The translations under genes were made by a program, and so were the position numbers. A stretch of DNA of 38,988 nucleotides from a virus: the IMG/VR virus record IMGVR_UViG_3300013372_001846, positions 1-38,988 of that record; one strand, written 5' to 3'. Positions 1 to 38,988 of the stretch are shown here, piece after piece. The stretch's first letter is position 1, and every line of letters begins with the position of its first letter. A model generated the notes under the pieces. That model made no database searches and was not told where the DNA came from. It saw only the letters and a program-made list of their open reading frames with translations.

Positions 1-91
1 CTATTACTTCAAGAATGTCATAGCGCCAACCATTACCGTTGAGGGTGCGTGGGTTTATAAATCAACTGGTGTATGGACGTTACTAGGATGA
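1..91 (+). CDS. C-terminal end of a truncated protein, probably a tail protein
   Basis: An open frame enters from the left edge (first full codon at base 2) and ends at TGA 89-91, giving 29 residues that end in VWTLLG. The TGA overlaps the ATG of the next gene in an ATGA arrangement. The frame matches the incomplete frame that leaves the right edge: two leftover bases there plus base 1 make a full codon. It may therefore be the end of the tail protein starting at 38009 if the sequence is circular. No domain can be assigned to so short a piece, and the link to the right-hand gene is inference. Confidence 0.6.
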   Translation, partial: YYFKNVIAPTITVEGAWVYKSTGVWTLLG

Positions 92-516
92 GTTTAAAAA
101 TAATAACAGTACACCCTGATTATGTTAATCAGACTTGGCCTTATGTAGAACGTTATATAGAGTCAGCATTATCATATTCAACTGGTGACTATGATACAGC
201 AGAAATAAAAGTCATGCTAACACAAGGCAGTTGGCAACTTCTTGTTGTTACAGATGATAATGAAAAAGTACATGGCGCGATAGTTGTATCATATTTTAAT
301 AGACCAACTGATAGAGTTGCATTTGTTGTAGCTATTGGTGGTAGGTGCATTATAACCAAAGATGGTTTTAGCAAGTTTGAAGATATACTTAGACAAAATG
401 GTGCAACATCCTTAGAAGGTTCAGGTCGTGAGTCAATAATAAGATTATGGCACCGTCATGGTATGACACAGAAATATGTAGTAACAGGTAAATCACTCAA
501 TAAATTAGGAGAATAG
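88..516 (+). CDS. GNAT-like acetyltransferase fold protein (T7 gp13-like internal virion protein)
   Basis: A 142-residue protein resembling the small GNAT-fold proteins of podoviruses placed between the tail tube and internal virion genes (T7 gp13 position). The start at 88 is chosen over an in-frame ATG at 73 because it forms an ATGA overlap with the upstream stop. Visible features are a central beta-rich stretch (LLVVTDDNEKVHGAIVVSYF) and a C-terminal segment with GSGRESIIRLWHRHGM, which fits the end of such folds, where the acyl-CoA binding loop is often degenerate. Enzymatic activity is not established; in T7 the homologue is a virion assembly factor. The assignment rests on fold-like pattern and position. 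Confidence 0.6.
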   Translation: MSLKIITVHPDYVNQTWPYVERYIESALSYSTGDYDTAEIKVMLTQGSWQLLVVTDDNEKVHGAIVVSYFNRPTDRVAFVVAIGGRCIITKDGFSKFEDILRQNGATSLEGSGRESIIRLWHRHGMTQKYVVTGKSLNKLGE

Positions 517-517
517 C

Positions 518-1357
518 ATGTCAGGTGGTGGAAATTACTCACAGAGTAAAGCAAATAATCAAAGCAATTTTGGTCAATCAATACCTCAATGGCAAGTTGA
601 CGCGTTTACCAAGCTGTTTGGTGGAGCTGCGGATACGGCTGGAAGCGTTGGTAATTTTATTAATAAGCAGATGGGTGGAGTGCAAGACTACATTAATAGG
701 ACTAATCAGTCGGCAATGCCAGAATGGCAAAATCAATTAAATGGTGGTGTTTATCAAAATATGGATAACGCCAATAAGTTATCCGAATCATTGCAACAAT
801 CTCTAAACAGCCCTACCAATACCCAAAATATATATTCTCAGATGATGGGCGGCAATGGTAATAACTATGCAGATGCAATGAAGGCTGGCTATACAGCAGA
901 TGCTAATCGTGCAACTGATAACATGCTGGCTAATCTTGATGCAAGATCAGCGGCTTCTGGTATGTCGGGTGGTTCACGCCATGGCGTAGCAACATCACAA
1001 GGCATGTACGACATTAACAGTAATCTGCAAAATAACTTAGCTAGAACAGGTTATGAAACTTTTGATAAAGACTTGCAGAATAAACTAGGAATTGCTCAAC
1101 AGGCAGACCAAGGCACTCTTGCACGTCAACAAATGATGTCAGGCATGTTGGGCGCTCAACAAGGTGTTCAGACTGGTGCATTAGGGCAAGGGCAGAACAT
1201 GCAAAATCTAGGCATGGGATCATTTGCACCCGGCATGATGCCTTGGCAAAATATTAGTAACTGGGCCAATTCCCTTGGCTCCCCAACAATTTTAAACTCT
1301 GGCAATAGTTCTGGAAATAGCAGCGCGATGGGTATGGGTATGGGTGGTGGTAAGTAA
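518..1357 (+). CDS. Gly/Asn/Gln/Met-rich virion protein, putative ejection protein
   Basis: A 279-residue protein with AGGAGA seven bases before the ATG and a TAATG overlap with the next gene. It opens with MSGGGNYSQSKANNQSNFGQ, an N-terminus often seen in phage internal virion or tail-associated proteins. The middle is helical and rich in Asn, Gln and Ala, and the last 60 residues are Gly/Met/Gln repeats of low complexity. No catalytic motif or membrane segment is evident. Its position after the GNAT protein corresponds to T7 gp14, a DNA-ejection protein. Function is inferred from position and composition only. Base composition is visibly more GC-rich than the genes after 1870. Confidence 0.6.
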   Translation: MSGGGNYSQSKANNQSNFGQSIPQWQVDAFTKLFGGAADTAGSVGNFINKQMGGVQDYINRTNQSAMPEWQNQLNGGVYQNMDNANKLSESLQQSLNSPTNTQNIYSQMMGGNGNNYADAMKAGYTADANRATDNMLANLDARSAASGMSGGSRHGVATSQGMYDINSNLQNNLARTGYETFDKDLQNKLGIAQQADQGTLARQQMMSGMLGAQQGVQTGALGQGQNMQNLGMGSFAPGMMPWQNISNWANSLGSPTILNSGNSSGNSSAMGMGMGGGK

Positions 1358-1869
1358 TGGGCGCTTTAGCAGGGTTAATACCAATGTTGTCTGGATTATT
1401 TAAGGGTGGAACTGGATCAGCAGGGGCAGGGGGAGGCGGCCTAATGGACTTGCTCGGCAAAAAGTCTATGGGTGGTGCCAGTAGCGCAATGTCTGGCCCA
1501 GTTGCTGGCGCTGTACTGCCACAGAGCCAATTAAACCAAGCACTTACTGGATCACCAACATCAACCAATCCAATGATGTCATCAACTATTGGTGCTGCAG
1601 CATCTCCTCCAAGCATGGGTAGTGGTGGTAAGAAATGGGAGAAGTGGGCTACCCCACAAGATACTTCTGCTGGCTTGGTTGCAGGACAACCTAATGACCC
1701 CATGTATGGGCAGATGATGCAGCAGGCTATGCAAGGTCAAAATCAACAACAACCACAAAGACAACCAATGAGTGCTGCTGGCGTATTTCAAATGCCTCAA
1801 ATGCCTGGCGCAGTTCATCCTAATGCAACATGGGATACTTTACTTCAAATGCTATCTGGAGGTGGCTAA
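1357..1869 (+). CDS. Low-complexity Gly/Met/Gln-rich virion-region protein
   Basis: A 170-residue protein overlapping both neighbours by one base (TAATG at each end), so it is translationally coupled. The N-terminus is short and hydrophobic (MGALAGLIPMLSGLFKGG), then an alternation of Gly, Ser, Ala and Met, then a Gln/Met-rich stretch around residues 110-140. Nothing resembles a known enzyme. The hydrophobic start could insert in or contact a membrane, which would suit a protein ejected with the DNA, but that is inference. Strict coupling and codon usage like the preceding gene make it a real gene. Confidence 0.65.
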   Translation: MGALAGLIPMLSGLFKGGTGSAGAGGGGLMDLLGKKSMGGASSAMSGPVAGAVLPQSQLNQALTGSPTSTNPMMSSTIGAAASPPSMGSGGKKWEKWATPQDTSAGLVAGQPNDPMYGQMMQQAMQGQNQQQPQRQPMSAAGVFQMPQMPGAVHPNATWDTLLQMLSGGG

Positions 1870-3089
1870 TGGGTCTCACAATACAAGATTTATTAAGCGG
1901 TGATATTGTTAAACCAAGACCACAACAGGATCAAAATTCAAATACTGGTCTTGGTACAATGCTTTCCTTTTTATCTCAAGGAGGACAGAATCAAATAGCA
2001 TCAGTACCAAAGCAAGATAATTTTATGGATTCTGCATTTATGCAAAATACTATGAAAGATAGTGCAGATAGACGTGCTTCTGAACAATTAGCAATAGCAT
2101 CAAAAGGATCATTGGATGAAATGATTTCACTTGAAACAAATCCACATAGAGTTGCTATGTTAAAGCAGCAGCAAGCATTTTTGAATTCTGGTAATCCAAC
2201 TTTGCAAAAACTTGGAGTTCAAAATATTGGATCAATCATTAGTGGTATAATGCCAAGTTATACTCCAACAACTGTGCAGAAAAATATTAATGACCCAGAG
2301 GCATTAAAGTATTTAATTAACAAACAGAAGAGTGGAAAGACTCCTGTTGGAACAACAATGAATGATAAAGGTGAACTTGTCAATATGCCAATGGCAGGTG
2401 GAGGTACTTATTATGATCAACAAATGACTAAGCAACTTGCTCTTCAGAATAACACAAGTCCGTTAGAACAAGCAAATCTTGATTTAAGTCGTGAAAATTC
2501 CAGAAGGGCAAATGAAGCAGGAATACGTGCAGATGAGGCTGGAATACGTGCAGATGAGGCTGCTGCTTTAGCAGAAAAAAGATACCAAGAATCTTTAAGA
2601 AAAGATATACCACCTGCTCATAGAGCTGCTTTTAATGATAATAAATCAATGATTGATAACATTGATAAAGCTATCAAACAAGTAACTGATAATCCTGATG
2701 CATTTGGTTTGATGAATATATTACCTGAAAAGGGAACGCAGTATTTAGACCCAGAAGGTGTTACTCCACGTGCAGCAGTTGCAGGAATTGGCGCAATAAA
2801 AAGACATGATATGTCAGGTGCCACTATAACAGCTGCTGAGCAACCATACCTTGCTCCATTTATACCATCAACAGCAGATAGGTCAGATGCTATTATTAAG
2901 AAGCTGAACCAGATGAAAGAAACTATTAATAGTGAACAGGGTAATATTCAGAATATGTATTCTGATCCTGCTTTTAGGAATCAACCTTGGGTTAAAAAAT
3001 CAGATTTACCAACTGAATCTGGTAAAACAATATCTGATAATCCTGATGATTATCCTAATTATGAATCATATAAAAATAGAGGTAAATAA
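1869..3089 (+). CDS. Hypothetical virion-region protein with duplicated heptad
   Basis: A 406-residue protein. The start at 1869 is preferred over the longer frame from 1830 because it overlaps the upstream TAA (TAATG). The sequence is hydrophilic and mostly helical. Around residues 214-235 it contains the heptad GIRADEA twice in a row, encoded by a perfect 21-base tandem repeat, followed by an Ala/Glu-rich helix, so a coiled coil is likely. The C-terminal half carries PFIPSTADRSDAIIKKLNQ and an Asp/Tyr-rich end. I do not recognise a family. It lies in the presumed ejection-protein block, in the place of a T7 gp15-like internal protein, but similarity cannot be claimed. Base composition drops sharply to AT-rich at this gene. 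Confidence 0.65.
   Translation: MGLTIQDLLSGDIVKPRPQQDQNSNTGLGTMLSFLSQGGQNQIASVPKQDNFMDSAFMQNTMKDSADRRASEQLAIASKGSLDEMISLETNPHRVAMLKQQQAFLNSGNPTLQKLGVQNIGSIISGIMPSYTPTTVQKNINDPEALKYLINKQKSGKTPVGTTMNDKGELVNMPMAGGGTYYDQQMTKQLALQNNTSPLEQANLDLSRENSRRANEAGIRADEAGIRADEAAALAEKRYQESLRKDIPPAHRAAFNDNKSMIDNIDKAIKQVTDNPDAFGLMNILPEKGTQYLDPEGVTPRAAVAGIGAIKRHDMSGATITAAEQPYLAPFIPSTADRSDAIIKKLNQMKETINSEQGNIQNMYSDPAFRNQPWVKKSDLPTESGKTISDNPDDYPNYESYKNRGK
2520..2561 (+). repeat. Perfect 21-base tandem duplication
   Basis: Two identical 21-base units at 2520-2540 and 2541-2561 encode the heptad GIRADEA twice. The length preserves both the reading frame and a coiled-coil heptad. Identity at the DNA level suggests a recent duplication. 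Confidence 0.9.
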
Positions 3090-3091
3090 TC

Positions 3092-5107
3092 ATGGCTGAT
3101 TTAACAGAAGAAGAATTCAATGCTAGAAAAGCTGGACTGACATATAATGGTAAAGTTAGTAATGATAGTTTGCCTAGTAGTCCAAAGTTAGGTGATATTC
3201 ATCAGATGGGTGATAAGACTTTGCAATATGATGGTAGTATGTGGATGGATGTTGATACTAGTTATAAACCAAAATTAACTATTGAATCAAATACTCAAAA
3301 ACCAGATTTAACAGAGTCTGAATTTAAAGCATTGAAAGCTAGCAAATCTCAATCATTTGCACAACCTATACAATCTGATAGTCCTTTTCAGCCTAAAGAA
3401 ACTGGTATGGGTAACTATATTGAAAATATGGCTCGTGGGTTATCTGGTGGATTTGAGAGTCAAGCTGCTGGACTAGCAGATACATTTGGTTTAGCTCCAC
3501 AGAAATGGTTAGATAAAATAGAATCACAGAAAAGATGGATTGATGAAAATAAAGGTGCTGGTGTAGGGAAAATTGGTGCAGATGCTATAACAGGAACAGC
3601 AGCTAGTTTAGCATTACCTGAAATTAAGGCTGCTGGTATTTTAGCAAAGCCATTAGCTCAAATTGGGCAAGATATTGCATCAAGTGGCTTTTTAGGTTCA
3701 TTACTAAATCCAGGTAGTACAGAAGATAGATTAAAATCAGGTGCTATAGATGCTACAGGTGCTGGTTTATTTAGCACAGGTGGTCAAATATTAAAACCAA
3801 TAGTTCAAGGTGGAGTTGCTGGATATAGAGCAGTTCATGATTTGTTTAGTGATTCTGGTAGAATGTCTAAACTTGCAGAGTATGTTAGACAGGCAGTACC
3901 TGAAGGTGATATCAGTACTGTAATATCTAATCTTGAAAACTATAAACAATTAATTCCTAGCAGTGTAAAAAGAGGAATTAATTATAAGCCAACTGCTGCT
4001 GAAGTAGGACAACATACTGGTTTAAATACTTTGCAAAATTATGCTTCTAGTATAAATCCTGGTCAATATATATCTAGGGAATTGGAAAATATTGGCGCAG
4101 AAAGTAAACTAATGAATGCTGTTGCAGACCCTGAAAAACTTGCTTCAAAAATTGGATTTAGAGCTGCAGAAACAGAACCATTATATGATGCTGCTAAACA
4201 AACTATGGTTCCAGTTGATCAGGAATTAGTTCAGTTACTTAAAAGACCTGAGATGCGTAAAGCATTAAACAGAGCAATTACAACAGGTGCAAATAATGAT
4301 ATTACACCTCCAACAAGAGCTATGCTTAATCAGGTATTAAGTGGAAAAGGGAATCCTCAAATTAGTGGTGATGCTTTACATCATGTAAAACTTGGTATAG
4401 ATAGTTTAATAAAAGATGCCAAAGACCCAAGAGCTAATTTAAACCAAGATGCATTTAAAGATATAAGAAGTGCATTCCAAGATTGGCGAACAAAAAATAT
4501 GCCTGATTATGCACAGGCACAATTAAAATATAGGCAACTATCTAGACCAGTAAATAGAAGAAATGCTGCACAAGAAATTATAGACAAAGTATATCCACAT
4601 GGTACTGCCGACCCAGCAGCATTGTATAGAACTGATCCATTAAAATTGGGAGACATAATAGCAGACCCAGATAAATTAGTTCAAGCAGGTACTGATTTTA
4701 AAGGATCAACTTATGATAATACATTTACCAATAGACAAAAAGATTTAATGTCTAATGTGTCTGAAAGTCAAAGACGTAGAGCTGCTTCAGAATTGACTTC
4801 AGGTTCTGGATTTCAACACGATAGTTCAGGCAATATGGCTGCTAGAGGTGCTGGAGCAATAGCACAAGCAGGTTCTAATATTCCAGGTGCATACCAAGTT
4901 GGTTCTGCTTCTATGATTTCTAAACTATCAGGGCAGAATAGAAAGATACAAGAGATGCTTGGTAATATTATGCTTGACCCACAAAAGACTGCAGATTTGT
5001 TTAAAGTTGGCAAACGTGATTCAGCATTTAAATCATTTAATAATAGTGAATTAAATAAAATACCTGGACTATTTGGGTACTTATTAGCTAATCAATATGC
5101 TGACTAA
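3092..5107 (+). CDS. Large putative internal virion (DNA-ejection) protein
   Basis: A 671-residue protein starting two bases after the previous stop, with GAGGT about nine bases before the ATG. The first 100 residues contain two similar short segments, LTEEEFNARKAGLTYNG and LTESEFKALKAS, an imperfect internal repeat that could be a binding linear motif. Residues about 105-230 are Gly/Ala-rich with hydrophobic helices (TGTAASLALPEIKAAGILAKPLAQ), typical of proteins that traverse the cell envelope. The rest is long helices. No lytic transglycosylase motif is visible. Size, composition and place among virion genes point to an ejection protein; this is inference. Confidence 0.6.
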   Translation: MADLTEEEFNARKAGLTYNGKVSNDSLPSSPKLGDIHQMGDKTLQYDGSMWMDVDTSYKPKLTIESNTQKPDLTESEFKALKASKSQSFAQPIQSDSPFQPKETGMGNYIENMARGLSGGFESQAAGLADTFGLAPQKWLDKIESQKRWIDENKGAGVGKIGADAITGTAASLALPEIKAAGILAKPLAQIGQDIASSGFLGSLLNPGSTEDRLKSGAIDATGAGLFSTGGQILKPIVQGGVAGYRAVHDLFSDSGRMSKLAEYVRQAVPEGDISTVISNLENYKQLIPSSVKRGINYKPTAAEVGQHTGLNTLQNYASSINPGQYISRELENIGAESKLMNAVADPEKLASKIGFRAAETEPLYDAAKQTMVPVDQELVQLLKRPEMRKALNRAITTGANNDITPPTRAMLNQVLSGKGNPQISGDALHHVKLGIDSLIKDAKDPRANLNQDAFKDIRSAFQDWRTKNMPDYAQAQLKYRQLSRPVNRRNAAQEIIDKVYPHGTADPAALYRTDPLKLGDIIADPDKLVQAGTDFKGSTYDNTFTNRQKDLMSNVSESQRRRAASELTSGSGFQHDSSGNMAARGAGAIAQAGSNIPGAYQVGSASMISKLSGQNRKIQEMLGNIMLDPQKTADLFKVGKRDSAFKSFNNSELNKIPGLFGYLLANQYAD

Positions 5108-5119
5108 TTGGAGAATTGA

Positions 5120-6418
5120 ATGAGTGCGTTTGACGACTATTTGCAATTACTAAATAATAATCCTAAAATGGATGCCACTAAACAGTGGGTAAACAAGTTA
5201 GGTAATAATGTAAAAACTGGTATAGAGGATAACTTACCAAAGGGCACCAATCCGACTGCTATGTTAGACTTTGCTTCTGCCAATAATCCTATTAGTCATG
5301 TTGCAAGTATGATTGGTAGTATGCGCCTACCTAGTGACACTGTAAGAGTGCACGATTGGTTAGATAATGGTATTGGTGCAGATATAACTCAAAAACAAGG
5401 TAATATACTTAATACTGTACAATCTTATTTTAAGAAAAAGTGGGGTGGTGATAATGACCAATTAGTTAAGTATATAGATGAAGGCGGAAGACTAAATGGC
5501 ATGGTTGGACCGTCACTGGAAAATCCTACCAATGGCCCTCTGTTGGGTAAAAACTACTCTAAGTCTGCAATAGCCACCATGCTAGATACGGCAAACAATG
5601 GTAACCGAATGGATGATGATCTTGGTGCTAGTATTTATTATACTCATGAGCAGTACCCTGATGCCTTAGTTGATACACCAACACAAAAAATAATGGACTA
5701 CATTAACGAACGTGGCAATGTTAATAATGAATATGAAAAACATATTAGTAGTATACAAAATGTTGCAGATACAGCCAGAGGATATAGAGGTACTAATCAG
5801 ATAGCAAAAACTGATGCAGGTAGATACTTTGAAAACCTTAATGATTTACAATATCTACGAGGACTTAGAAAAAGTCAATTACCTGGTGAAGATTTGGCAA
5901 ACTTAAACCCAAATTGGGATGTCAGAAAAATTGCAGAGAAAGCATCTGGTAACGCAAATAGGACATCACTAATAGATTTATTAAAGCAGTCAAATGAATA
6001 TGATGACTATATGGTTACTGATGTAGCAAAAAACAAAATTAAAATGAATCAAGATGCACAATTGGCTAGAGCCACACCTGTGCACAATATCGGTGATGAA
6101 TTCACTTGGTACAAAGTACCAGATTCTGCAGCAGCTAAAGTTGAAGGTCAGATAAGAGACAATTGCCTAAAAGAGGACTGGATGCAAAATAGGATTGACC
6201 AAGGTGAATCTGAAATATATTCACTAAGAGACAAAAATGGTAGACCAAAAGTTACTGCGGAATTTGGTGACACTGGCCTTGGCTCCCCTGGCTGGGTACA
6301 ATTTAAAGGTATGTCTAATTCAGAACCAAAGTCAAAATATCAACCATATATTGATTCACTAACTAAAGACTATGAACCATACCCAGACTTCCCATATGAT
6401 TGGCTATCTGATGACTAA
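5120..6418 (+). CDS. Phage protein with PcfJ-like C-terminal region
   Basis: A 432-residue protein with GGAGAATTGA before the ATG. The N-terminal two-thirds is hydrophilic and unrecognised. From about residue 325 the pattern WYKVPDSAAAKVEGQIRDNC, then GESEIYSLRDKNGRPKVTAEF, then a KSKYQPYIDSLTKDY tail resembles PcfJ-like domains of plasmids and phages, where the usual signature is a HCVG-type motif followed by 'G..IYSLRD..G.P..TIE'. Here the His-Cys-Val is changed to Asn-Cys-Leu. The function of PcfJ-like domains is not settled. It is the last gene of the plus-strand virion block and is followed by a hairpin terminator, so it may be a late virion protein. Confidence 0.55.
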   Translation: MSAFDDYLQLLNNNPKMDATKQWVNKLGNNVKTGIEDNLPKGTNPTAMLDFASANNPISHVASMIGSMRLPSDTVRVHDWLDNGIGADITQKQGNILNTVQSYFKKKWGGDNDQLVKYIDEGGRLNGMVGPSLENPTNGPLLGKNYSKSAIATMLDTANNGNRMDDDLGASIYYTHEQYPDALVDTPTQKIMDYINERGNVNNEYEKHISSIQNVADTARGYRGTNQIAKTDAGRYFENLNDLQYLRGLRKSQLPGEDLANLNPNWDVRKIAEKASGNANRTSLIDLLKQSNEYDDYMVTDVAKNKIKMNQDAQLARATPVHNIGDEFTWYKVPDSAAAKVEGQIRDNCLKEDWMQNRIDQGESEIYSLRDKNGRPKVTAEFGDTGLGSPGWVQFKGMSNSEPKSKYQPYIDSLTKDYEPYPDFPYDWLSDD

Positions 6419-6430
6419 TTATTTGTTTTA

Positions 6431-6495
6431 AGGTTTAAAATTTAATAACCTATACGCTAGTATTAAAATAATATAATCGTTTAAACTAGCGTATA
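6431..6495. terminator. Bidirectional terminator hairpins between convergent genes
   Basis: TATACGCTAGT (6451-6461) is exactly complementary to ACTAGCGTATA (6485-6495), an 11-bp stem with a 23-base AT-rich loop, followed by TTTTA on the plus strand. Just before it AGGTT/AACCT (6431-6451) forms a second, smaller imperfect palindrome. The site is between the convergent genes ending at 6418 and 6518, so it can stop transcripts from both sides. The long loop makes it weaker than a classical terminator. Confidence 0.6.
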
Positions 6496-6517
6496 TTTTA
6501 GCCTATATTTAATCTAT

Positions 6518-7594
6518 TTATTCCTCTATTTTATCTCTAAAAGCTATAGCAATCGGGTGGAATGGAGTGCCATTATTTGTTAGTTCAAAATATTCAACGG
6601 TAACATATTTTCCAATATAATTTTCATAATTATTTAATATGTACTCTTTTTCTTTTATGGTTCCTGGAGCACTAACTCTAAAACTTTTCCCTTCATTTGT
6701 AACACATTCAAGTATAGCCCAATTATCAATACTGCTGTGAACAAATACAATTTCAAATTCATCATCAAAACATTTTTTTACTTTGATTAGTGAATGACTT
6801 CTTTTACCATCTTCATATCCATTATCTCCTTGTCTGATTATTAATCCTTCATATCCTTTATTGATACTATTCATCAATTCATCTTTTACAGATACTATTT
6901 GTGATATATGTTTTGTTCTAGCAAGTATTATATTTGGAATTGGTTTATGTGGCGCATCTGTCAAACTAAGCAGTCTTAAGTATCTTTCAGAATATGGAAC
7001 ATCTTTTATCATATCATATGCTATAAAATCAAGATTAGCAGTATTCTGTTGTTCACGTTTAATTAGACTTGATATTGTTTGTAGTGATATGCCATGTTTG
7101 TATAATTCACCATCTATAAATTCACCTTCATCAAGTTTTATATTATCAGTAATATGTTTGATTGAAGTTATCAATTTTCCATTTCTTGAATATGCTATTA
7201 TATTACCATTAACATTTCCTATTATACATCTATGTCCATTATATTTATGTTGAACAAATGAATATTTTAAATCTACATTAGCAACTTGATCATATCTTTT
7301 AGCTAACATAGGCTTTGGCAGACCAAGTGAATTTGTTGGCCTTATAAAAGCACTTTCTATATCAGATGAATACCCTTTATCTCTTTGTTTAGATACTCTT
7401 GATGCAATTCTTGATAGTACTTGATCTTGAGTTGTTCTACCACCTTTGCCTTCATTAATTATTTCTACTTTTGTTTGCATTGATCCTCCTAGTTGGCCAT
7501 GGTGTATTACAATATCATTTCCAATTGCCTCAATACTCCACACTCTAACTTTTCCAGTATTGTCTTTCATGTACATAGTTATAGTTGAATTCAT
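6518..7594 (-). CDS. ATP-dependent DNA ligase with WGR-like N-terminal domain
   Basis: A 358-residue ligase sealing nicks during replication and repair. The nucleotidyltransferase core shows motif I KYNGHR with the adenylated lysine at about residue 117, motif III FIDGELY near 160, motif IV EGLIIR and motif V SLIKVKK, followed by an OB-fold region. Residues about 5-80 resemble a WGR domain (VWSIEAIGNDIVIHHGQLGG, then GGRTT), a nucleic-acid-binding module known from PARP enzymes and some bacterial proteins. The start at 7594 is preferred because GGAGATAAG, lying over the polymerase stop codon, is correctly spaced; a longer frame starts at 7609 without a good site. It is the last gene of the minus-strand replication operon. 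Confidence 0.92.
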   Translation of the reverse strand: MNSTITMYMKDNTGKVRVWSIEAIGNDIVIHHGQLGGSMQTKVEIINEGKGGRTTQDQVLSRIASRVSKQRDKGYSSDIESAFIRPTNSLGLPKPMLAKRYDQVANVDLKYSFVQHKYNGHRCIIGNVNGNIIAYSRNGKLITSIKHITDNIKLDEGEFIDGELYKHGISLQTISSLIKREQQNTANLDFIAYDMIKDVPYSERYLRLLSLTDAPHKPIPNIILARTKHISQIVSVKDELMNSINKGYEGLIIRQGDNGYEDGKRSHSLIKVKKCFDDEFEIVFVHSSIDNWAILECVTNEGKSFRVSAPGTIKEKEYILNNYENYIGKYVTVEYFELTNNGTPFHPIAIAFRDKIEE

Positions 7595-7595
7595 C

Positions 7596-10385
7596 TTATC
7601 TCCAAACATCTAAGTTAACAATATGTTTAATAGTTATCATGCGCCAATCTGATTTTATATTTCCTCTGATTATAACCCATGTTCCTTCTTTTAATTCTTC
7701 TGCTAGTTGTTTGCCACCTAGTGTTTCATAATCTGTATGTCCAACCATACACAGAATTGAATCAGTATCATCTTCAACTATAAGTTTTAAATAAAATTGA
7801 TCTTTATCTACTTTACTCCCTCTTTTAGTTACAGCTTGATAATCATTCCTATCTCTTAAATCTCTTGTTATAATCTTACCAATTAATATATATTCACCTT
7901 TACCTTCAATATCTTTTATAAATGCAGGCTTTTTATCTAATCCATATGATACTGGGTCACTATATAAATTACCCCATTTTTCTTTGCAAGGAAACAATAT
8001 ATCAAAATCAGTAATAGGATCAACAAGTTTATTCATAACTGCTTTAGTTGGTGCTTTACCAATATTTCTATCTGATATAATCTTTTTTGCTTTTGATACT
8101 CCCAATCCTTTTATGTTTGTTAATCCCCCTAATAGTTTACCATTTGAAACAGTCCAATTAACATCTGATTCATCAGGATCAACAGCTATATATTCAAATC
8201 CTTCATTCTCAACAAAATCTCTTAATAGTCTAATTGCTGAATCTACACTTCTAGCATTATTAAGATTTGCTACAGCAAACTCAAGCGGATAATTAGCTTT
8301 AAACCAAGCAGTCCAATAGCTAACTAATCCATAAGATACTGCATGTGATTTATTGAATGTCCAAGAACCAGTTGCTGCTATATCATGCCATAGCAATTCT
8401 GCATCACTTTGGCTTACTTTATTTTCTAATGCTCCAGCAATAAACTTTTCTTTGAACTTGCTAAAAAATTCATCACCTAAAGATTTAGATGCTGCCTTTC
8501 TTAGATTGGATACATCTTCCCAAGACATTCCTCCAATCTCTTTTGCCATACTCATCATTTGTTCTTGATATACTACAATACCCATAGTGCTACCAGTTAT
8601 TTTCCTATGTGTTTCTGATCTGTATATTGGTTGTTCTTTACCAGTTTTATATTTAATATATCTACCAGTACCACCAGAGTTAAGTGCACCAGGTCTAGCA
8701 AGAGCAGTAATTGCTACTATATCATCAAATACATGAACACCCATTTGTTTTGTAATGATTCTTAAAGCCTGACCCTCAAATTGAAATATACCATTTAATC
8801 TCATGCTATTAAATAACCTAAATGTTTTGAAATCATCTAATGGTATTTTATATACATCTGATACTGGCATATGAATCATATTACATACATCTTCAAGTAT
8901 TGATAATGTTCTTAAACCAAGAACATCTATTTTTAACAAATCAATATACTCAGCATCTTTCTTATCCATCATGATTACACCTTCTCTTACATTCACTCCA
9001 GAGTAATCAGTTAATGGTTTATTACTTACAATTATACCAGCAGCATGTTTACCAGCATGACTAGCATGATTTTCAATTTCTGATACAAGTGACATTGCTG
9101 GGTATTTTTCAATAAAGGTTTTACCAACATCTGTTCCTTCAAGTGTATCAGATATACATTGTGCTGCTCTAGCATCTCCACCACTTCTTTCAATTATTGA
9201 ATCTTTTAATTCAGTAGTTTCAAAAGGTGGTATATTAAGTGCCATAGCAAATTCACCTATAGCATATTTTGCTTTAAACCTATTAATATTTGCTAATGAT
9301 GCTACATTACTTTCACCATATTTATTTATAAGATATTTGATAACAATATCTCTTTTCGTATCTGGAAAATCAATATCTATATCAGGCAAATCAAAGCGGT
9401 TAATATCAATAAATCTTTCAAAAATTAAATCATGCTCAAGTGGATCAATTTCAGTTATATCCAATAAATAGCATACAAGACTACCAGCAGAAGAGCCACG
9501 ACTTGGACCAACTAATATACCTTGCCTTTTAGCATACTTAATCATATCAGATACTATCATGAAATAATCTTCATAGCCTTTTGATTTGATCAAATCTATT
9601 TCATAATTATATCTATCATTGTATTTTTTATCATTTAACAAATCTATTTTACTACTTTTAATACACATAGAAACAATATTGTCTCTACCTGTATACTTTA
9701 CCATATCAGCTTTTTCCAAATTAGCATTACACTCTTCTGCTACCAAATGAGTGTTAAGCATAGAAGCATATCCAAAATAAGCAGTAACTTCTTCTTCTGA
9801 TAATACGTGCAATGGGTCACAATCAGTTTCAAATGAATATGATCTTCCATCTCCTCTTTTTGATGATCCTGCCATTAACTCATATACATCTCTATCAGAC
9901 TGTTTCATAAATCTATTGTCATCAATATACACAGATTCACTTGATTTAATTTTGTCAGGTGTATTAAAATTGATAGCAGTATAATCGAATTCCAAATCAG
10001 AAGTATCATTACCATTAATTTTTATAATATTATCAGATATGTTATTGAAATCATTTACAGATATTCTAGGTATATAATAAAATTGTTCCCAAGCTAAACT
10101 TGTTAGTTTGTAAATTTCCTTTAATCCATCATTATTCCTAGCAAGTAATATAACCGCTTTACCTTTATATTCAAAACGCTCCTTAAGGTGTTCTACAACC
10201 GTTAATCGCACTCCTAGTATAGCTTTCTTCCCTACTTTTTCCATAGCCTTTACAAAAGGTATATGACCATAAGTATTATTATCATCTGCAATACCTATTG
10301 AATCTCCATCTAATTTAATTATTTCATTAATTGGAGCAAAAGCCTTTTTGAAACTAAATTCAGACCTTACTGCTAAGTGTATCAT
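7596..10385 (-). CDS. C-family DNA polymerase (DNA polymerase III alpha-like)
   Basis: A 929-residue replicative polymerase. The catalytic palm shows GPSRGSSAGSLVCYLL and the aspartate motif PDIDIDF around residues 335-340, then SHAGKHAAGIIVS and KIDVLGLRTLSI, which carries the third aspartate. Past the fingers there is a C-terminal OB-like segment (YILIGKIITRDLRD). It is shorter than E. coli DnaE (about 1160 residues), so the far C-terminal tau-binding part is probably absent. The N-terminal PHP domain is recognisable but eroded: HLHVHS of bacterial enzymes reads HLAVRS and TDHGNMYG reads ADDNNTYG, so metal ligands are lost. The start forms an ATGA overlap with the stop of the proofreading exonuclease gene, so the two are probably made together. 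Confidence 0.95.
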   Translation of the reverse strand: MIHLAVRSEFSFKKAFAPINEIIKLDGDSIGIADDNNTYGHIPFVKAMEKVGKKAILGVRLTVVEHLKERFEYKGKAVILLARNNDGLKEIYKLTSLAWEQFYYIPRISVNDFNNISDNIIKINGNDTSDLEFDYTAINFNTPDKIKSSESVYIDDNRFMKQSDRDVYELMAGSSKRGDGRSYSFETDCDPLHVLSEEEVTAYFGYASMLNTHLVAEECNANLEKADMVKYTGRDNIVSMCIKSSKIDLLNDKKYNDRYNYEIDLIKSKGYEDYFMIVSDMIKYAKRQGILVGPSRGSSAGSLVCYLLDITEIDPLEHDLIFERFIDINRFDLPDIDIDFPDTKRDIVIKYLINKYGESNVASLANINRFKAKYAIGEFAMALNIPPFETTELKDSIIERSGGDARAAQCISDTLEGTDVGKTFIEKYPAMSLVSEIENHASHAGKHAAGIIVSNKPLTDYSGVNVREGVIMMDKKDAEYIDLLKIDVLGLRTLSILEDVCNMIHMPVSDVYKIPLDDFKTFRLFNSMRLNGIFQFEGQALRIITKQMGVHVFDDIVAITALARPGALNSGGTGRYIKYKTGKEQPIYRSETHRKITGSTMGIVVYQEQMMSMAKEIGGMSWEDVSNLRKAASKSLGDEFFSKFKEKFIAGALENKVSQSDAELLWHDIAATGSWTFNKSHAVSYGLVSYWTAWFKANYPLEFAVANLNNARSVDSAIRLLRDFVENEGFEYIAVDPDESDVNWTVSNGKLLGGLTNIKGLGVSKAKKIISDRNIGKAPTKAVMNKLVDPITDFDILFPCKEKWGNLYSDPVSYGLDKKPAFIKDIEGKGEYILIGKIITRDLRDRNDYQAVTKRGSKVDKDQFYLKLIVEDDTDSILCMVGHTDYETLGGKQLAEELKEGTWVIIRGNIKSDWRMITIKHIVNLDVWR

Positions 10386-10933
10386 AATATAATATCCCCA
10401 CGTTTCATCATTTCAATAAAACATTCTGATTGAGCCATAACATCATTTTTTGCTCTATGTGCATTTAACAATTCTTTGTTGAATAAATATTTATATAACT
10501 TACCAAGATTTAATCTATAGCCTTCATAGTGTTTGCTTTTCTTAACAGTGCATATATCTTTTTTTGGCCATGGAAAATTTAATACTTTATCAATTCTCAT
10601 CAATTCATTACCTAACATATTTTTATCAAATGATAAATTATGGGCTGTAAATATATCAACTCCATTCATAAAATCAGCTATTTCTTCATATGCTTCTGGA
10701 AATGTTTTAGCACCAATTAAATCTTTATCTCTTATGCCAGTAATTTTTGTTATAATTTCAGGAAGTTCAATTGGTGGTTTTAAATACATTTCAAGCGTAT
10801 CCATTACTTCAGCATCTTCAGTGAATTTTAATAAAAATATTTCAATAATATATGGTTGCTCATTTACACCACAAGCACCAGGCTTTAGTAAACCAGTTGT
10901 TTCTGTATCAAATGCTACTATCTTTTTCAGCAT
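10382..10933 (-). CDS. DEDDh 3'-5' exonuclease (DnaQ-like proofreading subunit)
   Basis: A 183-residue exonuclease of the DnaQ/epsilon family. Exo I is FDTETTG (Asp9, Glu11), Exo II is TAHNLSFDKNML, and Exo III is HRAKNDVMA, with the His and Asp of the DEDDh class. It likely proofreads for the polymerase, whose ATG overlaps this gene's TGA. The ATG at 10933 is preferred because GGAG stands seven bases upstream; an in-frame TTG at 10939 has no such spacing. The first 26 bases overlap the end of the DUF3310 gene. The separate exonuclease fits the polymerase having lost PHP metal ligands. Confidence 0.93.
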   Translation of the reverse strand: MLKKIVAFDTETTGLLKPGACGVNEQPYIIEIFLLKFTEDAEVMDTLEMYLKPPIELPEIITKITGIRDKDLIGAKTFPEAYEEIADFMNGVDIFTAHNLSFDKNMLGNELMRIDKVLNFPWPKKDICTVKKSKHYEGYRLNLGKLYKYLFNKELLNAHRAKNDVMAQSECFIEMMKRGDIIL

Positions 10934-11132
10934 ACTCAAGCTCCAATAATATGTTTAATAAATGTATAGCTTTTTTAATATCAAGCTTACCATTTTTGTT
11001 TCTATGTCTAACAACATATTTTATAACACTTGCTTCTATAGCAGGTATTCCATTATGGTAGCAGAATTCAATTGGTTGTATTTTAAATCCTTTATAATGA
11101 TTACCATCTACTTGTTGTTGTAATGCACTCAT
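10908..11132 (-). CDS. DUF3310-family protein
   Basis: A 74-residue protein matching the DUF3310 pattern common in phages: HYKGFKIQPIEFCYHNG, then ASVIKYVVRHRNKNGKLDIKKA, then an aliphatic helix LLNILLELE. The function is unknown, although members are sometimes annotated as nucleotide kinases without proof. It begins inside the last bases of ThyX (ATGA-type overlap at 11129-11132) and ends inside the exonuclease gene, so it is part of the nucleotide/replication operon. Confidence 0.85.
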   Translation of the reverse strand: MSALQQQVDGNHYKGFKIQPIEFCYHNGIPAIEASVIKYVVRHRNKNGKLDIKKAIHLLNILLELEYAEKDSSI

Positions 11133-11875
11133 TTCATTGTTACTCCATTAATTGCTACTGGATTGGCTTGGTGTGTATTCAAATCCCATGCAATTTGTAT
11201 TGCTAATTTTTTAGTAGATGGTACTTTTACTGTAAAATCTTGAATTGGACATTCTGTATATCTAGGGAAACAGCATATACCACTATCAACACAAGCTACA
11301 TTAATCATATCAATTGCCCATGGATGAACTTTGGCAACTTCATTTCTCATTCTTTTGAATACTTCTTGATACTCACCTTGTGAGCGGTAACACAATCTTA
11401 CCTTAGCAGTTTCATGCATAGTTCTTAAATCAGTTCCAACTATTATACTTGTAAGAGTATCAATTGGTAGAACACCTCTAGCATCTTGAATTTGTATTCC
11501 TCCATCTATCATTTCTGAATATTTTTTAACAGAAGTTTCAACTGCTAAATCATACTCTTCACACATTCCTTCATTATAAAAATTAGCATCTCTAACATCT
11601 ACAGCTCTCATAGATTCTTGAGCATAATTTTGAGTTCTTGTTCTTGTTAACTGCTGAATGAATCCTCTGCTAACTTCTTTCAATTCAAATGTATATTTAG
11701 CAAATTCAAAAGATGATTTTATTGTATCTTTCATATAAGCATAATGTTCCATTTTTTTATCATATGGCCATGATATTATATCATCTAGTGAATTACTACC
11801 TTGCAATCTTGTATCTTTGGTATATAGCAATAATTCCAAAGCATGCTCTTGGTATCCAATTAATTTTACTTTCAT
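11129..11875 (-). CDS. thyX: Flavin-dependent thymidylate synthase ThyX
   Basis: A 248-residue enzyme converting dUMP to dTMP with methylene-tetrahydrofolate, FAD and NADPH. The ThyX signature is at residues 78-90 as RTRTQNYAQESMR; the usual RHR reads RTR, a variant I believe occurs in other phage members. DARGVLPIDTLTSI followed by GTDLRTMHE matches the family's second conserved region. The start codon overlaps the TGA of the flavoprotein gene (ATGA). Encoding it lets an AT-rich phage secure dTMP. The C-terminus is longer than in compact bacterial ThyX and carries several cysteines (CVDSGICCFPRYTEC), which may be a local metal or disulfide site, though this is uncertain. Confidence 0.92.
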   Translation of the reverse strand: MKVKLIGYQEHALELLLYTKDTRLQGSNSLDDIISWPYDKKMEHYAYMKDTIKSSFEFAKYTFELKEVSRGFIQQLTRTRTQNYAQESMRAVDVRDANFYNEGMCEEYDLAVETSVKKYSEMIDGGIQIQDARGVLPIDTLTSIIVGTDLRTMHETAKVRLCYRSQGEYQEVFKRMRNEVAKVHPWAIDMINVACVDSGICCFPRYTECPIQDFTVKVPSTKKLAIQIAWDLNTHQANPVAINGVTMK

Positions 11876-12765
11876 TTTATCACCCTATCATAATTTGATT
11901 GATTCATTAGTTTTTTAATTACTTGTATGTCTTTATATACATCATCCATTATTAAATTTCTCCATGTAGCAAATCTGCCAAGAGAGTAAATATTATTTTG
12001 AACAGTTGTTTTGAATATGAATTCTTTTCTTATTTCTTCATTCATTGGTGATATTTTACCATTTAGCTGTTCATCATTAAAGCAGATACATTCAGGACGC
12101 ATTAACATCATACCCATAGCCCATCTAACAGTGCTTACATCTTTTATTGTTATAGGATATATTGATTCGATAATTAATTCAGATTCACTTATAGATGCTC
12201 TATAAACCATTGTTTCAGGTGATGGAAAATATACTGTCATATTTATATCACAATCAACTAATTTATATTTTGTTACAAATATTCCTGAACTTCTTGTTTC
12301 AGTATTGATATATGTACCAAGCATATTGCTTAATACTTTTAAAGGGAGTGTGCTTATTTTGGGAGTCTGAATATCTGTAAATTCAGAATGTGATTCAATA
12401 TCTACATTATAGTAAATTCTATCATCAAGCATATCTTTTAGCATTGCATGAAAATTATCTGGAGCAACCCATCTATCAACAGTTTCTAATTTTGTGATTG
12501 ATCTTGCAGATAATGTATCAGACACTTTACGTGAATACATTGTTATTAATCGTGGACTTAATGGAACATCTTGTCCATCTAGTGAAATGCCTTTATATAC
12601 TTTGACTTTTTTGAATGGGATTCCTACTGCTTTGCCAATTTCATCTGAGCGAAATCTTAGAATTGCTTTGTGAGTTTCTTTGTTACCAAAAGGTTCAAAG
12701 ATAGTTGAATTTTGATTTAGGACAGCAGCTAAACAACCAGCCAGTCCTGCACCTAGTATTATCAT
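11872..12765 (-). CDS. FAD-binding oxidoreductase-like protein
   Basis: A 297-residue protein opening with a Rossmann dinucleotide motif, IILGAGLAGCLAA (GxGxxG), and ending with IYSLGRFATWRNLIMDDVY. That ending resembles the second FAD-contact region of UDP-galactopyranose mutase and amine-oxidase-type flavoproteins. The middle is unlike known enzymes, so the substrate is unknown. The ATG at 12765 is preceded by GGAG with six bases between; an in-frame TTG at 12777 overlaps that site and is less likely. Direct coupling to ThyX, itself FAD-dependent, suggests a role in flavin reduction or nucleotide chemistry, but this is inference. Confidence 0.8.
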   Translation of the reverse strand: MIILGAGLAGCLAAVLNQNSTIFEPFGNKETHKAILRFRSDEIGKAVGIPFKKVKVYKGISLDGQDVPLSPRLITMYSRKVSDTLSARSITKLETVDRWVAPDNFHAMLKDMLDDRIYYNVDIESHSEFTDIQTPKISTLPLKVLSNMLGTYINTETRSSGIFVTKYKLVDCDINMTVYFPSPETMVYRASISESELIIESIYPITIKDVSTVRWAMGMMLMRPECICFNDEQLNGKISPMNEEIRKEFIFKTTVQNNIYSLGRFATWRNLIMDDVYKDIQVIKKLMNQSNYDRVIK

Positions 12766-12824
12766 TTTAATCTCCAAATTTATAATTGTGGATAGTTTTA
12801 CTTCATATCCAGGAAGGGGGATGT

Positions 12825-12846
12825 TAGTCAGTTTTACACTTGACTA
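12825..12846 (-). terminator. Stem-loop downstream of the unknown gene, no T-run
   Basis: On the minus strand TAGTCA and TGACTA flank a ten-base loop that contains TGTAAAAC. It lies just after the stop at 12857 and before the flavoprotein gene. No T-tract follows, so it is a weak terminator, a processing site or an attenuator. The loop resembles those of the strong terminators at 18062, 19243 and 31511. Confidence 0.4.
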
Positions 12847-12856
12847 GGTGTTTTTA

Positions 12857-13426
12857 TTAGGTGTTATTTGCAACAATTTTGTTAGCAACACCTAAAATAC
12901 CTTTATACAATGAAGCGTGCTTCAATGTATTTTCAGTACCAATTTCTTTTAAGAATTCAACTAATTGATCTTCAGTAGCAGATGGGTTTTCACTAATCCA
13001 ATTAAAGATATCAGATGTTATGCTTGAACGTTCACCTTTTGATTCAGCTTTTGCTTTTTTATAGAAAGGCAAATCATTCTTTTTAGCCCACTGTCTAATG
13101 CTAGCTACAGATGAAAGTTCACTTACTTGTAAACGTTGTGCTAATTCAACAATAGCAGATTCAAATGTATCAGAATCAGTTAAATCTAAGCCATCAAGCA
13201 ATTCACTTAAAATTGAATCTTTTTCTTCTTTTGATACAACATGACCATCTTCAACCATGAATGCATTAAATAATCTATTTACATTTTTGAATGAAGCACC
13301 AGCTCCAATCATTGCAATTTTAATTGAATCAGGTTCTTTACCATCATTCATTGCAGATACAAATGCTTTCTTAATAGCAGCATCAACTACAGATGTTTCT
13401 TCAACTACAGTTTCTTCTTGTGACAT
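12857..13426 (-). CDS. Conserved-looking phage protein of unknown function
   Basis: A 189-residue acidic protein with AGGAAATTAAA before its ATG. The first 20 residues are Glu/Val/Thr-rich and probably unstructured. Two helical regions follow: one with DSIKIAMIGAGASFKNVNRL, and one with SVASIRQWAKKNDLPFYKK, which could be a helix-turn-helix. I do not recognise a named family. It has its own predicted promoter and a 5' hairpin in a leader of about 55 bases, unlike the tightly coupled genes around it. That arrangement suggests separate or stronger expression, perhaps as an abundant DNA-binding protein; this is inference. Confidence 0.75.
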   Translation of the reverse strand: MSQEETVVEETSVVDAAIKKAFVSAMNDGKEPDSIKIAMIGAGASFKNVNRLFNAFMVEDGHVVSKEEKDSILSELLDGLDLTDSDTFESAIVELAQRLQVSELSSVASIRQWAKKNDLPFYKKAKAESKGERSSITSDIFNWISENPSATEDQLVEFLKEIGTENTLKHASLYKGILGVANKIVANNT

Positions 13427-13444
13427 TTTAATTTCCTAATAATC

Positions 13445-13464
13445 GAGCCTTAACAGCGAGGCTC
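13445..13464 (-). promoter_or_regulatory. 5' leader hairpin upstream of the 12857-13426 gene
   Basis: GAGCCT and AGGCTC form a perfect six-pair, GC-rich stem with an eight-base loop, about 18 bases upstream of the start codon and downstream of a TATAAT box. It would sit in the 5' untranslated leader. It lacks a following T-run, so it is more likely an mRNA-stabilising or regulatory leader than a terminator of the helicase transcript. Confidence 0.5.
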
Positions 13465-13489
13465 TAACGCTTTTAAAATAGTAGGGTTA

Positions 13490-13518
13490 ATTATAACCTA
13501 TATAAAAATAAAAAGATA
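13490..13518 (-). promoter_or_regulatory. Candidate promoter, minus strand
   Basis: Reading the minus strand, TATAAT (13495-13490) sits inside the near-palindrome GGTTATAATTAACC, with a poor -35 TATCTT at 13518-13513 and 17 bases between. The same box recurs in front of the gene starting at 19984. It would drive the unknown protein and everything downstream to the ligase. Confidence 0.45.
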
Positions 13519-15093
13519 CTAATTATCTTCAAATTTATACTTTAAAATTTGAGGATATTTTTTTGTTGTATCAACTAATATTTTAATAGGCATAACAAGC
13601 AAATGCACTATCCCCATAGCATCTGCTGATGAATGTACATCTTCTGGTGTAATATCATAACGTCTTTTCATAATTGCTATTGCACGTTGTCTTGCATAAC
13701 CTTTATAATCTAAGCACCATAATTCAGTAAATATTTTCATTCCACATTCATATGAAACTTTAATGCTATCTGGTATATTTGGTTTGTGTTGTAGGTGATA
13801 AAAAATATTAGATACATTATACCATCTTTGTCTTTCTGCTATTATTTCATCTCCTTCAGAATATGTTGTTAACTTTGTTGCAAATTTAAATATGTATCCA
13901 CAACTATCACATATTTTAACACTAGGGTGCAATATAACATCACACTCTGGACAAGTCTTAGTTACTGCTTCTCCACCTCCTTCAACTTTATTTGATTTAT
14001 TTTTAATATGTACATCATTTACTGGTCCAAGTCTTTTTGTGTTACCAGCAAAATCTAATATTAGACAGTGATCTTTTCTATCACTTATTCTCAACCCTCT
14101 ACCTACTGTTTGTATGTGGAATACTGGAGATTCAGTTGGTCTTAATATAACAATTAAATCTATTTCTTCATCATCATAACCAGTAGTCAAAACATTAACA
14201 TTTACCAAAGCAGTATATGTTCCATCTCTATGAAGGTTTAATGTTTTTTCTCTACAAAATTCCATTTTGCTATGAATTAATCCAGTGGGTATTCCACTTT
14301 GTATAAGTTTTTCAGCTATATGTTCAGCATGACTGATATCAATAGCAAATATAAGCCACTTATTATAATTAGTGCCCACTTTGATGACTTCTTTGATTGC
14401 TGCATTTGTAATTTCCTCTGTATCATAAATTGATGACATTTCCTTTTCAATAAAATCTCCTGATCTAGTGTGTAACATTTCAGTATCAAACTCTAGTGTT
14501 GTCTGTAGTGTTTTTAATTTACATAAATGACCTTCTTGTATTAATCTATTGAAATTGTCCATTGATGTTAAGTCATAAACTAAAGTATCAAATAAGCAAT
14601 CATCTTGACCATAAATATAACCATCTCCTAATCTAAATGGAGTAGCAGTTAATCCACAATATATCTTACCAACTTCTTTGAAAAATGTATTATACATACT
14701 ATCATCTTTTTTGCTTATAAGATGACACTCATCAATAATTATCAAATCAAACTGTTTAAACAATTCTGGTTTTTTGTAAACTGATTGTATTCCTGCTACA
14801 GTAATATCTCTTATTGTTTTAGATTTACATGATGCTGAATACAGGCCTACTTCTTCACCTGAAAATCTTTCAATTGCTTTTTTATCTTGTAGTAATATTT
14901 CAGCAGTGTGACATAATACTAATGTTTTTGCATCCCAATTTTTTCTAACATAATCAATTAGCATACAAATTACTAATGATTTACCTGAACCTGTTGGCAT
15001 AGCAATAAGCGGATGTTTACCTGGATTTTTAGACATAAAGTCAATCACAGTATCATGTGCTTCTTGTTGATACCAACGTGGTGTAAATTTCAT
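13519..15093 (-). CDS. SF2 DNA/RNA helicase with zinc ribbon
   Basis: A 524-residue superfamily 2 helicase. Walker A is PTGSGKS at 33-39, the DEAD-type box is DECH at 121-124, motif III is TATP near 149, and motif VI is QTVGRGLR in the second RecA-like domain, together the RecQ/Ssl2-like DEAD/DEAH layout. After the helicase core, CPEC...CDSCGY forms a four-cysteine zinc ribbon. ATG 15093 is chosen over TTG 15117 because it overlaps the upstream TGA (ATGA) and AAAGGAA lies eight bases upstream. It is translationally coupled to the Cas4/RecB-like nuclease and probably unwinds DNA for replication or recombination. Confidence 0.9.
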   Translation of the reverse strand: MKFTPRWYQQEAHDTVIDFMSKNPGKHPLIAMPTGSGKSLVICMLIDYVRKNWDAKTLVLCHTAEILLQDKKAIERFSGEEVGLYSASCKSKTIRDITVAGIQSVYKKPELFKQFDLIIIDECHLISKKDDSMYNTFFKEVGKIYCGLTATPFRLGDGYIYGQDDCLFDTLVYDLTSMDNFNRLIQEGHLCKLKTLQTTLEFDTEMLHTRSGDFIEKEMSSIYDTEEITNAAIKEVIKVGTNYNKWLIFAIDISHAEHIAEKLIQSGIPTGLIHSKMEFCREKTLNLHRDGTYTALVNVNVLTTGYDDEEIDLIVILRPTESPVFHIQTVGRGLRISDRKDHCLILDFAGNTKRLGPVNDVHIKNKSNKVEGGGEAVTKTCPECDVILHPSVKICDSCGYIFKFATKLTTYSEGDEIIAERQRWYNVSNIFYHLQHKPNIPDSIKVSYECGMKIFTELWCLDYKGYARQRAIAIMKRRYDITPEDVHSSADAMGIVHLLVMPIKILVDTTKKYPQILKYKFEDN

Positions 15094-15896
15094 TTTAATG
15101 ATTCCTTTATTATCCAATGTTTACATCCTAATCTTTGCTGTTCTGTATTTATCAATTCAGATTTTAAAGAACAGGACCATTTACCATCATTTTCAATATC
15201 TGCATTATTACAAGTTCTGCAATTAATGGATATTGGTTTTTTATCTTGACATATACTTTTAGCACTACAGAACTTGCATGCAAACCAAGTTTTTTCCCCA
15301 ATTCTGTCAGGAATGAATTCAGATGTTAAAACATCAAACATCATGCTTTCAATTTCTTCAAATATAAATTTATTAGCCTTAATAACTTCTAAATAATATT
15401 CTGATGTATTCTTATTATAGACCATCAAAAGCCCGTTAGATAGGCTTAATTTCCCCATATATGCCTGCATCTGATAGTAATATCCCCTTTTACTTTTTCT
15501 ACAACCCTCCTTTTTAAGTTTGGTAAAATTTGAATCATTCATTGTTTTAAATTCAATTAAATAATCAATATTATCTATAGTTATAATTCCATCAATGTGT
15601 CCTAATACATGACCATGACACCCTATGATTTCTAATTGTTTAGAGTGTATTGAATATCCTGTATTCAATAATGAACACTCCATAAAATCTTCACCAATAA
15701 AACCAGTATCAAATATTCTTTGTAATCTATCATCAACAATTCTATCATATGCCCAGTGCAGATCATACCAGAATTTTCTTTTACATTCTTCACCAGCAGA
15801 AGAATATCCTATATGCGCACGATGTTCTGATATTTTTGTATGAGTTAATTCAGATAATATTTTTTCTGATATTGATTTTTCTGGTAATATTGACAT
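15090..15896 (-). CDS. Cas4/RecB-like PD-(D/E)XK nuclease with probable Fe-S cluster
   Basis: A 268-residue nuclease. The core reads GHIDG (Asp102), then EFKTM (Glu115, Lys117), then QMQAYM at 142-147, the standard PD-(D/E)XK plus Q-motif order of RecB/AddB/Cas4 nucleases. Cys38 near the N-terminus with Cys207, Cys210 and Cys216 match the four-cysteine iron-sulfur layout of Cas4 and AddB. A further C-terminal cysteine cluster (CRTC, then single Cys residues) may bind another metal. AAAGGATAACA precedes the ATG, and the stop is coupled to the helicase start. It is a likely end-processing partner of that helicase in phage recombination. There is no CRISPR array in the window, so this is not a Cas4 adaptation gene. 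Confidence 0.88.
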   Translation of the reverse strand: MSILPEKSISEKILSELTHTKISEHRAHIGYSSAGEECKRKFWYDLHWAYDRIVDDRLQRIFDTGFIGEDFMECSLLNTGYSIHSKQLEIIGCHGHVLGHIDGIITIDNIDYLIEFKTMNDSNFTKLKKEGCRKSKRGYYYQMQAYMGKLSLSNGLLMVYNKNTSEYYLEVIKANKFIFEEIESMMFDVLTSEFIPDRIGEKTWFACKFCSAKSICQDKKPISINCRTCNNADIENDGKWSCSLKSELINTEQQRLGCKHWIIKESLK

Positions 15897-16110
15897 TGTT
15901 ATCCTTTTTGAATGATTGTCTCATGAAATTAATATATATTTCACCATATTGAAAATTACTTTTTTTTCTTTGAATGTTCCACACATCATCTGATTCTCTT
16001 TTTCCAGGCAAGTGAAGTGTGGAAGATTTTTTATCTTGTCTTATTTTTTTTCTTTTTATGTTGTATTCTATAAAATATTGTGTTCTATCTTTACTAACAT
16101 AACACATCAT
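15850..16110 (-). CDS. Small basic hypothetical protein, uncertain
   Basis: An 86-residue open frame rich in Lys, Arg, Asn and Ile, starting at the ATG at 16110 inside the end of the preceding gene and running 47 bases into the nuclease gene. It fills an otherwise empty 200-base gap, and a stop-free frame of this length is not expected by chance in such AT-rich DNA. No good ribosome binding site is visible, and the C-terminus is low complexity (KINIRKNII). No family is recognised. It may be real but could also be a fortuitous frame. Confidence 0.42.
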   Translation of the reverse strand: MMCYVSKDRTQYFIEYNIKRKKIRQDKKSSTLHLPGKRESDDVWNIQRKKSNFQYGEIYINFMRQSFKKDNNVNITRKINIRKNII

Positions 16111-16345
16111 GGTGCACAATCAATATTAGTTCACAATCAGAATCACCTTTTCTAAATAATGTAATACCTTCACAACAAAATACTCCACTTTGATAACAAT
16201 GCTGTTCAGTTAAATATTCTTCATATTCTTCCAAATCCATATCTGTTATAGTATCATCATCTGTAATAAGCAGATATTCATCTGATCCTATTCCATGACC
16301 ATTTCTAATAGTTCCAATTTTTGTATATTTTAAATTAAGTGGCAT
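16094..16345 (-). CDS. Small acidic hypothetical protein
   Basis: An 83-residue acidic protein with GGAGATAGCAA directly before its ATG, the site overlapping the end of the exported-protein gene. It contains an Asp/Glu-rich stretch (DDDTITDMDLEEYEEY) and five cysteines in the C-terminal half. The fold resembles nothing I can name. Good start signals and tight spacing make it a real gene of the small-gene cluster at 16094-18045. Confidence 0.7.
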   Translation of the reverse strand: MPLNLKYTKIGTIRNGHGIGSDEYLLITDDDTITDMDLEEYEEYLTEQHCYQSGVFCCEGITLFRKGDSDCELILIVHHDVLC

Positions 16346-16348
16346 TTG

Positions 16349-16621
16349 CTATCTCCTGTTTAAAGAATCAAGAATATCATATTGCAATAACCTATTTTGA
16401 TAGTTGTTTAATTGTTGTTGGTTATATAATCTTTGTTCTTGTTGTAATTGTGCTTCATAATATTGATTTGTACGTTGATTTTGTACTATTATATTATTTC
16501 TTTCATTATTTACAATATCATTTAATTCTTCTTGATCTTCTGGTGTTAATAATTCATCATCATATCCCGCATATACACTAAATGATAATAGTAAAAGACT
16601 AATTGTTGCTATTTTTCTCAT
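16349..16621 (-). CDS. Small exported protein with signal peptide and Gln/Asn-rich coiled coil
   Basis: A 90-residue protein beginning MRKIATISLLLLSFSVYAGY: a basic N-region, an eleven-residue hydrophobic core and a VYA cleavage site. The mature 70 residues are strongly Gln/Asn/Leu/Tyr-rich and predicted helical. It has AAAAGGATAAAAAAG before the ATG. There is no lipobox and no second hydrophobic segment. It is encoded among early replication genes, not with lysis genes, so it may modify the periplasm or exclude other phages; this is inference. Confidence 0.75.
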   Translation of the reverse strand: MRKIATISLLLLSFSVYAGYDDELLTPEDQEELNDIVNNERNNIIVQNQRTNQYYEAQLQQEQRLYNQQQLNNYQNRLLQYDILDSLNRR

Positions 16622-16715
16622 CTTTTTTATCCTTTTTATTTTTGTTGAAAATTTTATCCCAATTGTCAGAATACTTCTTATGGTCTGTTGGGCGTCTACT
16701 GCTACCTTTACTCAT
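16599..16715 (-). CDS. 38-residue conserved-type small phage protein
   Basis: A very short gene starting MSKGSSRRPT and continuing with a YSDNWDKIFN motif and a Lys/Asp-rich tail. The MSKGS-x-x-RP start followed by an NWD-x-IF motif is a pattern I recognise from tiny uncharacterised proteins in many phages. AGGAG stands eight bases before the ATG. It overlaps the end of the preceding gene by eight bases and the start of the exported-protein gene by 23. Function is unknown. Confidence 0.72.
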   Translation of the reverse strand: MSKGSSRRPTDHKKYSDNWDKIFNKNKKDKKDEKNSNN

Positions 16716-17028
16716 CTCTTTTACTCCTCTCTGCTAACATTGCGTCTGCCATGACATAAGCCATATCAATAATTAAAGCTGTCTTAAATTTATTAAGTGC
16801 TAAAAATTCCTGCATAGCCAATCCAGCAAAGTGGTCACGCAGGGATATAGTCTTTTTATCCATGGCTCTAGTTAAAATCCTTTCTATAAATATTTCATGC
16901 TCTAGTATATTTATTTCTTTCTCTAAATCTTCTCGTAACTTACTATTTTCTTTTAGTAATTTAGCTACTTGTTTATCACGCCCCAACAACTTAACTCTAC
17001 GATACTCTAGTAATTGTTCGTCAGTCAT
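16708..17028 (-). CDS. Small phage protein with N-terminal coiled coil
   Basis: A 106-residue protein. The ATG at 17028 is chosen because it overlaps the upstream TGA (ATGA) and follows GGAGGTGGGGA; a longer frame from 17073 would overlap the previous gene needlessly. Residues 1-60 form a charged coiled coil (LLKENSKLREDLEKEINILE). The C-terminal half, with ISLRDHFAGLAMQEFL and AYVMADAMLAERSK, is a motif pair I recognise from widespread uncharacterised phage proteins. Function is unknown. Confidence 0.8.
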   Translation of the reverse strand: MTDEQLLEYRRVKLLGRDKQVAKLLKENSKLREDLEKEINILEHEIFIERILTRAMDKKTISLRDHFAGLAMQEFLALNKFKTALIIDMAYVMADAMLAERSKRDE

Positions 17029-17390
17029 TCCCCACCTCCGATGCCGTGTGCTTTTTCTACTCTTCTTATCCATCTGATGACGTATCTGACTTGATGATCG
17101 TCCATATTTTCAACAATCCCTTCTTTATCAAGAGCATATATAACATCTTCTGTTAATGGTTTGGGTGGTGCAAACTCATTGACCCCTTGTCTAAACCCTT
17201 TCCCATACCATTCAATCTTTGTTTCTGCTAAAAGAGGCTCAGGCTCTTGCTCAGGTTGGGCGAGTAGTTCTTGTATCTCCAGAATTAACTCAGAGGCAAA
17301 ATCAGGAGGCACATTGCCGATACTCGACATCATAGGTACTATTTTTATCATTTCTATTGACTGTTTCAATAATTCTCTTTCTTTACTCAT
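17025..17390 (-). CDS. Small phage hypothetical protein, paralogue of its upstream neighbour
   Basis: A 121-residue protein. ATG 17390 is chosen over the adjacent ATG at 17393 because GGAG is then six bases away. It shares the same layout as the gene at 17383-17844: MSKERELL at the start, ELLAQPE near residue 40, a PLTEDVIYALDKEG segment, and VEKAHGI at the end. This indicates duplication with divergence. The C-terminus ends GGGE, and its coding bases double as the GGAGG site of the next gene. Function is unknown. Confidence 0.75.
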   Translation of the reverse strand: MSKERELLKQSIEMIKIVPMMSSIGNVPPDFASELILEIQELLAQPEQEPEPLLAETKIEWYGKGFRQGVNEFAPPKPLTEDVIYALDKEGIVENMDDHQVRYVIRWIRRVEKAHGIGGGE

Positions 17391-17844
17391 CATCTACTCC
17401 AGTTATACCGTGTGCTTTTTCTGCATCTTTAATTCCTTTTCTATATGCAAGAATCCCAAGACACTCAGCTTCTTCATATAGCATGAACACATCCTCATCA
17501 CTCAAAGGCTCACGTTTTGGTGCTGACCATTTTTCTTTTAACATGGCGTTTTCTGCTGTTAATCTACTAACTTGATCTAGTAAGTATTGAGTGTTGATAT
17601 CAGGTTGGTACTCTGTGTACCTAATCCCATTAACATAAACATGATCGTAATCTTTTAGAGCATCCACTGTAAGGTTCCAATTACACGCATCATCTGTAGA
17701 TATAATCTTTCCTAATACCTCTCTTTCTTTAATAGGCTCTGGTTGGGCGAGAAGTTCTTTGGTTTTAGTAAGAAGATTAAAATCATGGCGTAAATTTCCA
17801 AACTGACTAACCCATCTTTCAAGTAATTCTCTTTCTTCATTCAT
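17383..17844 (-). CDS. Small phage hypothetical protein, first paralogue
   Basis: A 153-residue protein. Start 17844 is preferred because AGG is six bases upstream and MNEERELLE then aligns with MSKERELLK of the downstream paralogue; in-frame ATGs at 17847 and 17856 also exist. It has ELLAQPE near residue 39, a middle insertion absent from the paralogue (ACNWNLTVDALKDYDHVYV), a short coiled coil near 100, then EPLSDEDVFMLYEEAE and AEKAHGI. Function is unknown. Confidence 0.75.
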   Translation of the reverse strand: MNEERELLERWVSQFGNLRHDFNLLTKTKELLAQPEPIKEREVLGKIISTDDACNWNLTVDALKDYDHVYVNGIRYTEYQPDINTQYLLDQVSRLTAENAMLKEKWSAPKREPLSDEDVFMLYEEAECLGILAYRKGIKDAEKAHGITGVDDE

Positions 17845-17869
17845 CATCCACCTCATTTTCCTTACTCAT
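17837..17869 (-). other. Ten-codon mini-ORF, possible relic of a third paralogue
   Basis: ATG at 17869 overlaps the TGA of the zinc-ribbon gene and reads MSKENEVDDE before a stop. The last four residues and the way the stop overlaps the next start copy the end of the paralogue at 17383 (GVDDE then stop). It may be a decayed gene copy or a translational-coupling leader. Confidence 0.3.
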
Positions 17870-18045
17870 AATAAACTTTTTTGATTTTTATCTAATTTCC
17901 AATTAAACCAATGTCCACATTTTGTACAAAACTTTAAGTTTAATGATCTCATTTCACCAAGATATTTATTTCCACATCTTGGACAATATTTAGTTGATTT
18001 ATTCCATTTGTGGTGAAATAGTAAATATTTTATTTTATCAAACAT
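17866..18045 (-). CDS. Small zinc-ribbon protein
   Basis: A 59-residue basic protein with two CxxC pairs (YCPRCGNKYLGE, then FCTKCGHWF), a treble-clef or zinc-ribbon layout able to bind one zinc ion. The ATG at 18045 is preferred over the TTG at 18051; the ribosome binding site is weak (GAGA). The Lys/Trp/Phe-rich composition would suit nucleic-acid binding, but no target can be inferred. It follows a strong terminator, so it probably starts a new transcript or depends on read-through. Confidence 0.65.
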   Translation of the reverse strand: MFDKIKYLLFHHKWNKSTKYCPRCGNKYLGEMRSLNLKFCTKCGHWFNWKLDKNQKSLL

Positions 18046-18061
18046 TATCAAATCTCAAAAA

Positions 18062-18083
18062 TGGGTGGCTTTTACACCACCCA
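18062..18083 (-). terminator. Rho-independent terminator after the DUF669 gene
   Basis: On the minus strand TGGGTGG-TGTAAAAG-CCACCCA is followed by TTTTTG. It has a seven-pair GC-rich stem and an eight-base loop, and lies 7 bases past the stop of the 18090-18524 gene. Confidence 0.88.
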
Positions 18084-18089
18084 ATATTA

Positions 18090-18524
18090 TTATTTAAATG
18101 GATTCTTTTTGATTCCATCAGATGGTGCTTTGGAACCAGCTGACTTATAACCTTTTATTTCATTTCCAGGGAATGCATCATCTGGAGGACGTACAGTCAA
18201 TTTGATAGATAATGGAATTGCATGTAATTCAGAACTATCAGTAATTTTCTTATAGTCCTTACCAACAGCAGCACAAATTTTTGCCAATGTTTGATTAGCA
18301 ATTTGAACTGCTACGTCATTATCATTGACAAGATTTAAATTTGTATAAACCATTGATCCTTGACCTGGACCATCTAGTAACTTAAAACCAACTGAAAGAT
18401 ATTTTCCAGTACCGCTTTTTGTATCTTTCATCTCTGATTTGGTAATTTCAGCCAAATATTGCCCTGCAGGGATAATATCATCTGAAATATCTGCGTCATT
18501 GAATGATTTTGGTAGCATAGCCAT
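18090..18524 (-). CDS. DUF669 family, SSB-like single-strand DNA-binding protein
   Basis: A 144-residue protein with the DUF669 pattern: PAGQYLAEITKSEMKDTKSG, then TGKYLSVGFKLLDGPGQG, then TNLNLVNDNDVAVQIANQTLAKICAAVG. Members are thought to bind single-stranded DNA and usually sit beside Sak4 or Erf recombinases, as here. AAAGGA precedes the ATG, which almost touches the stop of the Sak4-like gene. The C-terminus is Lys/Pro-rich (KKNPFK) rather than the acidic tail of bacterial SSB. It is the last gene of its transcript before the terminator. Confidence 0.85.
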   Translation of the reverse strand: MAMLPKSFNDADISDDIIPAGQYLAEITKSEMKDTKSGTGKYLSVGFKLLDGPGQGSMVYTNLNLVNDNDVAVQIANQTLAKICAAVGKDYKKITDSSELHAIPLSIKLTVRPPDDAFPGNEIKGYKSAGSKAPSDGIKKNPFK

Positions 18525-18526
18525 AA

Positions 18527-19219
18527 TTAATTTTCCTTTGTTTTGTTAGATTTTAGTGTAACTTTGTTGAAAATGTGAGCCAAATCAGGTAATTCAGGAT
18601 CATCTAGTTTCCCTGATCTATCTTTTGCCTCATGGGTAATACTAGGTTGGGATTGTAGATAACGGAATTGTTCACCATCATCATCTTCACCTATTCTAAG
18701 ACACAAAACTTCATCAAACCAATAACAGATTTGTTGAGTCAATGTTCTTCCTGGTAACATAGGTTTGTACTTACATATACCAGTATTAGAATCTTCAATA
18801 CGTGCCTGCTTAGCAGTCATATATACATGTTTATTTTCAATATCTCTAAACGCTCTTATAACATCTGCAATATCATCATTTAACTTTCCATAAGCTGCTC
18901 TACCATCTTTGGTACCAGCCTTATTATTAGTTAACATGCTTTCTGCTAGGTCAGTTATAGAGTCTAAACATATTGTTTCATATTCACTTCCATCAGGTGA
19001 ATTTATATATTCATAAATTTCATAAATATCTTCAAGTGATTTCGCAGTTATAACTGGAATATCAATATCTGCTAGTGATAGCAGTCCACTTTCAGTTGAT
19101 ATTATTAAAGGTTTTGGAGCTGTGCCAATAAGTTTAGTTTTGCCAGTTCCTGAATCTCCAAAAACAAGTATTTTTACATACTCTGATTGTTGATGAGTTG
19201 ATGTTAATTTAATTGCCAT
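18527..19219 (-). CDS. Sak4-like RecA-fold ATPase (single-strand annealing recombinase)
   Basis: A 230-residue ATPase with Walker A GDSGTGKT at 21-28 and Walker B-like ETICLDSITDL near 80-90, in the AAA_24/Sak4 arrangement. Sak4 proteins are shortened RecA/Rad51 relatives that anneal single strands together with an SSB. The neighbouring DUF669 gene is a typical partner. PMLPGRTLTQQICYWFDEV near residue 155 is the conserved C-terminal region. It would act in replication restart and recombination with the RusA resolvase encoded at 22852. Confidence 0.87.
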   Translation of the reverse strand: MAIKLTSTHQQSEYVKILVFGDSGTGKTKLIGTAPKPLIISTESGLLSLADIDIPVITAKSLEDIYEIYEYINSPDGSEYETICLDSITDLAESMLTNNKAGTKDGRAAYGKLNDDIADVIRAFRDIENKHVYMTAKQARIEDSNTGICKYKPMLPGRTLTQQICYWFDEVLCLRIGEDDDGEQFRYLQSQPSITHEAKDRSGKLDDPELPDLAHIFNKVTLKSNKTKEN

Positions 19220-19242
19220 ACATAAGTTTCCAAAATAAAAAG

Positions 19243-19264
19243 AATGTGGCTGTTACACCACATT
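19243..19264 (-). terminator. Rho-independent terminator after the 19294 gene
   Basis: On the minus strand AATGTGG-TGTAACAG-CCACATT is followed by CTTTTTATTTT. It has a seven-pair stem and an eight-base loop that differs from the terminator at 18062 by one base. It lies between the small gene ending at 19294 and the Sak4-like gene. Confidence 0.85.
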
Positions 19265-19293
19265 TGAATGTGCCTAATTTCAGAGCATCACTA

Positions 19294-19593
19294 TTAGGCA
19301 AAGTGGTTGAATTGTGCATCCCAACGTTCTGCATTATATCCTTCACTGATTTGTTCCATTATTGAATCTAGTGTTTCATCACGTAAATCCCCAGCAAGAT
19401 CAACCCATTGCTCAACACCTTTAATTGGTGCTAATGGACAACGAACTGCTATGATATCAATTTCTTCAGGTTCATCAGGGTGTGAATCTTCCCATGGTCC
19501 ATCATACACACCTCCTATTGCTGGTGTATAATCAAAATCAACTTCCATATCAATTCCAGCTACTACTACATTTGTTGTTGAGAAAGTAGTCAT
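19294..19593 (-). CDS. Small acidic phage hypothetical protein
   Basis: A 99-residue acidic protein with GAGGATTAAC before its ATG, the site overlapping the stop of the preceding gene. It starts with a beta-type segment (MTTFSTTNVVVAGIDMEVDFDY), has an Asp/Glu/Pro-rich loop, and ends with helices (LRDETLDSIMEQISE). Similar short proteins with 'VAGIDMEVDFDY'-like starts occur in many phages, without known function. Confidence 0.72.
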   Translation of the reverse strand: MTTFSTTNVVVAGIDMEVDFDYTPAIGGVYDGPWEDSHPDEPEEIDIIAVRCPLAPIKGVEQWVDLAGDLRDETLDSIMEQISEGYNAERWDAQFNHFA

Positions 19594-19594
19594 G

Positions 19595-19984
19595 TTAATC
19601 CTCTAATGTTGGAAAAGAAAATTCAATAGATGGAGCACCAGGACTTACTATTATAAAATTGTCTAAATGGTCTAAATATTGTTTTGGTGTTTTATTATAC
19701 ACAGAATTGATTAAAGTTGGCTTCATCTTGATACATGCTTTTTCCCAATCAGACAAATCATCCCAAGCATCAATTAATGCATCTTCTTCTAATCTGGTGT
19801 TAACTCTATTAACATATTTAACATCAAACTTATCAAAGTTTAATTTGCTTGTTCCAATAGCAGTATCATTAAAATATTTGATAGCACATGCAACTCTTAA
19901 GTCCATCTCTTGTTTTTTAATTCTTTTTAATTGCATTTGTAAATCATACAATTCTGTTAAATCAGATGTATTGTGAATATCCAT
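19595..19984 (-). CDS. Small phage hypothetical protein, first gene of the minus operon
   Basis: A 129-residue protein with AAAGGAACAATA before its ATG. The N-terminus is helical (LTELYDLQMQLKRIKKQEMDLR), followed by GTSKLNFDKFDVKYVN and a C-terminal PGAPSIEF. This ELYDLQ / GTxKL / PGAPS order is one I recognise from uncharacterised early phage proteins. It is the first gene of the minus-strand transcript from the promoter at 20043-20071 and so probably early. Function is unknown. Confidence 0.75.
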   Translation of the reverse strand: MDIHNTSDLTELYDLQMQLKRIKKQEMDLRVACAIKYFNDTAIGTSKLNFDKFDVKYVNRVNTRLEEDALIDAWDDLSDWEKACIKMKPTLINSVYNKTPKQYLDHLDNFIIVSPGAPSIEFSFPTLED

Positions 19985-20014
19985 TATTGTTCCTTTGTTG
20001 TTTAGTTTTAAAGT

Positions 20015-20051
20015 GTCTAAATAGTAGACTTTGGGAGGTTAAATTATAACC
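20015..20051 (-). promoter_or_regulatory. Leader hairpin plus near-palindrome at the minus promoter
   Basis: GTCTA/TAGAC form a five-pair stem (20015-20029) just downstream of the near-palindrome GGTTATAATTTAACC (20037-20051, minus reading), which contains the TATAAT box. The pair of elements parallels the leader at 13445-13498. Confidence 0.4.
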
Positions 20052-20071
20052 CTAATTAATTATAAAGTAAA
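20043..20071 (-). promoter_or_regulatory. Sigma-70-like promoter, minus strand
   Basis: On the minus strand TTTACT (20071-20066) and a perfect TATAAT (20048-20043) are separated by 17 bases. It points toward the small-gene and recombination cluster beginning at 19984. It is the best promoter match I see in the window. Confidence 0.65.
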
Positions 20072-20098
20072 GACCTAAATATAGAAAAATTATTAGAC

Positions 20099-20127
20099 TA
20101 TTTACTCTATATAAAGTAGGATATAAG
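20099..20127 (+). promoter_or_regulatory. Candidate promoter/regulatory element before the primase gene
   Basis: TATTTACTCTATATA (20099-20113) recurs exactly at 22745-22759 before RusA. TTTACT is followed after 15 bases by TATAAG, so it is a weak sigma-70 match. Position in a divergent gap supports a promoter. Confidence 0.38.
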
Positions 20128-20176
20128 ACCCTATATTCATATTAATATGGGTTTAACCTGTGGAGGATGTTATAAT

Positions 20177-22537
20177 ATGTTAAAAATTGGCATTGGTAAA
20201 AATGCAAAAAGTGAATGGATTGAACTAAATGAGTGTGAACAGTTTAGTGATTTTGGTAATTACATAGAATCTGCTTGTAAAAGCGGTATAATAAAGAATA
20301 AATTGGCACAACCTTATTTTGTTGCTACTGGAGATTGGAATTGGGTTGACAATCGTAGCAAACGAACTAAAAATGATTTACTTAGTACTGCTAAATATGG
20401 AATGATTATTATTGACGGTGATGAACCTAGTGATGATAATGGATTGATAAGTGCAAATTGGGTTCATAATGCATTAAAACAATTGAATATAAATCATTTT
20501 GTATATACAAGTTGGTCAAATGGAATTGGTGGAAAGAATAAATGGCGTGCTGTTATTGAATGTTATGATGGTTGCCCAATTAAATATTTACACGCTACAA
20601 CAAAAGATATAGTAGATAGATTAAATGTTGAACATACAAATATAGCTTATGCTAGTGAAAATCATTCTCCTGTCAGGATATGGTTTTTTGGTGGTTCTGA
20701 ACTTATTGATAAAGCTGAATTTCACAGTTATTATGAAGGGAATAGTTTAGATGTTGTATTCAAAGAAATGGAAATAGAGAGAGAGCATGATAAAAGTGCT
20801 AATTCTGCTAAGAATGATTACCGCTCATTAGATGATATGGTTAATAAAGTCATTGAATGGAAGTCTGGTAGTGGGTTATGGGATACAATAAGGGAATATG
20901 GTTGGGGTGTTGTTAAAGATGGATTGAAAAAGAGAAATGCAATTGTCTCTATCCAATCATTTATGAAAAATTGTCCTGAGATTAAAAGAGATGAACAATG
21001 GCAAAAATATTATGAAGATATTGAAAGAATGGTTGATGGTGCTATTATCAGGTGTCGTGATGAACTTGTGGATGGTAATGGTAGTGATAACATTAATATT
21101 GATGATTTTAAAACAAATCGTAGTGATAGTGTTGCTAGTGATGCAGATGGCATTCCTTGGCCTCCTGGGTTGTTTGGTAGACTTTGTCAAAACATTTATG
21201 AAATGCAAACCTACCAATATAGGGAAGTAGCTATTGTCACTGCTGTAGGTTTGGTGGCTGGTATTGCTGGTAGAAAATTTAATGTTAGTAGAACTGGATT
21301 AAATGTTTATTTAACTTTGCTAATGGGGACTGGTAAAGGGAAAGATTCAATTGGTAAGATAATAAGAAGAATATTGTTAGAGCTAAATGATATTGGTCAA
21401 GGGAGTTCATTTATAGGGAATAGTCGATTCACTGGACCAAAGGGTTTGATTGATAGTTTAGTATCTGCTAGATCACAAGTTTGTATATTTACAGAAGCAG
21501 GTATATTAATGCAATCTAGTGCTGGTGACCAATCTGGTTTAACTAGAGTACTGCTAGGTTTGTATGGTACAAGTGGTGAAAGAGATATTAGTTCAAGTGA
21601 AGCATATAGCAGAAAGGAAGATGGCATTCCTGCTATTAGGAATCCTGCTTTGTCTATCATTAATGAAGCTACACCTGAGACATTGCTTGATGCATTAAAA
21701 GATTCAAATTCATTAGATAATGGCTTATTGCCTAGGCAGAGTGTATTTAGAATTATTGGTAAGAAACCATATGAAAATGAGAATGTCAGAGAATTTATTG
21801 ATGATGATTTAATGTCCATTCTCAGAAAGTTGGTGGTCAAATGCGCTAGCATACAAAGCGAAGATAATTGTGTTGGTAAAGTCTGGCAGTTTGGTTTTGA
21901 GGATATGAATGAAAAAAGAGCTCATAGCAAATTCTGTACTGATGTAGAAAATAATAATGATGGTACTACAAAGGGTGTAATGGCTTCAAGAATGCATATG
22001 AAAACTATGAAGTTTGCCGCTATTGCCACTGTCATTAACAAATCAAATTATCATAAAGATGATAGACTGCTTATAGGTGGTTCTGAGTGGGAATGGGCTA
22101 AACGTATCACTGCATACGAATTGGCTGGCATAGAGCAAGTATTCAGCGGATCAGACTTTTCTAATGCATTTGAAGATGTTACTTATGAAGTATTAGTGCC
22201 ATTCATATATAAAATATTGTCTGGAGGTTTTACTGATTTTTCAATGGCCAGAAGTCCACAAGAGATTGAACACCAACTTATACCTTATAAGCTGTTTACC
22301 AGATCACTTAGGAAAAGCAAAAAGCTAGTATTCCAAAAGACTATTAGAAGTCCAATTGATGGACTAGATAATATATTACAATATATGCTCAATATGGGCT
22401 ATCTAACAATAAAAGAGTCATATACCGCTACCAGTAAGCCATATAAAGGTAAAACCCGCTCATATGACCCACTAGATTGTTTTAAGATACAGCAATGGAT
22501 ATTAGATAGCTATAAAGATAATTTTAAGTTTAAATAG
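20177..22537 (+). CDS. Primase/DUF3987 helicase replication protein
   Basis: A 786-residue replication initiator. The N-terminal part has MIIIDGDEP (Asp80, Asp82) and NKWRAVIE, then VRIWFFGG, compatible with an archaeo-eukaryotic-type primase core (hhDhD followed by a downstream acidic strand). From about residue 325 it is a DUF3987 helicase-like domain starting PWPPGLFGRL, with Walker A-like MGTGKGKDS at 383-391. The start at 20177 is chosen because GGAGG stands ten bases upstream; an in-frame ATG at 20147 lies before that site. It is followed by the AGGGAAA repeat region, a likely target. It would prime and unwind for the C-family polymerase. Confidence 0.85.
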   Translation: MLKIGIGKNAKSEWIELNECEQFSDFGNYIESACKSGIIKNKLAQPYFVATGDWNWVDNRSKRTKNDLLSTAKYGMIIIDGDEPSDDNGLISANWVHNALKQLNINHFVYTSWSNGIGGKNKWRAVIECYDGCPIKYLHATTKDIVDRLNVEHTNIAYASENHSPVRIWFFGGSELIDKAEFHSYYEGNSLDVVFKEMEIEREHDKSANSAKNDYRSLDDMVNKVIEWKSGSGLWDTIREYGWGVVKDGLKKRNAIVSIQSFMKNCPEIKRDEQWQKYYEDIERMVDGAIIRCRDELVDGNGSDNINIDDFKTNRSDSVASDADGIPWPPGLFGRLCQNIYEMQTYQYREVAIVTAVGLVAGIAGRKFNVSRTGLNVYLTLLMGTGKGKDSIGKIIRRILLELNDIGQGSSFIGNSRFTGPKGLIDSLVSARSQVCIFTEAGILMQSSAGDQSGLTRVLLGLYGTSGERDISSSEAYSRKEDGIPAIRNPALSIINEATPETLLDALKDSNSLDNGLLPRQSVFRIIGKKPYENENVREFIDDDLMSILRKLVVKCASIQSEDNCVGKVWQFGFEDMNEKRAHSKFCTDVENNNDGTTKGVMASRMHMKTMKFAAIATVINKSNYHKDDRLLIGGSEWEWAKRITAYELAGIEQVFSGSDFSNAFEDVTYEVLVPFIYKILSGGFTDFSMARSPQEIEHQLIPYKLFTRSLRKSKKLVFQKTIRSPIDGLDNILQYMLNMGYLTIKESYTATSKPYKGKTRSYDPLDCFKIQQWILDSYKDNFKFK

Positions 22538-22540
22538 TGT

Positions 22541-22851
22541 AGTAAGTTTAACCCCTATTTTCCCTCTAAGGGAAATGAGGGAAAGTGAAGGGAAAATAAT
22601 TTCCCTATATAAGTATCTGAAATATAAGGGAAAAAAGTGGAATTTCGATGATTTTTTTCTAAGGGAAATAACCGGTGTGAGACCCCAATAAATCTAAATA
22701 AGACTTATTCTTATTCCGAGAATTTCATCTTTTATTTATATATATATTTACTCTATATATAAAAAAAAGACTACTAAAACAACCTCTTAGCATAGGTAAA
22801 ATAATTCCCTTATATTTCCCTTAATACCGCTGTACAAATAAAAGGCTTATT
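22541..22851. other. AT-rich repeat region, candidate replication origin
   Basis: This 311-base gap contains no gene. It holds eight exact copies of AGGGAAA or TTTCCCT (at 22559, 22569, 22578, 22589, 22600, 22627, 22662, 22815) and one near copy at 22805. Two pairs form hairpins: 22559-22575 with a three-base loop and 22589-22606 with a four-base loop. A run of T/A alternation at 22734-22768 could melt easily. It lies between the primase-helicase and the RusA gene. Iteron-like copies plus an AT-rich tract next to a replication initiator fit an origin; operator sites are the alternative. Confidence 0.5.
22745..22759 (+). promoter_or_regulatory. Second copy of TATTTACTCTATATA upstream of RusA
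   Basis: An exact 15-base match to the element at 20099-20113. It lies 93 bases before the RusA start and may be its promoter. Confidence 0.35.
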
Positions 22852-23250
22852 ATGAACAGAATAGAGTTCTACACCAAATTCCCACCTACTATAAACAGTT
22901 ATTATACCAAGACAAAGAATGGAGTGTTTATAGGCAAGGTTGGTAATGCATATACAGCAGATACTATTAAGTCCATAATGGATTGTGTTGGGCCAATGAC
23001 TATTGATCAGCAGGTATCAATGACTGTGGTATTGTATCCACCAGACAATCGCAAACGGGATGTGGACAATTATATGAAGCCACTACTAGATAGCATTACC
23101 AAGAGCGGTTTATGGACGGATGATAGTCTAGTTGACCAATTGCTAATATATCGTGGTAGTGTGGTAAAAGGGGGCAAGGTTTGGGTAAGACTAGATGAGT
23201 CTATAGGTTTGATATTAGACTCGGATATATATCGAGAAAATATAGAATAG
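22852..23250 (+). CDS. RusA-like Holliday junction resolvase
   Basis: A 132-residue endonuclease cleaving four-way junctions. It carries PPDNRKRDVDNYMKPLLDS followed by SGLWTDDS, with Asp70, Asp72, Lys76 and Asp90/91 in the same positions as the catalytic residues of E. coli RusA. N-terminal PPTINSYY is also typical. The length matches the family. It starts immediately after the repeat region and ends before a bidirectional terminator. It would resolve branched intermediates generated by Sak4-type recombination before packaging. Confidence 0.93.
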   Translation: MNRIEFYTKFPPTINSYYTKTKNGVFIGKVGNAYTADTIKSIMDCVGPMTIDQQVSMTVVLYPPDNRKRDVDNYMKPLLDSITKSGLWTDDSLVDQLLIYRGSVVKGGKVWVRLDESIGLILDSDIYRENIE

Positions 23251-23285
23251 AGCTAATTTAAGCTATACTAGAGCCTAGATAAAAA

Positions 23286-23311
23286 AAAAGCTATACAAAC
23301 GTATAGCTTTT
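23286..23311. terminator. Bidirectional rho-independent terminator
   Basis: AAAAGCTATAC and GTATAGCTTTT form an 11-pair stem with loop AAAC, preceded by a run of A and followed by T. It lies between convergent genes ending at 23250 and 23339 and can work for both strands. Confidence 0.9.
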
Positions 23312-23338
23312 AAATTATCGAGCCTTAAAACAAATATT

Positions 23339-23533
23339 CTATAGCATAACCTCAAATACAAAATGATTGCTTAACCTATAAAATCTGATACGATAATACC
23401 CATCAGCCTTAAGTCTATCTACATCAGTGATTGAGAAGTATGGACCACCACCAATTTTAAAGTCCAGTCCATTCTCCCAGTCAGCCTTTACAGGCTCACG
23501 TCCATAAGCTCCATGAGCATATAAGGTATCCAT
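23339..23533 (-). CDS. Small phage hypothetical protein
   Basis: A 64-residue protein starting MDTLYAHGAYGR. The ATG at 23533 follows GGAGG with five bases between and overlaps the TGA of the membrane protein upstream; an in-frame GTG at 23545 is less likely. It is mixed alpha/beta with a GGGPYFSI turn and an aromatic end (YRIRFYRLSNHFVFEVML). I do not recognise a family. Confidence 0.7.
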   Translation of the reverse strand: MDTLYAHGAYGREPVKADWENGLDFKIGGGPYFSITDVDRLKADGYYRIRFYRLSNHFVFEVML

Positions 23534-23661
23534 CAAAACCTCCACATATAGAGCCCAACTACAGTTGAGAATAATATGACAGCAATTACTGCCATGACTA
23601 TCTCAGTTAGCAGGTAACTAGCACGCTGAGATTTGGTGGGCAAATTTTTATAGTCTTTCAT
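23533..23661 (-). CDS. 42-residue single-pass membrane protein
   Basis: A tiny gene with GGAGATACAA before its ATG. Residues 1-16 are polar and basic (MKDYKNLPTKSQRASY); residues 20-38 are a transmembrane helix (EIVMAVIAVILFSTVVGLY), ending MWRF. By the positive-inside rule the N-terminus is likely cytoplasmic. The stop overlaps the next ATG (TGATG). It could be a holin-like, exclusion or envelope-modifying peptide; its place away from the lysis genes favours an early role. Function is not known. Confidence 0.68.
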   Translation of the reverse strand: MKDYKNLPTKSQRASYLLTEIVMAVIAVILFSTVVGLYMWRF

Positions 23662-23703
23662 TTGTATCTCCAGATAGGTTGGCCATCCTTGGCCGTGGCT
23701 AAC

Positions 23704-24255
23704 TTAGTTATATTTATATGACAGGTGAATCTTATTGAACATCATACGCTCATTGTTGAAGACTGTGCGATGTTTAACTTCATTAGGTGTACCAGTTGAC
23801 ATCAGTGAGTCAAAATCTTCATCAGTCATAATTGAAGTTGAGCAATAAGCCCACAGATGATCTCTGAGAGATCTAGCACGCTCAGACTTCTCAGCCTTTG
23901 GCATATACTCAGCTAGGATAGCCATAGCAACCTTAGCAGTATAGCCTTTAAATAGCAGCCATCCTTTTATCTCAGCTTTGGTTCTAGGTTGGTTAATTAA
24001 GTCTATTAGCTCAGCTTTGTCTTCAGCCTTGATAGTACCAGCCTCATTCTTTTTTGCCTCAGCCTCAGCCTCAGCCTGGGCACGTTCAGCTCTGGCTTGC
24101 TCACGTCGCTTAACATTCTCATCCGCTCTAGCTTGCTCACGCTCTTCTTGAGCCATCCTTGCCTTACGCTCTTCACGCTTTGCGTTTGCCTTAGCAGCAG
24201 CTTCAGCGTGGGCTTCTGGGTTACCGTTTACTTTAGTCTTAGTTTGTGCGTTCAT
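23704..24255 (-). CDS. Ala/Glu/Arg-rich coiled-coil protein of unknown function
   Basis: A 183-residue protein with AAGG eight bases before the ATG. Residues about 14-75 are almost only Ala, Glu, Arg, Lys and Gln and should form a long charged coiled coil. Residues 75-183 are a compact-looking domain (AELIDLINQPRTKAEIKGWL, then TAKVAMAILAEYMPKAE) that could include a winged-helix-like unit. It is more GC-rich than neighbours. It is the first gene of its own minus-strand transcript. The family is not recognised. Confidence 0.72.
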   Translation of the reverse strand: MNAQTKTKVNGNPEAHAEAAAKANAKREERKARMAQEEREQARADENVKRREQARAERAQAEAEAEAKKNEAGTIKAEDKAELIDLINQPRTKAEIKGWLLFKGYTAKVAMAILAEYMPKAEKSERARSLRDHLWAYCSTSIMTDEDFDSLMSTGTPNEVKHRTVFNNERMMFNKIHLSYKYN

Positions 24256-24306
24256 TTTAGTTGCCTTATTTTACGTTGACCACCAGAAGTCTCTGGCTTG
24301 AATAGT

Positions 24307-24334
24307 ATCATACTCGAATTAATTCAGAAGTAAA
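24307..24334 (-). promoter_or_regulatory. Sigma-70-like promoter, minus strand
   Basis: On the minus strand TTTACT (24334-24329) and TATGAT (24312-24307) are 16 bases apart, about 50 bases before the start at 24255. It would drive the three small genes 24255-23339. Confidence 0.55.
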
Positions 24335-24600
24335 GGTTTATTTTTAATTAGGTTAAAATAGTTTCACCCAGCCTCCTCCTATATAGATGATAGACTATTC
24401 TCAGGTGCTGTGGGCATCATAAGCAATATCTGCCCAGCAACCTCATATGCACCAACACCTGGCCATCTTATATATTATAATGCTGTTGTAACTTATTGAT
24501 TTGCCTGGACATTCCACCTGCCTCAGCGGCCACCTAGCATTTCTATACATGGCCAGGGGGGTTCAGAGGTATCAGTGTCACGTGACTGTCCTCCTGAAAA

Positions 24601-24625
24601 TTTTTTTTTTTTTTTTTTTTTTTTT
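24601..24625 (+). repeat. Run of 25 T
   Basis: An uninterrupted T homopolymer, preceded by CCTCCTGAAAA. No other homopolymer in the window is close to this length. It may be real or an assembly or library artefact at a physical genome end. Confidence 0.85.
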
Positions 24626-24646
24626 CTTCACCACTATAAATAATCC

Positions 24647-24675
24647 TTTACTTCCAAGCTATTATATAGTAGACT
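24647..24675 (+). promoter_or_regulatory. Candidate promoter of the terminase/structural operon
   Basis: TTTACT (24647-24652) and TAGACT (24670-24675) are 17 bases apart, with 82 bases left before the small terminase start. CCTTTACTTC here also occurs on the minus strand at the 24329 promoter. The -10 box is poor. Confidence 0.38.
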
Positions 24676-24757
24676 TATAAGCAATTAAAAATATTTACCC
24701 TTTAAAACATCTAAGGATAATTATTAATTAAAACAACAACTTAGGTTATATAACATT

Positions 24758-25234
24758 ATGGCATTGCCAAAGACAGGAACAGAATCTAACAAGAAATACA
24801 ATGGTTACAAAGGAATCTATGAGAATTGTGATGAGGATTCTCTTGTGTTTTTCGATTTGCATATGTTAGCAGAAGTTGAAGAATTGGCCATTGGGTTATC
24901 AGAGGCAGAAGTTTTAGATTATTATGCTCTTACAATGGATGATTTGCATACAGCGGAAAAGATGAAATCAGAGGATGATAGTTTTGATATTGATGATATA
25001 ACAACTGCAAAATATGATTTAAGATGGTTCTATATTTCATTTAAAAGAGGTAGAACAAAAGCAAAGAAAATTGCTTGTGATAGATTGTTCCAGAATATGA
25101 CCAATAGGTCAGGCGGTACTCAAGCAGCGGTAATATATCTTAAACATTTTGCAGATAAGTTTCCATTAAATGTAGATGATTCTGAGTTAAACATGGCTAA
25201 CAAGAATTTCTCATTTACAGTGGTAATGGACTGA
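24758..25234 (+). CDS. Terminase small subunit
   Basis: A 158-residue protein that should recognise phage DNA and recruit the large terminase. The middle has LSEAEVLDYYALTMDDLHTAEK, a helix-turn-helix-like region typical of small terminases, then KYDLRWFYISFKRGRTKAKK and a helical oligomerisation segment. The TGA overlaps the ATG of the large subunit (TGATG). The ribosome binding site is poor, and the long upstream leader may carry the packaging site. The call rests mainly on position and helix pattern. Confidence 0.75.
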   Translation: MALPKTGTESNKKYNGYKGIYENCDEDSLVFFDLHMLAEVEELAIGLSEAEVLDYYALTMDDLHTAEKMKSEDDSFDIDDITTAKYDLRWFYISFKRGRTKAKKIACDRLFQNMTNRSGGTQAAVIYLKHFADKFPLNVDDSELNMANKNFSFTVVMD

Positions 25235-26631
25235 TGGATATAGTTTATAAAGCATCGCCAACTTGTAGAAGTTTTCACAAGAGTAATAAATTTGTTAGAG
25301 CATTGATGGGGCCAATTGGTAGTGGCAAATCAGTTGCTTGTGTTGTTGATCTTATGATTAAAGCATATGAACAGAAACCTTCTCCTGATGGAATTAGGAG
25401 AACAAGATGGGCAATTATAAGGAATACATATAGAGAATTATTAGATACAACAATGCAGACATTCCATGATTGGATACCAGTATCCACTGGAGTGTTTTCT
25501 GCTATGAATCTAAAATTCACTCATATACAAAAATTGCCAGATGGAACCACAGTACAAGCGGAATTTTTATTTAGAGCATTAGATAGACCAAATGATGTAA
25601 AGAAGTTACTATCACTTGAGTTAACTGGTTCTTGGGTAAATGAAGCAAGAGAAATACCAAAGCAGATTATAGATATGTTGCAAGGTCGTGTAGGTCGTTA
25701 TCCTAACATGAGAGATGGTGGAGCTACTTGGTTCGGTATTATAATGGATACCAACCCTCCAGATAATGATCATTGGTGGTATAAACTTTTTGAAGAGAGT
25801 TTACCAGATAATCATTTTCTTGCAAAGCAACCAAGCGGAACAAGCGGAATAGCTGAAAATATAAGTAACCTACCACAAAATTATTATACTAATATGCAAG
25901 GTGGTAAAGATCAGGAGTGGATTAACGTGTATGTTCATGGTAATTATGGATTTATAGCTGATGGCAAACCAGTATTCCCTGAATATAAAGATGATGTTCA
26001 TTCATCACAAGAACCATATTTTGCTGATCCAAAATTACCATTATATATTGGTATAGATTTTGGATTAACTCCAGCTGCTGTATTTGGTCAACTTACAGCA
26101 AGCGGTAGAATGATTATATTTGATGAGTTGTGCACATTTGATATGGGTGCTATGTCATTTGGTAAGTTGTTAAGAGAAAAACTTAATACAACATATTCTA
26201 AATTTTTAAATGTTGAGATATATGCTGATCCTGCTGGTGAACAAAGAGCTCAAACTGATGAGTCTACACCATTTATGATCTTACACAACCAAGGTATTGA
26301 AGCATATCCAACATATACCAATGATTTTACAATAAGACGTGAAGCAGTAGCTGATTATATGCAAAGATTGGATTTTGCAGGTAATACAGCTTTCTTAATA
26401 ACTGGTAAAGCAACTACTTTAAGAAAAGCACTAGCAGGCGGTTATAAATATAAACGTATGCAAGTATCTGGTGAAGCACGTTTTATGGATAAACCAGATA
26501 AAGGTAGATATTCTCATGTTGCTGATGCTTGTCAGTATTTATTCCTGGGAGCAGTAGGAGGAAGTAGAGTTATTGGTGGGTTTGATTCCAAACCTATTGA
26601 TTATACACTTTCTAATTTAGGTGTAGTGTAA
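25234..26631 (+). CDS. Terminase large subunit
   Basis: A 465-residue packaging ATPase and nuclease. Walker A is GPIGSGKS at 26-33; the Walker B/catalytic glutamate region is LTGSWVNEAREI near 130-140; WFGIIMDTNPP is the coupling motif. The C-terminal RNase H-like nuclease shows IGIDFGLTPAA (first aspartate), EIYADPAGE and SHVADACQYL (last aspartate). All expected motifs are present, so it should be active. It starts within the stop codon of the small subunit. Confidence 0.95.
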   Translation: MDIVYKASPTCRSFHKSNKFVRALMGPIGSGKSVACVVDLMIKAYEQKPSPDGIRRTRWAIIRNTYRELLDTTMQTFHDWIPVSTGVFSAMNLKFTHIQKLPDGTTVQAEFLFRALDRPNDVKKLLSLELTGSWVNEAREIPKQIIDMLQGRVGRYPNMRDGGATWFGIIMDTNPPDNDHWWYKLFEESLPDNHFLAKQPSGTSGIAENISNLPQNYYTNMQGGKDQEWINVYVHGNYGFIADGKPVFPEYKDDVHSSQEPYFADPKLPLYIGIDFGLTPAAVFGQLTASGRMIIFDELCTFDMGAMSFGKLLREKLNTTYSKFLNVEIYADPAGEQRAQTDESTPFMILHNQGIEAYPTYTNDFTIRREAVADYMQRLDFAGNTAFLITGKATTLRKALAGGYKYKRMQVSGEARFMDKPDKGRYSHVADACQYLFLGAVGGSRVIGGFDSKPIDYTLSNLGVV

Positions 26632-26654
26632 TACCAACAATTATAGGAATTAAA

Positions 26655-26732
26655 ATGGCTAAAGCAAAAACACAACCAAAGAAACCACCTATGCCAATGC
26701 CAATGCCTGGCAAGAAAAAAGGAGCATGCTAA
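26655..26732 (+). CDS. 25-residue Lys/Pro/Met peptide
   Basis: A tiny gene with AGGAATTAAA before the ATG, encoding a basic N-terminus followed by PMPMPMPGKKKG and ending in Cys. Its TAA overlaps the next ATG (TAATG), and its last codons hold GGAG for that gene. Comparable Pro/Met/Lys micro-proteins sit near terminase and portal genes in other podoviruses. It may also serve only to couple translation. Confidence 0.6.
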   Translation: MAKAKTQPKKPPMPMPMPGKKKGAC

Positions 26733-26893
26733 TGGCTGGTAAAATATATAAGAATAGTTTTAAATTACAGGATGCTTGGGGTGATGGACGTAGAGCAGCT
26801 CAAACAGGTGCGCTAGTTGGTACTAACCCATTTTCTGTTGGAGTTCCTGCTTATCAAGCATGGATAGATGGTTTTAATAATACATTCGCATAA
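26732..26893 (+). CDS. 53-residue RMF/CrpP-like small protein
   Basis: A small gene with GGAG seven bases before its ATG. The segment DAWGDGRRAAQTGALVGTNP followed by VPAYQAWIDGFN resembles the 'A..EG..A...G...NP.......AW..G' layout of the ribosome modulation factor/CrpP family. Family members bind ribosomes or act as small regulators. The relation is by pattern only and could be chance in so short a protein. It lies two bases before the portal gene. Confidence 0.55.
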   Translation: MAGKIYKNSFKLQDAWGDGRRAAQTGALVGTNPFSVGVPAYQAWIDGFNNTFA

Positions 26894-26895
26894 TT

Positions 26896-29064
26896 ATGGC
26901 AAAACTATCTGAGAGCGACATTCTTGCTATTATAGCAAATGAACTTAGTAATGCTAATATTACTACTTCAAGTCCAGCAATGCTGCAAGACCCACTTTTG
27001 TACTATCTTGGTTTACCAAATGGTACAGAGCAAGAAGGTCGCTCATCAATAGTATCTACAGATATTGCAGATGCTATTGAATGGATAATGCCTCAAATAA
27101 TGAAGTCATTTACTCAGAACAATGAGGTGGTAGTATTTGACCCAATTAGTGAAGCAGATGAACTGCAAGCTAGTATAGAATCTGAGTATGTATATGATGT
27201 ACTAATGAAGCAGAATGATGGGTTTGTATTAATCCATCAATTTGTAAAAGATGCACTTATGCAACGTAATGGTATGCTTAAAGTGTACTATGAAGAATCA
27301 GTAGAAACAAAAGTATATAACTATACTGGATTAACAGAAGATCAGTTACATGTAATTGTAGCAGATAAAAATACAGAGATAAAGCAATTAACACCTAATC
27401 AATATATTGATGAGCAAGGCCAACCACAAGTAATATATGATGCCAAGTTATCTATTACCAACAGAGATGGCAGTGTAAAAATTGATGGTGTAGCACCTGA
27501 AGAATTTAGAGTTAATTCCCAACATAATTCTATTGACTTATCAAGCGCTAGATTTACGGCTCAGATAGTTAACAAATCATTATCAGATTTACGTGAAGAA
27601 GGATTCAAACAATCTGAAATTGAAGATATTGCATCATCTGACTTAATACGTTCTTCATACCGTTTTAACTATCAAAATGAGCCAACTCTTATACCCTCTA
27701 CACTTTCACAAGATGATGCCAATAAGTTAGTTGAGATTGGTGAGTGCTATATGAAACTTGACATGGATGGTTCAGGTATAGCAGAACTTATGAAAATAAC
27801 TGTAGCAGGTGTAGAGCCTCCCACAAAAATACTTAGTATTGAATCTATTGATAGCAGTCCTTGGATTGCCACAACTGCCATTTTAATGTCACACAAGTTT
27901 CAAGGGTTGTCAGTATATGATAGACTTAAACAGATTCAAGACAATAAAACAGCAATTATCCGAAACATTATGGATAATATGTACTTACAAAACAATCAAA
28001 GAAACGTTATTCTTGAAGGTCAAGTTAATCTTGATGACCTTCTTGTCTCTCGCCCTGGCGGTCTCATTAGAGCTAAACGACTAGATGCAATACAACCACT
28101 AGCTACGCCACAAATTGGTGACGCAGCTTTTAGTATGATGCAATATCTTGATGAAGTTAAGGCAGGACGTATAGGAGTATCTGCTGATGGTACTGCTTCA
28201 CCAGAGAATATAGGCGATAGAGTAGGTTCTCAGGGTGTTGAGAGAATGATGACTGCTAAGGAAGAATTAATTGGCTTAATTATTCGTGTTATATGCGAAA
28301 CTGGTATTAAACCATTATGTAATAAGATTCGTGATATAGTAACGCAACATGTTGATACCATCCAAGACTTTCAGTATCGTGGTCAATGGGTTAAAGTTAA
28401 TCCATCAGAATGGCCAAAACGTACTAAGAGTTCAGTACGTGTAGGAACAGGCACTGGTGACGTTACTGCTAAATTAGCTGCTATTCAGCAGATACAAATG
28501 ATTCAAGAAAAGATTATGTCAATACCTGGCCAAGCATTAACAAATCCAGTTAAAATATATGCAACACTTGATGATTTCTGTAAGTTCTCAGGTCTTAATG
28601 GTGCTAACAAATATTTTATTGACCCTTCTTCACAGGAAGGTCAGCAAGTCCAACAACAAGCATCACAGGGTTCTCAGCAACAACAGCAGCAACAACAACA
28701 GTTAGAGATGGAGCAAATAAGGCAACAAGCTGAGATTGCAAAATCTGCAACTACTACTGCCGAAGCTCAAATGGCTAATGTGCAATTAAAAGGACAAGTT
28801 GAACTTGGTAAACACCAACGTGAAATGGAAAAACAAACTTATGTAAATGAAATTGAAAGATTGAAATCAGAACTTGCACAAGCTAAAATTATTGAAAGTG
28901 CTCAAAATTCATTGGCTGAAATGAAATTTAAATATGATGAATTATCTATGAAAACTGCATTAGAATTAACTAAATTAGAAGCAACTTCTAAAACAGATCA
29001 AGACCAAAATTTTATGTCTAATGAAGATATAACAGATGAGGATCAAAAAGAAAATGTCGAATAA
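26896..29064 (+). CDS. Portal protein (P22-like)
   Basis: A 722-residue portal that forms the dodecameric head vertex for DNA passage. The opening (RSSIVSTDIADAIEWIMPQIMKSF) and the clip/wing regions (EFRVN; LKQIQDNKTAIIRNIMDNMYLQNN; DGTASPENIGDRVGSQGVERMM) follow P22-type portals. The length matches that family. Residues 590-720 are Gln-rich and then a long coiled coil like the P22 barrel, which reaches into the capsid. No clear ribosome binding site precedes the ATG, so it probably depends on coupling to the small gene two bases upstream. Confidence 0.92.
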   Translation: MAKLSESDILAIIANELSNANITTSSPAMLQDPLLYYLGLPNGTEQEGRSSIVSTDIADAIEWIMPQIMKSFTQNNEVVVFDPISEADELQASIESEYVYDVLMKQNDGFVLIHQFVKDALMQRNGMLKVYYEESVETKVYNYTGLTEDQLHVIVADKNTEIKQLTPNQYIDEQGQPQVIYDAKLSITNRDGSVKIDGVAPEEFRVNSQHNSIDLSSARFTAQIVNKSLSDLREEGFKQSEIEDIASSDLIRSSYRFNYQNEPTLIPSTLSQDDANKLVEIGECYMKLDMDGSGIAELMKITVAGVEPPTKILSIESIDSSPWIATTAILMSHKFQGLSVYDRLKQIQDNKTAIIRNIMDNMYLQNNQRNVILEGQVNLDDLLVSRPGGLIRAKRLDAIQPLATPQIGDAAFSMMQYLDEVKAGRIGVSADGTASPENIGDRVGSQGVERMMTAKEELIGLIIRVICETGIKPLCNKIRDIVTQHVDTIQDFQYRGQWVKVNPSEWPKRTKSSVRVGTGTGDVTAKLAAIQQIQMIQEKIMSIPGQALTNPVKIYATLDDFCKFSGLNGANKYFIDPSSQEGQQVQQQASQGSQQQQQQQQQLEMEQIRQQAEIAKSATTTAEAQMANVQLKGQVELGKHQREMEKQTYVNEIERLKSELAQAKIIESAQNSLAEMKFKYDELSMKTALELTKLEATSKTDQDQNFMSNEDITDEDQKENVE

Positions 29065-29317
29065 AGATATAGACTATATATTGCATGAAGAAGTAAATAT
29101 AGGTAATAGAGCTCAACAAGCTTATGATATATATCTAAAGAATTATTTTGATATTTTTCAAAGCAATGTTGGTAAACAATTATATGCAAATGATCTTACT
29201 GCTAATGATATTTTAGCTATTAGACATCAAATAACTGCAATAAAAGTTTTAGAAGAAATTATACTTAGAGATATAGAAACAGGAAAACTTGCATTTAAAC
29301 AACTTAGTGAAGAGTGA
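29054..29317 (+). CDS. Small helical protein between portal and scaffold
   Basis: An 87-residue helical protein starting inside the last codons of the portal gene. An alternative ATG at 29036 would overlap more and is less likely. It has IDYILHEEVNIGNRAQQAYDI followed by a long helix (LAIRHQITAIKVLEEIILRDI). Small genes of this type are common between portal and scaffold in podoviruses, but no role is known. Confidence 0.68.
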   Translation: MSNKDIDYILHEEVNIGNRAQQAYDIYLKNYFDIFQSNVGKQLYANDLTANDILAIRHQITAIKVLEEIILRDIETGKLAFKQLSEE

Positions 29318-29325
29318 GATAAAAT

Positions 29326-30426
29326 ATGAATGATGACCAAAATACTACTTCAACGGCTGAACTTTCGAGTGAAGCTGGAAGCGTAAATATGGTTGACCAA
29401 ATTGCTAACCTATTATCAGGTGAGCCAGAAAAGCCAGCTGCAACAAAAAAGAAACCTATTGAAGAATCTGAGGAGGATGATACCCAACCAGATGATTCTA
29501 CACAAGAGGATGATGAACCAGAAGGTGAAGAAACAGATGAAACTGAAGATGATGACTCGGATGAATCTGATGAAGACGTTACCTGGGCTAAAACACTAGG
29601 TATAGATGAAAAAAATGTAGTATTAGATGAAGATGGTAATTTATCAGGCATTAACGTAAAAGTTGATGGCAAAACAACTACTGTTGGAGTCAAAGACTTA
29701 ATAGCAGGATATCAAAGCAATAAAAGCAATACTAATAAATCTAAACTTTTAGCAGATCAGCGAAAAGAATTTGATGAAATTAAAACTGCTGTTGCTAGTG
29801 AATATTCTAAAAAAATTGAAACTGCAAATGCTTTAGTAGGACATCTTAAAACTAATTTATTATCTGAATATACAAAACTTGATTGGAATAGATTAAGAGT
29901 TGAAAATCCAGGTGAATATGCAGCTGCTGTTCAAGATTTTAATTTTAGACAATCTGAAATTGATCAGATAACTAATGCTATAGGTCAAGAACAGAATGGT
30001 GTAACTCAACAAATGACTGCAGAGCAACAAGCAATGCAGCAAGAGTATGTTAAAAGTCAAGCAGATAGAGTTTTAGAAAAAAATCCTTCATGGGCAAAAC
30101 CTGAAGTATTTAGAAAGGCTCTATCAGAAATGACTGATTTTGCAGCAGATGCTTATGGGTTTACACAAGAAGAGTTTTCAAACATACAAGATGCTAGAGT
30201 ACTTGAAGTAATTAAAGATGCTATGAAGTACAGGTCTAGTGTTAAGGCTGCGAAAACAAAACTTGATGTGCAAGTTCCTAAGTATCAAAAAAGTACAGGT
30301 AAGACAACAAAAGCACTTACTAAACTTGATAAACTTACAAAGACTGCAAAGTCTTCACAAGGGTACCAAAAACGTAATGCTGAAACAGACGCTGTAGCAG
30401 AATTGCTAAGCGGTTTATATAATTAA
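29326..30426 (+). CDS. Scaffolding protein
   Basis: A 366-residue protein with the composition of phage scaffolds: a very acidic region (about residues 45-88, mostly Asp/Glu), then a small folded segment (NVVLDEDGNLSGINVKVDG), then long helices rich in Gln, Glu and Lys, and a basic Lys/Thr-rich C-terminus that would bind the coat protein. It lies directly before the capsid gene. It would direct procapsid assembly and leave before packaging. Confidence 0.85.
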   Translation: MNDDQNTTSTAELSSEAGSVNMVDQIANLLSGEPEKPAATKKKPIEESEEDDTQPDDSTQEDDEPEGEETDETEDDDSDESDEDVTWAKTLGIDEKNVVLDEDGNLSGINVKVDGKTTTVGVKDLIAGYQSNKSNTNKSKLLADQRKEFDEIKTAVASEYSKKIETANALVGHLKTNLLSEYTKLDWNRLRVENPGEYAAAVQDFNFRQSEIDQITNAIGQEQNGVTQQMTAEQQAMQQEYVKSQADRVLEKNPSWAKPEVFRKALSEMTDFAADAYGFTQEEFSNIQDARVLEVIKDAMKYRSSVKAAKTKLDVQVPKYQKSTGKTTKALTKLDKLTKTAKSSQGYQKRNAETDAVAELLSGLYN

Positions 30427-30443
30427 TTTAAGGGTATCAAAAA

Positions 30444-31505
30444 ATGACTACAGCTAATTTAGACGCAGCAACACTTAAGGGCGTTGTCCGGGGCGGTTTA
30501 ATCCGTGAAGATGTAATGAACCAAATTTGGGATATTTCTAAAATCCCTTTACCATTTACTGATGCTATCGGTACAGAAACATCTAAGAACCCATACAAAG
30601 AATGGACTACTGATGCTTTGGCAGTTCCTAACTTAACCAACGCGGTTATTGACGGTTCTGATGCTTCAGGTAACAATACTGTTCTTGGCTTGAGAGTAGG
30701 TAACCATCACCAAATCTCTACCAAAGTTGTTCGTACTTCTTTCAGAGCTGATGCTTCTGACGTTATTGGTCGTACAAAAGAATTGTCATATCAAATGATG
30801 CGTAGACAGCAAGAGCTAAGACGTGATGTTGAAGCGATTGTGCTGACTAACCAAGCATCTTTTGCTGATACTGGTTCTGCTGCTGGTAAAGTAGGCGGTT
30901 TACCATCTTGGTTGACTACTAACTTCTCTGCTGGTGCAACTGGCGCAGTTGGTGGTTTTCAATCATCTGGTGTAACTGCATTGCGTACTTATGGTACTGC
31001 TCGCGCATTGACTGAGACATTGGTTAGAGATGCGGTTCAGTCTGTATATACTCAAGGTGGTGACCCATCAATCATGATGTCAGTGCCTGGCACAATCCGT
31101 AAGTTCAGTGAGTATTTATTTACTTCATCTGCTCGTGTTGCTACATTGATGTCTGACCAAGGCAAGTCTGCTTCTGCAGCTACTGCGATGGGTTCTGTTA
31201 ATGTTTTCGTAACTGACTTTGGTACTTTGAAGTTAGTTCCTAATCGTCTACAAACTCCTTATGTTGGAACTCCTGGTTCTACAACTGGTGTTTATAGCTC
31301 GGCTGGTACTTCTGCTGACGTATTCATTCTTGACCCTTCTTACTTAGCTATGACTTATTTGAAAGGTTATAGAACAGAAGAACTTGCTAAAACTGGCTTG
31401 GCTGAAAATCGTCAAATGTCAGTTGACTGGTCTTTGATTGTTAACACTGAAAAATCTCACGCAATTATTGGTGATATTATTATTGCATCTGCTGTAACTG
31501 CTTAA
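30444..31505 (+). CDS. Major capsid protein, SU10/DUF5309 type
   Basis: A 353-residue HK97-fold coat protein. Recognisable segments of the SU10-type family are MTTANLDAATLKGVVRGGLI, a 'RELSYQM..R..EL+RD.E' helix (KELSYQMMRRQQELRRDVE), VNVFVTDFGTLKLVPNR and FILDPSYLAMTYLKGYRTEE. The codons are noticeably GC-richer than the flanking genes, as expected for a very highly expressed protein. AAGGG precedes the ATG. A strong terminator follows 5 bases after the stop, which limits downstream expression. Confidence 0.92.
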   Translation: MTTANLDAATLKGVVRGGLIREDVMNQIWDISKIPLPFTDAIGTETSKNPYKEWTTDALAVPNLTNAVIDGSDASGNNTVLGLRVGNHHQISTKVVRTSFRADASDVIGRTKELSYQMMRRQQELRRDVEAIVLTNQASFADTGSAAGKVGGLPSWLTTNFSAGATGAVGGFQSSGVTALRTYGTARALTETLVRDAVQSVYTQGGDPSIMMSVPGTIRKFSEYLFTSSARVATLMSDQGKSASAATAMGSVNVFVTDFGTLKLVPNRLQTPYVGTPGSTTGVYSSAGTSADVFILDPSYLAMTYLKGYRTEELAKTGLAENRQMSVDWSLIVNTEKSHAIIGDIIIASAVTA

Positions 31506-31510
31506 TGAGT

Positions 31511-31544
31511 ATGGCCACTGTAAAAGGTGGCCATCTTTTATTTT
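31511..31544 (+). terminator. Rho-independent terminator after the capsid gene
   Basis: ATGGCCAC-TGTAAAAG-GTGGCCAT is followed by CTTTTATTTT. It has an eight-pair stem and an eight-base loop identical to that of the minus-strand terminator at 18062. Confidence 0.92.
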
Positions 31545-31679
31545 ATATAATAAAATCTATATCTATATATTAAAATATACATTAATTAACCCGTTAAATA
31601 TAGCTACTATTAAACGATAATTTATTATTAATAGATAAATATAGATTTTATTAAAATCATCCTTATATGAGATATTAAT
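31545..31679 (+). promoter_or_regulatory. AT-rich gap with an inverted repeat and recurring leader motif
   Basis: This 135-base gap holds a 13-base inverted repeat (31550-31562 with 31639-31651) and the words TTAATTAACC (31582-31591) and CTACTATT (31604-31611), which also occur downstream of the minus-strand TATAAT boxes at 13490 and 20043. It probably contains the promoter that restarts transcription after the capsid terminator, but no -35/-10 pair is convincing. Confidence 0.42.
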
Positions 31680-31847
31680 ATGGCTGAAAAAGATACAACA
31701 ACTAGCAAAGAACCCAAACCTGTTAAAATAAAAAATATTTGGACAGATGTTATTAACTTTGAAAGTGGACCAATTGCTCCAGGTGAAACAGGTACTATTA
31801 CTGCAACTGAAGCAGAAGCACTTTCTGATTACGTGCAAAAGGTATAA
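31680..31847 (+). CDS. Small protein downstream of capsid
   Basis: A 55-residue protein starting MAEKDTTTSK. After a polar, Lys/Thr-rich N-terminus it has VKIKNIWTDVINFESGPIAP followed by GETGTIT and an EAEALSDYVQ helix. Short proteins of this 'KN.W.DV....G.I.PGE' type follow the coat gene in many podoviruses and are possibly minor head proteins. The ribosome binding site is weak (GAGA). Confidence 0.72.
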   Translation: MAEKDTTTSKEPKPVKIKNIWTDVINFESGPIAPGETGTITATEAEALSDYVQKV

Positions 31848-31849
31848 AG

Positions 31850-32173
31850 ATGGACAGCGTTATTAAAAGTGAAATGCACTATCAGGAACATACAAATACT
31901 ATTACTCACAAAACTAGTCAACCTACTGAAAAGCTGATACTTGAACGTAACGCTGAACTTCGAAAGAACCCTGGTGCACTTCATGATTTAGGTGCACAGA
32001 GTGGAGAGTCTTTTGGAAGAATGGTAGCAACAATACCACTAATTATGTTTGAAAAAGCAATTAGAGATGGCTATGATTTGAATTGTCCAGATAGTCAAAT
32101 TGCTGGACAAGAAATGCATAGATTCTTACAATCATCAGATGGTAAGATGTGTTTGATACAAGGTAAACATTAA
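31850..32173 (+). CDS. Conserved-type phage protein in the head module
   Basis: A 107-residue protein with AAGG about eight bases before the ATG and a TAATG overlap with the next gene. ERNAELRKNPGALHDLGAQS, SFGRMVATIPLIMFEKAIRD and GYDLN followed by a C-terminal EMHRFLQSSDGKMCLI form a pattern I recognise from uncharacterised podovirus proteins. Function is unknown. Confidence 0.75.
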   Translation: MDSVIKSEMHYQEHTNTITHKTSQPTEKLILERNAELRKNPGALHDLGAQSGESFGRMVATIPLIMFEKAIRDGYDLNCPDSQIAGQEMHRFLQSSDGKMCLIQGKH

Positions 32174-32445
32174 TGGCCAAATTCTTAGAGTTACCTAGTA
32201 GTGTATTTGTCGGTAAGAAAAATCCAGACGGTGGTCGGTTATCTTTGAAAACAGGAGCTAAACCATTAATAGTAACTCCATTACTAATAGGCATGACACT
32301 TACACAAGCAACTAATGCTTTACAGTCAGCTGGCTTAGTATTAGGAACAGTAACATTGACAACTGGCCCAGTCACAGCACAAAGCACAGCGGTTTATACC
32401 AAAGTCAATCGTGGCACTGTTGTTAATATAACACTTACCGCATAA
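32173..32445 (+). CDS. PASTA-like domain protein
   Basis: A 90-residue protein coupled by TAATG overlaps on both sides. After a short N-terminal segment (FLELPSSVFVGKK), residues 34-90 read like one PASTA domain: PLLIGMTLTQATNALQSAGL, then LGTVT, and VNRGTVVNITLT at the end. PASTA domains in bacteria bind peptidoglycan or beta-lactams. Standing just before the lysis genes it could bind the cell wall or be a virion decoration; both are inference. Confidence 0.6.
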   Translation: MAKFLELPSSVFVGKKNPDGGRLSLKTGAKPLIVTPLLIGMTLTQATNALQSAGLVLGTVTLTTGPVTAQSTAVYTKVNRGTVVNITLTA

Positions 32446-32687
32446 TGGACACATCTATGTCAGACCTTAATTGTAGAGTAGCAAAAGTAGAAGAAAGATT
32501 AGACGGATTGGTTAAAGATATACATTGTGATAGAGAAGATGCTCGAAGACGCTCAGATAGAATATTTGCAGCCTTAGATGAATTACAAAAAAATGCACAT
32601 TCAAATAAAGGATTCTTTGGTGGTGTAGTTTTTAGTGTTAGTGCCATATTTGCTTTTCTAGCATATATTTTTACGAGTAAGACATAA
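32445..32687 (+). CDS. Coiled-coil protein with C-terminal membrane anchor, holin-associated type
   Basis: An 80-residue protein. Residues 5-50 are a charged coiled coil (RVAKVEERLDGLVKDI, then EDARRRSDRIFAALDEL); residues about 58-75 are a transmembrane helix (GGVVFSVSAIFAFLAYIF). The arrangement is like XhlA/DUF1515-type membrane-anchored proteins near endolysins. It is coupled by TAATG to the lysozyme gene downstream. It may be a holin component or membrane tether in lysis. Confidence 0.6.
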   Translation: MDTSMSDLNCRVAKVEERLDGLVKDIHCDREDARRRSDRIFAALDELQKNAHSNKGFFGGVVFSVSAIFAFLAYIFTSKT

Positions 32688-33118
32688 TGACTACAGTTGA
32701 AGTACTTACTAGACTTATAAAAGAATTTGAAGGTTGTAAATTAGAAGCCTATAAATGTCCTGCAGGTATATGGACAATAGGCTATGGCCAAACAAAAGGA
32801 ATTAAACAAGGTATGAAATGGACTCAACAAGAAGCTGATGATAACTTATTAGAAACTTGTATAGGGGTTATAGATGAAACTATTAAAGCAAGTCCTATAC
32901 TAATACTTGAAGATATTAATAAGCAGGCAGCTATTGCAGATTTTGTTTACAATCTAGGAATAACGAATTATAATAGATCAAAATTAAAGTTAAGAATTAA
33001 CCAAAAGAATTGGACATCTGCTGTAACAGAAATTAAGAAGTGGAATAAAGTAGGCGGTGATGTGTTAGCAGGACTCGTTAGAAGACGTCAGTGTGAAGCT
33101 GATTTGTTACTTAAATAA
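32687..33118 (+). CDS. T4-type lysozyme (endolysin, GH24 family)
   Basis: A 143-residue muramidase cleaving the glycan strands of peptidoglycan. FEGCKLEAYKCPAGIWTIGYG holds the active-site E-x8-D/C-x5-T layout with Glu15, Cys24 and Thr30; the usual Asp20 of T4 lysozyme is Cys here, as in many phage lysozymes. FVYNLGI and LAGLVRRRQCEADLLL are the other conserved segments. There is no signal peptide or anchor, so it needs a holin. The holin-like gene follows 10 bases later. Confidence 0.92.
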   Translation: MTTVEVLTRLIKEFEGCKLEAYKCPAGIWTIGYGQTKGIKQGMKWTQQEADDNLLETCIGVIDETIKASPILILEDINKQAAIADFVYNLGITNYNRSKLKLRINQKNWTSAVTEIKKWNKVGGDVLAGLVRRRQCEADLLLK

Positions 33119-33128
33119 TAGGAACAAT

Positions 33129-33311
33129 ATGAAAGCATATATAAAAGAGTTATTAAAAGAAGGCAGCACAATGCGAGGATTAATTTGGTGTCTTGGAGCA
33201 TTTGGTATATACAATATATCACCTGAGCAATCACAAGCTGTGACTTCTTTAGTAATGGCTTTAGCAGGCACGCAGGGTATGTTTTTTACTGATAAAATAG
33301 GAAAGAAATAA
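33129..33311 (+). CDS. Putative small holin
   Basis: A 60-residue protein; the ATG at 33129 follows AGGAACAAT. It has two hydrophobic segments, GLIWCLGAFGIYNI (about 17-30) and AVTSLVMALAGTQGMFF (38-54), with a Lys-rich N-terminus and a DKIGKK tail, compatible with a small holin. It lies after the lysozyme gene. Its stop overlaps the next start (TAATG). Confidence 0.62.
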   Translation: MKAYIKELLKEGSTMRGLIWCLGAFGIYNISPEQSQAVTSLVMALAGTQGMFFTDKIGKK

Positions 33312-33727
33312 TGGCTACTTCTGTCTACACAAAATATACCGCTGGCGTTGAGTCACTACTTGAAGGTACTAACTCTGGCACGGATGTTTGGAAGGTAGCA
33401 CTATCAAACACCATCAGCCTAGCTGATACCACCTTCACAGCCGGTACAACAGATTTACCAACTGGTGGTGGTTATACGGCTGGCGGTAATACTTGTGCGA
33501 CTACTTCATCAAGTCAGACTGCTGGACTGTTTAAGTTGGTTTTAGCAAGTCCTGCGACTTGGACATCAACAGGTGCTGGCTTTACCTATCGTTATGCAAT
33601 TTTATACAACTCAACATTAAATGTGCCGATAGGCTTTTGGGATTACGGATCAAGCCAACTTATATCAGCGTCTGAAACCGTACAAATTGTGCTTGATGCA
33701 ATCAATGGCGTGTTTCAAATAACTTAA
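33311..33727 (+). CDS. Phage virion/tail-region protein
   Basis: A 138-residue beta-rich protein starting MATSVYTKYTAGVESLLEG, with Gly/Thr-rich middle and RYAILYNSTLNVPIGFWDYG near 95-115. This 'VWKVALSN...YAILYN......IGFWDYG' layout is one I recognise from uncharacterised podovirus tail-region proteins. It overlaps the holin stop by one base. It is probably a tail or fibre component. Confidence 0.7.
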   Translation: MATSVYTKYTAGVESLLEGTNSGTDVWKVALSNTISLADTTFTAGTTDLPTGGGYTAGGNTCATTSSSQTAGLFKLVLASPATWTSTGAGFTYRYAILYNSTLNVPIGFWDYGSSQLISASETVQIVLDAINGVFQIT

Positions 33728-33736
33728 GGAATTATA

Positions 33737-34894
33737 ATGGCTCTAGCATTAAATGACCGTGTCAAAGAAACAACTATTGTTACAGGCACAGGAACAGCTA
33801 CATTACTAGGTTCAAGCATTAGGTTTCAACCTTTTTCAGTTGTTGGCAACGGCAACACAACATATTACTGCATTGCAGATCAGTTTGGTTCTAACTGGGA
33901 AGTTGGTATTGGAACTTATACAGCTTCTGGAAATACACTTGCCCGTACCACAGTTTTATCTTCTTCAAATGCGGGTTCCTTAGTAACATTTACTGCGGGT
34001 ATTAAAGACGTATTTGTAACCTACCCTTCTTCAAAAGGCATATGGAAAGATGCTTCTGGCAACGCTATAGGCCTAGGAACTCCTGCTGCATTTGTTGCCA
34101 CTAACGTAACAGGATTGCCTTTAACTACAGGCGTAACAGGAACACTCCCAGTAGCCAATGGCGGTACAGGTGCTACAACTAATGCTGGAACTGCCTATGC
34201 TCTTAAAGGGGCTAATTCAGATATAACATCAATTTCTGGCTTAACTACAGCCCTAAGCGTGGCACAGGGTGGTACAGGTTTAACAACCGTTCCCCACACA
34301 GTCCAAGTATTCACTTCAGGCTCAGGTACATACACTTTACCAGCTAACTGTAAGGCTATTAAAGTCACGATGGTTGGAGGTGGCGGTGGCGGTGGTGGCG
34401 GTGGCACTGGAGGTGGCAGTGGAGGCACTGGAGGCACTTCAACTTTCGGCACGGCATTATTGACTTGTACAGGTGGCACTGGTGGGTCTAGTCCACCAGC
34501 TGGTGGTGGGAGTGCGCTACCAACAGGAGGAGATATTAATCTTTGTGGTTCTGGTGGGGTACAGGGGGCTGATTTTAGGTTTAATTCACAATATTGTCCG
34601 GGTGGCACTGGTGGGTCTTCAATATTAGGTGGGGCAAGCCAGGGGGGGTATGTGACCACAGGAGGCAATAGTGTTACTGGTAGCGGAGGTGGGGGTGGCG
34701 GCATATCTGCCGCGCAATTTACTGGAGGGGGTGGCGCTGCTGGCGGGGCTTTATATAAGCTAATCTCTTCGCCTTCTGCAACATACTCTTACGCTATTGG
34801 CGCTGGAGGCACAGGAGGAACGGCTGGAACTTCAGGTTTTGCTGGCGGTGCTGGCGGCTCAGGTGTAATTATAGTGGAGGAATATTATGTTTAA
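33737..34894 (+). CDS. Glycine-rich tail fibre protein
   Basis: A 385-residue protein with GGAATTATA before the ATG. Residues 1-105 are a virion-attachment-like domain (ALNDRVKETTIVTGTGTATL, then DVFVTYPSS). The linker contains two VANGGTGATT/VAQGGTGLTT collagen-like fibre repeats. From about residue 190 come a LPANCKAIKVTMVGG strand and long poly-Gly/Gly-Thr-Gly segments, ending with a GGSGVIIVEEYYV tail. Such Gly-rich ends form polyglycine-helix receptor-binding tips in some phages. The ending is coupled to the next gene by an 8-base overlap. Confidence 0.8.
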   Translation: MALALNDRVKETTIVTGTGTATLLGSSIRFQPFSVVGNGNTTYYCIADQFGSNWEVGIGTYTASGNTLARTTVLSSSNAGSLVTFTAGIKDVFVTYPSSKGIWKDASGNAIGLGTPAAFVATNVTGLPLTTGVTGTLPVANGGTGATTNAGTAYALKGANSDITSISGLTTALSVAQGGTGLTTVPHTVQVFTSGSGTYTLPANCKAIKVTMVGGGGGGGGGGTGGGSGGTGGTSTFGTALLTCTGGTGGSSPPAGGGSALPTGGDINLCGSGGVQGADFRFNSQYCPGGTGGSSILGGASQGGYVTTGGNSVTGSGGGGGGISAAQFTGGGGAAGGALYKLISSPSATYSYAIGAGGTGGTAGTSGFAGGAGGSGVIIVEEYYV

Positions 34895-35171
34895 TCTAAT
34901 ACGTCACGTTATCTTAAAAGGCAATGCTGTGGTTAATGTTATTGAGTATGAATCAGTGCAAACTGGTTGTCCTGAAGGCTTAGAAGATGTTGTTGCTTTA
35001 GCTTCAGACGAAGGACAAATAGGTTGGACTTACGATAACAACACTTTCACTGATCCTAACCCGCCTGTAGTACAAGAACCTTTACTACTACCAGAACTAA
35101 CCCCCTCAGAAAAGCTGGCTAACGCTGGGCTGACTGTGGATGAACTTAAAGGATTATTAGGACTAGTATGA
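34887..35171 (+). CDS. Small tail fibre-associated protein
   Basis: A 94-residue protein with GGAGGAATATT before its ATG, overlapping the fibre gene. It starts with a beta strand segment (NLIRHVILKGNAVVNVIEYE), has GWTYDNNTFTDPNPP, and ends with a TPSEKLANAGLTVDELKGLL helix. Small proteins of this build after fibre genes are tail fibre assembly chaperones or tips. The call is by pattern and position. Confidence 0.65.
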   Translation: MFNLIRHVILKGNAVVNVIEYESVQTGCPEGLEDVVALASDEGQIGWTYDNNTFTDPNPPVVQEPLLLPELTPSEKLANAGLTVDELKGLLGLV

Positions 35172-35215
35172 AAATAGAATGGTCTGAGGCTTCTACTAAA
35201 CGAGGTGTTATATGA
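35168..35215 (+). CDS. 15-residue micro-ORF in a coupling chain
   Basis: ATGA overlaps at both ends place this frame (MKIEWSEASTKRGVI) exactly between its neighbours. The peptide resembles the beginning of small phage membrane proteins with a 'W..AST.RG' start, so it may be the remains of a truncated gene. It could also be a translational bridge. Confidence 0.4.
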   Translation: MKIEWSEASTKRGVI

Positions 35216-35247
35216 GTAGCTACAGCTATTGTGGGCTAAGTAAATAA
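35212..35247 (+). CDS. 11-residue micro-ORF in a coupling chain
   Basis: The frame MSSYSYCGLSK starts in the ATGA of the previous micro-ORF and ends with TAATG into the next gene. It is most likely a coupling leader or a relic; no function is suggested. Confidence 0.35.
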   Translation: MSSYSYCGLSK

Positions 35248-35855
35248 TGTTTGGGTTAACTGCTTTTGCACAATCTCCATTTGCTGATTTTGAGCATAAT
35301 ATAACATCGTATGGTGATTATTTATATGCTGGCATAGCATCTAGTCTATTTATTAATAGAAGCATAACCGCGTTAAATGGTACTTATACTTATACAAGTT
35401 CTCCAGCCAGTTTACTGGTTAATAGAAACTTAACCGCAGCAAGCGCAGTAAACAGAACGATTGCTTTTTCCGAGCTACCATTCTCTGCGCTTGATCTAGT
35501 TACACAAAATAAATCTTATACCTATATAGGATTAACATCAGATTTACTGGTTACTAGAAATCTAGTTGCTCTTAATGGTGTTTATACCTACACAGGTATG
35601 GACTCTGTTTTAGCCAAAAGTTTAACGGCATTAACGGGCGCATATAACTACTCTGGACATGACGCAAGCCTTCTTAAAACTTTTAAAGTATATGCCATAA
35701 ATGGTGAATATAGTTACAAAGGATACACCTCCAGAAGAGTAATATTTTTAGGTAATTGGGAGATAGAGGAAGATATAGTTGACATATGGTCTAGTGATGA
35801 AGGCACGTCATCAGCTTGGGCAATACAAACTCCACCAACTGCAACTTGGAATTAA
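35247..35855 (+). CDS. Repeat-containing tail-region protein
   Basis: A 202-residue protein with imperfect repeats of about 21 residues: copies of 'R.L.ALNG.YTYTG..S.L' occur near residues 40, 62, 107, 128 and 152. Such short beta repeats are typical of elongated phage fibre or virion proteins. The C-terminus switches to an acidic DIWSSDEGTSSAWAIQ segment. The preceding micro-ORF stop overlaps its ATG. The precise role is unknown. Confidence 0.65.
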   Translation: MFGLTAFAQSPFADFEHNITSYGDYLYAGIASSLFINRSITALNGTYTYTSSPASLLVNRNLTAASAVNRTIAFSELPFSALDLVTQNKSYTYIGLTSDLLVTRNLVALNGVYTYTGMDSVLAKSLTALTGAYNYSGHDASLLKTFKVYAINGEYSYKGYTSRRVIFLGNWEIEEDIVDIWSSDEGTSSAWAIQTPPTATWN

Positions 35856-35857
35856 AG

Positions 35858-36478
35858 ATGAATTATGCAGACATTGTAAACTTAACACTGGGTTACGCAG
35901 ATCGGCAAGATGCCGAAGTAACCTCACGCATGGATTTATTTATTCAGGTGACAGAGGCACGAATAAATCGCGTACTTATGACGTTAGACATGTCAAGCCG
36001 AGCTAAGACTCCAATGGACTCTAATACTGAATACTATTCATTACCCACAAACTATTCAGTTATGCGATCCATTAAGGTGATTGACAACACCAACTCAGCG
36101 AGTCGTGTAACTCTCTTGCAAGTTAATCCTGAGCAGATGGCAAACCTTGTCAACAATGGCGAGACTCAGTTTCCATGTTATACCATTATCTCTGGCAACA
36201 TCCATGTGCAACCGTTCTACGATGATACACATTCGCTAGAGATAGATTACTTTCAAACACTACCGCCTTTGTCATCATCTATCACGACTAACTGGTTATC
36301 AGACTCCAATCCAGATGTTTATGTTTTTGGGTTACTTGTTGAGATAAATTCATTTATAAAAGATGGCGAAGCTACTTCCCTTTGGGATGGACGGTTTCAG
36401 CAAGCCATGTCAGAGATTACACTAAACGATGCTAAGTCCACTTGGTCAGGCACTTCACTCACTACTTTTCCGGGGTAA
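35858..36478 (+). CDS. Head-tail adaptor/connector protein (T7 gp11- or P22 gp4-position)
   Basis: A 206-residue protein. The ATG at 35858 is chosen because it lies just after the previous stop; the longer frame from 35816 overlaps that gene. It has NYADIVNLTLGYADRQD, FIQVTEARINRVLMTLDMSS, YYSLPTNYSVMRSIKV and PPLSSSITTNWLSDSNPDVYVFGLLVE. The YSLP plus 'TNWLS...PD.Y..G.L' pattern is typical of podovirus adaptor proteins that join portal and tail. The frequency of Asn/Ser/Thr is high. Confidence 0.75.
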   Translation: MNYADIVNLTLGYADRQDAEVTSRMDLFIQVTEARINRVLMTLDMSSRAKTPMDSNTEYYSLPTNYSVMRSIKVIDNTNSASRVTLLQVNPEQMANLVNNGETQFPCYTIISGNIHVQPFYDDTHSLEIDYFQTLPPLSSSITTNWLSDSNPDVYVFGLLVEINSFIKDGEATSLWDGRFQQAMSEITLNDAKSTWSGTSLTTFPG

Positions 36479-36481
36479 CTT

Positions 36482-37762
36482 ATGGGCTTAGAAACTGGCA
36501 CTACCATAGCAAGTTTTATTTCATCAAATCCAACTTCAGCTGATCCAGTCAATGAGGGAGATAATCATTTACGACTGATTAAATCGGTACTAAAAGCACA
36601 GTTCCCCGGTGCTGCTGCATTAGGATATAACATCCCTATCACTGCTACAGAGGCTGAATTAAACTCGCTTCATACAGGTAGCATAACAACTATATTGCCG
36701 ACTATATCTGGCTATGTCATTGGTGCAAACACAGCTATAGCAAGTACAGACACCTTACTAGCTTCTATAGGCAAGGCACAAGGGCAGATTAACTCAAAGA
36801 CTGTCATTACAGGTAGCGAGTTGGTCACTAATCTTCAAGACGTAAATGGCTTGAATGTTACTAGCGGTATTACTGAAAGTGTGGGTCGTTTTACCTTGGG
36901 TGCTGTCTATACAATACAGACCATAGGTACGACTACTAATACACAATGGAACACAATCGCTAATACTACCAATGTAGCTGCTACTGCGCTTGTAGCAGGA
37001 AGAACATACGTCATTGTTTCGCCAGGTACTACTGATTTTACTCTGATTGGTGCGGCAAACAATACTATAGGCACTTCATTTATTGCCACAGGTGCAGGCA
37101 CTGGGTCAGGTACAGCCTTACGGACTTATACAGTTAATTCTACATTTACCTGTGCCAATATTGGTACATCAATGGGTACTGGCACAGCATTTAGAGAAAC
37201 TAATACAACAGCACAACGTGAGACAGCCACCACATTTGACATAGGCGGTAGCTACACTATTCAGTCTATTGGCACTACCAACTTTACTTTGATTGGCGCT
37301 GCCTCTAATACAGTAGGATTAGTTTTTACGGCTACTGGAGTTGGCGCTGGAACAGGTACGGCACTTAGAAAAATGAGTATGGGTTTGTCAGGATCAGTTA
37401 CTTTAGGGACAAGCCCAGCACTAACTGGTAAACCAACTGCCCCTACAGCTACTTATGGAACAGCAACAACACAAGTAGCCACAACTGCTTTTGCAACAAA
37501 TCAAGACATTGGCGTAGGCCAAACTTGGCAAGCAGTAACAAGGTCAGCAGGGGTTATTTATATAAACGCTACTGGTAAACCTATTATGTTAAATGTAATA
37601 GCAGCTATTGGACAGGCCTACGTATTGACCGTTGGCTCTTTTACGTTCCCCAGTGCAGGTACGGGTCCCGCAGAGGTAAACACCACATCATATATTATTC
37701 CAACTGGTAGTACGTATTCCTACACAGGCAGTGCAGGTCTTGGATTTTATGAGCTTAGGTAA
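36482..37762 (+). CDS. Tail fibre protein
   Basis: A 426-residue fibre. The N-terminus MGLETGTTIASFISSNPTSA followed by VNEGDNHLRLIKSVLK is a typical virion-anchor domain of podovirus fibres. The middle contains two copies of an 'FTLIGAA.NT.G..F.ATG.G.G.GTALR' repeat about 85 residues apart (near residues 184 and 267). PTATYGTATTQVATTAFA, the usual pre-tip motif, follows, then a C-terminal beta tip. It would bind the host receptor. It starts 3 bases after the adaptor stop. Confidence 0.82.
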   Translation: MGLETGTTIASFISSNPTSADPVNEGDNHLRLIKSVLKAQFPGAAALGYNIPITATEAELNSLHTGSITTILPTISGYVIGANTAIASTDTLLASIGKAQGQINSKTVITGSELVTNLQDVNGLNVTSGITESVGRFTLGAVYTIQTIGTTTNTQWNTIANTTNVAATALVAGRTYVIVSPGTTDFTLIGAANNTIGTSFIATGAGTGSGTALRTYTVNSTFTCANIGTSMGTGTAFRETNTTAQRETATTFDIGGSYTIQSIGTTNFTLIGAASNTVGLVFTATGVGAGTGTALRKMSMGLSGSVTLGTSPALTGKPTAPTATYGTATTQVATTAFATNQDIGVGQTWQAVTRSAGVIYINATGKPIMLNVIAAIGQAYVLTVGSFTFPSAGTGPAEVNTTSYIIPTGSTYSYTGSAGLGFYELR

Positions 37763-37771
37763 GAAAAAATA

Positions 37772-38002
37772 ATGCCCTATTACAAAGACACAAGTAACAT
37801 CTTATATTTTCTTAACTCTTCAGAATTTGAACATTTAATACCTTCTGATTGTGTAGATATTACAGACGAAGAAGCACAGGTTATACAAGTTGAATTTGAG
37901 GCTAATCAGCCTGCAATATTACCACCAATACCGCCAACAGTGTCAGAGTTACAAGCGCAATTAATTACATTGCAAAAGCAAATAAACTTATTAAGCGAGT
38001 AG
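37772..38002 (+). CDS. Small tail fibre assembly-like protein
   Basis: A 76-residue protein beginning MPYYKDTSNILYFLNSSEFE, with a Pro-rich middle and a C-terminal helix (SELQAQLITLQKQINLLSE). The 'Y+D..N.LY.L....E' start and Pro-rich hinge are typical of small fibre assembly proteins following a fibre gene. It lies 6 bases before the tail protein gene. The role is inferred from position and build. Confidence 0.68.
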   Translation: MPYYKDTSNILYFLNSSEFEHLIPSDCVDITDEEAQVIQVEFEANQPAILPPIPPTVSELQAQLITLQKQINLLSE

Positions 38003-38008
38003 ACTTAT

Positions 38009-38988
38009 ATGACCGTCTTAAAGTTAAACAGTCTTGGTTCTCAGAATATAAACTTTGACCTTGAACCATGTGATTTACCGGCTAATACATTAACTTATGG
38101 CACTAACTATAAGTTATTAAATGGTAAGATTAAAGCCTCTAACATGTCTTATACGTTAGCGACTCCACCAGTTAACTTAAAAGCTGGGCTCATAATGTCA
38201 ATACTGGGCGAGAGTAGTAACTTTTATATACTTCTTGGTCAAAATAGTCCAACTGGTGTTCAGGTGGCTTGGGTTTTTAATGGTTCAGTTTGGACAGACA
38301 TTTCACAAGTAGGTGCTTATACCGGTATCAGCGCAGGGGGTGAGTTACGATGGACAGGATGCTTATTAGGTAGTATCCCCATCGTTAATAATATACAAGA
38401 TTACCCTGCCTATTGGTCTCCACAACAAATAGTTCAAAAACTTCAGCCACTCAATTTTAAAGTTGGTCAAACATGGCAAGCAAAAGGACTTAGCGCAAAG
38501 GTTATTCGCTCCCACAAGAACTTCTTATTTGCCTTGAACCTCTCCCTATCAGGTGTTGCACAACCAACAAGTTACCGATGGTCACACCCAGCTGATATTA
38601 ACGGTTTGCCGTTTACCTGGGATGAAACAGACTTAAGTGCTATAGCTGGTATTGCTTCAGTCGGTGGTGATATGGGCGATCTAGTGGACGGCATGACTCT
38701 GCGAGATAACTTCATGCTGTACTCACAGCGAGGCATTAGTGCCTTATCTTTTGTAGGTGGCGACCTTATCTGGGCTAGGACTGTCTTAACAACCAGTTAT
38801 GGGTTAATAGCTAAAAACTGTGTGGTTGAAAGCAAGGGGTATCATTACTTTTTGTCAGATGGTGATATTTTAAAGACAGATGGTAACTCAATAGTTTCAG
38901 TGCTGCATAATCAGATGCAGACTCAGTTGGTCAATAATATAGACACGATCAACTACATGAATTCGTTTGCCTTTTCCAACCCTGTTAC
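38009..38988 (+). CDS. Tail tube/stabilisation protein, incomplete at right edge
   Basis: A 326-residue open frame starting MTVLKLNSLGSQNINFDLEP and running off the sequence. It has no stop. Segments such as NGLPFTWDETD, DLVDGMTLRDNFMLYSQRGI and SKGYHYFLSDGDILKTDGNS are of the type seen in podovirus tail tubular B or tail stabilisation proteins. Homologues are usually 550-800 residues, so a large C-terminal part is missing. The frame joins the partial frame at 1-91 if the ends are linked, but the combined protein (about 356 residues) would be short for the family. Confidence 0.75.
   Translation, partial: MTVLKLNSLGSQNINFDLEPCDLPANTLTYGTNYKLLNGKIKASNMSYTLATPPVNLKAGLIMSILGESSNFYILLGQNSPTGVQVAWVFNGSVWTDISQVGAYTGISAGGELRWTGCLLGSIPIVNNIQDYPAYWSPQQIVQKLQPLNFKVGQTWQAKGLSAKVIRSHKNFLFALNLSLSGVAQPTSYRWSHPADINGLPFTWDETDLSAIAGIASVGGDMGDLVDGMTLRDNFMLYSQRGISALSFVGGDLIWARTVLTTSYGLIAKNCVVESKGYHYFLSDGDILKTDGNSIVSVLHNQMQTQLVNNIDTINYMNSFAFSNPV

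Follow-up and report, generated by a model that had tools for sequence, protein, structure and literature searches.

The 314-bp noncoding gap between the primase-helicase gene and rusA is, in our judgement, very probably the iteron replication origin of this phage, in support of the origin reading of the first-pass annotation. It makes up 0.8% of the window, by which we mean the whole 38,988-nucleotide stretch of viral DNA that was analysed. We base this reading on the array of repeated words in the gap, the conservation of the array in close relatives, the helical spacing of the copies, the soft AT-rich core between them, the recurrence of such arrays with other words in more distant phages, and the predicted fold of the protein encoded by the adjoining gene. 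The coordinates of the features are given in Table 1.

Table 1. Features of the putative origin region and of neighbouring elements in the window and related loci
Feature	Locus	Positions	Strand	Remarks
Primase-helicase gene	window	20147..22537	+	796 aa; PHROG 3022 DNA primase 1e-61; Pfam DUF3987
Gap, proposed replication origin	window	22538..22851		noncoding, between primase-helicase and rusA
Iteron copy 1, AGGGAAA	window	22559..22565	-	exact
Iteron copy 2, AGGGAAA	window	22569..22575	+	exact
Iteron copy 3, AGGGAAA	window	22578..22584	+	exact
Iteron copy 4, AGGGAAA	window	22589..22595	+	exact
Iteron copy 5, AGGGAAA	window	22600..22606	-	exact; lost in relative G002/L004
Degenerate motif A, CCCTTATATTTCAGATACTTATATAGGG	window	22603..22630	-	two mismatches to WATCAANNNNTTR
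Iteron copy 6, AGGGAAA	window	22627..22633	+	exact
Iteron copy 7, AGGGAAA	window	22662..22668	+	exact
AT-rich core, proposed melting region	window	22704..22772		between the two iteron sets
Best IHF-like site in the gap, rusA leader excepted, AAACAACCTCTTA	window	22777..22789	+	one mismatch
AGGTAAA region	window	22793..22799 (within a base or two)	+	one base off AGGGAA
Iteron copy 8	window	22804..22810	-	6-bp core AGGGAA (22805-22810) exact; mismatch at the seventh base
Iteron copy 9, AGGGAAA	window	22815..22821	-	exact
rusA, Holliday-junction resolvase gene	window	22852..23250	+	Pfam RusA 2e-12; PHROG 34 5e-31
SS1_01-like gene	window	23704-24255	-	kinship by position and weak similarity
SS1_01-like gene	L008	100-723	-	
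SS1_01-like gene	L009	6119-6781	+	
SS1_01-like gene	L011	8123-8440	-	
SS1_01-like gene	L017	~5511-5687	-	
G-run/A/T-run stretch	window	24540-24640		
G-run/A/T-run stretch	L017	6150-6260		
G-run/A/T-run stretch	L008	1240-1360		
G-run/A/T-run stretch	L009	5610-5700		

The first-pass annotation had described eight exact copies of AGGGAAA and one copy with a single mismatch in this noncoding DNA, in both orientations, and reading of the sequence bore this out. Copy 8 reads TTCCCTT with its neighbouring base, which is a mismatch of one base in the 7-mer, and at 6 bp (AGGGAA) all nine copies are exact. Seven copies precede the AT-rich core and two follow it, and the array is bordered by rusA, which is on the same strand as the primase-helicase gene. 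The enrichment against shuffled sequence was confirmed, because 2000 dinucleotide shuffles of the gap gave a mean of 0.25 and a maximum of 3 AGGGAAA as against the 8 observed. AGGGAAA is the only 7-mer that reaches eight copies per 314-bp stretch anywhere in the window, and the word-cluster scan ranked the primase-rusA gap first among the noncoding gaps of the window. The word had also been said to be rare elsewhere. This holds for AGGGAAA, 8 of whose 13 copies in the window lie inside the gap, but not for the core AGGGAA, which occurs 17 times outside it, among them five + strand copies in the primase gene, which is G-rich. These five lie at 20737-21420, the most G-skewed part of that gene. 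The AT-rich tract that had been noted beside the array is indeed there, and in duplex stability its softest 50-mer (22729-22778) ranks within the lowest 0.04% of the window. The gap has two of the features by which an iteron origin is recognized, namely, a short noncoding word repeated more often than chance would give and, beside the copies, an AT-rich segment that is easily melted. The change in GC skew at 22.6 kb that had been proposed as a check was not found. The skew takes no turn at the array and its cumulative minimum is at about 19.95 kb, where the genes switch strand; this would speak against an origin at the array, but GC skew is uninformative on the origin.

The array is kept in two near relatives. 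The three genomes agree at 53 of the 54 AGGGAA core columns, compared to 23 of 34 columns of the immediate flanks and 144 of 191 of the remaining gap positions (p 5.7e-5). In the AT-rich core 65 of 69 columns are identical. Both close relatives have a tenth AGGGAA site at the position where the window has AGGTAAA. The two small hairpins reported earlier are present in the window (at 22559-22575 and 22589-22606), but one of them is not maintained because one close relative is without copy 5 and hence without that hairpin. Among the five AGGGAA inside the primase gene, three differ in the 96% relative. Since the core is kept, copy 5 with its hairpin is lost, and the copies inside the primase gene are less conserved, the conserved unit is a 6-bp duplex word and not a hairpin, and this word is AGGGAA and not AGGGAAA.

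The first-pass annotation had proposed to look for the array in related phages. It recurs there, but beyond the two close relatives it does so mostly with other words. Further scans gave about 30 distinct regions in diverged phages, most of them inside the primase-rusA gap; elsewhere, where primase and rusA abut, the array is beside them or between the replication and terminase blocks. The word differs by phage group, with AGG within many: AGGGAAT in G007, AAGGAAAA in L017, ATTAAGTA (six copies) in G004, TAGGAAA (six copies; CTAGGA, eight) in G005, ATCCTTA (eleven) in L237, TGGAGGAA (seven) in L249, AAGGTAGG (five) in L235, and AGGGTAA (six) in L224, among others. The array is directly 3' of the primase-helicase gene in the window, G007, L017, G004, G005, G016, 033B, ART, and phiAxp-1. 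Arrays are present in more distant, cultured phages as well. Following the homologous primase gene, Vibrio 033B has eight copies of AGGGAAA, the window's own word, ART has seven of GGGGCAGA, and phiAxp-1 has nine of CCGAAAAC. FtMidnight has six copies of AATAGTAA and two perfect IHF-like sites two small genes beyond its primase, and Kakheti25 has two perfect IHF-like sites and a weaker word; in Kimi, RcThunderbird, CAjan, and ESCO3 no clear array was found directly downstream of the primase homologue. In these exploratory scans, whose thresholds were not fixed beforehand and whose loci, being from one metagenomic collection, are not independent, the top word exceeded shuffles (p<0.05) in 23 of 31 regions versus 23 of 111 other noncoding stretches. 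Thus, word enrichment is informative yet unspecific by itself, as 21% of the control stretches are positive. When all loci were scanned for words without supervision, short contigs yielded no information and most of what was picked were coding repeats. In 32 of 55 cases the distance between neighbouring copies on the same strand is 9-12 bp (mode 11), whereas 4.6 such cases were expected and at most 14 were obtained in 2000 placements; proteins that bind along one face of the helix would be expected to show such spacing. In most regions the copies flank the softest segment on both sides.

A second motif that recurs across the family, motif A (CCTTATAAATCAAGGACTTACG), includes the IHF consensus WATCAANNNNTTR. 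This site, first noticed in a few phages and then counted over the 31 regions, is present in 17 of them as against 0.62 expected from shuffles, and in 5 of 111 control noncoding stretches of the same loci. When only regions from the later scans are considered, it is present in 10 of 18 where about 0.33 would be expected. In the gap of the window's own clade there is no consensus IHF site but only one- and two-mismatch versions (Table 1), the motif A copy of relative L004 having one mismatch to WATCAANNNNTTR.

The product of the gene upstream of the array has an N-terminal primase-like part, an MCM/AAA+-like helicase at residues 340-668, and a predicted winged helix at 668-796. The predicted model of residues 340-668 matches MCM helicases with Z 19, and a RepB'-like match, 3h20, is among the Foldseek rows. 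Pfam RepB_primase was found in 7 of 34 and Prim-Pol in 5 of 34 primases of relatives (alignment A10). In the same alignment the N-terminal primase part varies among relatives and the helicase core is kept; domain exchange is a possible cause of this variation. The primases of L184, L206, and L214 were excluded from the alignments because each has one in-frame stop near the C-terminus. This stop is within the homologous stretch; translation may truly end early there, the codon may have been reassigned, or the stop may be an error. When modelled alone, the C-terminal 129 residues are predicted to take a winged-helix-like fold (mean pLDDT 83), and the model resembles the winged helices of MukE, MarR, PadR, TubR, and ORC with Z 7-8.7 and rmsd of about 3, where Z values of 7-8 may reflect a common arrangement only. 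With this domain Foldseek gave no match below 0.1. A kinship to ribosomal protein uS8, raised by weak PDB profile matches of the primase and of the C-terminal part (best E 0.001), was rejected as chance or a shared local fold. The iteron words may be read by the predicted C-terminal winged-helix domain, in analogy to P4 alpha and SaPI Rep.

We propose that the primase-helicase from the adjoining upstream gene would bind the AGGGAA iterons on either side of the AT-rich core, probably via its predicted C-terminal winged-helix domain, and that IHF, a DNA-bending protein of the host, would assist in folding the complex in most relatives. The helicase, loaded as hexamers, would melt the AT-rich core, and both strands would be primed by the primase-helicase for the phage's own PolIII-type polymerase. 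Replication from such an origin would presumably be bidirectional.

The first-pass annotation had offered a repressor operator as the alternative to an origin, and an operator array would mean that a phage regulator controls the transcription of rusA or of late or early genes via these words. An operator would suit the position of the array in the window, upstream of rusA, and that of the module in RY-3 and Ss1, upstream of the early operon. However, the promoter/terminator scan of the gap gave matches at chance level, and in L011, a closer relative, the array (AGGGGGAA) directly follows rusA and is between two converging genes. In 033B, ART, and phiAxp-1 it directly follows the primase whatever gene comes next. 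Iterons that flank an AT-rich core together with an IHF-like site also fit an origin better, and an origin is supported by about 30 diverged phages in which the gene neighbour is the same and an AT-rich core is present, many of them with an IHF-like site as well. An operator is therefore unlikely. It is still less probable that the array is a single-stranded or RNA hairpin element, that is, an ssDNA priming site or a structured transcript, and not a duplex binding array. It is true that the strand of the gap is more stably folded than shuffled sequence (z -4.4 for RNA and -4.2 for DNA) and that pRN1 relies on a stem-loop located 3' of its replication gene (PMC4234260), but inverted copies of one word alone produce such a fold, and the relatives keep the 6-bp core while they change flanking pairs and lose one hairpin copy. 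Moreover, an Rfam search gave no match, and hairpins do not require direct copies to be helically spaced.

IHF acts at cos sites too in some phages, and this would favour a packaging (pac/cos) site to which the small terminase subunit binds, as would the placement of the module between the replication and terminase blocks in Ss1-like genomes. We consider this quite improbable, since the array stays at the primase in more distant phages and since a separate G-run/A/T-run stretch closer to terS in the window, L017, Ss1, and RY-3 is a better candidate. In this stretch a G-rich run, or its complement, is near a long A/T run between an SS1_01-like gene and terS, and it is possible that this is the packaging site. 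The window gap that holds it, 24256-24757, contains an IHF consensus site. The SS1_01-like gene, between the array region and terS, is small and poorly conserved and has no confident family match; its product could be another DNA-binding candidate.

The window is kin to Cronobacter phage Ss1 and to Vibrio phages VA-RY-3 and PVA7 (TerL, PolIII alpha, Sak4, SSB-like protein, primase, and RusA). In Ss1 and RY-3 primase and rusA abut and no array separates them. The strongest noncoding word cluster of RY-3 and PVA7 (AGGATAAA; AGGGGA) lies between the replication block and the terminase block, and AGGGGAT copies occupy the equivalent place in Ss1; in these three phages and in G010 the module does not adjoin the primase. 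In PVA7 (L010) PolIII alpha, primase, and TerL are each split over several short ORFs, which suggests sequencing errors in the deposited genome. A RusA search of genome contigs found no relative, and a DNA search with the primase-array-rusA stretch against cultured phages gave no match.

Phage iterons beside an AT-rich segment are known from lambda O; in lambda, however, the iterons are within the gene for the initiator, a protein that is not a helicase. The origins of PICIs, SaPIs, Cch2, and pRN1 are immediately 3' of the replication gene (PMC6092414; PMC7581432; PMC4234260), as is the origin candidate in the window. Cch2 of SCCmec binds direct repeats just downstream of its own gene (PMC7581432), the pRN1 origin is a stem-loop downstream of the primase-helicase gene, and P4 alpha unites primase, helicase, and a C-terminal winged helix that binds origin repeats in one protein (PMC4234260). 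Whereas PICIs and SaPIs are satellites, the replicons described here are phages; their protein is a DUF3987 primase-helicase built on an MCM-like core, and many of them have an IHF-like site. That the window is itself a PICI was rejected because its genes include a large terminase and a PolIII-type polymerase and its relatives Ss1 and RY-3 are complete phages. The window protein resembles P4 alpha in that primase, helicase, and C-terminal winged helix are predicted in one chain, but P4 is a satellite and its alpha protein has a bacterial-type Toprim primase whereas the N-terminal part here is RepB'/Prim-Pol-like. Like the pRN1 protein, it is predicted to combine an archaeo-eukaryotic primase, a helicase, and a winged helix, and its gene likewise has an origin candidate directly downstream, but pRN1 has a long stem-loop and no iterons.

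In the literature we found no description of origins of phages with this primase family, nor, in open-access papers on Ss1, FtMidnight, or Septimatrevirus, of the array. We give an even chance to the wider proposal that phages with DUF3987 primase-helicases have one origin type, in which the initiator's C-terminal domain and its iteron word change in step, each lineage acquiring a private word within a common IHF/AT-core frame. Such private words may be likened to plasmid incompatibility groups. The origin organization of PICIs has been said to be common to them and to no other known bacterial replicon (PMC6092414), and our findings bear on this claim. If the proposal is true, the PICI-like organization would be a general phage replication system and not peculiar to satellites. 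A recognizable anatomy beside a recognizable gene would allow origins to be predicted in many genomes, metagenomic ones included, and such predictions could be tested in E. coli phages, e.g., FtMidnight. It also suggests a possible source of the replication module of satellites, or how satellites could compete for it.
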